From positions 7,192,544-7,256,543 of the forward strand of contig JAVGWX010000004.1 in the NCBI GenBank assembly GCA_036924085.1: DNA of 64,000 nucleotides. Reading direction: 5' to 3'. The stretch is from Ariolimax columbianus. Lineage: Eukaryota; Mollusca; Gastropoda; Stylommatophora; Arionidae. The first letter of the stretch is position 1. Every line of letters begins with the position of its first letter. Positions 1 to 64,000 of the stretch are shown here, piece after piece. The notes under the pieces were generated by a model, which worked only from the letters and a program-made list of their open reading frames with translations, was not told where the DNA came from and did no database searches. A program made the translations under genes and the position numbers.

Positions 1-370
1 TCCTCTTTTAGTTGGCTGCCTTTTAGCTTATTCAGCTCGCATATCTCGAGAGTGTTGTGTGTGTCATTGTGTTGCAGTCTTCTCCTCTCATGTTGAAGAT
101 GTAGAGGGTCTTCGCTAATCCGAATGCCTTCTGCTGCTTTGGGTCATTGTACCACAGTGTGTTAGTGTTACCGCGCTGTTTCAGGTGACATGTAGGAGAC
201 CCCTTGCACCTCCAATCCTCTTGTCGGATTTTCACTGACAGCATAGCAGCATCTATTATCATTGGAATCTGGAATCGTCTTGTGTGTGGTATGGATTCCA
301 TGTTTGCGGTTGCCCTTATAGATATGTGGTCGCTGTTTATATCGAATATAACCAAGTTTAACGGTCACAG
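1..370 (-). other. Unidentified minus-strand reading frames flanking the 18S-LINE insertion
   Basis: Two overlapping minus-strand frames of about 65 and 107 codons cover this flank. One reads down from about 374 to 168. The other runs 355-32 and contains cysteine-bearing stretches such as DWRCKGSPTCHLKQ. Across the insertion at 371-6790, the right flank (6791-6830) carries on the minus strand a pyrimidine-rich acceptor-like tract ending in cag. It leads in frame into the TSD and on into the 65-codon frame. So the insertion may have split a minus-strand exon or an older element's ORF. I do not recognise the protein. The cysteine pattern is loosely like a FLYWCH/transposase zinc finger, but that is a guess. 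Confidence 0.25.
360..370. repeat. Left target-site duplication of the 18S-LINE unit
   Basis: The 11-mer aacggtcacag lies here and again at 6791-6801. The 18S-like sequence begins at the next base (371). The right copy directly follows the (GAA)n tail. The first two bases of the right copy could belong to the tail, so the duplication is 9-11 bp. Confidence 0.85.
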
Positions 371-1224
371 GCATCTTTTAAATGTCTGCCCTATCAAATG
401 TCGATGGTACGTGACATGCCTACCATGTTTGTAACGGGTAACGGGGAATCAGGGTTCGATTCCGGAGAGGGAGCATGTGAAACGGCTACCACATCCAAGG
501 AAGGCAGCAGGCGCGCAACTTACCCACTCCCGGCACGGGGAGGTAGTGACGAAAAATAACAATACGGGACTCTTTCGAGGCCCCGTAATTGGAATGAGTA
601 CACTTTAAACCCTTTAACGAGGATCTATTGGAGGGCAAGTCTGGTGCCAGCAGCCGCGGTAATTCCAGCTCCAATAGCGTATATTAAAGTTGTTGCAGTT
701 AAAAAGCTCGTAGTTGGATCTCAGGCGCAGGCGGGCGGTCCGGCTCGCGCCAGTTCACTGCCCGTTGTCTCCTGCCCTACCGTCTGCCGGTTCTCTCCCA
801 CGGGTGCTCTTCGCTGAGCGTCCTGGGTGGCCGGCGCGTTTACTTTGAAAAAATTAGAGTGTTCAAAGCAGGCCTCGGCTGCCTGAATAATGGTGCATGG
901 AATAATGGAATAGGACCTCGGTTCTATTTTGTTGGTTTTCGGAACTGGAGGTAATGATTAACAGGGACAAACGGGGGCATTCGTATTGCGGCGTTAGAGG
1001 TGAAATTCTTGGATCGCCGCAAGACGAGCTACTGCGAAAGCATTTGTCAAGAATGTTTTCATTAATCAAGAACGAAAGTCAGAGGCGCGAAGACGATCAG
1101 ATACCGTCGTAGTTCTGACCATAAACGATGCCGACTAGCGATCCGCAGGAGTTGCTTCGATGACTCTGCGGGCAGCTTCCGGGAAACCAAAGTGTTTGGG
1201 TTCCGGGGGAAGTATGGTTGCAAA

Positions 1225-1273
<49 letters not shown>

Positions 1274-1300
1274 GCGGCTTAATTTGACTCAACACGGCCA
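371..1300 (+). rRNA. 18S rRNA internal fragment (retro-inserted pseudogene)
   Basis: Sense-strand 18S small-subunit rRNA without its 5' third or 3' third. Recognised landmarks are the stretch leading to gtctgccctatcaa, the gaatcagggttcgattccgg block, the universal gccagcagccgcggtaa (about 645), gtatattaaagttg, the GC-rich V4 loop (720-840), ttactttgaaaaaattagag, the gaggtgaaattcttgga block, gaaagtcagaggcgcgaaga, gccgactagcgatccgcagg and gaattgacggaagggcacc (1240). Homology stops at about 1300, just after gactcaacacgg. The V4 loop and the ctagcgatccgcagg block look molluscan. It is not a working rRNA gene: it is truncated at both ends, lies inside a TSD-bounded insertion and is joined to a LINE. 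Confidence 0.9.
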
Positions 1301-1990
1301 ACACTGAAATGATTGACATGCCGAGACCACTCTTCTGGAGTCTAATATGGAACTGGTGCTGGACTTAGACCCCCAGAAATCTGGGGTTATGTCCCCTGTG
1401 GCTCGGTTTTGTCTGCATCCAGTGTTTGATAAAGGAATTGACGGAAGAGCACTATCAGGAGTGGAGCCTGAGACCTAAGTTAACTTACCACGCCAATACT
1501 GCATAATGACTATCAAAAAGTACACCTTAGTGGGGTCTAATAGAGAACATGTGCTGGAATTAGACCCTCGAAAATCTTTGGGGCTACCCTTTAAGAAACT
1601 TGATTATCTCGCTAAGGGAATTGACGGAAGGGCACCACCAGGTGTGGAACCTGCGGCTTAATTTGACTGAACACGCCAATACTGTAGAACAACTGACAAA
1701 TTGAGAGCACTGCCGTTTGGGTCTAATAATGAACGTACGCTGGTATTAGACTCACGGACGACAAGTCAGCTCAAATGAAAGAACGCTACGGAAATCGTGT
1801 TTAACTCCGCAGATTTCAAATACCTGGTCATTGACAAACAAAAGCCCTCAATAAATTCGTCTGACCAAATAGTGAACGGGTGCTGGAAATAGATCTGAAG
1901 ACAGGTCAGTTTTACCCTACAAATGACAGGGCGTTGCTACGGAAAACCAGCTCAAATCGAGAGGAGCCGCAGACACTTTGGTTCACGTAC
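1238..1990 (+). repeat. Tandem 183-196-bp monomers with an 18S-derived core (LINE 5' region)
   Basis: The motif ggaattgacggaag starts at 1238, 1434 and 1617, giving spacings of 196 and 183 bp. Each copy continues through a gtggagcctgcggctt-like stretch, an aacacgccaatactg-like stretch and a block of the form tctaat..gaac..gctgg.attaga. A fourth, degraded unit keeps only the last block (gaacgggtgctggaaatag, about 1873) and the gctacgg/cagctcaaat stretch. The first unit is nearly 18S, the third close to it and the second most diverged. Units 1 and 3 also keep traces of the downstream 18S attgacagattgagag region. The layout resembles promoter monomers of some LINE 5' UTRs; function here is inference. 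Confidence 0.75.
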
Positions 1991-2851
1991 CAGGCTGATA
2001 AGCCAAGGGCGCGAGGCTACCATGTGGGGGATTACGGCCGAACCCTTGAAAGCCGCAATCCCGCCCAAAATCTCAGCACCACTGCAATGGGAGGCTCCTA
2101 CATGCTCGGGACCTGGGGCTTGCGCCCCAGCCCTATCAGGTAGAGCCACAGTAAGAGGTCCTTGCCGCCCGCAAATCAAAGCGGGCGGAAAACTGCTTGA
2201 TACTCACCCTATACGGCGATGGGGTGCGAAAAACACCAACCAAAGACTTAGAACCTGGTTGGGGTGTCGAAAACAGTAGAGCAGCCACCACACTGTGAAC
2301 TGTCAAGACTCAACCACTGACCATGAGAGTTGTCCGCACACCAGGCGATCAACATCTCTGTGACATTACCAGGCTTGTCCTCTGGCTAAATGCACTCCGG
2401 TTACGATATCTACCTCTGTACGTTATCAGCCATAACTATCATGCTGGACGCAGAAGAGATGCAGACCAGCGGACATTGCACACCTGCCCCACTGTGTCAA
2501 CACCCCAGGTGGCGGGGAATGCTAGGCGTACCATCCCTGCACAGAAGCCAATAAAATAAAGGGAAAAAGAGATACCCCACTCACATGCAAATGCTACGTT
2601 TCTGGCAGGACGTGACGATCCTGGGATACAGACACACTGGACTGCCTCTTTTCCGGGTAAACCAGTCCATCTCATATATCACATACCATCATTGCACCCT
2701 ATAGACACGAGTAGTGAAAACTCGATAGTCTGGTAAGACATCTTCCATAGGAGAGAAAACTCTGATCGTAAACAACTGCTGCCTTGCTGATAGGCTGGGG
2801 ACAGCCAAAGGCTAAGGAGGGCATCCCTACAGAAACGCCTGTTGAAATCGG
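1990..2851 (+). other. Putative LINE 5' untranslated region
   Basis: About 860 bp of moderately GC-rich sequence between the monomers and the long LINE frame. It contains short plus-strand frames (1880-2143, 1923-2279, 2323-2559). None shows a CCHC zinc knuckle or any recognisable ORF1/gag feature. Complementary segments are visible (ccgcccgcaaatcaaagcgggcgg near 2164-2190 can fold as a hairpin). I treat it as 5' UTR, possibly with a lost ORF1. Confidence 0.45.
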
Positions 2852-5800
2852 ATGCACGGGGCCGCAAGCCTAACAAAACAGTGCAACGTAAATCACAGTA
2901 TGATGGCAGCACAACCTATTCGAAAAACGTATGGCGCTCATCCTGAGGAGACCCGCCAGGCAGCGATAGCGCCGGGCCCCACGCCTCGAAGGGGCCCACC
3001 CTTGACTACTGGTGGTCACCCACCCATGTGTCGTGGAGTTAAGGCACATGGCTATGGGGAAACGACTATTGGCCAAAACCTCAAGACCCTCAAAATATTA
3101 CAGTGGAATGCGGAGGGAGTCATTAACAAAAAACTTTCCCTAACACATCACCTGCATGAAGGTAAGATTGACGTGGCATGTATCCAGGAAACGCACCTCA
3201 ACAATAACCATAAATTCTCAATCAGAGGATACCAGACTTTCCGTCTAGATAGAGAAGGCCACAAAGGAGGGGTCCTGATACTGACCAGAAACAGCATACC
3301 GAGTAGCGCGGTACCTGTAAATCACACCGGACAAGCAGAAATTGTAGGAGTTGACATAATGGCTCAAGAGACGAAGCTCCGCATTTTCAATCTGTACGGA
3401 CCACCAAACAGAGACCTATCGCTCTCGAGTATGGAGGTCAGAGACTCCAACTGCATAGTGGTTGGAGATTTCAACAGCCACTCGGAGAGATGGGGATACT
3501 CTGACACAGACAGCAGAGGTGACGAAGTGGAAGATTGGGAGATATATGCAAATCTCTCCCTAATCAATAGGCCGGAGGATAGCCCTAGCTTCTATTCAAG
3601 AACATGGCATACCACCTCGACTCCAGATTTGGCCTTCTCCACACAGGACATACACTATAAAATAGACCGCCAGGTGCTAAACCAACTGGCAGGTAGCGAC
3701 CACAGGCCGATCAGGCTAACCATTGACATGGAAGTAGGCCCACAGGAAACAAAACCGCTCCCACGTTGGAATTACAAACGAGCCGACTGGGACAGATTTG
3801 CAATCCTGACAGATGGGCTGTGTGAAACCATCAACACACGAAACACCAAAATGAAGCCTATGGTAGAGAGCCTAAGCAAGGCAATAATGCAAGCCGCCAC
3901 TGAAACCATCCCAAGAGGAGCTAGGAAAAACTATAAGCCCTACTGGAATGATGAGTTACAGAAAGTGGAAGATGCAGTAACAAATGCTAGGAACATGGCA
4001 GAACGAGAAAAATCCGTGGAGGCAAACATCGCCCTCAAAGCCGCCGCGGCGAAGTACAAACACACTCTCAAGCAAACAGCAAGAGAAAGTTGGAAAAATA
4101 AAACGGAAAGTTTAAACCTGGACAAAGAAGGGAACAAGCTATGGAAGCTAGTCAGAGCCATGAACGACGAAACCCCGTCAAATAATTAAATTACTATCAA
4201 GCAAGGCGAGAACTTGATCACAGGTAAGAAAGCCGCAAACGCCTTTGTCGATCACTATGCCAGAGCAAACCACATCGAGGTCCCTGCAGATAAGCATACA
4301 GACATTAGCGAAGAGCTAAAGGGGCACGAAAACATAAATTCGGCTCCTGAAGAGCACATGATGGCCAAACTAACAATGCGCGAAATGGAAGAGGCTATGA
4401 GAACACTAAAGAGAAGGAAATCTCCCGGAAAAGACGGGATAACAAACGAAATGCTGATGGGGTTGGGCCAAACAGCGAAGAAAAAACTACTATCAGTCCT
4501 GAACCAAAGCTGGAAAAGGGGTATTGTACCCCAGGCATGGAAAGATGCAATACTGGTACCAGTACCAAAAACAGGAAAGGACAAAACAGATCCGAATGGA
4601 TACAGGCCCATAAGCCTACTGAGCTGTGTCGGCAAGCTGATGGAACGGATGATAAACACCAGACTGATGTGGCATCTGGAAGAAAAACGAATACTAATTC
4701 CACAGCAAGCCGGCTTTAGACAGCACAGATCCACTGAGGACCAGGTCATCCTCATAGCCCAGGAGATAGAAGATGCCTACCAGGCACAGAAACACACAGT
4801 AGCTGTTTGGGTGGATCTGGAAAAGGCATTTGACAAAGTCTGGAAGGATGGACTTAGAGTCAAGCTAAGAAGAAGTGATGTTTGTGGGAAGATGTACAAG
4901 TGGATCAACCACTACCTCAAACAAAGAACGGCCAGAGTCCAAGTACAAGGGCAGATGAGCAAAAAGGTGACACTCGAGCAGGGAGTACCCCAAGGGGGAG
5001 TACTGTCACCCACACTCTTCCTGGTATATATAAACGATATTACAGAGAATATACCAAGAAGAGTCCATAGCTCAATGTTTGCAGACGATCTGGCTATGTG
5101 GACCTCTGAAAAGAATCTCACCATAGCAAGAAATCGGATGCAAACGGCCCTAACATCGCTGGAAGAGTGGGCGAACTAATGGCTGGTCAAAATAAACGAG
5201 GAGAAAACCACGTGCACAATATTCTCGCTCTCATTAAAACCCCAAAGTACCAAATTAAGCCTAAATGGCAAAATCCTGCAGCCAAACGACAACCCAACCT
5301 ATCTGGGAGTCACATTTGATCGGCGCATGACATGGAAAAGTCAGATTGAGAGAAACCGAATGAAAGCCAGAGAAAGAATGGCGATCATGAGGAAACTTGC
5401 TGGCACAAGCTGGGGAGCAGACGAAGGCATACTAAAGAAACTGTACACTGGAAGAGTGAGACCAGTTCTCGAGTATGGCATCGCGGCATGGACAACAGCA
5501 GCGAAGGCGAACTTCGATAAAGTTAACAAACTTCAAAACCAAGCCATGAGAATCATAACAGGTGGCATGAAGTCAACGCCAATTGTAGAACTTGAAAAGA
5601 TTACAAAACTGCAATCCATGACCGACAGAAGAGACTGCAGAGCCCAGCTGCAGTCAGAGAAACTCCGAAGACTGACGGACCATCCAATGTACCAGAGGCT
5701 AAACAATTTAGGAACTGGGAAACTAAAGCGGAGAAACTTTGCAGAAATAGCCTAAGCAAAGATGCACGAAGATCCCATAAACGCACTAACAACACCAAAA

Positions 5801-6760
5801 CCCATCACTACTGTACGAAAACCTACTTGGAGGCAGGATATATTTCCAGAGGTGGTAGAAAATATACCAGGTATTGCAAACAAAAACTGCCAGACCGAAA
5901 AAGAAAGGAGAGACACTACCCTAAGCTTCATAACGAAAAGCTACCCAAGCATGGACTGGACCCATGCATACACCGACGGTTCTGTAACAAACACTACACA
6001 GAACGGAGGGGCTGGAGCATTACTGAACCTACCAAATGGCAGAAAAATAACACTGTCATTCGCTACTGGTAAGTACACAAGCAATTTCAGAGCGGAGGCA
6101 GAGGCACTGAGGGCGGCAGTGGAAGAAATGGCAACACACAGTGAAAATGAGAGCCACATAGTCTTGCTGACAGATGCTCTCGCCGTAGTCACAGCGCTAA
6201 AAAGCCAGAAAAACACTGAGCTTAATGACTTAAGAGCAGCACTCTGCAAACTATGCCAGCTGTCCGCACCAAAAAGGGTAGTGGTACAGTGGGTTCCGTC
6301 ACACTGCAACATCCAAGGCAACGAGGAGGCAGACAGACTGGCAAAAGAAGGTGCAAGGCTACCACAAACAGATACCAGTATGACGTACGAAGAGTCAAAA
6401 CGGCTTATCAAAGCCAGGTACATTACCAAATGGGAAACCGAACATACTGGTTACACCAAAAACGATGCCTATTACCAGTTGAACCGAAGAGAGCAGGTCG
6501 TTGTCTTCAGACTTCGCACTGGCCACAATAGACTGAGGTACCACCTATTCAACAAATTGAAGATAGGGTGTACCGACGAATGCCCGTGCGGTACTGGTAA
6601 AATGACCACTGAACATCTGCTGCAGAACTGCCCGACATACGGGGATCAGAGAGAGCAGATGTGGCCATTGCCAGTGGAACTGCAAGACAAGCTTTATGGT
6701 AGTGGCGAGAGTCTCAGGATGACCGCCGCTTTTTTCGAAAAAATAATGGTTACTGTCTGA
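2852..6760 (+). pseudogene. LINE ORF2: endonuclease-reverse transcriptase-RNase H (I group, Nimb-like), three in-frame stops
   Basis: One reading frame of 1302 codons encodes a non-LTR retrotransposon polyprotein. Domains in order: an APE-type endonuclease (LQWNAEG at residues 83-89, then IQETHL, VVGDFNSH and SDHRPI); a reverse transcriptase (YRPISLLSCVGKLMER, QAGFRQHRSTEDQ, VDLEKAFDKVW, GVPQGGVLSPTLF, FADD at 743-746, YLGVTFDRRMTW); an RNase H with its acidic set (YTDGS about 1039, RAEAEALRAA, LLTDALAV, GNEEADRLAK); and a C-terminal CPCGTGKMTTEHLLQNCP zinc-binding segment. There is no frameshift. TAA stops lie at 4187-4189 (endonuclease/RT linker), 5177-5179 (after the RT palm) and 5753-5755 (before RNase H). 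ATG at 2852 is the first in frame. The family call rests on domain order and the (GAA)n tail; other RNase H-bearing I-group clades are possible. Confidence 0.9.
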
Positions 6761-6790
6761 CTGTGTACGCAGAAGAAGAAGAAGAAGAAG
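6761..6790 (+). other. LINE 3' end with (GAA)n tail
   Basis: A very short 3' UTR (ctgtgtacgcag) after the TGA stop leads into a GAA-repeat tail that directly abuts the right TSD. The same ending occurs at 58626-58650. At 22916-23019 the tail is expanded to about 100 bp. The tail is therefore a family feature. Confidence 0.85.
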
Positions 6791-6801
6791 AACGGTCACA
6801 G
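6791..6801. repeat. Right target-site duplication of the 18S-LINE unit
   Basis: Exact copy of the 11-mer at 360-370, directly after the GAA tail. Confidence 0.85.
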
Positions 6802-6979
6802 AAGACGCCTGAAAAATAACAAATATGTTTCTTTTGAATTATATTTTTTTTTTAAATAAGTGCAACATTCAGACACATGTCACTTTAGAAATTAAGCATA
6901 TCTAATGAAAATAGATGTATACATATTAGGCATGGTCTACCAAACCAGTTTAAAGATGTCAAATACAATTAGTTCTCAT
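6802..6979. other. AT-rich flank, no gene seen
   Basis: Nothing recognisable beyond the minus-strand acceptor-like pyrimidine tract described for the left flank. Confidence 0.4.
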
Positions 6980-7570
6980 CTCGTTGATCAGTTATGTTAA
7001 TGGTTGTACGTTCGTCTGATTATGTCTTTCCATCTACAGCTGTCTTGATTTTTGCTTAAATCTTTACGCTATTATCTATACATAGATGTTATGTAAATGA
7101 CAGTCTTGGTCGCTACTTTCCCTTTTACCACAAAAAGCTTTCTTGTAGCTACTGTAGAATACTTTAATGTCGCATATTGTGTCTCAGTCATTGTCAATTG
7201 GTCGTTTTCTGTCAAACTCAATATTTATATTAACACGTTTCAACTCAAACACTTCCACTCGTTTTCCATCCGTCTTTGCAAAAATACAAGTTTCAGCATC
7301 ATACAGTGTCGATGGAACATATATGAGTTGTGAATATTGTTTGCTTCAGTTTTATCCTTACATTATTTTGGTTATCGGTGGTGCATGATCTTACGTGAAA
7401 CATTCCTTTTTGTCAATGCAACCAATGTGTTAATGTATTTCTTTTCCCAGGCATCTTCTGTGATGCCGTGTTCTAAATATGTAAATGTATGTACCTGTTC
7501 AATTTCTCCATTGATAAGTATATGCATTGGCTATTGTTGATTGATTACTGCTAACGTTTATTTTCAAGTC
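6980..7570 (-). pseudogene. RTE-like LINE, reverse-transcriptase C-terminal fragment
   Basis: Minus-strand reading, with frameshifts, gives the usual post-palm order of RTE-like elements. First comes a start resembling LINGEIEQVHTFTYL followed by an EHGITED segment (normally 'TYLGHxITEDG'). Then come a YDAET stretch (normally 'YGAETW') and a KRVEVFEL-like helix. Several stops and length changes break it, so it is long dead. It lies in the region upstream of the first EGF exon. The family call rests on the TYLxHxxTED motif; the exact clade is uncertain. Confidence 0.6.
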
Positions 7571-8640
7571 AAACTCTTGTTCAAGCAGCATTTGCAACAC
7601 TGTTTTATGGCATTGACTTTCAAAGCACTTACTTTGACACCTCTGCATTTTCCATCAACATCTCAGATAATGCGGTATAGAGATTCAATCAAATTGTGCA
7701 ACTATCTCCTAGCCCCCGGCTTATTGAAACTGTATCTTTTAGGTCTTGTTTGATTTGTAAAATAATTTATGTTTTTTTTATAGGTTCTGGATTTACCTGA
7801 TAATCGGATTATCTATTTATTGTTCTTTTAACTTCTGAAAACATTTTCTTTTTTGAACCGCCAGCATTCATATGCATTTTTGATTTAAGGAAATTAGATG
7901 TTCATTTTACTTTTTTGGTTTTAAACTTGGAAATTTAAAGTTACAATATTCCAAAACGGGAATTCTATTCAATTTAAATATTGCGCGATAGCCTCTAGCG
8001 GCCAACATGATATTTTCATTGACATTTTATTTAGTACAGAAAATGTATATTCTGAATTCAATGTGTGATTGGAGAAAATAAACAACATAGATGCAGTTCA
8101 GATTATGGCTTGCAATGATACAAATTACAGAATAGTCGAGTGTAAAAAAATGTGTTCACTGACACGCCCGAGTATTTGATCAATCAATATGCAAATGTAT
8201 TATATTTATAAAATCACGTCACCAGAATATTGCTCAAAAATTATGTATGTCTAAAATTAGGTCATAATGTTATACATCTCTAAAATCACGTAACCATTTT
8301 GCCACTGCATACCGATTTTATTTATGATGCTCATTCACGATTAAACAACTCCAAAACGGCTTTCTTTAATCAGTTTCGTTAGAGATAAAACAATCAGAAG
8401 CGATTTGTTTCTCTCTAAAATGACGTTATCACAAAACTAATGACTTACAACTTGTTTTCTAAAATAACATCATCACTATCCCACTCAATAACGGCGTTTT
8501 TATTTATAACACCATGTTCAGACTGAACCACTAATTTGCATATTTATTCATGAAATCTTTACTACAAACCATCTGACGCCCATAACTACCTACCATCTAC
8601 ACTTCATCCCATCCTCAATCCTGACGCGATTTACTTCCTT
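7571..8640. other. AT-rich stretch without recognisable genes
   Basis: Short chance frames only. Phrases with the pattern 'tctaaaat.acgt.a.ca' recur between 8210 and 8470 (taaaatcacgtcaccag, taaaatcacgtaaccat, taaaatgacgttatcac, taaaataacatcatcac). This suggests a decayed tandem repeat with a unit of very roughly 65-140 bp. Confidence 0.4.
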
Positions 8641-8659
8641 TCTCCCAACTCCGACGCTT

Positions 8660-8980
8660 CCGGCGCCTCACTCAGTATGACGACGACTTCTTTCTCAGGA
8701 TCTACGAGATGCTTGACGTCTTCCTCAATTGACTCTACTCTTAGACCACCTGCCTTTACAACGAATTGTGCTTCTTCAAGTACCGCTTGGCATCATCAGT
8801 GTTTTTGTTGCAGTTCAGAAACATGTTAACATTTGTTCTGTAAAACCACATCTCCGTCGCCTCTTGTGAACGTTTTGCTTTTTTGCTTACTGCCCATGTT
8901 TCACTGCCATATATCAGTTTTGGTTCCAAATTGCATCCACGAATTCGTTCTCTATTCTAACAAATGGGTTTTAGATTCCC
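8660..8980 (-). pseudogene. RTE-like LINE, C-terminal fragment
   Basis: On the minus strand, around 8950-8840, the reading with frameshifts gives an IYGSETWAVSKKAK-like segment and then an EATEMWFYR-like segment. These are the standard motifs after the reverse transcriptase palm in RTE-type LINEs (usually 'YGSETW...LEATEMWFYRRM'). A charged tail rich in K and R follows toward 8700. It may belong to the same decayed insertion as 6980-7570, but orientation and order alone do not settle that. Confidence 0.55.
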
Positions 8981-9116
8981 ACGATTGCTTTTCATGATCT
9001 TTTTTTTAAAGACCTATTCTGTTACTTATTTCATAATTTGTTCTTCCATCAATTTTCTTATATATTTATAAATTAATAAAGCATGCAACACTAATACGAT
9101 TTTTGGTTTCTACCAG

Positions 9117-9350
9117 ACACCGTTTGTCCGGACTTCAGTTTCGGGATTTCCTGTAAAGCATGTAGTTGCAGTTCAACTCAGAATTGTCATGTCATCACCG
9201 GGACATGTCGTGAAGCCTGTGACGTAGGTTACTTTGGACTGACCTGCTCACGTCGCTGTAGTACGCGTTGTTTGAATGGTGTATGTGAATATATTTCTGG
9301 AATCTGTTTGGACTGCGTTCCTGGCTACATAGGACGCAATTGCATATCAG
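9117..9350 (+). CDS. Exon of a multi-EGF-like domain gene (exon a)
   Basis: A 234-bp exon with a good acceptor (ggtttctaccag before 9117) and donor (gtaact at 9351). The intron phase is 1 on both sides: two bases, 77 codons, one base. It encodes a cysteine-rich EGF-like/laminin-EGF-like repeat pair, with CREACDVGYFGLTCSRRC and CLDCVPGYIGRNC-like spacing. This arrangement is typical of MEGF10/11, Draper and SREC-type receptors, whose extracellular repeats bind ligands or engulfment targets. It is the longest of the four exons, with about 1.7 EGF-like units. The upstream exon and signal peptide are not in view. Molluscan genomes carry many MEGF-like genes, so no symbol is assigned. Confidence 0.8.
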
Positions 9351-9945
9351 GTAACTGCACGTGCACTTATATTAGTATCTCTATCAAAACACTTAAACGG
9401 GGATAGTGCCTTGTCCATAGATGTATTAATATATGTAACTGGAGGCATTATCTGCTCAAAAACGGTATCACTGAAGGGAACTGCAAAAATTATCAATTTA
9501 ATAATTGCACCAATACTAGTAATATGTAATGTTTTTATATCATTGAAGCTATGTTATGTATTGATACGACAAAGCTACTGGACACGAGGAATTGAATTCG
9601 GTAGATAGAGAACGGGCGAAATGAAATACTGCAATAACACATGCTTATTTAATATGAACTAAATACACTTACCCAAGAGAAGAGGCGTCACCTCATTAAA
9701 TCACTTTTCGGTGCAAGCTGATGGCAAGTAAGCACGAAGAAAGAGATGCGCAAAAAAAGGTATACATGGTTGTTAAAAGGCGTATAACAGAGATTGGACA
9801 TTGTTAAAGCCAAAATAAACTGTCCCGGCAAGTCTGAATCCGTTATCAGCCACCGAATGCTTATGGCATTCTTTTAGATATAAGGGCAGCTTGCGAATTT
9901 TCTTTCGCGACATTATCGAACTACATCTGTAGCTGTCAACATTAA
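9351..9945. other. Intron sequence, nothing recognised
   Basis: Start of the intron after exon a. It contains an insignificant 65-codon frame (9411-9608) and no recognised repeat. Confidence 0.4.
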
Positions 9946-10260
9946 TGTGAAGATTCCATTATATGTCACAGTTATTGTGAAGACCCTATTATATCCCACC
10001 ACTATTGTGGAGACGCAATTCACTTTGAGAATAATTGTGAGGAGACTATTCACAGCCATTAGTATTGTGGAGACACCATTCAGTGTCGCGGTTATTGTGG
10101 AGACACCATTCAGTGTCGCGGTTATTGTGGAGACACCATTCAGTGTCGCGGTTATTGTGTAGATACCATTCAGTGGAATCATTTTTTTTAAAAACACCAT
10201 TCACTATCATCATTATAATGAATACACATTTACTGTCACTATTACACAGAGAAACCACTC
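9946..10260. repeat. 30-bp minisatellite
   Basis: The unit agacaccattcagtgtcgcg plus gttattgtgg is nearly perfect at 10071-10100, 10101-10130 and 10131-10160. It decays outward on both sides to about 9946 and 10260. Because 30 is a multiple of three, open frames appear on both strands; these are by-products of the repeat. Confidence 0.85.
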
Positions 10261-10568
10261 ACTTACAGTATTCAGGTGTATCCGTCATTTACTGTGACTC
10301 TTAATGTATAGATTACATTGTCTTAGACACTATTTTTAATTACTGCCTCACTTCATAACTAACAGAATTAGATTGATAAAATTGATATAATTTAAAATCA
10401 TTGTCTATCAAGTTGAGAACATAGCACTTGGTAAGTACGACGTACGGTTGAATTCAACTCAGATAAGTGTAGACAACTTATCATGTAGACAGGGAACGTA
10501 ATGCTCAAGATTCGTCTTCGTCTGGTTTCTGATGACACCTTTGATATGTGTTTTTTTTTAGCATACTA

Positions 10569-10830
10569 ACATCTCCAGACACGTATGTTGGCTGATGGTT
10601 AGGCTGAAACTATCGACATCTCCAGACACGGATCTTGTCCAGTGGTTAGGCTGAGACTATCCACATCTCCAGCTACGGATGTTATTTAGTGGTTGGGATG
10701 AGACTGTCGACATCCCGAAACACGTAATTTGTCCCATGGTTAGCATGTGACTAAAAGTATGTCCAGACACGTATATTATCCAGTGACTAGCCTTATACTA
10801 GAAACATGTATATACACGTATCTTGTTTAG
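10569..10830. repeat. 47-bp minisatellite
   Basis: The start acatctccagacacg recurs at 10569, 10616, 10663 and 10710 (period 47). Further degraded copies run to about 10830. A shared tail of the form gtggttaggctgagacta identifies each unit. Confidence 0.8.
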
Positions 10831-12730
10831 AAATAAATCTGGCAAAGATGGCGCCGTAACTGGCTGCGTGTCTACATTTCTCTACTGTTTTGGATCATTA
10901 TGGATGCCGCCAGACCACGGATTTGCCTGGAATTCACACTAGTCGACGACTTACACTTGTGTTCACGGATACGTGGAGTTGTTTTCCGTCTGGACTTGTT
11001 ATTTCGTTCTTTTTTGTGATTTCTTCCATCCGTTTATCCTGGTCTGGACGCCGGCTGAATGGAGCTACGCTTAAACTAGTTATACCTGTGTCGTATCTCA
11101 CGGGTTAGTTCTGCCGGTTCACCTTCACGAATTTGGCGTGTGGGAATTTTAGATGCTACTATGATGAACTGAATACAGCTGGGGAGAGATGCCAGACTCA
11201 CTCACACGCTGAGTGTTGTCCATACGACCTCTTGTGGTTATCGAAAAAGGCACGACAAACTGTGTTAGATGCCTTCCCACCTTTCTACCCTGCGGGTTTC
11301 ATGTTTACGGAAAGGCTTCGGTGGTAACCCTGAGGCAAAATCTGCATCCTATGCTATCTCCAGTCGTCTCGATGAATGTCTTGCCACTGGCAAAAAGTAG
11401 CTTAGGCTCTGTGAGTGAGGTTGACAAAAGGCGCAGTTTCTTCCTCACTTTAATCCAAATCTCCGCGCAAGTCACCCATTTCAGCGGACACAGCAAGAGA
11501 TACGACTGTCCACACGGCTGAACAAAGAGAGTGGTCTTCATCACTTGTAATGGACAACAACAAAAAAAACTGTCTAGAAATGGTACTTGTAATGAACAAA
11601 CGTGATCTTCATGTTGGGCACACATGTAGTGTATATCCATCCTTCACGTTTATCGTGTGTCAGATGCATCCATCGGAAAGTCATATATTTAGTTTATTAA
11701 CCAAATGGTATCTCCGTTCGTCTATGCTTGTGTTTATTTCATCGTTCTTCAGCGTTCGTCCCTAAAATGACGTTTTGTTTTACTTGTATCATAGTTTGCT
11801 GGAAGTTGTCATATCTCTTCATTTATATCAACTGAATCAGCAAACCGTATGTGTGAGGCATGGCTTGCGTTACCTCTCCGATAACTATTTTGTCATCCAA
11901 GCTGCACACAGGCAGCCTATATTCTTGGACATATCTGAATCATGCTGTCAGCTAAGAGTCACCCAGTGATTTCTTTTCTTTCAATGAGTCAACTGCGACA
12001 TGAGACGGATATCACCTGAACGCTAGTCCAGTCAGGCACACAATACTGACCGAGACGTCTCGTCCGGGCCAATACACTAACCACGACCACAATCTATCTT
12101 CCATGTAGCATTCCCTAGAAACAGGCTGTTTTCAAGGCAGCCTGGCTGACAAGATGCCGATCGATGTGATTCCTCTTGTAGTGAGCACCACAAAAATAAA
12201 GGTAAGCATAGCACAACCGCCTGAAGGACGGCGGTTCACCTTCATCAGCATGCTCGGGATTTAAAGAAAACTACTACGACACGCCACCTAACGGTCTTGT
12301 CTTGTTGCTGTGTATATAATGATGGTTCCGGTGATGGTGTCACGTTCTTATCTTAGGGCACGGACGATCTTATAATTAAAGTACAGCAAGACAGTCATTG
12401 CCTGCATGTCTTATGTGTTTCTATGAGTAAGTCAATGTGGATGTTGGTGATGTTCGATCAGAACGTTCTGACTGAGTTGATGGTTTCTGACCAGAACATC
12501 CTGAGAAGAAAACGGTACACGTTTATGTTAGTATGTTCATTCACGTGTGGCTGGCATCTCTCATGTAGACCAATCTCACGAACGCCTTCCAGCCCGCCCA
12601 TCCGTCAGACAATCCCAAATGGAGCCACCCACACACCGACACCCACACACACATACTCACACACCCAAATCACGCTCACACACATGCCCAAACAACCACG
12701 CGCAAATACACACACACGCATCCAACCAAC
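10831..12730. other. Intron stretch, no supported gene
   Basis: Between 10840 and 11560 base composition is more even than the surroundings. Short frames lie on both strands (10890-11108 and 11213-11521 plus, 11305-11640 minus). I recognise no domain. An aagatggcgccg motif near 10848 could be the start of an element's 5' UTR. A perfect hairpin (aaccgcc, 7-nt loop, ggcggtt) lies near 12210-12232 with no U-run after it. Confidence 0.35.
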
Positions 12731-12733
12731 CGT

Positions 12734-12736
<3 letters not shown>

Positions 12737-12822
<86 letters not shown>
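12737..12822. repeat. (TA)n microsatellite
   Basis: About 43 TA units, ending directly at the 5' truncation point of the RTE-like fragment that follows. Confidence 0.95.
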
Positions 12823-12825
<3 letters not shown>

Positions 12826-13370
12826 CACGGCTCAACAAAATCTGGCAAGATAAACGGTTAGCACTAAGCACGAAAATTAGATTAATGTGTACACTGGTCC
12901 TGTCAATATCCATCTATGCGTGCGAGACGTGGACATTCACATCTGACCTTCAAGGAAGGATACAGGGCTTGGAGATGAGATGTTTCAGAAAACTTGTAAA
13001 GGTCACTTACAAAGAACGAGTTTCAAATGAGGAAATACGAGATACAATTAAAACAGCAATAGGTCCTTTCGAAGACCTCTTGGCAACTGTCAAAATAAGG
13101 AAACTCACTTGATACGGTCACATATCGAGATATAATGGTCTTGCAAATACAATCCTCCACGGAAAGGTGATTGTCAGACGACGAAGAGGTCGGCCCTAAA
13201 AGAGATAGGACAACATAAACGAATGGACCAGTCTCCGACCAGAAAAGTGATAGGCACCGGCATCTAACAGAGAGGGTTGACGTTGGGTTTTGAGGATGTC
13301 CTAATGTGTGCCCTAACGATATCACCGGTTACGTGATGACCTGATATGATATGTATAATAGTTTACACGT
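12823..13370 (+). pseudogene. RTE-like LINE, 3' fragment
   Basis: Plus-strand copy of the last part of the RTE element at 38.47-42.0 kb. It begins at the codons for RLNKIWQDKRLALSTKIRL, continues with YACETWTFTSDLQGRIQ and LEMRCFRKLVKVTYKERV, and ends in a charged RRRRGRP tail. The DNA end, cggttacgtgatgacctga, matches the 3' end of the 38.47-kb copy. The frame stays open to about 13110, then stops accumulate. The copy is 5'-truncated, and its first base follows a long (TA)n tract. Confidence 0.8.
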
Positions 13371-13398
13371 AGCCCACACATACCAGAAAAGATCGCCC

Positions 13399-13600
13399 TT
13401 ACGAGCAATGCCACTTTGCCTGAGGTTTGTATAACTGCTCAGGTTCATGTCTCGCGAGCATCCAGCAGTAGTAAGTCAATGTTGAAGTGGACAAATGTCC
13501 CTGATTGTGTTTCTCCAACGTGGCAATGTCCTGGCTGAAATGTTGACCGTGCTCATCTCTAACTGTGAACATGATGTTCGAGCAGAATTTCAAATATAAA
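13399..13600 (-). pseudogene. Remnant of an uncharacterised mobile-element-associated protein
   Basis: A minus-strand frame of 64 codons contains DEHGQHFSQDIATLEK and a later YYCWMLARHEPEQ. I recognise this spacing (DExGExFHQDI...E..YQG......DYCW....RD.P) from the C-terminus of uncharacterised proteins repeated many times in arthropod and other invertebrate genomes. I infer a decayed fragment of such a protein. Upstream on the minus strand (13600-13900) a broken reading continues without further clear motifs. Its enzymatic role is not known to me. Recognition is from memory of a pattern and needs a protein search. Confidence 0.45.
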
Positions 13601-13919
13601 TGGAGAAAATTGATCTTTCAGCACATATTTGAATAATGTTTATGATAATTATAGAAAATGCCTTCTTATAATGTCTTCTTCAGTTATCTGGCCTGACACT
13701 ATCGAGAAGTTAATTGAGAACAAGTTAAACACGTCCTTGTCAGTTTTTTGCATCACCATCAAACAGTGTGTCTGTCATCTTATATCTTACGAATTGGCGG
13801 AGCTGGGAACCGAGGAAAACTACATATCAAGTGTGTCCACCAACATCTGTAAAAGTGATACGTCACGGTCTGTGGCTTTAGCGATACTTCTTATCGCACC
13901 GAGTTTTCTGTGTTGAGGA

Positions 13920-14660
13920 AGTTAGGATGAAACAAGGCAGAATTAACGTTCTTTGATGTTTTTTTAGTCTCTCCAGACTGAAGAAACAACTGATGTTAAC
14001 GACATCCTTTTACGATTTTCAACCACATCAGAAGATTTATTGCACGCGTACTGTTGAAAATGTGTGGTGCCTGCGCTCTGTCCTTGTCCTTACTCGTATA
14101 TACAAAATAAAGAATGCATGCGGTTTTTACTATTGGAGTCATGGATATTTCCTTTCTTTTAAATGGGAAATGTCTTATAAATATCGGGAAATGTTATATG
14201 TACTATTAATATATTTACACGTCATCAATAATATTGGTTTTAAAATGAAGGGGTTGCTGCTGTTCCTATTACACAAAAACTAAGGTTATAGTAGTGACTG
14301 TAATAACTATCGATGCGTTTCTCTACTCAGTGTTGTAGGCAAAGTCTTCATTATAGTAATCTTACTAGAGCAACATACATTGGCTAAGAGTGTATTCGAA
14401 GTCACAGTGTATATTTAAGTATGGAAGATAAACGATCGACTAGATTTTCTCTCTTCGACAACTTCAGGAAAAGTCTCCTGGGCAGAACCGCTCTTTTCAT
14501 GTCGCATGCATTGACCTGACACATGCATTTTATTTAGTTAGTAGTGATTGTCTCTTCAATATCATCTCTAGAACAAGTTGCCCAACCAAACAGCTACCAA
14601 TATTAATCTCGTTTCATGAGGGACGGACAGGAACATCGCATATTATTGAATTCAATCACA
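13920..14660. other. Intron stretch, nothing recognised
   Basis: AT-rich sequence with short chance frames only. Confidence 0.4.
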
Positions 14661-14699
14661 ACCAAAGTATATTTAACGTAGTTTTAAGCAGGGATGTCT

Positions 14700-15390
14700 T
14701 CTGGCACCGACACAGCTCGGGATCTTATTAGATGTGTTAAAGAAACATGTATCTGGAAACGCAAATGAAGAAATATGCCTGCACACTAGGTCGATTGGTA
14801 GGCTGTTTAATCTTGCAAGGCTCAAGACCAAAACTGAACTCAGAAGAATTGCCACCAGGGACCTGCTTTTCGCTGACGATGCTGCAATTGTCACACACAG
14901 GCAGTTGGAACTTCAGATGTTTATGTATCGCTTAACACAGGCGTACATTGGCTTTAGTCTCACAATAAGTCTCAACAAAACGAATGTGCGGAAATAGGAA
15001 GTAGAGACGACACCAAGTAGCATCATCGCTACCTTTTAACTGGCAACTGCATATCCATTCACATTCCTGGTGTCCTTTATCCACGATATTCTTTCTCTAG
15101 ACCCAGAACTGAATAGTTCTGATACATGATAAATTTGCTTGTCTCAAAACGTGCGATTGGAAAAACCAGAAACTGACAATTAAAACAAGGCTTTATTGTA
15201 TAGTGCATGTGTCGTCAGCACACTTCTCTCTGGCACGGAGACTTGGACAACTAATGCCAAACAAGAGAACAACATCATTCTTAGGCGCCTGCGATCCATT
15301 CTTGGATTTACAAACAGGGACAGAGTGAAAAATGCTGAGGTTTTCATTTGCACCGGTCTCCCAATCATGCACACTATTCTTTATATAGTC
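14700..15390 (+). pseudogene. LINE reverse-transcriptase fragment
   Basis: Plus-strand frame 14734-14997 reads CLHTRSIGRLFNLARL, then LLFADDAAIVTH with FADD at 14869-14880, then FSLTISLNKTNV. This is the RT palm of an APE-type LINE common in molluscs. After a gap with stops, 15196-15380 gives STLLSGTETWTTNAKQ and LRRLRSILGFTNRDRVKNAE, the usual post-palm segment. It is the same broad family as the minus-strand copy at 53.44-54.33 kb. Both ends are truncated and the frame is broken. Confidence 0.8.
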
Positions 15391-15560
15391 CGTCATGACT
15401 GGAAATAAGCTAATATAGTCAGTTTTGACTGAAAACGTGGATAGTAAATTCAGCCAGGACTGGAGAGGGGTTATTATATTCAGTCAAGACTGAAAAAATT
15501 GACTACTATAGTCAGTTATGACTGAAAAAGAGCTACTATAGTCAGTCATGACTGAAAAGT
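15388..15560. repeat. Tandem repeat with a palindromic core
   Basis: About five copies of a unit built around agtcagtcatgactga. The core tcagtcatgactga (about 15543) is a perfect 14-bp palindrome. Other copies (cagttttgactg, cagccaggactgg, cagtcaagactg, cagttatgactg) keep the dyad imperfectly. Spacing is about 33-48 bp. It starts where the preceding LINE fragment ends. Confidence 0.75.
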
Positions 15561-16347
15561 ACTACTACTACTTATGTTCTACTTCCAACACGGAGGGAAA
15601 CTGAAGACGCTCAGACTGACTTACTGGCCAAACGAGAATTCGCTATCAATTTACAAATGCAAAACTGGAGTCAGCGAACGGATCTCTGCAAGGTTGACGT
15701 GACTACATTGCATCATAATACAGTATCGTCAGGGATGGTTTGTGTATGGTGACATGCATTTCGACGCAAACTGAAGACAGAAATACAGCATTGCAAATAT
15801 GTTACCCATGACCTCAATGCGGATTTAATTGTTTATACATAAAAGTCTGGTAATCTACAATACAAGAATCAAACGTCTAAATATACTGTCATGTTTGTTT
15901 TCAGGATTAGGGTCACTGCCGTATTTTTAAGTCCAAATCATTGCGTGTACTATCCTTTTTGGCTCCACGTTATAGTGCGACATGTTTATCCTTTTATAAC
16001 TTGATAGTTTCAAAAGCCCGTGATACAAGTGCTTGTCAGATGGCTTAATGTCTCTAGATGTTCCTGAACTACAGAATGGAGGACGGGAAACGTGTACCTG
16101 CTATGAATGATCCCAAAACAATTTAAAGAAAACGTATCATTCATGTCCCCTGGATATTTTTAATTTTGTTTAACTGAAGTTGCTTATGTTTCTGCGATCA
16201 TGTGATTTTCTACTTGAAGAATATATTACACATGACGACTATGAACACATAATAACAACGTTTAACTAATTTTGAAATTACAAAGTGTCGTTGCTTTTAC
16301 TGTTTCATATATATATCAGTGTTAATAGACTAACCATCTTAATACAG
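15561..16347. other. Intron stretch before exon b
   Basis: 15595-15680 may be a further decayed piece of the preceding LINE (a LAKREFAINLQ-like reading). The rest holds nothing recognisable. Confidence 0.3.
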
Positions 16348-16470
16348 AGTGTCCTATAGGCAAGTTTGGAAGGGCCTGTCAACAAAACTGCTCTGAAAAT
16401 TGTGCCACCATCTGCAATCACGAAGATGGGAATTGTACATGCAAAACGCACTTTGAAATCACGTGCAATG
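16348..16470 (+). CDS. Exon of the multi-EGF-like domain gene (exon b)
   Basis: A 123-bp exon, phase 1-1, with acceptor cttaatacag and donor gtaaaa. It encodes one EGF-like repeat of the MEGF type. It opens CPIGKFGRACQQNCSENC, has the conserved aromatic and Gly of the GxFG turn, and closes CTCKTHFEITC. Eight cysteines are visible, matching the eight-Cys laminin-EGF-like repeat of MEGF/Draper proteins. It follows exon a after a 7-kb intron filled with repeats. Matching phase means exons can be added or lost without shifting the frame. Confidence 0.8.
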
Positions 16471-18150
16471 GTAAAAAAATATTTTTGTTGAAACACACAT
16501 ATTTATATTTTATGTAAATTCCATTGTATCTTTGTGCATTTCTATTTATCTATCTCCCTATATATATATATATATATATAAACATATAAATGTGCACATA
16601 CAGTTGTACTTACATGCATACACCCGTTCTATACATATATGTTCTATTCAGTGCTGTTGCTGCCTTTGTGGACCAGCAGTAAGCCGGTCCTACAGTCGGT
16701 AATTAACAATAGTTTCCAAGCGGTGTGATCTGCTCTCTCTCTCTCTGACTATACGTGTTAGAAAAACTGTAGTTCTAAGTCAAGGAATAATTGCCCAAAG
16801 AAGTAACACTTGCAATGAACAACATACTTACACAAACACAACATTTCGGCTATGTGGAGTCAAATGTCACAGACACCTTGTGACTTGACCTTCTCACTAT
16901 TAATACACAGACATCCAATGCAGCTATTGCATGTGACACATTATTCAATATAGTGTAGATGCATAATAAATTAACCATGTCAACCATAACTTACATGTAT
17001 TTGCTTTGCCTGCTTAAGCAAGCTACATTATGGTTTCGCAGCATACCCGCGTATTCGAGACACAGGAAACATCGTTTACTTTCCTTGTCGACGCAACATA
17101 TTATAAATCAAGTGTCATGTCAAAATTACCAACACGATGGCATTCCATCGAACCAAGCTGCATTTTATATGAACACTATATAGTAGAATACTAATGTATA
17201 TGAGATATATAAAAAGAATATAAAATAATTATATACAAATAATGTGTTAATCGGTTTACATTGTGTAAGGAAAAGACCTGTATGTAGCGACTATGGTAAG
17301 ATACACAGATTTATATAAGACATCAATCAATAACTTTTCCATAGACTTTTATTGGTAGGAGGAGATATCTGTGGAATGAGTAATTTGAAAAGCCACAGTA
17401 TATAGAGGTGTGTAGACTATCCAGATAACGCAAACATGTCGTTGGAAAGCAAGTGATTAAAGAGCAAAAATTTATGGAACCATATTTCCAAAACCTCACA
17501 TGGTGTGGTTGTTGTTGTTGTTAGCGAATGCCTACAATGAGTAGGTTTACTCTTTTGTTCTCCCTACAAAATGACGTTAGGACGCCAGTTTCAGTTACTT
17601 ACCTTATTTCCAGAGTGTGAAAATGAAGATTGACCAGGGTTTTCCAGGCGGTTGTTCATTTGCTTGGCTTTAAATGAATGTCGCTCATTACTACGAGCAT
17701 CGTGTCGATCTCTCACTACTTTAGTCAGACTGCCATGAAAACAACCTGTTTTTGCAGGAGGGGCTTGGAATAAACCGTGGTGAGGGTCTTGGAAAGTATA
17801 TTTTGCCTGGCCCTGTCCCTAGACATTAGTCTCCGTTTTCATTCACTGTGGTAAAGTGTGCCCGTGTGAAGTATGCACGATCGGCTATACAGTGAGACTT
17901 GAGCACGCTTTAGACCGTCTGTACAAACGAATAGAGAATTATATATATGCATTTATATATTCCAGTGTGTGTGTGTTTGTTGCAATTTTGTTTCGACCAT
18001 CTATCATTTTTGCTATCTATATATGCCTGCATGTCTACCTGACTGGCTATCGGTGTGTGTGTATCTGCATTTATGTATGACTGCCTGCTTGTATATTTGA
18101 CTTCTTGCTAGACAATCTTCGTGCCTTAATATAAATGCTAATCGACAAAT
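16471..18150. other. Intron stretch, nothing recognised
   Basis: AT-rich sequence with a short (TA)n run (16559-16580), a (CT)n run (about 16730-16746), a short (TTG)n run (about 17508-17522) and chance frames only. Confidence 0.4.
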
Positions 18151-18151
18151 A

Positions 18152-18990
18152 TACTAGGTGCGTTCAAGTCAAATCACGACTTAAAAAAAAATAAAAACAA
18201 CATAAGTGTGTTCAAGTAGTAAACATGCTATGTATTTGTTGATATAATCTCCTCCAACGTCCCTGCATTTATCATACCATTTAAGTGATTCTTGAAAAAC
18301 TTCAGAGCAGAAATATTGTTCAGTATGTATGAACTAATTCATGACATCATGTGTCACTACGTCATCGGTTTCAAAATGGGTATCTCACAGGAATTGTTCA
18401 AGGAGTCCATACAGGTGTAAATCATGTGCATTGAGGTTAGGGCTGTAAGTTGGATGGGGCAATACATCCATGACGAGTTGCTGCAAATGGAAATTAGTGT
18501 AGTGAACCAAATGAAGTCGAGCGTTATCATCCATTAGGATGGCGTCCTTTGTCATCAAGCTAGGGCATTTTTCTACAAACAGTTATACACAGCACTGCAT
18601 GTATACGCACTGTTCACTGTTGATAGTTTCACCACATGCTGGACATTAACATGAATGATGCTAGTTTGTCTCAGAAAACACTCGTAAACAAAATTGTTCG
18701 ACATGTTGTGGGTGTAGGTGATTGCGTGTGCTTGCACTGATTGAATGCTCGTTGTGATACAGGTGTAAAATGATGAGCCAATATTTCCAGACATTAAATG
18801 AAGCGATCCAAAATGTCTTGCCCTTCCATGTCAAAACGTTCATTTATTTCAGCGCAGACTTGAACTCATCTGTGCCGATCAAAACCAAAACTATATATTG
18901 CCACCCAAAGTGTATTAACCTTCCAAAAATGCAAATGTTTATCAGTAGTAGTGTTTACCGTAGCCAGAAAAAACAACCCTCTTGTGCACT
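18152..18990 (-). pseudogene. Tc1/mariner-type transposase remnant
   Basis: Minus-strand reading, with breaks, gives in order: a HHYxPExK-like region recoverable only across frames (18800-18690); DAILMDDNARLHLVHYT (18545-18500, normally LHHDNARPH); VLPHPTYSPNLNAHDLHLYG (18470-18410, normally HPPYSPDLAPCDFHLF); and WYDKCRDVGGDYINK (18285-18240, normally the C-terminal 'RW.KCI...GDYVEK'). This is the catalytic and C-terminal half of a mariner transposase. The NLNAHD segment shows the second catalytic Asp region. Many stops mean it is inactive. The left end may start at ctaggtgcgttcaagtcaaa (18154) as a terminal inverted repeat. I found no matching right end. Confidence 0.75.
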
Positions 18991-19430
18991 TATGTGACAG
19001 GTAATGCCTCGATTTTCCAGGTTCAGGCGTTCCACTATATTGATATTCACAGACATGGCTGTGGTGTGTTGAGATCTAACACGCCGAGATCGTTACTCAC
19101 GAATGTATGACTTTCTCTAAAACGTGTAATTAATGTAAATGTCTTGTTTGAATACCTCAAGTTGTAACGTTCCTCCAAGCAATGATGAGTGGAAGAAAGC
19201 AATCAGCTAAAAAAAAACCTGCAAAGCTCGAGGGTCATCTATTTTTCCTACTGATGTCTACACATCCTGTTTTCACTGCTGACATTCATATTCTGTTCAG
19301 TTTTGGATTACAGACAGATACACCAAACTTAAAAGATGCCTACATTCTCTATGTCAGTGTGGTTTTCTAACTGGTTGTGTGACAATCGAAATGCATTTTA
19401 ACATTTTAACTCCAAGTGTAATGTTATGAC
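18991..19430. other. Intron stretch, nothing recognised
   Basis: It may contain the N-terminal part of the mariner remnant, but I can assign no motif. Confidence 0.3.
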
Positions 19431-19434
19431 CTGT

Positions 19435-19605
19435 GCAGTTTTGTCGACCTCAAAAAAGCAGTTTACTCCATCTAAAGAGAGGCGCTCTGACATATCAAAA
19501 TGGACTTTGGTTTTCCCGGCAGAATGATTAAAGTTGTCGGCCAGTTTCACTACGACAAGATGGCCAAACTACTGAAAAGAAACACACATTCGAGCGGGGG
19601 CTCGA
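19435..19605 (+). pseudogene. LINE reverse-transcriptase fragment (motif A region)
   Basis: Plus-strand reading with two stops gives FVDLKKAVYSI followed by REAL and then FGFPGRMIKVVGQFHYDKMA. This corresponds to RT motif A ('FVDLKKAFDSIHREALW') and the following helix ('GFPxKMIxVVxQFHDGM') of an APE LINE. After about 19605 the frame stays open to 19766 but shows no RT motif. That part (GC-richer, AKHELRSSS-like) is of unknown origin. Confidence 0.6.
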
Positions 19606-19788
19606 CTTCATTGCCTCGGCGTTTTTCCACCATTTTAGCTCGGTCTCTCTCGGCAGATGGGTACCCCATCCGTCGAGAGTATCGCACAAAGCACGAACTC
19701 CGTAGCTCCAGCGATGAACCCATGGATCTCCAGTTAAGAACGGGACCGAATGGGGTCGTTTTCTGATTTCGACATTCTTTATCATTGT

Positions 19789-19797
19789 ATATATATA

Positions 19798-19882
<85 letters not shown>
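19789..19882. repeat. (TA)n microsatellite
   Basis: TA units with one interruption (taat at about 19800). Confidence 0.95.
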
Positions 19883-19885
<3 letters not shown>

Positions 19886-20418
19886 GTACTGGACGTAAAG
19901 TCAGCGTTTGAATCCAAGACCGCTGAAGAATCGCACCAACAGAAATGACGACACCATATTGCATCTCCTGTTGATGACGACATTAACGCCTCCTCTTACA
20001 AGATATGCAGTCCACCATGATTGTTTTTCCGGTCGCATGCAGCAACACTAGGAGCACTAAAGAACTCTTCCACTCTTACTTACATAGGCGAATCGGTCAC
20101 GAGAGGAGAGAATATATATTTACAGGTCAACAACATGATTTGCAAACGCAAGTTATTCGAATTAGAGGTTGCACATGGATGACTGGAACAACCAATGCAT
20201 CAGTGTTACTGCTTAGGCAAACGCTTACGTCGTATAAAGCCTTCAGGACCAATGACTTATTTATTGGTGTTTCATTTAAACCGCAGAGGACCATTAACGG
20301 ATACATCGTTTTTTTTTTTGGTTTCTAGAGTGGTGATTCTGGTTTTATATTAACGAGACTACTTAAAAAGTACAACCAGAACTAGAACATCTTCTACAAC
20401 TGTTTTGTTGATTCCTAA
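19883..20418. other. Intron stretch, nothing firm
   Basis: A 107-codon frame (20005-20328) shows no domain I know and is probably chance or decayed element sequence. Confidence 0.3.
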
Positions 20419-21893
20419 ACAATAAAAATTAGCAACCCAACTGCTTCTAATTTAGGCACTAGACCACAACGATACAGTGCAGAACAAGCTAGAGCTGTTT
20501 TTAAAAGCTTTTTAGTTAGTGATTCTGAACATGACGATTCAGAGGATAGCGATCACAGTGAAAGTAATAATAGGCCTAGTGTTAATATATCAAAACGGTA
20601 TGTCTTAGGGTCAGTTGGTAGTTGCTTCCAATCAGGGACTATATGTGTTCCTGATTCATCAAGCAGCAGCGATGGGACTGATTTAGAGGATGTAACAAGT
20701 ACGTGTAGAGTTGATGGAGATGGCGATAATGGAATTTATGCGATGAGAAAGACACATTCCACACCACATAGGACTACTAGGACTGACAATGAAGGGTGGC
20801 GTGATGCCTTAGATGTAAAGGCCATTGGAGCATCTCACTTCGGACAAATACATTATGGCAGCAGACTAAATCCGGCTGAAATATGCTCACCTCTTCAAAG
20901 CTTTCTATCCTTGCTGAAAGAATTAATTCTTGACAAACGTATAACAAATGTCAATGCGTATCTCCAGCAGAAATTTGAATACACCAGCACGATAATATTC
21001 AACGTTCAGCAAATGGACACCACTTGATGAGAATGTTTTTTCTTTTACAGTTTTTGGCCGTCCTGATTGAAATGGGGTTGAACGCAAAGCACTCAATAAA
21101 ATATGTTTGGTCCACCAAATCACACAGCAGTAGTCCCTGGTTTTTGGTTTTCAATTTTCAGAAGAACAACATTTGTATTGATTTATCAATGAATTCTACG
21201 TGCAGCTGTACCAGATGATCCAGTGAAATGCAAGATTGAGCCGTTTGTAAATGGACTCGTTGCCAGTTTCCAAGAAGCCTTCTCCCCATTTGACAACATA
21301 TGTATCGATGAGATGATCTTAGGTCACAAGGGGCAATATAAGTGCAAACAGTACAATCCTAGCAGTCCCAAAAAATACCACAGCAAATCCTTCGAACTCT
21401 GCAACTCCATCACCGGATATATTTTAAATCTCTTCGTGTATTTCTTAGCTGATACAGCTTACAAAACTAGAACGGACCAACATTATTTCCATGTTGTTAA
21501 AGTTTTTGACAGACTGCTGGAAGGCATCACATGACATCACCATCTGTTTGCTGACAGGTACTACTATTTCCAGCTTTTTGTTCAGTTTTTGCGACAGAGA
21601 AAACACCTCTACACTGGGACTCTGAATGTAAACATAAAAGGTTTTCTTTCAGAAATAAAGGACAAGAAGATATCCCTGAATCAAGCAAAGTGGTTTATCA
21701 ACGATGATGAAAAGGTTATGTGTGGTAGCTGGAAAGTTAAGAAATCTGTGTAGCCTTGCCAGATTGTGACAACATGTGGAAGTGCCAACAATGAACAAAG
21801 AATTGAGAGTAGGAGTCAAATTATGAAACGATCACCCATTCACAGATGCAACCTTTCAATGAATGGATGTGACAGAGAGAACCAGTTGATATC

Positions 21894-21905
21894 ATATCAT
21901 GGAAA
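21894..21905. repeat. Left TSD of the LINE copy in piggyBac
   Basis: The 12-mer atatcatggaaa is repeated exactly at 23020-23031, right after the GAA tail. Confidence 0.85.
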
Positions 21906-23019
21906 TAATAGCCAAAGCAAAGATGCACGAAAATCCCATGAACGCCAAAGCCCATCACTACTGTACGAAAACGTACCTGGAGGCAGCATATATTTCCAGA
22001 GGTGGTAGAAAATATACCAGGTATTGTAAACACAAACTACCAGTCTGAAAAAGACAGAAGATATACTACCCTGAGTTACATAACGGAAAACTACCCAAGC
22101 ATGGACTGGACACATGCATACACCGACGGTTCCGTAACAAATACAACACAGAACGAAGGGGCAGTAGCATTTCTGAGCCTACCAAATGACAGAAAAATAA
22201 CACTGTCATTAGCTACTGGAAAATACACAAGTAATTTCAGAGCGGAGGCAGAGGCACCGAGGGCGGCAGTGGAAGAAATGGTAACCGGTAAAAAGGAATA
22301 AAAGCCACATAGTCCTGCTTATAGATGATTCAGCCGTATTCAAAGCACTAAAAAGCCAGAAAAATACTGAACTTAATGATTTAGGAGTAGTACTATGTCA
22401 ACGATGCCAGCATTCCGCACCAAAAAGGGTAGTTGGTCAGTGGGTTCCATATCAATGCAACATCCAAGGCAACGTGGAGGCAGACAGACTGGCAAAAGAA
22501 GGTGCAAAACTACCCCAACCTGATACTAGTATGACATACGAAGAGTTAAAACGGCTTATTAGAGCTAGATACATGACCAAATGGGAAACTGAACATACTG
22601 GCTACACCAAAAACGATGCCTATTACCAGTTGAACAAAAGAGAGCAGGTCATGGACTTCGGACTTCGCACTGGCCACACTAGACTGATGTATTACCTATT
22701 CAACACATTGAAGATAGGTGGCTCCGACGAATGTCCGTGTGGTACTGGGAAAATGACCGCTGAGCATTTGCTGCAAAACTGCCCGACATACGAAGATCAG
22801 AGAGAGTAGATGTGGCCATCACCAGTGGCAACACTAGACAAGCTGTATGGCAGATTCGACAACCTCAGGATGACCGCTGCCTTTTTCGAAAAAAATAATG
22901 GTTACTGTGTGACTGCGTACGATGATGAAGAAGAAGAAGAAGAAGAAGAAGAAGAAGAAAAAGAAGAAGAAAAAGAAGAAGAAGAAGAAGAAGAGAAGAA
23001 GAAGAAGAAGAAGAAGAAG
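21906..23019 (+). mobile_element. 5'-truncated copy of the left-end LINE (RNase H end, copy C)
   Basis: The copy begins shortly before the RNase H domain (aagcaaagatgcacgaa, matching about 5753-5770). It carries YTDGSVTNTTQN (22117-22152), FRAEAEAPRAAVEEM, GNVEADRLAKEGAKL and CPCGTGKMTAEHLLQNCP, then a GAA-rich tail of about 100 bp (22922-23019). The third Asp region is altered (LIDDSAV) and stops are present (22299-22301, 22807-22809), so it is inactive. It is visibly more diverged from the 5.7-6.8-kb copy than the copy at 57.8 kb is. Its exact 12-bp TSD places the insertion within the piggyBac reading frame. Confidence 0.9.
22922..23019 (+). repeat. (GAA)n tail, expanded
   Basis: A GAA repeat with scattered AAA and GAG variants. 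It is the 3' tail of LINE copy C and is much longer than the roughly 20-bp tails of the other two tailed copies. It produces poly-Glu and poly-Lys chance frames. Confidence 0.9.
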
Positions 23020-23031
23020 ATATCATGGAAA
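23020..23031. repeat. Right TSD of the LINE copy in piggyBac
   Basis: Exact copy of 21894-21905. Confidence 0.85.
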
Positions 23032-23480
23032 CCACACATACAAAATAATCAAGTCGACCAAGAAAGTCTTTATGTGGGTGATGGAAATTACTAAACGCAA
23101 TGCCCCCATCACTCGTTTGCCCTTTGCGGGCTTTAAAAATATCCTGATAGGGGAACTCTGTCAGTTAGTCGAAGAAGAGACACCTATTAGCTTTCAGGCT
23201 GTTCTAGTGTCCACGCCAAGGAGAAAACCAATGAACAAGGAGCTTCGGAGATACCAGGGTGCAGGCCATCTCATTGACTCTAATGGAAAAGACTCACAAT
23301 GCGTACATTGTGCTGTTCAGATACAAAAACAAAGCGAATCAGATCTTACTGCACAGGTAATTCGCACACGCTGCATCTGTGTTATAAATCATGTTTTAGA
23401 GAATACCACACGAGATTTACAGGTGAGCTGAACAAAATAAAAATACTTGTAAATAATGGAAGTTGTAATTTTGTAACTTC

Positions 23481-24730
23481 TATATTTATTTTGGTATTGA
23501 GGTAAAATGTACATAATTTCAACATTTTTGGAGATAAATGAAGCAAATAATGAGTGTTTTGATGGACGTTGGATACATTTCTGCAAAATTGCTAGACAAA
23601 TTGAATTCAACTATTCAGAACATTGAAAAATGATAGTGAGTTTCAATATTTTGATCAATAAATTGTCTTTTCCTACAATTAATTTGTTTACAATACATTT
23701 ATTCTTATACAAAATGAAATATTAGCAATTTACTGGTATTTTAATTGTCTGTACCCATTTGTTATTTACAATTGTTTATAATGAGTACTCTATGTGTGTT
23801 TGCTAGGGTGTGTAACAGTCAGTTGTAAAAGAGGTGCAGTGACATTTTACTTCTGCTGAAAATTAATGTGGTCTAAACCTGAAAAGGTTCAAGTCTAAAC
23901 AGTATGTTTCATGCCTGCGAAACAATGGACATAGCATAGCAATCATGCACGCAGCTAAATTATTTTTCACATGAGGGTCAGGTTGAAGGATAAAGAATTG
24001 AACTCTGAATTTATTAAGCACACATGAGCTTCTGAAGGGAGTACAAATACGATGGATGGAATATATTTTTGACATACCCAATGTCACCTCAACTCGAATA
24101 GGTTATTAGGTTAGCTAAGAACAGGTCAGGGATACAAAATAAACGCTTCAGAAGCGCAATTAAAAATGGATTTGAGAAAGATTAAAAGTACATGCCAGCT
24201 CCTCGGATAATATTCAGAGAACAGTTCGACATTACGAGCAATGGTCAGACAAGGTGCCCATTTGCCAGATAAAAAAAATGGATCACAGAGACTCAGATAA
24301 AATGATTCGCCTTAAAGAGCATAAAGTACGCACGACGAACCAGTTGACTCATCTCATATAATCGCCAAGTGTGACAGAGTCTACTCTACCACGAAGAACG
24401 TTACAGTCACATGCCATCACATATTGCATCACAAGTCAGATGATCCCTCTTCAATTGCAATGGACAACTATTGATAAGCAACTAGTATGCTGATGGTACA
24501 TATTTTGAATATGATATACGTGTTCTGCCTCAGTCTGTTGTTACCAGCACGGAAACAAAGAACGATAACCTTGACTTGCATGAACATCTGATAGTAACAA
24601 TCATATGCGTGCTGCCATGACTGATTGTAATGCTTTTCTGAGCTTGAAACGCAAACTTGACGTATGTATTCTAGATTATATGAATCTGCAGAGTCTGTAT
24701 GAAATTAGTTTTATTCCTTGTTTCCAACAA
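23481..24730. other. AT-rich intron stretch, nothing recognised
   Basis: Only short chance frames are present. It may hold the right end of the piggyBac element, but no inverted repeat could be matched. Confidence 0.35.
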
Positions 24731-24734
24731 CTAT

Positions 24735-25010
24735 GTTCATCTTATATATTCTAGAATGCATGCGTTTTTATGGTCTCCCCTCTTTCTTTGGGCAATGCAT
24801 TCCAAACATTCACCAGTCTTTGATGAAAAAATAGTTTCTAATATATTTAAAAAATTGGCATCTTGTTAGATACGCTGTAGATGTGTCCTCGTATACTTGT
24901 ACGTAATTGTATTTTGGAAAACATGATATGAACTTATTTATCCGTTCCGTTAATTATCTTATTAACCTGAAGTAAGTCACCTATACTTTGTGTTGTCTAT
25001 TTAATGTAGA
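24735..25010 (-). pseudogene. CR1/L2-like LINE, C-terminal fragment
   Basis: Minus-strand reading gives KIINGTDK, then RTSIRGHIYSVSNKM, then FFHQRLVNVWNALPKERGE. These match the CR1/L2 C-terminus ('KIINGID...NTRGHSLKL...KNFFSxRVVNEWNxLPEEVV'), with several stops. It is a short, decayed fragment in the intron between EGF exons b and c. It is a separate insertion from the plus-strand CR1-like element at 60.4-62.1 kb, which carries the same domain. Confidence 0.75.
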
Positions 25011-25625
25011 TTGTAGGTGGGAGGGGTGGGGAAGGGGGATGGGTGGAAGTCGTTTTACAGTACCGATCATCATGACGACAAATTACTCTTAAGTCTATCA
25101 TGTTTCTGCCTGTTCACTATTTAGTCTACTGGGTTGTACATAGATCTCTGGTATATCTCTTCCTGAAAGGTTTGTCTATTCATGACCCACTTGATGTCGG
25201 CCATTGTTTCTTGTGTCTATTTTGGTGTTGCTACTGTTATAGTGTGTGTAACTTGGCTGAATACGATATTTACTTTGTCAACGTGTGTTCTCATTGCTGT
25301 GACTCAAGGCGTAATGACATACCAAAATATCGGTGGGATACTTTATGTGTATAATGTTTTTAAAGTCAGTTAAGGTCAGTACAAAACAAAACAAACGGCC
25401 CATGAACACTAGAAATGCCAGTCGAATGTGAGATTAAGGTGGATTTTAAAATATTAAAACAAACAATACATTCAGAGAGCATTTTAATTTTCGTTGGAAA
25501 CTAGTGTAAAACAGCAAAGCAACTAAGTAAAGATAGCATAATGTAAAGTTACCTTCCTGGTTGTGTTTGTAAATACGTTATTAAAATGGTCATGCCTTTG
25601 AAGGATACATAACGAGGTTAACTAT
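25011..25625. other. Intron stretch, nothing recognised
   Basis: A purine-rich GGGGAGGGG stretch (about 25013-25050) and chance frames only. Confidence 0.4.
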
Positions 25626-25629
25626 TCTA

Positions 25630-25760
25630 TTGGAATCAGTATTGTTTTCTGGATGCGAGCCTGGACAAAGAATACACAGACATAAATGTCTTACCACATT
25701 CGAAATGAGGTTTCTAGAAGAATCCTCAAGTCTAAATTCATGGACGGCTAGGACATATCT
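25630..25760 (+). pseudogene. Short LINE fragment (post-palm segment)
   Basis: Read across two frames, this gives a GCExW-like start, then HKCLTTFEMRFL and RRILKSKFMDG. This matches the 'YGCExWTLNxxxxxxLxxFExRCLRRILxI' segment of RTE-like LINEs. A (TC)n run follows at about 25770-25794. Confidence 0.5.
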
Positions 25761-26159
25761 CTCTCTTTTGTCTCTCTCTCTCTCTCTCTCTCTCGATATC
25801 CCTCTATTTATCTATATCAACGTCTCTCTTTCTTTTTTTCAAGTGTTACGTTTTTGTATTTATATCTGGGATCAAGGCGCTGAGCAGCGAATGAGCTGCA
25901 GCGGTCAGCGACCCATAGCTTACTGCTAGCGTCAGGGCCATGGAACCAGAGCTGTCACGACCCTTCTTCGCCTTGGAGTGGTGATCCTAGATAACAGAGC
26001 AGACTGGCTAAAACGAAGGGGTCGAATAGGAAAAGATAACCCAGTACTCATAAATTGTTTGCTGAAGTCGGATGTTTTGGACCAAAAGCTGCAAATGTCG
26101 CAGTCAAACTGTAAAATACAACACAACGCATTCCGTTCTCTGGACTACATTCTGCTACT

Positions 26160-27800
26160 AAGGCATATGTCAGGGTTTGGTAGCGGAGATTGAGAACAAA
26201 TGAAGCCAAGCTATATGCATTTCTCTTGTTGATTATGCATGCTTTTCTGATGCGAAACTACAACTTTTCTTAGACAACCAGCTAAAGCATTGGTGCATTA
26301 GAAACAACTTGATATGTAAAGACAAATACCTGGCAGACGCAAGGGTATCCGCTTTGACCGGTGCTGTTCAACATCTACTCAGTAAAATGTGGCTACTATT
26401 CAACCCGCATTGACACGGCGACGTTGACATTTGTCGTTAATATCCTAACGTAAAGGACTGGCCCACACAGACAATAGTTTGCCAAGGGCATCCATGATGC
26501 ATTGCAAGCAATCTCACGGTGGTACCGCGACTAAAGCTCCAAGATCAATCCGAACAAGGCCTTCATGATATTGTGTATTTAAATAATTCCATCGTAAGGC
26601 TGAACTCCCGGAAATCATATTTGATGGTTGCACCATTGACAGGTGTGACGGGTTTAAGTACATGAGAGTGACATTTGCTATTATATATTTCTACATAATT
26701 GTCATGTTGACCTTATCGTACACAAATGTTAGCGAATGTTAGGAGCACTCTCGACCATGACTGCTGCCAACATGGAACAACACATCATGTTCATCTTATT
26801 TCGTCAAGTCGTGTGGTTTGTTATCGTTTACGGACTGGACATCCTCACACTATAAATAATACAGTGTAAAAGTTGGAACGCATCCAGAATGAAGGTTTGC
26901 GACTGGTTCTGGGTTGCACTTGAGACATCCGGATTGTGGTTATCCGGTACATGCTTGGATTGTTATCGGTGACGACCAGACATAAAACGGGCACAAGTCA
27001 AAGTATATATGCGAGTCAGCACATACTCGCGGCACCCTATGTACAGTAGTATACCATACATAACGGAAGCAAGCATCAAGCGAGGGGCGTCATATATGTC
27101 CCAGCTGAGACAACACTCTGACATGTCACTCCAGCTGAAACGATAGCCAAAGAGAAAGGATGGGTTCACAGGGGTGATAGCATGATAGAGTACCATCTGA
27201 ACATTAGACAAGGAATGCAGAAAATGGAGCAGCGGGAGAACAGAGCATGATGTGAATCAGCTTATAACTGAACACGCAGATGCGTGATGACGTCATATAC
27301 ACAGACAGATCAGTGCTGTGCAGTGATGAATCAGACTGATTTTTCTCAGCTAGAGTGACAGGACAAGTCGCTGCTGAGAGGAGTAGGACATACATATCTA
27401 TAACCTCCAGTTTGAAAATGCAGATATAAGCAGTGGCATCTGCACTGAAATGAGTATGTAAGACTTCTGAAACAAGGGAAGTCATTATGACAGACTCGAA
27501 AGCCGTACTTCAGAAGGTACAGACAGGGTGGCAAGTTTCCAGGGGTAGACATCGATCTACTGTCCTGCTTATGCAGGGGGTTTAGTGCACTGAAAGTGAT
27601 GACATCATGTCTACACAGGCTTCCATCATGGGCACATTAGTGATGGATAGAAGTGACGTTTTGAAATCAATCAATTACCGCCTGTTAGATGAAGCAATAA
27701 TCCACAGACTGCAAAGTGTCGACATTAAACAAGGATCGAGTATGGCGTATACGAGGGCGGGACAGGAGAGTGTATAACCAGCGAGCTTAACGGACCATTC
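26160..27800 (+). pseudogene. LINE with RNase H domain, decayed (second RNase H family)
   Basis: Plus-strand reading with many stops gives an RT end-segment: INPNKAFM and DGCTIDRCDGFKYM at about 26550-26665, where LGVTFD would normally follow. Then come LGALSTMTAANMEQHIMFIL and FRQVVWFVIVYGLDILTL (26735-26850). An RNase H-like domain follows: VYTDRSVLCSDES (about 27295-27330; first Asp kept), a TSSLKMQI-like helix with Glu lost, VIMTDSKAVLQKVQTGW (27483-27533; Asp kept) and a terminal HRLQSVDIKQGSSM. This protein is unlike the left-end LINE and belongs to the common invertebrate 'TDGSV...TSSLxMEVEAV' type. It sits between EGF exons b and c. Confidence 0.75.
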
Positions 27801-28329
27801 TATGCATACCTTATGCCATTTTCTGATCGAGACTGATCATCTATGGTTATGCCCTAAGTGCAGTGACGTTAATTCTTAGAAACATAACAGAAACACACAA
27901 ACAAACCAGTCTATGATAACTGTATCAAACACTGTACGCATAACGCCATCAAATAAAGTATCCTTACTCTATCAATCAGTGAAACAATTGTGTTACGTAT
28001 TTAACACGATGTCGCCTTTACACAAATGGATCATACGCTCCCATCCCATGGTCAATTGAGAATTATGTTCTTATTAATGTATGTACCACAATCGTAGCCA
28101 TCTAACACTGAAGCAATCTTACTAACTAAACATATTGTTGTTATTATTATTCTTAACTTGTAGAGTCTGTGATTATTTGAACTCTCCTGAAGTATGAACG
28201 TTATGTGCTGAGGTTTCGTAGTGAACCAATTCCTGTCTCAAGACTGTTTTGTGTTATCTCAACTTTGTTGTTTAATCCGTTTCTATGGTAGTCTCACTCG
28301 GTCAATTAGTTATCCCAGGTCTGTTTTCT

Positions 28330-28725
28330 CAGAGAACAGCAATGGCGTTGTGACAGTTACAAATTAGTTCGTGTTTCACAGAAAACAGCAACGGGTCATT
28401 GAGTCAGTTGTGCCTTAAGTGTCGTCGATCAGGCAGTGCCATGTGTTCTCCAACAGTGGCGTCTTAAGTCTGGTCGCTCAGGGAGCAGAAATGGTTAAGC
28501 AGCAGTGAGTGACATCTTAAGTATTGTCAGGGAGGGACCAGCAATAATTTAGCAGCAATGAGTAACTTCTTGAGCCTTGTCGCTCAGGAAGCGCCAATTG
28601 TTCTGCCACAGTGACATAACAAGTCATGTCGCTCATGGAGCAGTAATGGCTCTACAGCAGTGGCATATTAAGTCTATTGACTCAGGGACCAGCAATGGTT
28701 CTGCGGCTGGGGCATTTTTAATCTT
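28330..28725. repeat. Degenerate ~60-bp tandem repeat
   Basis: Phrases of the form gtcgctcagggagcagcaatggttctgcagcagtgg..tcttaagtct recur about every 60 bp (for example at about 28460, 28540, 28580, 28635 and 28680) with much divergence. Confidence 0.65.
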
Positions 28726-29510
28726 AGCATTCAGCCTGATGCATGTACACCAATACACACAGCCACATGTTCACATTGGAAGACAAGTGCTGTTTTTGTT
28801 CGCACAGTCGTAGCCACTCAGGAAAGCACTGCTCTGCTCTCTCACTGACTCTGCTTCTTTGCTGTTTGTTAATCTCAAATGCATTGATTCCCCAAATATA
28901 CTTGTTCCTCTACATAAGAGTAAACGTTGTATGTAGTTCTGCCTTGCTAGGTACACTTTCTTGGACCTGTGGACAGCGTTAAACACAGACATAATTTGTT
29001 CGAAATTTCAACCTGAATCTGGGGTCGTGGGATTTTCAGTTTATTGAGCAAAACGGGACACTGTAATTATTCTGCGTAATCTTGAACATCGATATATCCC
29101 AAGAGTACACAGAATGAGCCACTGTTTTTAGCTGTAGAGTCCTAGCAAGGTTCTAAAGGTATGAGCTAGAATAATATCGATTGGTTTTTACCTCGATCTG
29201 CTGATTGTGGCAATTGGGACAGTTGCGACTGTGACATAACTGCTTCCTAAGACTGACAGCTGTCATTGTTGGTTCAGTCGAAACATTGCATCAGGTCGTA
29301 TTCATTTGATCGTGTATTCACGATTGTTTCCTTGATGGTTATTATTGCAGCATGTATGTACATAATATGCTTGCTAGCCACAAGTACAACCATTGTATAA
29401 ATCATTCAGATGAGGCGTATAGTGTTTAGTGGGTCTTCTTACTTCCCTTCACAAACTAAGTGAGAATAGCCAGAGAAAATATCAACAAAAGTACTTGTTT
29501 TATTTTACAG
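28726..29510. other. Intron stretch before exon c
   Basis: No recognised element. Chance frames only. Confidence 0.4.
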
Positions 29511-29642
29511 ATTGTGAGTACGGATATTTCGGAGAAAACTGTTCAAATGAGTGCCCGCAAAACTGTGTTGGTCACATATGTGACAGGTATTCCGGAAATT
29601 GTACCTCGTGTTATGGAGCCCGTTTTGGGGCACAATGTGAAG
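29511..29642 (+). CDS. Exon of the multi-EGF-like domain gene (exon c)
   Basis: A 132-bp exon, phase 1-1, with acceptor tattttacag and donor gtattg. It encodes one EGF-like repeat, CEYGYFGENCSNECPQNC through CTSCYGARFGAQC. The GYFGxxC turn and closing FGxxC are typical of MEGF/Draper-type repeats. It lies 13 kb after exon b. The next repeat (exon d) follows after 1.35 kb. The frame through the exon is fully open and the splice sites are consensus, which argues for a live gene. Confidence 0.82.
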
Positions 29643-30989
29643 GTATTGTAATGTCTGAGCGGCCGATGGCTGAATCCAATACTGATACGTGTATCTGTAT
29701 CAACCATCTATATCACAATTAGCTGCTCTAAAATCATTTACTTTCCATAAGTTTGCCGTAATGCTAAAAGTGGTTGTGAAGCGTGTGCTCATTACATATG
29801 GTGATTTATTCTTGTTATATTGGTAATTCATACAGGCACTTTCAGTTTCTTTGTTCATTCTTTTTTTTTATGAACTTAACTTGTTTTTACAGAACAGATA
29901 TGATTCACAACCAAAGTTTTCATAACAAAGGTCATGAGTTCCACTCCCAATAGCCTGTTATTACTCAGCTGCTATAAAAAAGGATAAACATGGACAAAAA
30001 CAAACTTGTAAAAGTTGATTAAGGTTGAGTTTAATCAAAATTCAAAAAAGGGTATGATCAGATACCCAACTGTGACGAGAAGACAAACAAAACCTACTTT
30101 AAGACCAATATGCCTTCATCGGGGACTACAATACTCAACTAACAAATCAACATATACAGAAAAAATGGTCAACGTATCTGACAGCACACTCAGTCTGTTT
30201 TTAGCGACTGGCTGGGCCAGATGAATGGCTAGAAAATGAAGGGAGTGGTCAAACACAAGGTGGTCAGGAGAGCGTAAGAATTGGAAGGGAATGCGCCGGA
30301 TACGCCAATGGTGGCCACATGGGGAGACGGCCAAATAGTGATCCAGGTGGGAGACGGTGATATAAGCCGGGAGGGCGTGAAATTAATTTAGAAAGGGTGG
30401 GAGGTTGAGAACTCGTTGAAGAAATGGAGAGAAGGGGGGGGGGGGGGGTAAGCATAGGAAGACAAATATATGGGGGCCAGTATGAGGTTTTAAGAAAAAA
30501 GTATTGTATATAGTAATGTCATTATACAGGCAGCTGACAGCTGCATCTATCTGGGAAGCAAAGTGGCCCAATACAGAAACACAACTAATACAATTTTAAT
30601 TGGCATTGCTCTTGCCCAAGGTGCCTTTAACCAACTAACGAACATCTAGAACAACCTTCTCTGTTGAACCATGCTATGCAGGATAACCGCATGGAGGGGT
30701 AGAGGGGTCTTGGCCACTCTGGTTTCTTGATCCTCACACTAGTAGTCAGCAGTGGGTTGTTGACCGCTGCAGCACATTCGATGATCAGCATCTTGATCCC
30801 AGTACATCAATAGCATCTGATTGTGAATGACATATTAAGAGCAGCTTTTCGTGTGAGTCGTAGGAACAGAACATCAACAAAGAAAACAGGAATGACCATC
30901 TTATGTTCTAGATATTCCAATCATTATGCTGTGTTTTCATGATATTTTTAATCTGTACAATTATGTATCTTTATGTTTTGCGCGCTTAG
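29643..30989. other. Intron between exons c and d
   Basis: 30000-30560 is purine-rich on the plus strand and ends in a poly-G run (about 30434-30449). I recognise no element. Confidence 0.4.
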
Positions 30990-31124
30990 AGTGCCCAGAA
31001 ACATGGTATGGACCAAAGTGCGAGTCGCAGTGCCACACAAATTGCCTGGACAGCAAGTGCAGTGGGCAGTCTGGGAGGTGCTATAGTTGTGCCGACGGCT
31101 TCAACGGTGATTTATGTGAAAAAG
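30990..31124 (+). CDS. Exon of the multi-EGF-like domain gene (exon d)
   Basis: A 135-bp exon, phase 1-1, with acceptor gcgcgcttag and donor gtaatg. It encodes CPETWYGPKCESQCHTNC through CYSCADGFNGDLCEKG, again one complete EGF-like repeat. As the last repeat exon seen in this window, it has no transmembrane or terminal exon behind it up to 64 kb. Either the following intron exceeds 32 kb or the remaining exons are too divergent to see here. Confidence 0.82.
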
Positions 31125-32029
31125 GTAATGCATTATCTTAACATTTGACATACTCGGTTTAGGAAAATCATAAGGTAATTTTCGAAAAAAATGATATATC
31201 GCCAAATTCGATTATCCAAACTTTCCATTCAACGTGTTAGGAGGTGATCATCTTACCGTTCTACACAGTTCTGCAGATGACACACATAGAAACATATCAG
31301 AGAGGAGGATATAGATCAGAAGAACTGATCAACGTATGGACACCTCGACAGAAGTCTGGTACATGCAAGGTGGACAAATTGAAAACCAATAGTATTTGTC
31401 GTAACGTTTAAGATCTACAATAAATAGTTCAATTAAAAACCGCCTGAAAAAAGTAAAACAAACAGCATCAGCAATAATTAGTAATTAGAGGGTAATTAAA
31501 ATATATTTTTAAAAAATTATTTCGAACTTGCGAGACATTATCGCCATCAATCTAGAGTACCTTATATGATTTTGAGCGAATTCGTCTTTGCCACATTCTA
31601 ATAGCTCGTACATCAAGGATCGTTTACTGTCTAACATATATCAACGTGATCAAACCTGGGGACAAGAACGAATGGTTGGTGTTGTGGCGAGAATACTCAA
31701 CCATTAAGATTGGGGCTGGGGTGGGGGGAGAGAAAGGGGGGTGCCGCCTTGTTACCTACTTAGTCGCTCCTCTTATACAGTGAAGTGTAGAGGTGTGCCG
31801 CCTGGTTTCTAATTAACATTGTTTGTTTTTGGTATATTTTATTTTGTTGGGCTGTTGATAAAGAATAATCAATATTATTTCAAACACAGCTTGAATGGTG
31901 CGTTAAGCATCTGTATTTTTGAAAGATTTAGACTATCAAACAGGTATGGCTTCAGTCTCAAACAAATGAAAAAAAATATGCAAAATCGCCGCCAGTTACT
32001 AGTTCCAAATATTGAGAACAACTGGGGAA
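31125..32029. other. AT-rich stretch, nothing recognised
   Basis: Includes a GT-rich and G-rich patch at about 31705-31745. Chance frames only. Confidence 0.4.
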
Positions 32030-32705
32030 CCCGTCCTTCTATGTGTCCCACAAGGTGACACAACAACTATTCAATACATCCTTATATGTGTCCCACAAGG
32101 TGAGAAAAGAACTATTCAACCCGTCTATATAGGTGTCCCACAAAGTGACACAACAACTTTTTAACCCGTCATCATATGTGTCCCACAAGGTGATACAACA
32201 ACTATTCAACGAGTCCTGCTATGTGTTCCACAAAGTGATACAACAACCATTAAACCCGTTATTCTTGTGTCCCACAAAGGGACACAACAACTGTTCAACC
32301 TGTCCTACGTGTCACACAAAGTGACACAACAACTATTCAACACGTTATTCTTGTGTCCCTCAAAGTGACACACCAACTATTTAACCCGTCCTTATATGTG
32401 TCACACAAAGTGACACAACAACTATTCAACCGTTCCTTCTATGTGTCCCACAAAGTAACACAACAACTATTCAACCGTTCCTTCTATGTGTCCCACAAAG
32501 TAACACAACAACTATTAAACCGTTCCTTCTATGTGTCCCACAAAGTAACACAACAACTATTCAACCGTTCCTTCTATGTGTCCCACAAAGTAACACAACA
32601 ACTATTCAACCGTTCCTTCTATGTGACCAACAAAGTAACACAACAACTATTCAACCGTTCCTTCTATGTGACCAACAAAGTGACACAATAATTATTCAAC
32701 CCGTC
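32030..32705. repeat. 45-bp minisatellite
   Basis: About 15 copies of ccttctatgtgtcccacaaa plus gtaacacaacaactattcaaccgtt. The central copies (32435, 32480, 32525, 32570, 32615) are almost identical and the outer ones diverge. The period is a multiple of three, so a YVSHKVTQQLFNRSF repeat reads open on the plus strand (32353-32691). There is no start context, splice site or other coding sign. Confidence 0.9.
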
Positions 32706-33785
32706 CTTCTATCTATCGTGCAAGGATCCTGATGCTATTACAGCCGCGAAAAGTTCAACATCCCAGTCTGATCTGGTTGAGTACCAACTTCGCTATCTGA
32801 GTGTCATTAATTTCAGAATCTTTGACAGTATTTCCAGCAATCTTTTTTTATACTCTCCCCATTGCCTTTGCAGATATATCTGTCAGCTTGCCCCTGTAAA
32901 TCTGAACTTTTTCCCAACTTCTACGACATCGTCTTCCATCACCTAGTTGACTATTTGAACACGAAGAACTAATTGATTATTTTATTCTTCTCTCTCCACA
33001 ACGTACCTTAGTATCTACGTGTTAGATGTTTGGGCTGTGATGATTTGTTGATTATCTATAATCATTCCATTTCGTTCTTGAAATTAGGATCAACTCCGTG
33101 AAATGCTAATTGTACTCTCCTCCAAGTAGTTGTTGAAATAAATTAAGTATTCACAATCAAAATGCATACGTTAATTGATAATTGCAATAATCATGGACAC
33201 CTGGTTAGAGTATGCATCCTAATAAATGGTATCAATTCCTACTTGCATACCAATGATCGACGATCGTTTGATCCAAACATGTAAATCTTTCTATTCGAGA
33301 TGACATACACCTGATGGTTTAAATACATTTCACATTTGTCGTTGGATTATTTACACATTCATCCTCATGTAGCCACTTTTTCTCCCTTAAATAGTATGTC
33401 CCCTTTCTGTCACACATTCACATTATCAAAGTATCGTTGGCGTCAGTCCGGTAAATTTGCCGATTCCGAGGAATCCACCAATATTCGGTACGAGTCCCGG
33501 TTTTTTTAAAACGATATAGCAATGAGAGCTTATGTCTTTGACCAATTCATATGACCATCATATAGGACGAGTATAGGTATATGACTATCAAAACGTTGTT
33601 CTACGTGTTGATCTTTTGTCAGGAATGCGTACTACTTGTTTAGCCTGGCGATGTTTGCGTGAAATCGATACTTCCACATAATCATTAAACAAAGTAACGT
33701 GTCAGATTCCTTCATATGGTATCTTACCCAGTCCCAAATGTAGAGTGCTCGCCATTAAATGTGACTCTCAGTGACCCAGACCTCA
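32706..33785. other. Stretch without recognised elements
   Basis: AT-rich sequence with no frame of note. A TTTTTTT-containing region near 33500 is unremarkable. Confidence 0.4.
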
Positions 33786-33787
33786 TC

Positions 33788-34044
33788 TGCAATTTTTTTT
33801 TTTTTTTGCATTCGCCTTATTTCTCTAATCCCCAAGGCGGTGTGCGTTGCACTGTGGTTTTTATTTTGCGCCTGTCGGCCCAATGCATCCGACTTCAGCA
33901 TGCATTTTATGTAAGGGTCTGCTTCCTCCTGCATTTTCTAAGGGTTTGCTTCCCCGGGGTAACGGCCGGTGCTGTGATGTGGATCGAACCCAGCACCTTC
34001 GGATTATGAGCCGTGCCACTTATCCACTAGGCCACGCCGTCCCC
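33788..34044 (-). mobile_element. tRNA-Met-like SINE
   Basis: On the minus strand from 34044, a tRNA-like head reads ggggacggcgtggcctagtg, then gataagtggcacggctcata and atccgaaggtgctgggttcg, then atcc. It has an A-box-like tggcctagtgg, an anticodon-loop-like ctcataa (CAT, as in elongator tRNA-Met) and a B box ggttcgatcc. A tRNA-unrelated body of about 160 bp follows, ending in a 15-base A tail (T-run at 33793-33807 on the plus strand). SINEs use the internal Pol III promoter and a partner LINE. I found no clear TSD and did not identify the partner. Confidence 0.8.
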
Positions 34045-34139
34045 TCTTTCTTGATTTGAAATGCATCAGCATATGTTTTGTACAAGTTTCACATTTCACA
34101 TCAATAAATCATCGCAGCACATCTTTCATCTCATGCAGT

Positions 34140-34830
34140 GTAGACTTAATAGAGCAAACGGAATACCAAGCTGCTTTCGTCGTCTAGAGATTTCTTTTTT
34201 TGATTTTCTGTTTGACATTTACTATGACTTAGATTGAGAAGTGTATATCTTCAATGTGTTTCTCTCTTAGATTGATGTCCTCTTTGATCAGAAATGGTTT
34301 CTGAGAATTAAATGTTACCGTTATTTATCATCAGAACAACTGCTCTGCTGACCCAATTTATGTTTGTCAAAGATTTCTAGGATTCGTCAATGGTATGACT
34401 GATGAGAACGATGCCATCTGCAAATCCTCAATGGGAGAGCCACTGGCCATCTTTAATTACACTTCTGTCGCTCTAATCGGAGAGCCGCGGTTATCAGCTT
34501 AGAAAAGATCTCAGACTCATGATGTTACTGGAGCATAGACTGAGCGGTGGTATAGCGTGGTGGATGTATTGTTGTTTCCTCAATCAGTATGATATATATT
34601 TCAGAGATCCCCTGGTCTCTTCAAGCATTTACCACAACATTGCTCTCTATACTGTCAAAGACTTTCTTATCATCGATACATTCAGGACATAAGAGTATGC
34701 ACAGTTCACGAGCCCTGTCCATCAGTCTATTGATCTCATGGAGGTGATCAATGTTTAAAAACCTATTCCTAAATCAGGTTTGTACTCGAGGTTTTGGTCA
34801 ATGGTTTTACTAATTTCAGTATTCAAAATA
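34140..34830 (-). pseudogene. RTE-like LINE, RT fragment
   Basis: Minus-strand reading, with stops, gives MIRKSLTVxRAMLW then MLEETRGSLKYISY (34690-34590; motif A and following helix). Further down it gives a FADGIVLISHTIDES-like palm motif (34430-34385; normally FADDIVL), then SLTNINWVSRAVVLMINN. Order and spacing match an RTE-like RT. The second Asp of FADD is replaced, so it is inactive. Confidence 0.6.
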
Positions 34831-35169
34831 GACAACAAATTGGTTACGTGTATACACACCTGAACAAAAAATATTAAATCAAACAGCATCGGTAATAACT
34901 AGTAAAGGGCGACACAGATCACTTTCGACGATGGGACATCGCGCTCCAGTGGTCGATTACCGAATACCTCATCCAGGAAGCACCTCGTCAGTAGGGTGTC
35001 AACTAACCAACATGTCTAATCTTCATTGATGCCCTGAAGCTCAGTGCATGCATGACAAGTGAATGTTCAATTTGAACCAGACAAAACCACCAATACAAAA
35101 ACAAATCCACCTCTTCGATTAGCTAGCTAGAACATGCGTAGTATGTGTACAGTCATCTGCGATGGTCAT

Positions 35170-35315
35170 CGAGCGGTCATTAGATGATATTAAAATACGA
35201 ACCTTAGCTGACATAACGCGAGACACAGAGGATATGACCAAATGGAAAGAAGTCATCAGACGATCATTCAACCATTCTCAAGACTGTTGAAGTAGATGAT
35301 GATGATGATGATAAC
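35170..35315 (+). pseudogene. LINE 3' end with (GAT)n tail
   Basis: The reading KIRTLADITRDTEDMTKWKEVIRR is followed by a (GAT)n tail (35295-35312). It resembles the terminal 'A.DR..WR..V' segment plus trinucleotide tail of RTE-like elements. Confidence 0.5.
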
Positions 35316-35980
35316 TTAATGTGAGCCATTTCAAAAATTCCGTTTGTATTACAGTGTTACTATTTGATTTTAAAAATTTGAAAATTGCATTTAGAAACAG
35401 GTTATTGCCATTTCTAGGCACTTTTTTGTAAAAAAAGGAGTTTAGCATTGTTCACAAAACAATCATGACATCTTTCTCCAAAGTATGTAAACAGAGATGT
35501 TTGATTGTGTTGACACTTTTTCAAGCTGTTCCAATATATTGAAATATTTAATGTATGTACCTTTTCAAAAAATTGTAAATATACGAAGTTAGCAAAAATA
35601 GTAATGGCGTACAAATCATACAACATCAGTGGTCAACAATATACCTACAAACTAGAATTGCGCAAATGCAATATCGTACACGATTTGAAAATTAAACTGA
35701 GAAAAATAGTAAAGGAATTGATTTCATGACATAATATGTGTTAAACTAAAATCAGTTAGTGTAACGGAAGAATGGACACAGAGACGCAATTAGAATTTCA
35801 CTCTACCAACGCTGGTGATAATGTATGGACGAAAGAAATAATGCTAAAACTAGCATGCCGTCGAAGAGTGGGGGGGGGGGGGGGGAATGTTTTTAAAAAA
35901 AATCAAATATGACCTTCACTCATGATGTAATATAGTTAGACTGAAGGAATACATGAGCAAGATATTCAAACTTCAAGAAA
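35316..35980. other. AT-rich stretch with poly-G run
   Basis: A run of about 16 Gs lies at 35870-35885. No gene is seen. Confidence 0.45.
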
Positions 35981-35989
35981 TGAAACCTT

Positions 35990-37918
35990 TTTGTGGACAG
36001 CCTAAGCAAAGCCATACTGCAATCAGCCACCGAGTCCATCTCAAGAGGGCAAGTAAAAATTACAAGCCATATTGGAATCGAGAACTGCAGAACGCTGAGG
36101 ATGAAGTCTCGAAACGATAGAAACACGGCAGAAAGAGAGAGCAATCTACTGAAGCCAATATCTCCCTCGAGGCCATCAATGCGAGACACAAAAGAACACT
36201 GAACAAAATAACAAGAGACAGTTGAAAAAAAAACAGAAAACCTCAATCTAGATAAAGAAGGGAACAAACTATGGAAATTAGTCAGAGCCATGAATGATGA
36301 AACGCCATCGAATAAATAAATTACCATCAAGCAGGAGGACAACATGCTTACTGGAAAAAAAAAACAGCAAACGCTTTTATAGAACAATATGCCAGAGAAA
36401 ACCACATTGATGTCTCTACATACATAAGTGAAGAACAAAAGAGCCACGACAATTTCAAGATGGCACCAGAGGAGCACATGATGGAAAAACTAACAATGAA
36501 TGAAATGCATGAGACCATTTCAACGTTAAAGAACAAGAAATCGATCGGAAAAGATGGGCTAACAAATGAAATACTGATGGAGCTGGGCCAAACAGCAATG
36601 AGGAAGTTACTGTCAGTCCTGAACCAAAGCCGGAAAATGGGAATTGTACCACCGGCATGGAAAGATGATGTACCTATACCCGTACCAAAAAAAGAAAAAG
36701 ATAGAAAATATCAAAATGGATACAGGCCTATATGTCTCGTGCGTTATGTTCGAGAGCATGATAAACACCAGACTGATGTGGCACCTGGAAGCAAAACACA
36801 TATTAATTCCACAGCAATCAGGATTTAGACAACACAGACCCACTGATGACCAGATCACTTTCATAGCTTAGGAAATAGAGGATGCTTACCAATAGAAACA
36901 TCATACAGTAGCGGTCTGTGTGGATTTAGAGAAGACATTTGACAAGGTGTGGAAAGAGAGACTTAAAGTCAAGCTACACAGATCTGGAAAAAATGTACAG
37001 ATGGACACCCCACTACCTCCAAAACAGAACAGCCAGAGTCCAAGTACAAGAGCAGATGAACAAAGAGGTAACAGTGGAGCAAGGAGTACTCTAAGGAGGA
37101 GTGCATTCACCCACATTTTAGTTGGTGTATATAAATAACATCAAAGAGAATATACCAAGAAGAGTCTACAGCCCCATGTTTGCAGACGATATGGGTATGT
37201 TGACCTCTGCAGAAAATCTCACCGTGGCACACAATCGAATGCAGCAGGCCCTATCATCGCTGGATGAATGGGCGAAAACATGGCTGGTCAAATAAATTTA
37301 AAAAAACAATATGTACGTTATTTTCCCTTTCAAATAAACCACAGAACACCAAAATAAGTCTTAATGGCATATATATGCGGCTAAACCACAACTCAAACTA
37401 CTTGGGAGTCACATTTGATCGGCGCATGCCATGGAAAAGTCAGATCAAGAGAAACCGAATGAGAGCAAGACAAAGAATGACAATCATAAGGAAACTTGCT
37501 GGCACCAGCTGGGAATCAGACGAAAAAATACTGAAAAAACTGTACACTGGAAGAGTGCGACCAGTTCTCGAGTATGACATTACGGCATGGGCAACCGCAG
37601 CAAAAGCGAACTTTGATACAATAAGGAAACTTCAAAACCAAGCCATGAAAGTTATAACAGGAGGCATGAAGTTAACGCCAATTGTAGAACTTTAAAATAT
37701 TACAAATCTGCAATCCATGACCGACAGAAGAGACTGCAGAGCCCAGTAGCAAGCAGAGAAACTCAGAAGACTGATAGACCATCCAATGCAACAGCGACTA
37801 AATAGATTTGGAAGTGGGAAACTAAAGCGGAGAAACTTGCCAAAAATAGACAAAGCCAAGATGAGCGCAGACCCTAAGAACACCAAAACAATACCAAAGC
37901 CCATCACTACCGTAGTTT
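35990..37918 (+). pseudogene. Third copy of the left-end LINE (endonuclease end to RT end, copy B)
   Basis: Alignable to 3860-5815 of the left-end LINE. It starts at gcctaagcaaagccatactg and ends abruptly at cccatcactaccgtag, just where the RNase H domain should begin, so it is truncated at both ends. It keeps GLTNEILMELGQTAMRKLLS, QSGFRQHRPTDDQ, a motif A variant (VDLEKTFDKVW) and a palm motif weakened to FADDMGM. It also keeps YLGVTFDRRMPWKSQI and VRPVLEYDITAWATAAKANF. Several frameshifts and stops are present (poly-A near 36355; 36871; 37093). It shares with the first copy a TAA at the same codon of the endonuclease/RT linker (36317-36319, SNK then stop then ITIKQ). No GAA tail or TSD. Confidence 0.88.
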
Positions 37919-38465
37919 TATTCGAATATTAAATGTAATTTCTACAGCGTGAGTAAACATATCTTTGATATCATTGTCAATTAATGGCGTTGGTCAATGT
38001 GACATCGTCAACTGTGCTCGCATGTTCGTCAATATTACTAGAAATGATCTTTGCACAGTCCGTTTTTCATAGAGAGATCCATCGGATGCTCCTATTTCTG
38101 CGTCCGCATCAGTTCTTTTACCAAAGGAACAACCTCTTTTTAAAAATGTAAACAGAGAGAAATGGAGGCACAGGTGGCTGTGCAGCAGCTGAAGAATAGT
38201 AGGGACACTAACGAACCGGCTCAAGCGTGGTGGATGATGTGAAAATAGGTGGTGTATGGCAATCACATATCTAGGAGTCCACAGACTTACATCGCCATCA
38301 CGACCGCACTGGGCGATTTCATGAGGCAAGAACAATAAAAGGGTGACACAACATCACAACGTGAGATATGGTTCGGACACGCGCAAGATTAACTACCCAG
38401 TCGAGGAACGTATCGCTTGTGACTAATAATAAATGTCGTATGGGTGTGTATGTACATACATATAT
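37919..38465. other. Stretch between two LINE copies
   Basis: A minus-strand frame (37994-38335) has no recognised domain. No other signal. Confidence 0.35.
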
Positions 38466-38469
38466 ATCA

Positions 38470-41400
38470 GGTCAGGTCATCCCGTAACCGGTGAGGTCCT
38501 TCGGGCACACATGAAGACATCCTCACAACTCCACGCCATCCCTCTCTGTCAGATGCCGCTTATTGTGACTTTTTCTGGTCGGAGACTGGTCCATTCTTTT
38601 ATGTTGTCCTCCAATCTCTTTTTTGACCTGCCTCTTCGTCGCCTGCAATGCACCTTATCGTGGAGGACTGTGTTTGCAAGACCACTTGATATCGATATTT
38701 GACCGTACCAAGTGAGTTTCCTTCTTTTGACAGTTGTACATAGATCTTCGAAAAACCTTTTGCTGTAGTAATTCTATCTCGTATTTCCTCTTTTGTATCT
38801 CGATCTTTGCACGTGACATTTAAATATTTTCGGAAACATCTTATCTCCAAGGCCTGTTTCCTTCGTTAAAGGCCAGCTGTAACTGTCCATGTATCACACG
38901 CATAGAGAAATATTGACAGGACCAGTGTACGCATTAATCTGATGTTCGTGCTTAGTGCTAACCGTTTATCTTGCCAGATTTTGTTAAGCCGTGCAAGCGC
39001 CTCTTTTGTCTGTGCTATTCTGGCCAAAACTTCACATTTATATCCTTCATCACTGACAATCGGCCAAAGATATTGAAAACGGTCAAGCACTTCGAGTTCC
39101 TGACCGTTACCTTTTATTCTGCTGCTTAAACCCGTAGCGTTGTTGATCATTAATTTTGTCTTTCCAGCTTTTATCTCCATACCATAGTCAAGAGCTGTTT
39201 CATCGAGCATTCTGACCCATTCCTGGAGTTCTGCTTCTGAACCCACCAACCCGTCGAAGTCATCTGCAAAACGAAGGTTGATAATCGTTCGGCCCTCTAT
39301 CTTGACAGTACCAATGTGACCTCCAAGTGCCTCACTCATAATTCCTTCAAGGAATATATTGAAAAGAGTTGGAGAGAGTGTACATCCCTGTCTCACACCA
39401 ACTGATGTGCGAAACCAATCTCCTAGCCTCCCATTCACAAGAACTGCGCTAGACGCCTTGTTATACAGGTGTTCAATGACCGTTATAATATGTCAGTTGA
39501 TATTATACATTCTCATGGTTCCCACAGCGCTTTATGCCATACCATATAAAATCCACAAACACATGATACAGTGTTTGCTGCTGTTCTAAATATTTCTCGC
39601 TTTGCAGCCTTAAATTAAATATATGTTCTGTAGTGCATCTTCCCTGTCTGAACCCTGCGTGCTCCTCGGCAATACTGTTCTCTGCTTGGGGTTTCAATCG
39701 ATCGAGGATTAATCTAAGCATGACCATGCTAGGGTGGCTATTGATGCTTATTGTTCTGTAGTTTTGGCACTTCTTAAGGTTTACAGACTTATGTACGGGT
39801 AACTAATGCTTTCGTCCATAAGTCCGGCCAGTTTCCGGTAGCCCATATTTTGTTACAGATGTGTATCAGGCCTTCCACCGCTACATCTCTACCTGCTTGT
39901 AAGAGCTCTGCTGGTATATTGTCCACGCCGGCCGCCTTCCCTCTTCTCAATGTCTTTACCGCTGCAATTACCTCTTCCTTCGTTATCAGTTAGTTATCCT
40001 CTATATTTTTTGGTGTTGGGGGGAATGTTATCTCAGGTTTCTTTCGCCCTTCATAGTTATTTTGCTCGGAACAGTACTCTGTCCATCTTGCCAGTACGTC
40101 ATTTCCCTCAATGAGATACTTGCCGTTTTTATCATGGATCATAAGGTTCCTGCTTTGTCTTGGTGTTACTAGTTATTTGACAACCTTGTATGCTCCATCA
40201 GCATCATTTCTGTTTAGTCTATCTTCGATGTTTGCGCATTGCTCACATATACACGCTTATTTCGCCTCTCTCATCTTTTGTTGTATGGCTTTCTTGACCT
40301 CTTTATAACTGCCGACCTCCTCCGGTGGGTGATTGTGTTTTTGTCAGTGATCTTCTTTTATCACAAAGGTCTAACATTTCTTTGGTCACCCAAGGCTTCT
40401 TTTTTGTTTATTGACATCTCAGGATCTCTGTTGCAGTATCTATGAGAGCTGCGTTAAGAGACTATGTAACTGTATCTGTATCCAGTCCCTCTCTGCGAGC
40501 GAGCAGTGGCGCAATACTCCCTCCCACCCTTGCTTGGAAGACATCGGTGATTTTTGGGGTCCATTAGTTTGTCCAGGTTAAACTTTAGCCTGGTCAACTC
40601 CTTCTTTGCGACTCCCCTCAATCGCAGACGCATGGTCCTCATAACCAGATCGTGGTCGCTTCCTTCTTTGCGACTCCCCTCAATCGCAGACGCATGGTCA
40701 TCATAACCAGATCGTGGTCAACTCCTTCTTTGCGACTCCCTTCAATCGCAGACGCATGGTCATCATAACCAGATCGTGGTCGCTTCCTTCTTTGCGACTC
40801 CGTTCAATCGCAGACGCATGGTCATCATAACCAGATCGTGGTCACTTCCTGTGTCAGCTCCGGGGAAACTTCTTGTTTTGTCGGTGTTGATGCTCGATCG
40901 GAACTTCCTCTGGTCCAATATAAGGTCAATCTGGCTATGCACTTCATTGCTTCGGTTATGCCATGTCCAGCGTCCCGATGGCTTGTTTAACCCAAACGTC
41001 TTTGCCACCAACAGCTGGTTGCATCTTGCAAATTCTAGGAGTCTCAGGTCCCTGTCATTTGTTTCTTTATTTCCGTATGGGCCAGATGTTTCCCTCCAGT
41101 CGTGGACTGCATCTTCACTAATTTTTGCATTCCAATCACCCTGGACCACCAATATGTCTTTTTTTGGCGTTTCGTGTAATAGACTTTGAAATTGATCATA
41201 TACTGCGTCTATTTCACAATCTTCGTAGTCTGCAGTGGGTGCGAAGCACTGTATTATGGTAATATTAAACGGTGCTGCCTTTAGCTGTAAAATGATAAAA
41301 CGACTAGATATTGGGCGGCAACCCAATATGCATCTAGCTGTATCTTTATGCACCAGTATCTCCACTCGGTGTAATTGTGTGTCCTCCCTGCCACTGTAGT

Positions 41401-42010
41401 AGAGCGTGTGGCGCTCATCCGTGGTTAACTCTCCAAAGCTTTTCTTTATATCGAGCCTCGCATATACCAAGGATGTTCCACCAGTAGTTCTCCATCTCGT
41501 GCGTTAGCTCATTGATTTTGCCACATGGGTTCAGTGTTCTAACATTCCACATTCCTATTGTGAGCTTGTCTTTCCTCAGTTTAATGGTTCCACCAGTAGC
41601 ACACTTATCATCTCCGACCTGGTGTGGGACGGCAGGCGCGGTCATTGTTGACCCGGGCTGCGACCGAGCCGGTATGGTTGATTGTGGGTATGTCCTCATG
41701 TGTGAATCTTTGGCGATTTCTCTTGGCGGAGACCATCTCCTCTCCAAGCCGGTGCGGGCCAACATCTGCATCTGACCTGGCGGAGCCCATCTCTTTAGGC
41801 GAGCCATTGCCCCGTTTGGCTACAGCCTCGCAGCCATAGTTTCCCAGTGTGCACCACTTGGAGGTGACGTTGACTTGTGTGTTCGCTTTTTCGGCAGGCT
41901 ACTCATTTCACTTTTTGCCCCTCAGAAGAAGGACTAGCCGACCCCGACATCGCTGGTTTGCGATGCCGAGCGCAAAACACACCATTGCTAACATCTCACA
42001 CCCGTAATGC
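38470..42010 (-). pseudogene. RTE-type LINE, long decayed copy
   Basis: Minus strand, 5' end near 42.0 kb. The N-terminal region and endonuclease start are at 41807-41415 (KLTIGMWNVRTLNPCGK). The endonuclease body is at 41470-40763 (VVQGDWNAKISED, DLILDQRKFRSS, GSDHDLVMM). The RT follows: EEHAGFRQGRCTTEHIF (39660), then GVRQGCTLSPTLFNIFLE and LRFADDFDGLVGSEAE (39390-39230, palm Asp pair kept), and RLNKIWQDKRLALSTNIRL (38990). The C-terminal segment is MEIRCFRKYLNVTCKDRD (38850). This is the usual RTE layout: APE endonuclease plus RT, no RNase H. Frames are broken by stops, and a 62-bp minisatellite sits between endonuclease and RT. The 3' terminus (about 38474-38495 on the plus strand) matches that of the copy at 12.8-13.4 kb. 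Confidence 0.88.
40592..40839. repeat. 62-bp minisatellite inside the RTE element
   Basis: Four tandem 62-bp units start at 40592, 40654, 40716 and 40778. Units 1 and 3 begin ggtcaactcc; units 2 and 4 begin ggtcgcttcc. This alternating pattern suggests a 124-bp dimer was duplicated. The unit comes from the end of the endonuclease domain (the MTMRLRL codons, minus strand). Since 62 is not a multiple of three, each copy shifts the reading frame. Confidence 0.92.
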
Positions 42011-43160
42011 TATGGGTTACTTTACTTTACTTTTATACGTTAACCCGAGTTTATCATGACCCCACATCTGTCCGTATCATCTGTGTAGCTGATACACGAC
42101 TCTAATTCCATTTCGTAACTGAGGTAATTATTACATGTTTTCGATAAGCGCCATCAAGTCTACTATCAAACGTTCCTTCTTAGGAGTTATGCTCACTCCA
42201 GACGGACTCTGCGCTCCATCATATGTCTGTAACTGCTGGACGGTTTGATTCTGTGAAACGCCCTTAGCAGTTTTCTGGTCTGCCGGCCTAAGGGTTATTT
42301 GGTACATATCAACCGGGTCCCAGGTGGTGTTACGTCTACTTACATCGCCCGCTAGTCGTTCAGCCATCCCTCTATTTGTGTTCAATATTTAAACAAAAAT
42401 ATTTCCCACTGTTTGTTTAGAGTTTCTTCCAACTCCTTCATCGAGTCGTTTATCTCTTCAAATTGTCGTTTTTCCCGTCTTCTACTGTCTTTCTTCACTC
42501 CAATACTGTATACTTATGTTGCTTTATAACCAGCCCAATCGCTCTTGCTTGCGTGGACACGTTTATTCACTTCGTCAATAGGTGCCTTTACTCGAAGAGG
42601 AACACCTGACTAGAAGTCTATAACTGTGTCCATCAACTTTACTTCGTCGACAATTAATGCGTTACCAGAATTGACCACCCGTTCCTGGTAAATTAGACCT
42701 ATTTCATACCCGCCTGTGTTATCTTTCGTAACACCCTCTTCCTGAATATGCAGGCTACGCTGTTTAATGATGTAACATTTCACATGGACGTTCGAGCGTC
42801 CCCGAATGTTTGCCTCTGTTGCATTGCGTTACTCTGATACTTTTCAAACCCTCTAACTTTCACCTCCGTTCGTCCCCGGATCGTATAGTATAAGTTGGTC
42901 GAGCTTGCTACTCACTTTCCTACCACTATGTCCCTTTCCGAAACACTAGGTCGTGTTTATTTATGTCATTTCTTTCGTTCTTCTCTCGTTTCTGGCTGGC
43001 TTAGACTCTTTGTTTTCAGACTGCAGCGGCAGCTGTCGCAACGTATGTCGGCAGTCCCATTCCTGCATTTCCAGCAGAACAACCATGCTCGTTAATCGTT
43101 TTAGCTAGTTTTAAAGTTGTTTATTGTTGTCGCACTCTATCGGTCCTCTTTTTTACTTTA
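42011..43160 (-). other. Unidentified minus-strand region with broken frames
   Basis: Less AT-rich than its surroundings. Minus-strand frames include 42385-42131 (84 codons: SRRNTTWDPVDMYQ and VSITPKKERLIVDLMALIEN). An acidic and basic helix-like segment lies near 42490-42405 (RREKRQFEEINDSMKELEET). Near 43090-43020 a CWKCRNG...CDSCRC cysteine cluster appears in another frame. The layout (cysteine cluster, then charged coiled-coil-like region) could be a decayed structural protein of a mobile element, but I recognise no family. The RTE element begins immediately downstream, so this may be what the RTE inserted into. Confidence 0.3.
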
Positions 43161-43475
43161 GCTATTGCCATGAAAGCGTTGTTTTCTCCGTTGAACGTCA
43201 CTATTCCGAATAACATTGGGACAGACAATTGACAAATGCCTAAAAGCTAGACAATGATAACATTTGTTTAACCTAGCTTTTATACATGTTTTTGGAATAA
43301 ACCAATCTGGTTTAAAACATTTACAAGACAGGTATGCACACACAATCATGTTTTGACAGTAATGCAACAATGTATAAAAACAAATCAACACTTATCTGTC
43401 AGATGATTGAAATAACTAACTATGGTATTAACACTCTAACCGCTAACTACTCCTTTATTCCTAGCTACACACACA

Positions 43476-43479
<4 letters not shown>

Positions 43480-43547
<68 letters not shown>
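43480..43547. repeat. (TA)n microsatellite
   Basis: Two TA tracts separated by ttt, preceded by (AC)n. Confidence 0.95.
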
Positions 43548-43555
<8 letters not shown>

Positions 43556-43559
43556 TATT

Positions 43560-44460
43560 TACACGCAGCAAATAACATACCACACATCAGCTGGCATATG
43601 TATTGTACAAAAACTATTACAATGGGTGCAATGAAATTACAAACAGTACTTGAAATACATCTTATATAAATAGTTACAATATGTTTATAAGTTATGTATG
43701 ATGCTCCAAACTAATCCAACCCAATTCTAATCGCATACCCCCGTCCCATTACCTGCACACTCTAAAAAAAACTGGTCCTGACGTTCGTATTCTGTGACAC
43801 TCAGATCCCCTCATGCGGGTGATCTCGAAATAATACATTCAGCTTATACTGACATATGATCAAATACTTAATCGATCTGCGTATACCCACGCTCTGGAAC
43901 ATATATCGTCCCCTCGGTGTCTCCTCACACCACTCACACAAATCTAGATCTCGCATAGTCGATCTGTACACGTGCACAATTCTTCAGAACCTACATCGAT
44001 CCCTCGGTGTCTACACACACCATACATACATCTAAATATCTCTTAGACACATGGCCCCCAACACACACCTTATAGAGCGACTTGCCAAGACTCGAAGGCG
44101 TATGCTGGTTCAGCGACTATGTTCTCACACTATCGTAAAAACAGCTTAGCAATCACTCTTCTATTCAGTCGGCATACTAAACTGAAGCTAAATTATGGCT
44201 CTCTCTCTCTACACGGTAAGTCTGCTTGAGCTACACTGTGTCTAGTATAATATAGTTTCAAGCAGTATCAGAGCTATCCGATGGCCAGTCTGTGGGATGT
44301 CTTAACCCAGCCATTCAGCTGCCTTTGGAACCTATCACTCCAACTCATGTCACTCATACCAAACTACACAAATAGGAACGCCAGTGGTCAGCACCTAGCC
44401 TCTTACCCGTCTAGACACCTTCTTTCCCCCATCCCCGTTTTCCTTTGTTGACTTAGTATG
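43560..44460. other. Stretch without genes
   Basis: A partial tandem duplication is visible near 43900-44020 (phrases cgtcccctcggtgtct and cgatccctcggtgtct about 97 bp apart). Nothing else. Confidence 0.4.
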
Positions 44461-44663
44461 GAGACCGTGAGTGACCTTGGCGTAGTATCGAGACTGTGAG
44501 TGACATTGGCGTAGTGTTGAGACGGTGAGTGACCTTGGCGTAGTGTTGAGACGGTGAGTGACCTTAGCTTAGTATCGAGACGGTGTGTGACCTTGGCGTA
44601 GTGTCGAGACGGTGAGTGACAGTGGCGTAGTGTTGAGACGGTGAGTGACCTTGGCGCACATTC
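44461..44663. repeat. 29-bp minisatellite
   Basis: Seven units of gagacggtgagtgaccttgg plus cgtagtgtt start at 44461, with the second at 44490. A chance minus-strand frame crosses it. Confidence 0.9.
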
Positions 44664-44974
44664 AGGTACCTTTGTTCTCAGAGTCACGACCACATCACCC
44701 CTTCCCTAAACGCGTAAGCTAGAGCTGGAACTATTACAATCAATGTAGATAACAGTATAGAGATCCACATGGGTCGATTCAATATAGAATATAACGGCAT
44801 CATTGAGAGAACAATAGGAAAATTAAATCTACTTATAATATATCACTGCACATTGAAAGACACCTTAATCACTCCCTAATATAACCAACACAATTGGAAA
44901 GACAACTAAGTTTCGCCTATACCACTCCCTCTATATACCCGTTTTGGGTTATGACAATGAATAATGATAAATGA

Positions 44975-45345
44975 CAACAACAAACAGAAACCAATTACAA
45001 ATGTCAGAAAGTAGATATCTAAGAAAGGTGGTCCCAGTAACGAGAAGAGACATGGACGCCATTAGAAACAACGACACGATCTGGAAGTCCATTCTTTTCA
45101 GACTTGAGTGGAGTAATCGGCATTGTTGTGGATTGTTCGTGCCTGTAGAATGAAATAAGATCGACTACCACTGCAATCATGTTAGCAAAGAATCAATGAT
45201 CCTGACTTCAAGAAAAACACAATGTCGTCCTAGATAACAAAATTAGACAATCTTTAAGAAATCATGGACTAGACTCGAACGAAGCCAACAGGATCGCAGC
45301 GGAAAGAATGGCTGGATGATTTTGCCTAAAGACCTCAAAACCTCA
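44975..45345 (+). pseudogene. LINE C-terminal fragment
   Basis: Plus-strand reading gives RYLRKVVPVTRRDMDAIRNN, then ILFRLEWSNRHCCG (normally 'LRWYGHVxRM'), and near the end a LDSNEANRIAAERMAG segment (normally 'GLDWNEAxRxAxDRxxW'). This is the tail of an RTE-like LINE. It has several stops and no palm region. Confidence 0.55.
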
Positions 45346-45365
45346 CGGCTGAAATACATCGACTA

Positions 45366-45434
45366 AGTGTGTGGGTGTGTGTGTGTGTGTGTGTGTATGT
45401 GTGTCTGTTTGATTGGGTGTGTGTGTGTGTGTTA
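45366..45434. repeat. (GT)n microsatellite
   Basis: An imperfect GT/GTGTAT run with a short interruption. Confidence 0.9.
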
Positions 45435-46370
45435 ATATATATGTCAGGACGGCAGAGACCGAAGACTCACTGATGAGGGTATGTACAATGAAAGAAGTGG
45501 TAAGTGGTATATAAAGGATTGACGTGGGCAACGAGAGCTGCTTGACAAAGGTGGTGATGCAACTGATAATGTATGTTGCTAGTGGGTTGGCACTAGGACA
45601 GATGCTTAAATACATGAGCTCATCCTGCAACATTCAGGACCACAAGACCCAATTGTGTACATATATTGCTCGGCCGGCAGAGAACACGTGCAGTTGAGGG
45701 TTTCGTCGATTTCAAAATGGCAAGGTGGTGGTGGTAAAATCAGCTACCTACTCCACTGTCACATCGACGATGAGGAAGGAGTTTGAGGTTGGTACAGCGG
45801 ACCTGACGTGGTTGGTGACGCAACCGGTGACGCACGCAGTGATACTGTCGGGGTAGCTCTGCATGCTCAGTAAGATATAAAGGTACAAGTTGGAGTACAT
45901 TGCTGCGATGGAAAAATATATGAGAGCCGGCAAATCCTGATACACCAAGACCAGACAGAGGGAAGTCAACACAAGTGGGCCTCACAACAGAAGGAAGACA
46001 CTTTTCAATTAATGTATATTGTACGCTTAATCCTTATGTATCAAGTATATTGTTTGTCATATTTCCCAATCATTCTATTTCATTCATTTTCGTTGTACAC
46101 CTCACTACACTGCTATCTTCACAATTGTGTATGAAATGTATGATGAGGTGTTTTTTTAAAAACAAAATAATTTAAAAAAAATATTTTTAAAATAATTTTT
46201 TTTAAAGGGGGGGGGGGGGGGGGGATATATATATTTAAATCAGGAAAAAAAAAAGAGATACGAATCAAGTATAAAGGAAAATAAATATACTACATCCCAA
46301 AAATGGTCCCAGGAAAACAATTGTGCAAATTTATGCAAATACCTACGGCGGACAACTAGGAACATCAAAA
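45435..46370. other. Stretch without recognised genes
   Basis: Short chance frames (for example 45740-45985 minus). It has an A/T-rich segment (46140-46205) ending in a poly-G run (about 46207-46223) and a short TA run. Confidence 0.4.
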
Positions 46371-46740
46371 GCGAGGAACAACGGGAGGAACATCACGGAA
46401 ATACCAGGCTAGGTACAAACAGATACACACACGCGTCCAAGCACTGGTTTATGCGTCTTAATATCGCCCAAATTGACTACGGTCTGGGGTGGAATAGGCA
46501 CGCCTCCGCCAGTAGAAACAAGTGAGGCAAACACATAACGAAAGGATAATTAAAAGCGAGGAACAACGGGAGGAACATCACGGAAACACCAGGTTAGGTA
46601 CAAACAGATGCACACACCCATACAAGCACTGGTTTATGCGTCTTAATATCGCCCAAATTGACTACGGTCTGGGGTGGAATAGGCGCGCCTGCGCCAAAAG
46701 AAACTAGTGAGGCAAACACATAAAATATAAAAATAAAAAG
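46371..46740. repeat. 185-bp tandem duplication
   Basis: Unit gcgaggaacaacgggaggaa... starts at 46371 and again at 46556. The two copies are over 90% identical by eye and share tttatgcgtcttaatatcgc and tctggggtggaataggc. Confidence 0.9.
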
Positions 46741-46756
46741 GTAATGAGCCTCTCTT

Positions 46757-47101
46757 ATGAACAACTCTGGAATACATTGTGTACTGCTCAGAACATGCAG
46801 GCGTCTGCGGCAACGAAGAGCTAAGGCAGTGGCGGGACGAGCTGTGGTGTTTGACACAGTGATGACAAGAGACGTGGTTGAGTTGATCAGAACAGTCATG
46901 GACAGTCTACAGAATGATGAAAAGACAGAGGATCGCGAAAGTGGATATTTGCGAAGGATGATAGATTTGGGAGTGACTAAGAGAAAAGAGATAAAGTGGG
47001 TTCTGTTTGGAAAGATTGGTAGAACACGATATCAACACCTGACTATGTTTGATATGTGTACGCCTGGCTGGCTCTTAGATGCAGAACGGAGAAATTATTG
47101 A
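46757..47101 (+). other. 114-codon open frame of unknown nature
   Basis: The frame starts 20-odd bases after the 185-bp duplication and encodes a basic, Arg/Asp-rich protein with segments LRRMIDLGVTKRKEIKWVLF and ARAVVFDTVMTRDVVELI-like helices. The composition looks more protein-like than neighbouring chance frames (few repeats, mixed polar residues). I recognise no family and see no splice, promoter or poly(A) evidence. It could be a fragment of a mobile-element protein or an exon. Confidence 0.25.
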
Positions 47102-50100
47102 AATGACTTTTGTGTGATGATGTTGGTTCTTAGGATGAGTAATTGATTATTTTGCTTTAGGCAAACATTATAATTTGTATTTCTTTTTTGTATATGTATA
47201 TATATATATATGCGTTAGTGTGCGTGTGTGTAAATACCTTTTTTAGTCGTAAACGGATATTATCTGTGTTTAATGATTGTCCTGTTGTTTTTTGCTACTA
47301 AGATCATCCATGATACAACTGTGCTACTGTTCAAACGTCATACATGTTTCATCCTGCATTCCATTAAAGACAGACAAATCAACTAAAGCGGGAATTTTCT
47401 GTTATCCATGATAGATGTGTGTGCTCTGGTCAGGTAACACAAAATGCATTGTAGAATGTTGTTTTAGTGTTACAACTAATCTAACTAGGCAAAGTAGTCT
47501 TAACAAAACATTATTAGACAAGACTACTCGTTCGTGATGAAGATAGAGCTTCAGGAAAATTCCAATATGGATGAGATATATATCCATTGAGCTGCAACAG
47601 TTGATGTGAGACAGGATGACTTATCGTGTATTTATTGAAGAATTGGCTGACGATTGCTTTAACTGTTCATTGGTTGAAAAGTATACTATTTCATTTCCAG
47701 CAACAAAATGTAATTACGAATATTCACTGAGCGCACACCAGTGCAAATTTTCTTTTTTTAAATATATTTTCAAATATTACGAATTGGTTATACCGACATA
47801 AACAAAACTTTTTTTTTTTTAAGTGATTTTTTTCAAAACATTTATGCATCAGCTGCATTGAAAGATGGGTCTCAGTGAAGTCGATGAGTTTGTCATGTAC
47901 AATTATCTTACAATAACCAGCGTCAGAATGTTATGTCAGTCATAATTAAGAATTGCTTTCATGTGGAACCAAACCTGGCCCTTAACAATTTAACATGTTA
48001 AATGCTGCTGTATATATCTAGTGTCTTGAAAATAGACATGACACGATTGCCTCTTTTCTGTAAATAAAGATGATTGAGATAGTGAATGTTTTCTAAAGGA
48101 ATATGTTTTTCATTATATTTATTTGTGTATTGTTGATTGTCTTTGCAAAACAACGTTTTTCTAATGTTTACATTTGACTAAATTTAAGTTTAGTTTTAAA
48201 GAAGCACATGCGATTTGATATTGTCAAAGATTGTCGATATTAGATCTCAATGTTAACTTTGATATTGTGAAGAAATTGTATATTACATGTGTTCAGCGAT
48301 ATTATTAGTAACCGATTAACAGTAATATGTGGGGAAGGTTTAGGTTGCAAAACTTCCTCAAAGAGTTTAAAGATTCAACTAAAAAAACTGTAAATGGTTA
48401 CTGCATTTACATTAACATGTAAAAACGCTATGTTCCAAATCAAAATGTGAAGGTATACACTGACATTCATATTTTTTTAAAGAAGTCTAATGCACAGTTC
48501 AATGTCAAAAAATGCTGTGTCAATGTGTATTTGTATATATTGTTGACGGTTTTTATTTATGGATTCTAATGGTGATGGCACTCCATTTTTCTCTTTGGGC
48601 AATACCGTTTTTGGGCGAAAGCAGGACGTATTGGCATGTGTATTTGCGTATATGTTTGTAATATGTTGTTGTCCATGTTCTACTCTGGTAGTTCTGCAGG
48701 ACAAAACTTGTTTCCAATTTCCATATATCTGAAGAAATGGTCATATTAAGCAAAATTCTCAACATGGCCATTGAAAATTAACACAGCGTGATGTCCAACG
48801 CAGGATGAATTGATTACAAACCAAGCGTACGCATACACACATGTAAATGTTGGACATTAAATCATTCCGTATTCAATAGGAAAAAACATAATGATTTATT
48901 AATACGACTTGATTAAATATATTTGTGAGGGTCAGAAGTTATGTAGCAATGAAATATTTTTTTTTTCAGAATTACTGTCACATATTGAGCTGATACAGAA
49001 ATTGTATTACGAGTGTATTGTTTTGCCTGTTTACATACATAATTCATATTTCTAGAGATTACCTTGACAAGGTAATGGGCTTCCCACTATTAAAAATGTG
49101 GTTTTTTATTATCTTAATTCTTGGAATTTTAAGTTACCATAAATTATTTGTTTTCCTTAGAATGAAGTCTCTTTATTTTGCCACATGTCCATTTTGATTG
49201 TTGTTGTAAGTTTGACAACATTTCATTACAACTCGTGACGTGAATTCATGGCTGAACATATTTGTTGAAGTTACTTCAATTGATTGAAGTTTCATGTAAA
49301 AGTGTAATATTTTAAAAATTCACAACCTACATGGGTTAATTCCATTTATATTAATATGTGTTTGTCGAATAAATGTAATGTAAAAAGGAAACATAATCTT
49401 TATCAAAGCTGTTTACATATGTTTATGCCGGTTATTATTTTCTCCAAATAACTTTTATCAATGTTCCATGTGGACATATTTTTGGTTATTTTAGTTCTCA
49501 CTGATTTTCAGTCTTATCGTACACAATTTGAAATAAAGTAATAAACAGTTGTATTTATATTTGTTATCATCATTTTCTGTCTTTATATTAATTCATCCTG
49601 TATTGCAGTATGACAAGTATGCATGTTACTGTTTGTGTCTTTTTGTACAGTTCAAATTACAGCAGGTTATTATTATTACTTTAATTATGAATACAAATAC
49701 CACGTATATGTTTATACATCCATGATGCGTGTGAAGAAGTCGCAGTTGAGAAGGCAAAGCGAAACATTAAACATGATTTTCGATGCATCGCGGTACAAAG
49801 TACTGCCATTTCTTGCCTGAAAACAGCAATTGGATATCATACTCCATCAAGACTGGACATTGGAAGATATATACTATTAGTTCACCTAACTAGTTAAATC
49901 ATAGTGCCAAATATGCATCAAATCGATCGCCCACCCCACCCCCACCAACATGCCGACGAAGAAATCTCAGTCTAGAGAACTTAAAAGTGCCGGTCCACAC
50001 CTTCTTTCTCCACAAAAGTAGAACATCCACGGTTTGACGCACTTTACAATTGAGCCCATTACATGAAGAAGAAGACAATGACGATATTGGCAACTATTGG

Positions 50101-50365
50101 CCAATCACGCGTCTCCAGCTCTCCTACAACATATTCACGACATGTAAACTTGGTACATGACATAGACAGATGACGTGGGGATATGGAGATGTCTTCATGT
50201 GTGCACCAACGACCTTACCAGTAATGGGAAGACCAGACCTACCATTACACTTCTTAAAATCCCTCAAAGACTTAACGCAGCGTAATATCAAGGATTTCGT
50301 CGCAGTTACATAATATTGGACCATAGCTCAATATGTTGCAGACCGATCGTAACATCCTGATATGA
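47102..50365. other. AT-rich stretch, nothing recognised
   Basis: Three kilobases of strongly AT-rich sequence with short TA runs and only short chance frames. No element motif was found on either strand. Confidence 0.4.
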
Positions 50366-50369
50366 TCAT

Positions 50370-51300
50370 AGCCCACTAATCTAAACCTTCGTCGACTTCA
50401 CGAAAGCATTGTACTTTGCAATACCAACATGCGTATGAGAGTCTCTAATACAATACTCGGTCGTCCCAGGGTACATGAGTCCTTGCTGAATGTTAGACAT
50501 ATAGCACGATTACATTCCACGCTTACCAGAGAATGGTAGTATTACTAATACAGAAAGGAGTAAGTCAAGGGGATTCCATCTTGCATAGTCTTTTTTTCCC
50601 GCATACTAAGAATCCGTGATCAGTCATGGCGATTTTGGATATCAACTGAATAAACGTATATGGCAGCCGACTAAATCACCTTCGCGTTACGGATGACATG
50701 GAACACATAACACAGGTCGTCACAGACACACATTACATAATGACATCGCTCCAATTTGAGTGGAACTCGAACAGAACAAGTGCAATATTAAAGTCATGCG
50801 CAATCGATTTGCTTCCAACAACCCAGTCAACCTCAATTGAAGTATGTCGTATAAAGTGTATGATTACATTTGCCTTTATCGCATGCTCGTCATGCCGAAC
50901 GACATGTAAAGATGGCATCTCCCGGGTCCAGATGTTATCTCGCCTATATAACCTGTTCTTGCCAAAAGCGACAACAAGAACTGCATCCCTCTGTTGGACT
51001 CCCTAGCAGTGCAACCTGCAGAATGTTGTGCAGCGGAAACAAAGTCATTCACGAGAAGTGTATGTTCTGTATAATACTTTTGAGCCAGCGCACATACTGT
51101 CTACACAACTCTCACATGAGTCAATTGTACATATTGGAAGATGCAGTTACTTTTATAGTCAGTCTAACAACGTTTGGCAAGTCAGGCACTGCGTGGAACG
51201 GACAATCGATTAAGCACACCGACATCACTATGGAAACCTAGAGACACGAAGCGACCACAAGGTCGGCCACTAACACGCTGTTCGGACTACCTTACATTAT
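50370..51300 (+). pseudogene. LINE reverse-transcriptase fragment, heavily decayed
   Basis: Plus-strand reading with many breaks gives LIQKGVSQGDSILHSLFF (about 50545-50600; motif B, normally 'GVRQGDPxSPxLF'), NHLRVTDDMEHITQVV (50675-50720; palm, FADD lost to VTDD) and LKSCAIDLLPTTQSTSIE. Much later it gives GTDNRLSTPTSLWKPRDTKR and PQGRPLTRCSDYLT (51185-51290), the typical terminal 'RxTDxRW...WxPRxGKRxxGRPxxRWxDDI' segment. The pieces are in the right order over about 0.9 kb. The clade is RTE-like at best. Confidence 0.65.
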
Positions 51301-51448
51301 ACCTCAACATTTACGATTTTACAGCTTGGCGGATAATTGTCCACGCTCCAATATTGTCCATAAAGTAGACTGTCAAAAGAGAAGTGTTTACCCGCAAATG
51401 TGCAACCGTTTCTGAAAAAAAAATGGTTATCCAGTAATCCAGTTACAC

Positions 51449-51463
51449 ATATATATATAGATT

Positions 51464-51522
<59 letters not shown>
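51449..51522. repeat. (TA)n microsatellite
   Basis: An imperfect start (atatatatagatttatatatac) followed by a pure TA run. Confidence 0.95.
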
Positions 51523-51524
<2 letters not shown>

Positions 51525-53421
51525 CTTACTATTTACTTTTCCTATATATTGTACCACGGCGTACGGCAAAAGGCCCAGTGGTCAGTAAAACTGACTGGTC
51601 TGTTGTTTTTCTCCTGCATGTCGTGTACAGTGCATGCGTGTGGCATGTCTATGCATGCCATTAAGTGTCTTTGATCCTGGACAGAACATCACGTGCAAGT
51701 ATCGGTATCGCTATATCACAATCTTATCAGAGTTGTGTTCTTCATCTGGTCACATTAGACCGAAGCCTATTTACAGTTCTCCATTTTGGATATGGTAGGT
51801 GTGCTCCTGGTGCGACCTACTCATGTAACTTTATAGAGTTTGAAGATCTTCATAGGACAGGTTACATTTTTTGTTTCACCAAACTCCCTCTAGACTTGTC
51901 TCATTTTCTGCAATTGATATCCGTATATTTGATGTATTGAAAAATTGGTATGTTTATCTCTTTATTAAATTACATCAAAACGTGTTTTTTTTTTCTTCTG
52001 CAATTGGTGTTTGTAATATTAATGTTTTGAAACGTTGGTCGTTTTGTTTGTAACTGTTGCTACAATGCTGCTTCAGTTCCAGGAAAGACGCTATACAAAG
52101 TATCGGGCATATTTTTTTTCGAGTGGACTGGTTAAACAATGTAGTTACGATTAACGATGTCACATTCATTGCAGTAACGACGTTTATGGCGTGCTCATTT
52201 GTTGTTCATACTGGTCCCACGTTTTACGCTGTTGAAAAACACAGGTAGGGTGCCGATGTCGAGAGGATAAATGGCTGTGTTGTCCGTGTCGTTCGGAAAG
52301 ATCTGGTTGTGGTGTTGTTCCTTCCAGTGACTTCTGTTTGTTATATTGGCAATGTGTTGCCTTCAATGACAGTGTGTCGTCTAGTTTGAAATCATGAACA
52401 TGTTGTTACAGGGTTCGCGCTAATGTCCGTGATATATGATATGTATTGTCCTGTTGGCCTCCCTGAATCTCATGTGGTTAAAACCTTTTTGGGTTTTATT
52501 AGGGTTTAGTGTACTGTGGCATTTCATGACAGTATCATCCGAATTTTTAAGACTGCGATCTCGTTGACATATGTGAATCGCCTCGCCCCTGTAATCGTCG
52601 CATGACTATCTGTGTATGTATTGAACACATGTGGTGCCACTACACTACCTTGCTAAAGACCATGTTTGTGTCTTTCTCCTTTTCAAATGTAGCAGTCGTT
52701 AGTATTCTATTTTTGTTTGCTTTTGTTTGGATGAGTATCTCAGCTGCTTTCTCTGGTTCATGTTCAACGTTCGTCTTTAATCTTCATTGCCGACTTCTGC
52801 TCTACTTATCTTTAAGCTATCCACTATTTAAAACCTTTGTCCGGCTTAGAATTCAAGATATAACGTACGTAGATTTCTCCGGTCATTCGGAGCTCAAATG
52901 AGAAAATTTCATTTTTGTATAGTTGTGTGCAATGTTCATTGTTCTGCAGCTTATTGGGATTGAGCGTTTGTATATCTTGTTAACGTGTTCTATGAACTCT
53001 TAGCCTTTTGTGTGATATTGTTCAACTTTTAAGATTTCTTTTTCTAGGTCACTTGTGAAGAGGCCCAATTTAACTTTCCTTAAACTTATTTAGCGCATCC
53101 CACTTTTCCAGTTCTTCTCATTTCGAATCTGTAGGATTGTACATCCATTTTGTGAATATCTCATTACTATTCTGACAGCATGTTGTCTAAAATTAAGAGT
53201 TACCTTGATCATAATTATGTTTTAGGTGACTTTTTTACCGAGGAGCGCGTGGTCAAAAGGGCTTCGATTGTTACTTGATGACAAGTAGGACAGCGCATCG
53301 AATCTCCTTTAATGCAAATGCTTTTTTCATGTTGGGAAGAAATAAACACACAGCACACGACGTGACGACAGCGGCGACGAGGTGCATGTAGCAATCTGTC
53401 TGAATGTCAATCGTCTGCTTC
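51523..53421. other. Stretch without recognised genes
   Basis: Short chance frames only on both strands. Confidence 0.4.
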
Positions 53422-53435
53422 TATAATAGAAATAA
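53422..53435. repeat. TSD of the C2H2-ending LINE copy
   Basis: The 14-mer tataatagaaataa recurs exactly at 54333-54346. It flanks the 3' tail here and the 5' truncation point there. Confidence 0.8.
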
Positions 53436-54332
53436 TAATAATAGCTGTCCATCGTTGTCGATGAGGACTGCCGACATCATCCTTGTCACAGATTTCCGTG
53501 TTGGGTGTGGGTGCGCATGTGGCTGAACAGGCCAATGCGAGCACGAAAACATCTGCTACATATCGGGCACACGAGGTTTGTAGAAGGGGATGGTGTTCCC
53601 GCTGCTTGGGATTTCCGCGTCTCGCGTCTGATCTGGGCTTTCACAACACGGTCATCTTCACCGGCAGCTACACCCGTTTTGACTGCGCTTCTCCAGTTAG
53701 ATCTGTTTTTCGCAAGACATTCCCAGGTGTCGAAGTCGATCTGGAAACTTTTTAGTGGGTCCTTCAGACCGTCTTTCTTTGGGCGCCCTCTCTCTCTCTC
53801 AGCTCGCCGTAGAGAAGCTTCTTTGGGAGCCGCTCGCCTGACATACGGACGAGGTGTCCGGCCCATCCTAGTCGTGCTTTTTCTAGCAGTGCATGTATGC
53901 TGGGCATGTTAACCCTCGAGAGAACCTCGATGTCAGTGACACGATCTTGCCATCGGATGTGGAAAATTCGCCTCAGGCAGCTCGTGTGGAAGTGGTTTAA
54001 CCTCCTTGCATGTCTAGAGTATACAGTCCAGCTTTCCCAATCGTATAGTAGGGTTGGAATGATGATTGCACGGTAGACTTTCAATTTGGTCTTGACGCTG
54101 ATGCCACGATGTGCCCAGACCATCGAGCGCATTCTATCAAAGGATGTGCTGGCCTTTGCTACTCTGCTTGCCACCTCATCGTCTAGGCTGACAGATCTCG
54201 ACAGTGTGCTGCCCATATATGTGAATTTGTCTACGGCATTCAACGTCTGCCCGCTGACTGTAGTCTCTGGTTTTGTTTACGGCATGCCTGGTGCTGGTTG
54301 GTACATGATCTCTGTTTTGTTGGAATTTATGG
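53436..54332 (-). pseudogene. 5'-truncated LINE with C-terminal C2H2 zinc finger
   Basis: Minus-strand copy beginning inside the RT end segment (EIMYQPAPG near 54310). It continues with NAVDKFTYMGSTLSRSVSLD (54243 down), YRAIIIPTLLYDWESWTVYS, LRRIFHIRWQDRVTDIEVL and LGWAGHLVRMSGERLPKKLL. After one frame change it reads RERGRPKKDGLKDPLKSFQID and WECLAKNRSNWRSAV, ending in a C2H2 zinc finger (CPICSRCFRARIGLFSHMRTH, 53550-53490). A short ATT-type tail lies at the 3' end. Lesions are few: a TAA at about 54278 and a shift in the (CT)n run at about 53789-53802. It is bounded by an exact 14-bp TSD. Same broad family as 14.7-15.4 kb. Confidence 0.88.
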
Positions 54333-54346
54333 TATAATAGAAATAA
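54333..54346. repeat. TSD of the C2H2-ending LINE copy
   Basis: Exact copy of 53422-53435. Confidence 0.8.
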
Positions 54347-55794
54347 CATGGCCATACACGCTTTTCTTGTGTTTTCTCCACATGTATTTGTGTGCATGAT
54401 TTGTTCTTGAATGTAAGAATGTCGATATTTTATTTGAAGGTTCCACCTGCTAAATGTATATTTAACTCTTGTTTGACTAACACTGCACATCGAAAGTGCT
54501 GATTTGGTTTATCGATCACCACTTCATCCTTATACATCGGTATTGTGATAACGATGTGTACCCTGAGTTATGCGGATTTCTCCGTTGCGCTGATAGAACA
54601 GGCCTGATCAATTTTGTGGATGTTGATTGAAGTCAACAGGAGGGCTATTTTAATATTGGCCATGGTGTTTTTGTGTTGACACGATTGGCTGACACTGTAG
54701 TCGTTTCTAGAAAACTGTATACGTGAATTTATGCGTGAATTTACATCTGATGTATTGGTACGCGAGTGTACCTTGAGCTATGGATGCGTATAAGTAATAC
54801 TTGTCTAGCAAACGGTTCGCGAGACATAAATTGACATTCTTGTCAAGGTTCTCACAACTTTTAGAAGGGCTCTGGGTGGGTATCGTTTGTGTCCATTTAA
54901 TCGTTTCAAACCAAAGCACAGATATACATACGGAAAAAAAAATCCGACAGAAAACAATGCAGTATTACATACACCACCAACCAACAATGACAATTCAAAG
55001 TAGACACATAGAAACACACTATATTCTACATCAGTAATTTCCAGTTCCATTTAATCAATAAATGCGTTTTACATTTTCAGAATCGTTACCCTCATGGATT
55101 TACCTCCTATCACTGATTCCATTATTCATTTTATTCTTATTCTGCATTCCGGCGAAAGGGCAAGCTGCCATAAATGAAGGTGGCTAGAGGTGTCACACCA
55201 ACTGCATACTCTGAAAATGTTGCATACTATGAGGTGCCGAGAGCGGACTTTTTAGTGTAGAAATTGGAAATACGAACACTTTAACTGATAACTCGTGATG
55301 TGCTCTATGTCAGTGATAATTCAGTCATTCAGCCCATCATCATTCACCTTCACTATTACATGAAAACCCCGTCATTGTAATGAAATTATTAAACTTAATC
55401 AAACTCCAATGTGTAGAGATAGATTAATGTTGACAATTCATTTTATATTCTAGACGTCTAGTTTGTTAGTATTCAATTTTTCATTAAATCTTAATCATTG
55501 TGGTTTTGACTCTACATTTCTCAACAATTGTATATGAGAACATATGCAGGTATATGCTCAGATATTCTGCCAGCTGTGACCGCATTTCATAACATAGATC
55601 TTGGAGTAGGTTACTAGCATTATGTAACTGAACTAAGATATAACGCATAAATTGATTATATCTCAGAGAGTGGTATTGCCTTTTTTAATACATATAATCT
55701 TCCGATACAGATTACATTGGTGTCATCACGATCCACGTTAGCGTAAAGTTAGTGAAAGTAAGGACTTTCCTATCACGTGTTGAAGAGTGCGTAC
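54347..55794. other. AT-rich stretch, nothing recognised
   Basis: No element motif was found. Chance frames only. Confidence 0.4.

Positions 55795-55879
<85 letters not shown>
55795..55879. repeat. (TA)n microsatellite
   Basis: About 42 TA units. Confidence 0.95.
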
Positions 55880-55882
<3 letters not shown>

Positions 55883-56685
55883 TTCATGCAAGCATAGTAG
55901 CATGCACAGAGTGACTTCAGAGTGAGTGCAAAATTACAATGCTACGGCGTAAACCTACAACATATAAATTAATGATACATACTATTTGACTGGTGTAGAA
56001 TAGCTGACCGTTATTTGAACTGCACCATATGATATACACAATGACATTGGTTCTTGCCGTACTGTTTATATTGGTGATTGAAAAATAAGAAAGTAAATTT
56101 TCGGGAGAAATAAAATACATGTAAAGCAACTTTTTATTTGCAAATGTCAAACAATGGTTGTGGAAAGGATTCCGCACTTAAATAATATAAAAATTATAAA
56201 CCTATCAGCATAAACTAATTATGAATTAAATCACTGGATAAGAAGTCAAACAAAATCGAAATTAGATCAAATCTGCGTTAAAGATGAAATTGTTGTTTTA
56301 CAAAACATGCATTCGACAAAAAATATGTTCTTTAAATGAAATTTAGCCATGGCGGATTTTAAGAAGAAAAAAACATCATTATGTGAATCTTGATACATTG
56401 TGAGGAACATTGAACACATGCCTCTAGCCATAAATACCATGTACATGAAAGCAGTTTTTTTTATGAAATTGAAAAATACATGAAAAGATGTAATAAAGAG
56501 GTGAATCTATTAAGTAAATAAAAAGACTTATTCTGAAAATAATGTCGATGGTATATAAACAATTGTCAAAATCTACAATAGGAAATCATATTTCAAAAAG
56601 TGATGTACCAATTAAAATAGAAAGTTGATCACTGGAATTGCTATTTTTGTTTACTGAAAGACAAACAGGTAAACGTCACTGTTAA
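55880..56685. other. AT-rich stretch, nothing recognised
   Basis: No recognised element. Confidence 0.4.
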
Positions 56686-56689
56686 AGAA

Positions 56690-57435
56690 GCCCAACAGAT
56701 GCTACGCTGGACGGCACAGAGCTGCTGAAATGGCCACCACAAGCAATAGCACCCGATTTTTTTGAAGCTACAATTATTCCTCGCATGGCAATACAATGAG
56801 ATAAGCAATATGAAGACATTGCCACTAGCAGTAGATAAACGTTTGCGGAAGGAATAGGCTAACTACCGACAGCAGAGAGCGTGCATCGACCAAATCTTCA
56901 CGCTCATAGTAATTGTAGAACAGTTTGAAGATATGCAATGATCAGTTAACGTAATATTCATCGATTGTCAGAGCACATTCGATTACCTACGCGGACAATA
57001 ACTTTGGAAAATTCTCAAAAACTGGGCTTCCTAAGCAAGTCTTTAATTTCATAAAAATAGTTTACACTATGTCACAATGATGTGTGTGGCCCACTTTCAA
57101 GAAGTCTGCACTATTTAATATTTAAAATAGGAGTGAATACGTTGGTCTTCTTTCCTGTGCTATTCAGAATGACGATAGTAGTTTGTGAGAAATTCAACTC
57201 CTAACAGACAAATCGGCATTAGATGGACAGATTAAAAAACCTAGAGGACCTGGATTTATAACTTTATCTGGCACTACTGCATTCTAATGCAGAAGACGAG
57301 AAGGTGGAAATAGACGAACTATGCTGCATAGACAAACATATATGGCGTCACATAAATGCCACCAGAACTAAACCAACAGATCTAACACACATTGACTGGG
57401 TCCAGTTTAATGTGGAAAATGCATCTATACATCTA
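56690..57435 (+). pseudogene. LINE reverse-transcriptase fragment
   Basis: Plus-strand reading with stops gives LRWTAQSC, then RLRKE, ANYRQQRACIDQIFTLIVIV (56860-56920; normally 'FRxGRSCxDQIFTLRxIIEQ') and VNVIFIDCQSTFDYLRGQ (56948-57000; motif A with the first Asp kept). An LWKILKN-like helix and a QIGIRWTD-like segment (57205-57225) follow. It is the RT of a mollusc- and cnidarian-type APE LINE. The TA array at 57.44 kb ends it. Confidence 0.7.
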
Positions 57436-57439
57436 ACTA

Positions 57440-57725
<286 letters not shown>

Positions 57726-57831
57726 CATATGTAATGTATGTCTGTCTATTTATCTTCTTTGCGTTCCAAATACGGCGCGTACGATATACACTATGTATTT
57801 GTAGTTGTAACGGCGTGACACCACTGTTTTT

Positions 57832-57845
57832 AGATCCTGTATTGT
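57832..57845. repeat. Left TSD of the fourth LINE copy
   Basis: agatcctgtattgt is repeated exactly at 58651-58664. The first two bases of the right copy could be part of the tail. Confidence 0.85.
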
Positions 57846-58650
57846 TCTGTAACAAACGCTACACAGAACGGAGGGGCAGGAGCATTCCTGAACCTACCAA
57901 ATGGCAGAAAAATAACACTGTCATTCGCTACTGGTAAGTACACAAGCAATTTCAGAGCGGAGGCAGAAGCACTGAGGGCGGCAGTGGAAGAAATGGCAAC
58001 ACACAGTGAAAACGAGAGCCACATAGTCTTGCTGACAGATGCTCTCGCCGTAGTCACAGCGCTAAAAAGCCAAAAAAACACTGAGCTTAATGACTTAAGA
58101 GCAGCACTCTGCAAACTGTGCCAGCTGTCCGCACCAAAAAGGGTAGTGGTACAGTGGGTTCTGTCACACTGCAACATCCAAGGCAACGAGGAGGCAGACA
58201 GACTGGCAAAAGAAGGTGCAAGGCTACCACAAACAGATACCAGTATGACGTACGAAGAGTCAAAACGGCTTATCAAAGCCAGGTACATGACCAAATGGGA
58301 AACCGAACATACTGGTTACACCAAAAACGATGCCTATTACCAGTTGAACCGAAGAGAGCAGGTCGTTGTCCTCAGACTTCGCACTGGCCACAATAGACTG
58401 AGGTACCACCTATTCAACAAATTGAAGATAGGGTGTACCGACGAATGCCCGTGCGGTACTGGTAAAATGACCACTGAACATCTGCTGCAGAACTGCCCGA
58501 CATACGGGGATCAGAGAGAGCAGATGTGGCCATTGCCAGTGGAACTGCAAGACAAGCTCTATGGTAGTGGCGAGAGTCTCAGGACGACCGCCGCTTTTTT
58601 CGAAAAAATAATGGTTACTGTCTGACTGTGTACGCAGAAGAAGAAGAAGA
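57846..58650 (+). mobile_element. 5'-truncated copy of the left-end LINE (RNase H end, copy D)
   Basis: It starts within the RNase H domain at [10 protein letters not shown], right after the YTDG motif of the full copy, and runs through LLTDALAVVTALKSQ, SHCNIQGNEEADRLAKEG and CPCGTGKMTTEHLLQNCP to TGA (58623-58625). The same 3' end and (GAA)n tail follow. I count about a dozen differences from the 5985-6790 copy in 800 bp, so about 98-98.5% identity, with no lesion in the retained frame. It has lost the first catalytic Asp by truncation and cannot act alone. Its 14-bp TSD and high identity show a recent insertion. Confidence 0.93.
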
Positions 58651-58664
58651 AGATCCTGTATTGT
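58651..58664. repeat. Right TSD of the fourth LINE copy
   Basis: Exact copy of 57832-57845. Confidence 0.85.
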
Positions 58665-59620
58665 GCTGAGGCCCATAGTTGATCCCTCGTGGTTGGCTGT
58701 TCTTATGGGTGTTTCCTTTGGTATCTCTCTTATTCAAACACCCCATTGTGTCCATTCGAGTGCTCGAACTGGCAGACTGATGTTGTTTACTCTAAGAACA
58801 TGTTCGATGTATGCCCATCGTTTTTTCCTGATGGACTCATATAGTTGGTTTGTGTCTGCTCTTATCGAGTCATTAGTTATGAACTGGTTACAGCTAATAT
58901 TCAATATTTTTCTTAGACATTTATTTTCAGAAATGTAGATAGAAAACATGTCAGCGCTTCTGTTGTATTTCCAGCTTTTGCATCCAAATGCCAGTACTGA
59001 TATTACGATTTATTTGAAAAGTCTTAGCTTGGTATGTTTGCTCAGTGTCGTTGATTGGCCTATATTATTGAGGTTATTAAAGGTGCATGATACCAAAGCA
59101 ATTCTAGTGGAAATTTGATTTATGGCATATTATGCCATATATACCAGTCGTTCACCATTCTTATTCATTTCTCTTAAACTATTTATGTCTAAAATCCTGT
59201 GTACTCCGGCTTTGTTATTACAAAGATTAGCATTTAAGTCGACATTACTATTACAATGTCGTGTTTGCGGATCCTGATTGAAACGAAGCCGGTAGAAATC
59301 TTTGGTAGTATCAAGTTCGCCACTAGTTGGAGCGTAACATTGTAGGATTGTACGTTTAAAGAATTTGATTTGTAATCTGGCTGATATTAGCCATTCCCTA
59401 ATTGGATTCCAACTGATAACATATTTTTCAACTCTGGCTGTCATGATGATAGCTACTCCCTCTGTATGATGATCGTCTCTGTCAGAGTAGATAACTGTTT
59501 GTGTCTATTTTTAAAATATTTCTTATCTGTGCCAGCTCTTCTACACTCGCTCAGACCTAAAATGTCCAGGTTGTAGTTCCTCATCTCATTGCTAACCTGT
59601 TTTACCAATTTGATAATTTT
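58665..59620 (-). pseudogene. RTE-like LINE with its RT deleted, host of the nested LINE copy
   Basis: Minus strand, 5' to 3': an endonuclease part at 59620-59130 (EMRNYNLDILGLSECR near 59585, then SWNPIREWLISARLQIKF and a truncated GDLNA-like VDLNANL). It passes directly to the post-RT segment at 59080-58700: LRLFK, a LAFGCKSWKYN-like stretch, ENKCLRKILNISCNQF and IRKKRWAYIEHVLRV. The whole RT palm is missing, so an internal deletion is likely near 59080-59130. The terminal segment (GLSTIQDL-like) is cut by the copy D insertion and may continue at 57831 and below. Confidence 0.75.
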
Positions 59621-60435
59621 TGCAAAGGTTCCAGTATCTCGATCTTGAAGATGCTGTTGGCATCATGAATGTTATTCTGTGCAATATACATTAAAGTTTG
59701 CGTTGTTGATTTGTTCCGTTAAATGCGTTCATATTTTTTGGGTAACGATCGGTGTTTTATAATAGCGGCTTGTTAGGCCGTTTCCCAACCTCGGGTTCAA
59801 AAGGTCTGTTTTTGAGGTATGATGCTGGTTATAGGATTGATCTTACCTCAATTAGATACTTGTACATGTATTATTCAACGTATCTTATCTAACAACTTTC
59901 TTATTTCCTTGTTATTTATTTTCCGAAAGAGACATTGGTAACTGTTTTGGTTATTTCGCTTTTTTGCGGCGTGCACAAAACATTTCCGTAATTTTACTGA
60001 ATGTTGAATATCTGGCCACGTTTGGTTCCAAACGAATGCAATAATTAATTATGGTGTATACAAAATTATGATAACAGGTTGCATAAATCGTGTCTTCTAT
60101 GAAACTTTAAATAAAAAGATACGTGCATGTACGTGTTCCATGTAGGGAGGTAAACACCAGGCATAAAAAGGGGATAACTAGATGTGTAGTTAAATGAAGA
60201 AGAGCCAAACATAAAGCATGCACAAAATATATAAAGACAGGTAAATTAAAAGAAATATATTTAAAATAGCTCAGAAAGTGAATAAGCCCGAAAAATAGAA
60301 TTCCCAAAAATAACGTGATCATTTGAGCAAGACTGATATTAACAAATTATTTTCGTATGTCAATCATAACATAGAACGAAAGACAAGGTAGGCCCTCCAA
60401 TAGATAGCACATGGAACATAATAAGAGAAATTGAG
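59621..60435. other. AT-rich stretch, nothing firm
   Basis: It may contain a decayed upstream part of the CR1-like element, but I see no endonuclease motif. Confidence 0.35.
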
Positions 60436-60439
60436 GTAA

Positions 60440-62095
60440 CAGCTAATCTATTAAGTCAATACTTTGGCATAGTATACCACAAAAGAAGACTCGTCCAAAA
60501 TCTCAGACCAAAAAGATATTTTCAAATTTGAAATATATATATATATTTGGATTAAAATCATGCTGGTATTACAGAGGGATTGCTTTAAATAAAAAATAAT
60601 AGGTTGAATGTGAATATATGTCCAGGTCAAGATGGTATCCATCCAAAAATGCTATTTAAAACTGGAGCAAAATCAATGTTATATTATTTTCTCAATCCCT
60701 TGCAAAAGGGATTGTTACAAGAGATTGGAAAGATGCAGGGGCGATTCCCTTATTCTAAATATGAATGAAATCAGATCCAACTAATTATCGACCGCTGAGT
60801 TTAACGAGCATAATCTGTAAATTGTTAGAGTCAATAATCAAATAAAACAGTGAAATCCATCTAGACATGATAATATAATCAAAAATAGTCATCGTGGGTT
60901 TACTAGAGGTAAATCGTTCTTAACACATCTTTTGGAGTTCATGGATGAGGTTACTAAAAGGATAGGTAAGGGGCAACCAGTGGATGTTATTTACCTACAT
61001 TTTCCAAAGGCTTTTAATTGAGTTCCTCATCGAACATTATTTAAAAAGTAACAATATGATGGAATAGGTCGGGAGCTGCCTAATGGATTGAAAGTTGGTT
61101 AACTGGAAAAGGGCAGAGAGTTGGCATTATGCTTTAAGCATACGGAGTACTCTGAATTGTGTGAAGTAAAAAGTGGAGTTCCACATGGCTCGGTTTGGAG
61201 ACCGATATTGTTCTTTATATATATATATATATATATAAAATATATATATATATAAAATATATATAAACGATTTGGACATTGAAATATGATCCATAATTTA
61301 CAAATTTGCAGACAACACAAAACTGTGTAGGAGGGTCTCATCTATAGCAGAGGTAGATATAATGATGACATATTTAGATACCATTCCAGACTCGTCTGTG
61401 ATAGGGCAAATTAAGTGTAATATAGATACATATACAGTCATCGACATCGGTAGATCTAATATGGAATATGATTACAGTATGGTGAGAACAATATTATAAT
61501 GATAGATAAGGTAAGGAAACTAGGGGTTATAATAGAGCATACAGGTAAGGACAGCAAGCAACTAAACGTGACAGTGAATAAGGCAACTACACTGTTAAGT
61601 ATGACAAAAACAAATATTAAACATAGGAGTAAGGAGGTGATAGTCAAACTGTATAAAACATTAGTTTGACCTATATCAGAGTACCGCGTACAGGTGTGGA
61701 GTCCTTATCGAAATGAGATATAAATATGTTATAAATGATATAAAAAAGAGCGACAAACCAGATAGTGGGATTCCAGAATTACAGTTATGAGGAAAGATTT
61801 TTTTAAAAACCGGCATACAATGCCTTGAAAAAAGAAGAATTCGAGGTGAATTAATGCGGGTTTATAAGATAATCAGAAGAAAGGTCTAACATTGAATAAA
61901 AGGAATATTTTTTTTAGTTAGAGAGTGGGGAATATTGGAATGCATTGCCCCAGGAGGTAGTGGAGGAAGAGACAGTTAATACATTTAAGATTATATTGAA
62001 TGCGCATAGCTTTTAGAGCAGGGTAATGCAAATATAACTGGTTGTCTACAGCCTCTGTTGAGGCTTCTAAACCAGTATAGAATACGTTACGATAA
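60440..62095 (+). pseudogene. CR1/L2-like LINE, decayed
   Basis: Plus-strand reading with many stops gives PGQDGIHPKML (60625), an NYRPLSLTS-like segment (60780), GFTRGKSFLTHLLEFMDEVT (60895-60955; frame-corrected in part), WIESWLTGKGQRVG (61090-61125) and a CEVKSGVPHGSV-like motif B. Then come a YIND region split by a TA microsatellite, IYKFADNTKLCRRVSSIAEV (61290-61350; palm, FADD altered to FADN), DIGRSNMEYDYSM, NKATTLLSMTKTNIKHRSKE and YWNALPQEVVEEETVNTF (61930-61990). Domain order and the C-terminal WNALPQEVVEA-type motif mark CR1/L2-like elements. There is no RNase H. The endonuclease is missing. Confidence 0.85.
61217..61266. repeat. TA microsatellite inside the RT coding region
   Basis: (TA)n with two aaa interruptions sits where the codons for F-I-Y-I-N-D-L-D should be contiguous. 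Confidence 0.85.
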
Positions 62096-63415
62096 ATTAC
62101 GTTATGCCAAACTTCTTTAAACTAAGGTAGATATATATCTATATTATTGTGGTCACTTGTTTCCTAAACGCTTTTCACTCCAGATTTAAGTTATACAGCA
62201 TTGTATCTATTGTAGGTATATTTTTCAATTATTTAACAGTTTTATCATATGCATCCAATTGCACTTTAGTAATGGCTATTGTTGATAAGTTTCTATTGTT
62301 CTTCCTCTGTAAGTAACGTTATACTTTGTTTCAATGATCCAGAAGGGATATGTAGAAGATGTTGAACAGCCTCCACCGCATCTCGTTTTATAATTAATAG
62401 TATCGCTGATCTGTGAATCAACATTTTGCCACAGCGTTATAAGTTGCATATGCTTTCTCAGCGATAGTTAGATTATTAATAACACTTTTTTCGCTTATCT
62501 TTGAAAGTGAATGAACTGTCGGTAGAATTAAAGCATAACATCAATCTCTTTTCTGTAAATAAATCGAGAATATTGGTATGTAATGACAATACAAAAGATA
62601 TTCCTTTTTAATGCGTCATCCTGAGCGCAGACAATTTCCTTTCAATTAAGCATTCCAAATATGTCAATTCTTTTGTCTATGTGCCTGAGTGTCCTTTAGC
62701 GCATTTTAAGAGATTGTGTTGCAATTGACAGCAACAGCTTAGTCTGACCAGCCACATTATCTTGCTATTGGAATTGTAGCTTGATAGTTAGGTTACATAT
62801 ATTGGTGATCTCTTTGACACGTTGAAGGACGTATCATCATATACTGACGCACACATTCTCATTATGAATTTCAGACTGTATCATATGTATGTGTCGTCGA
62901 AGTGGTACATCTTTCAGATTTATTCATTAAAACATTACATTGATTACTTTAGTTCTTAAGTAAGTGTGAACAAACTACTGCTGAAATATAGTTGTGTTGG
63001 TGTATTCAGAACAATATGAACAATATACGATGAAGAAATTGTCGACGGCGAACACCAACGGTGAACAAACTAGCAGCACTTTGACAAGTGTTGTACTGTT
63101 TCAGCATTCTTTGTGGAAGCCGTACTTCGAACCAAACATAAATTTTCACAATCAGCATATCCGGCAGTCTATATGGTAACGTCTGTAGACGATAGCGAGA
63201 AAAAGGACTCTTTGATATCACCTACAAGAATGCAGCACCAATGGGTTTATAAGACTACCAGTGAATCTCTGTAATCGCTAGGCCTTATTAAAGCCATCAC
63301 GGCCATTTTGGATCATGGTGTGGTGCCAGCATCACGTCTGCTTGTCTTCAAAAGACGGAACTAAATGTCAGACAAGTACATCGATTCAACTACAACTGTC
63401 AGCACATTATATTCA
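62096..63415. other. Stretch without recognised genes
   Basis: AT-rich sequence with short chance frames (for example 62994-63179) and no motif. Confidence 0.4.
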
Positions 63416-63419
63416 CAAA

Positions 63420-64000
63420 CTAACCATCAAATGATGTCTCCAACACCACATGATGTTCACAACCTAACCACCTCATGATGTCTCTAACCACCACATGATG
63501 TTCAGAACGTAACCACCACATGATGTTCACAAAGTAACTACCACATGATGTATTTAACCCCCAAGAGATGTTCAGAACCTAACCACCACATGATGTTCAG
63601 AGCGTAGCCACCAAATGATGTTCAGAACCTAACGACCACAAGATGTCCATATCCTAACCACCACATGATGTTCAGAACCTACCCACCACATGATATTCAC
63701 AACCTCACCACCACATGATGTCCAGAACCTAACCACCACATGATGTTCATAACCTACCCACCACATGGTATTCACAACCTCACCATCACATGGTGTATCT
63801 TACCACCAAATGATGTTCATAACCTAACCACCACATGATTATCAGAACCAAACCAAAACATGATGTTCAGAACCCAACCACCACATGATGTTCACAACCG
63901 AACCACCAAATGATGTCCATAACCACCAAATGATGTTCACAACCGAACCACCACATGATGTTCACAACCTAACCACCACATGATGTTCAAAACCTAACCA
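63420..64000. repeat. 25-bp minisatellite, cut by the window edge
   Basis: Units of ccaccacatgatgttcagaacctaa with variants (tccag, ttcac, gtct; some units shortened) repeat more than 20 times and continue to the last base of the window. Confidence 0.92.

Follow-up and report, generated by a model that had tools for sequence, protein, structure and literature searches.

A segment of 18S rRNA in the genome of Ariolimax columbianus lies in sense orientation upstream of a LINE, which raises the question of whether the two were inserted together and how a LINE came to carry a ribosomal front end. The initial annotation of the 64,000-nucleotide stretch analysed here (the window) proposed that 18S, a set of monomers and the LINE were inserted in one target-primed event, either through a template switch from the LINE RNA to 18S rRNA or because the lineage natively carries 18S at its 5' end. 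The main copy is made up as follows.

360..370, + strand: left target-site duplication AACGGTCACAG, one of two occurrences in the window
371..1297, + strand: near-intact 18S rRNA head, from Rfam model position 292; takes in the 18S piece of monomer 1 (from 1234)
1298..1429, + strand: rest of monomer 1, with diverged 18S (gap of 16 model positions), 28S piece at 1338-1375, and spacer
1430..1612, + strand: monomer 2, with 18S piece from 1430 and 28S piece at 1533-1570
1613..1813, + strand: monomer 3, with 18S piece from 1613 and 28S piece at 1719-1756; right limit approximate
1862..2333, + strand: diverged 28S rRNA, 3' part reaching the end of the model (3401/3401; Rfam, 59 bits)
2334..2902, + strand: LINE 5' UTR, without recognised rRNA match (Rfam)
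2903..6760, + strand: single LINE ORF, interrupted by TAA at 4187, 5177 and 5753
3098..3715, + strand: endonuclease domain (Pfam PF03372, PF14529)
4574..5173, + strand: reverse transcriptase domain (Pfam PF00078)
5966..6355, + strand: RNase H domain (Pfam PF00075)
6771..6790, + strand: GAA-repeat tail, read from the sequence
6791..6801, + strand: right target-site duplication AACGGTCACAG, one of two occurrences in the window

One insertion from 18S rRNA to GAA tail

The Rfam SSU_rRNA_eukarya match begins at 371, immediately after the left copy of AACGGTCACAG, and the GAA tail runs to 6790, flush with the right copy, so that both outer boundaries fall where the initial annotation had placed them. 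The 11-mer occurs only twice in the 64 kb when both strands are searched, compared to a mean of 0.02 in 100 shuffles. Nine of its 11 bases, CGGTCACAG, form the unambiguous part of the duplication, as the leading AA on the right can be assigned to the GAA tail. The rRNA head and the LINE lie in the same orientation within this one duplication pair, as in other RNA/LINE chimeric insertions, and 371-6790 is a single sense-oriented insertion running from 18S to LINE.

Searching the 64-kb window by blastn found three other LINE copies:

57844..58653, + strand: young sister copy, 12/810 bases different, 5'-truncated, GAA-tailed, with a 12-bp duplication
21907..23021, + strand: copy with 85.6% match up to 22944 followed by a GAA-rich tail, 5'-truncated, with a 12-bp duplication
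35978..37914, + strand: older internal fragment of a LINE relative, 77%, without 3' end

All three end downstream of the rRNA head and none reaches it. The flanks of these copies and of the main copy contain no Rfam rRNA match, and the fixed rDNA site of rDNA-specific R-type elements is not seen here. Because the duplication is flush, the tail is present and sister copies exist, the proposal that 18S, monomers and LINE arrived in one target-primed event is supported. The mode of insertion is ordinary; it is the 5' part that is extraordinary.

The body is an endonuclease-type LINE, with endonuclease, reverse transcriptase and RNase H domains, a 3' tail, a target-site duplication and 5'-truncated copies. 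Three TAA codons in the ORF make the main copy dead; set against relatives' ORFs of equal length they are compatible with ordinary decay, the alternative being TAA read as an amino acid. A protein search scored 8,000 candidates and found 288 relatives, of which 120 were listed. The best full-length relatives among the matches listed have 67 and 66% identity to the LINE ORF, and those from named organisms belong to Littorina saxatilis and Batillaria attramentaria, which points to a gastropod as the probable host. By eye, another frame at 2840-2902 resembles the extended N-termini of two relatives (P0007 and P0009), as if this stretch of the 5' UTR were perhaps common to the LINE family.

Elements of the Ingi clade have a single ORF with endonuclease, reverse transcriptase and RNase H. 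The LINE here has one ORF downstream of the head, and a Pfam scan of three upstream frames recognised no ORF1; we take this architecture to be Ingi-type, as in molluscan Ingi-type LINEs. On domain architecture the element is a candidate Ingi, with nearest named proteins (among the matches listed) from Littorina and Batillaria. Ingi elements have been reported in gastropods, and the accessible text of that report mentions no rRNA head for them (PMC11203168).

Composition and relative ages of the ribosomal layers

The 18S match scored 844.6 bits over 371-1430, starting at model position 292, and with the flank included in the alignment, posterior values for bases 1-370 were low throughout the displayed blocks. 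The roughly 0.9 kb of 18S described initially is present at 371-1297, but the clean 18S stops at about 1297 (previously 1300) and the sequence is monomer-like from 1298. All monomers run from 18S to 28S, and the joint after 1297 follows monomers 2 and 3 in this order. The tandem units of the initial annotation are likewise present, but their composition is that of 18S-28S fusions, the 28S having been overlooked. Reading them as tandem repeats of an unrelated 5' UTR was rejected because they match 18S and 28S. The 28S piece recurs four times (at 1338, 1533, 1719 and 1862). Compared with the Rfam consensus over 36 positions, these pieces show 11, 8, 11 and 14 mismatches; in 300 dinucleotide shuffles of 1301-2340, the best-matching site never had fewer than 14 (mean 17.9). 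The fourth piece (14/36) stands at the edge of the shuffles when taken alone, yet it runs without a break into the long 28S match downstream.

That long match, at 1862-2333, was missing from the earlier feature list. It scored 59.5 bits (E 4.8e-13) with 1300-2900 as query and 59.1 bits (E 2.5e-11) with the whole window, and is collinear to the final model position, directly before the LINE 5' UTR (2333/2334). Matching is poor in the middle of the alignment, which is an expansion segment. The terminal stretch by itself is weak (16.8 bits, E 0.16); it was counted since both its family and its place in the order are as expected. Of 57 base pairs checked in the 28S part, 29 are unchanged, 15 changed but still paired and 13 broken, with two more involving a gap, a tally to be read knowing that rRNA varies between species anyway. 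When the 28S-derived frame 1899-2276 was used as a protein query, three candidates came back, none scoring. Beyond 371-2333 no rRNA was found in the window at Rfam thresholds.

Divergence separates these layers. Counted at the positions that Rfam capitalises as conserved, where some mismatches may be host rRNA differences, perhaps unequal for 28S and 18S, as the reference is Rfam, the 18S head shows 6/284 mismatches in two stretches (about 371-715 and 841-1077), a count that omits the variable region between them and 1078-1234. The 18S piece from 1235 has 0/54, giving 6/338 for the head (1.8%, 95% interval 0.7-3.8%). Mismatches are far more frequent in the 28S part (18/92, from 13/74 and 5/18; p = 9e-9 against the head) and in the 18S piece of monomer 2 (9/54; p = 2e-5 in the same comparison). 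Monomer 3, with 3/54 in its 18S piece, is not significantly different from the head (p = 0.11), and monomers 2 and 3 compared with each other in their 18S pieces give p = 0.12. Inside monomer 3, the 18S has 3/54 mismatches and the 28S 10/34 (p = 0.004).

The apparent age series is clear for the head, monomer 2 and the 28S part only. On this series, an old 28S head would have been gained first, 18S-28S units later, and the near-intact 18S segment last. It is plausible that this 18S was gained at or shortly before insertion, because the divergence of the head is close to the difference from the young sister copy (12/810). Capture of 18S in one step, a candidate we considered, is rejected by the 28S content and by the difference in divergence.

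Origin of the ribosomal head

Relatives of the element offer a view of its original length. Contigs carrying 119 of the 120 listed relatives have a median of 4,479 bases (quartiles 4,269 and 4,637), and 112 of the 119 are under 7 kb, although contigs give nothing certain on element ends. The LINE without rRNA (2334-6790) measures 4,457 bases and the whole insertion (371-6790) 6,420, and because the median contig nearly equals the former, the head looks added. If relatives' contigs tend to be whole elements, this is circumstantial evidence that the LINE body starts near 2334 and that the 28S end was added there.

A search of viral contigs for rRNA-headed relatives found nothing with two DNA patterns, and one alignment matched 18 stretches, none of them a relative. 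A search of genome contigs matched 237 stretches at 52 loci, of which a single locus covered much of the LINE ORF (residues 48-933 of 1285, 27% identity); no rRNA was found in it by Rfam. This LINE-like contig (1-4310) is filed in a Thiotrichales metagenome bin and is possibly a eukaryotic contaminant.

Our preferred reading, to which we give an even chance, is that a one-ORF, endonuclease-type LINE had its 5' end built stepwise from ribosomal RNA. The LINE reverse transcriptase would have switched templates several times, first end-to-end onto 28S and last into 18S within homology. The first switch would have led from the 5' end of the LINE RNA to the 3' end of 28S, which fits the joint at 2333/2334. 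A later switch may then have linked 18S to a position within 28S, with tandem repetition of this 18S-28S joint afterwards. In the third step, placed by divergence at insertion or shortly before, the enzyme working on the 18S-like part of monomer 1 would have crossed over to genuine 18S rRNA without a change of register, copied about 930 nt of it and stopped inside 18S. We favor switching within homology for this last joint because it is internal and the young 18S keeps the register of the old pieces as it enters monomer 1. Jumping from one template end to another without homology is reported for the reverse transcriptases of both endonuclease-type and R2-type LINEs (PMC6895275). Both the number of events and the switching itself are what we infer from the layers. 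Points that weigh against this reading are that none of the three other window copies shows any part of the head, that the terminal 28S stretch scores low by itself and that the expansion segment matches poorly. The single switch from LINE RNA to 18S proposed in the initial annotation fits the young 18S head but is insufficient for the 18S-28S monomers and the older 28S part.

Stepwise building could be carried further. We tentatively raise, as a doubtful extension, a LINE lineage that uses rRNA as a renewable 5' end: its transcript would start 18S-like, the reverse transcriptase would move by homology onto abundant 18S rRNA, and a decayed or short 5' end would be replaced repeatedly.

The second proposal of the initial annotation, a native ribosomal 5' end, accounts well for the old layers, the diverged monomers and 28S. 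Taken as a full explanation, the whole 18S-28S arrangement would be a long-standing 5' UTR of the family and the main copy a member with ordinary 5' truncation, with the 18S kept rRNA-like by selection or by conversion from rDNA. The monomers are older than the head and must be inherited, and the joint after 1297 repeats the order of monomers 2 and 3, both as this explanation expects. It is at odds with the much lower divergence of the 18S head relative to the element's 28S part and with contigs of the listed relatives about as long as the LINE without a head, and we consider it unlikely.

Quite improbable, in our view, is a 5' transduction, in which a copy resident in an 18S gene or near rDNA was transcribed together with upstream 18S and the RNA retrotransposed. 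The 18S is in sense orientation and contiguous with the element, and LINEs inserted in 18S genes are known, as with R8 (PMC5035012). However, the joint between 18S and monomer recurs within the monomers and so does not derive from one insertion into 18S, and at Rfam thresholds the rRNA of the window is confined to 371-2333, the displayed flanks of the copies not being rDNA.

In a ligation model, 18S or 28S fragments would have been attached to the LINE RNA ahead of reverse transcription. Ligation is among the two mechanisms named for U6/LINE-1 chimeras (PMC13174262) and would predict end-to-end joints such as that between the 28S end and the LINE 5' UTR. It does not predict the young 18S joint, which lies inside 18S and keeps the register of the 18S-like sequence already there, and its probability is lower again. 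An assembly join of rDNA and LINE is highly improbable given outer ends flush with a duplication unique in the 64 kb, diverged monomers within the joint and a window without any N.

Comparison with known systems and other elements in the window

Mammalian chimeras of 28S rRNA and LINE-1 have been described at 18 loci, 83% of them in sense orientation, with 28S segments of 50-482 nt (median 269; PMC13174262). Like these and the U6/LINE-1 chimeras of the same study, the insertion here places an abundant RNA 5' of a LINE, mostly sense in the mammalian cases, in what appears to be one event with target-site duplications. It differs in that the 28S there is at most 482 nt, whereas here about 0.93 kb of 18S is joined to tandem 18S-28S units and a 28S 3' part of different ages, and in that the element is not LINE-1. 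The main text of PMC13174262 makes no mention of 18S. SINEs with a 28S or 5S rRNA head (PMC13174262) are alike in having an rRNA-derived 5' part moved by LINE machinery, but they are short and non-coding, whereas this head belongs to a LINE that has an ORF of its own. R2 elements with a 28S-derived 3' UTR (PMC5035012) are also a LINE lineage with rRNA in an untranslated part; in R2 this is the 3' UTR of an rDNA-specific element, and here it is the 5' side of an element found outside rDNA in every copy within the window.

Neither an 18S-headed LINE nor a stepwise rRNA head appeared among the literature matches listed, Repbase and most subscription papers being outside the scope of that search. 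This agrees with the earlier remark that no example with 0.9 kb of 18S had been described, yet the shorter 28S/LINE-1 chimeras are published (PMC13174262).

Fusion with other RNAs has been speculated to swap LINE-1 5' UTRs (Law and Burns, PMC13174262). LINE 5' UTRs change abruptly between subfamilies, and the layered rRNA divergence makes the fusion idea directly testable in one host genome. The locus would also document, in nature, repeated departures of a LINE reverse transcriptase from its own RNA to rRNA, and suggests that such LINEs may renew their 5' end through repeated copying of ribosomal RNA.

Other elements were seen in the window by eye. The broken frames at 20419-21900 have the look of a piggyBac-type transposase, and the LINE copy at 21907 follows directly. 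On the minus strand, 38866-39492 and 40763-41503 contain frames like the reverse transcriptase and endonuclease of a different LINE. At 32254-32691 lies a frame of short tandem peptide repeats, VSHKVTQQLFNRSFY-like.
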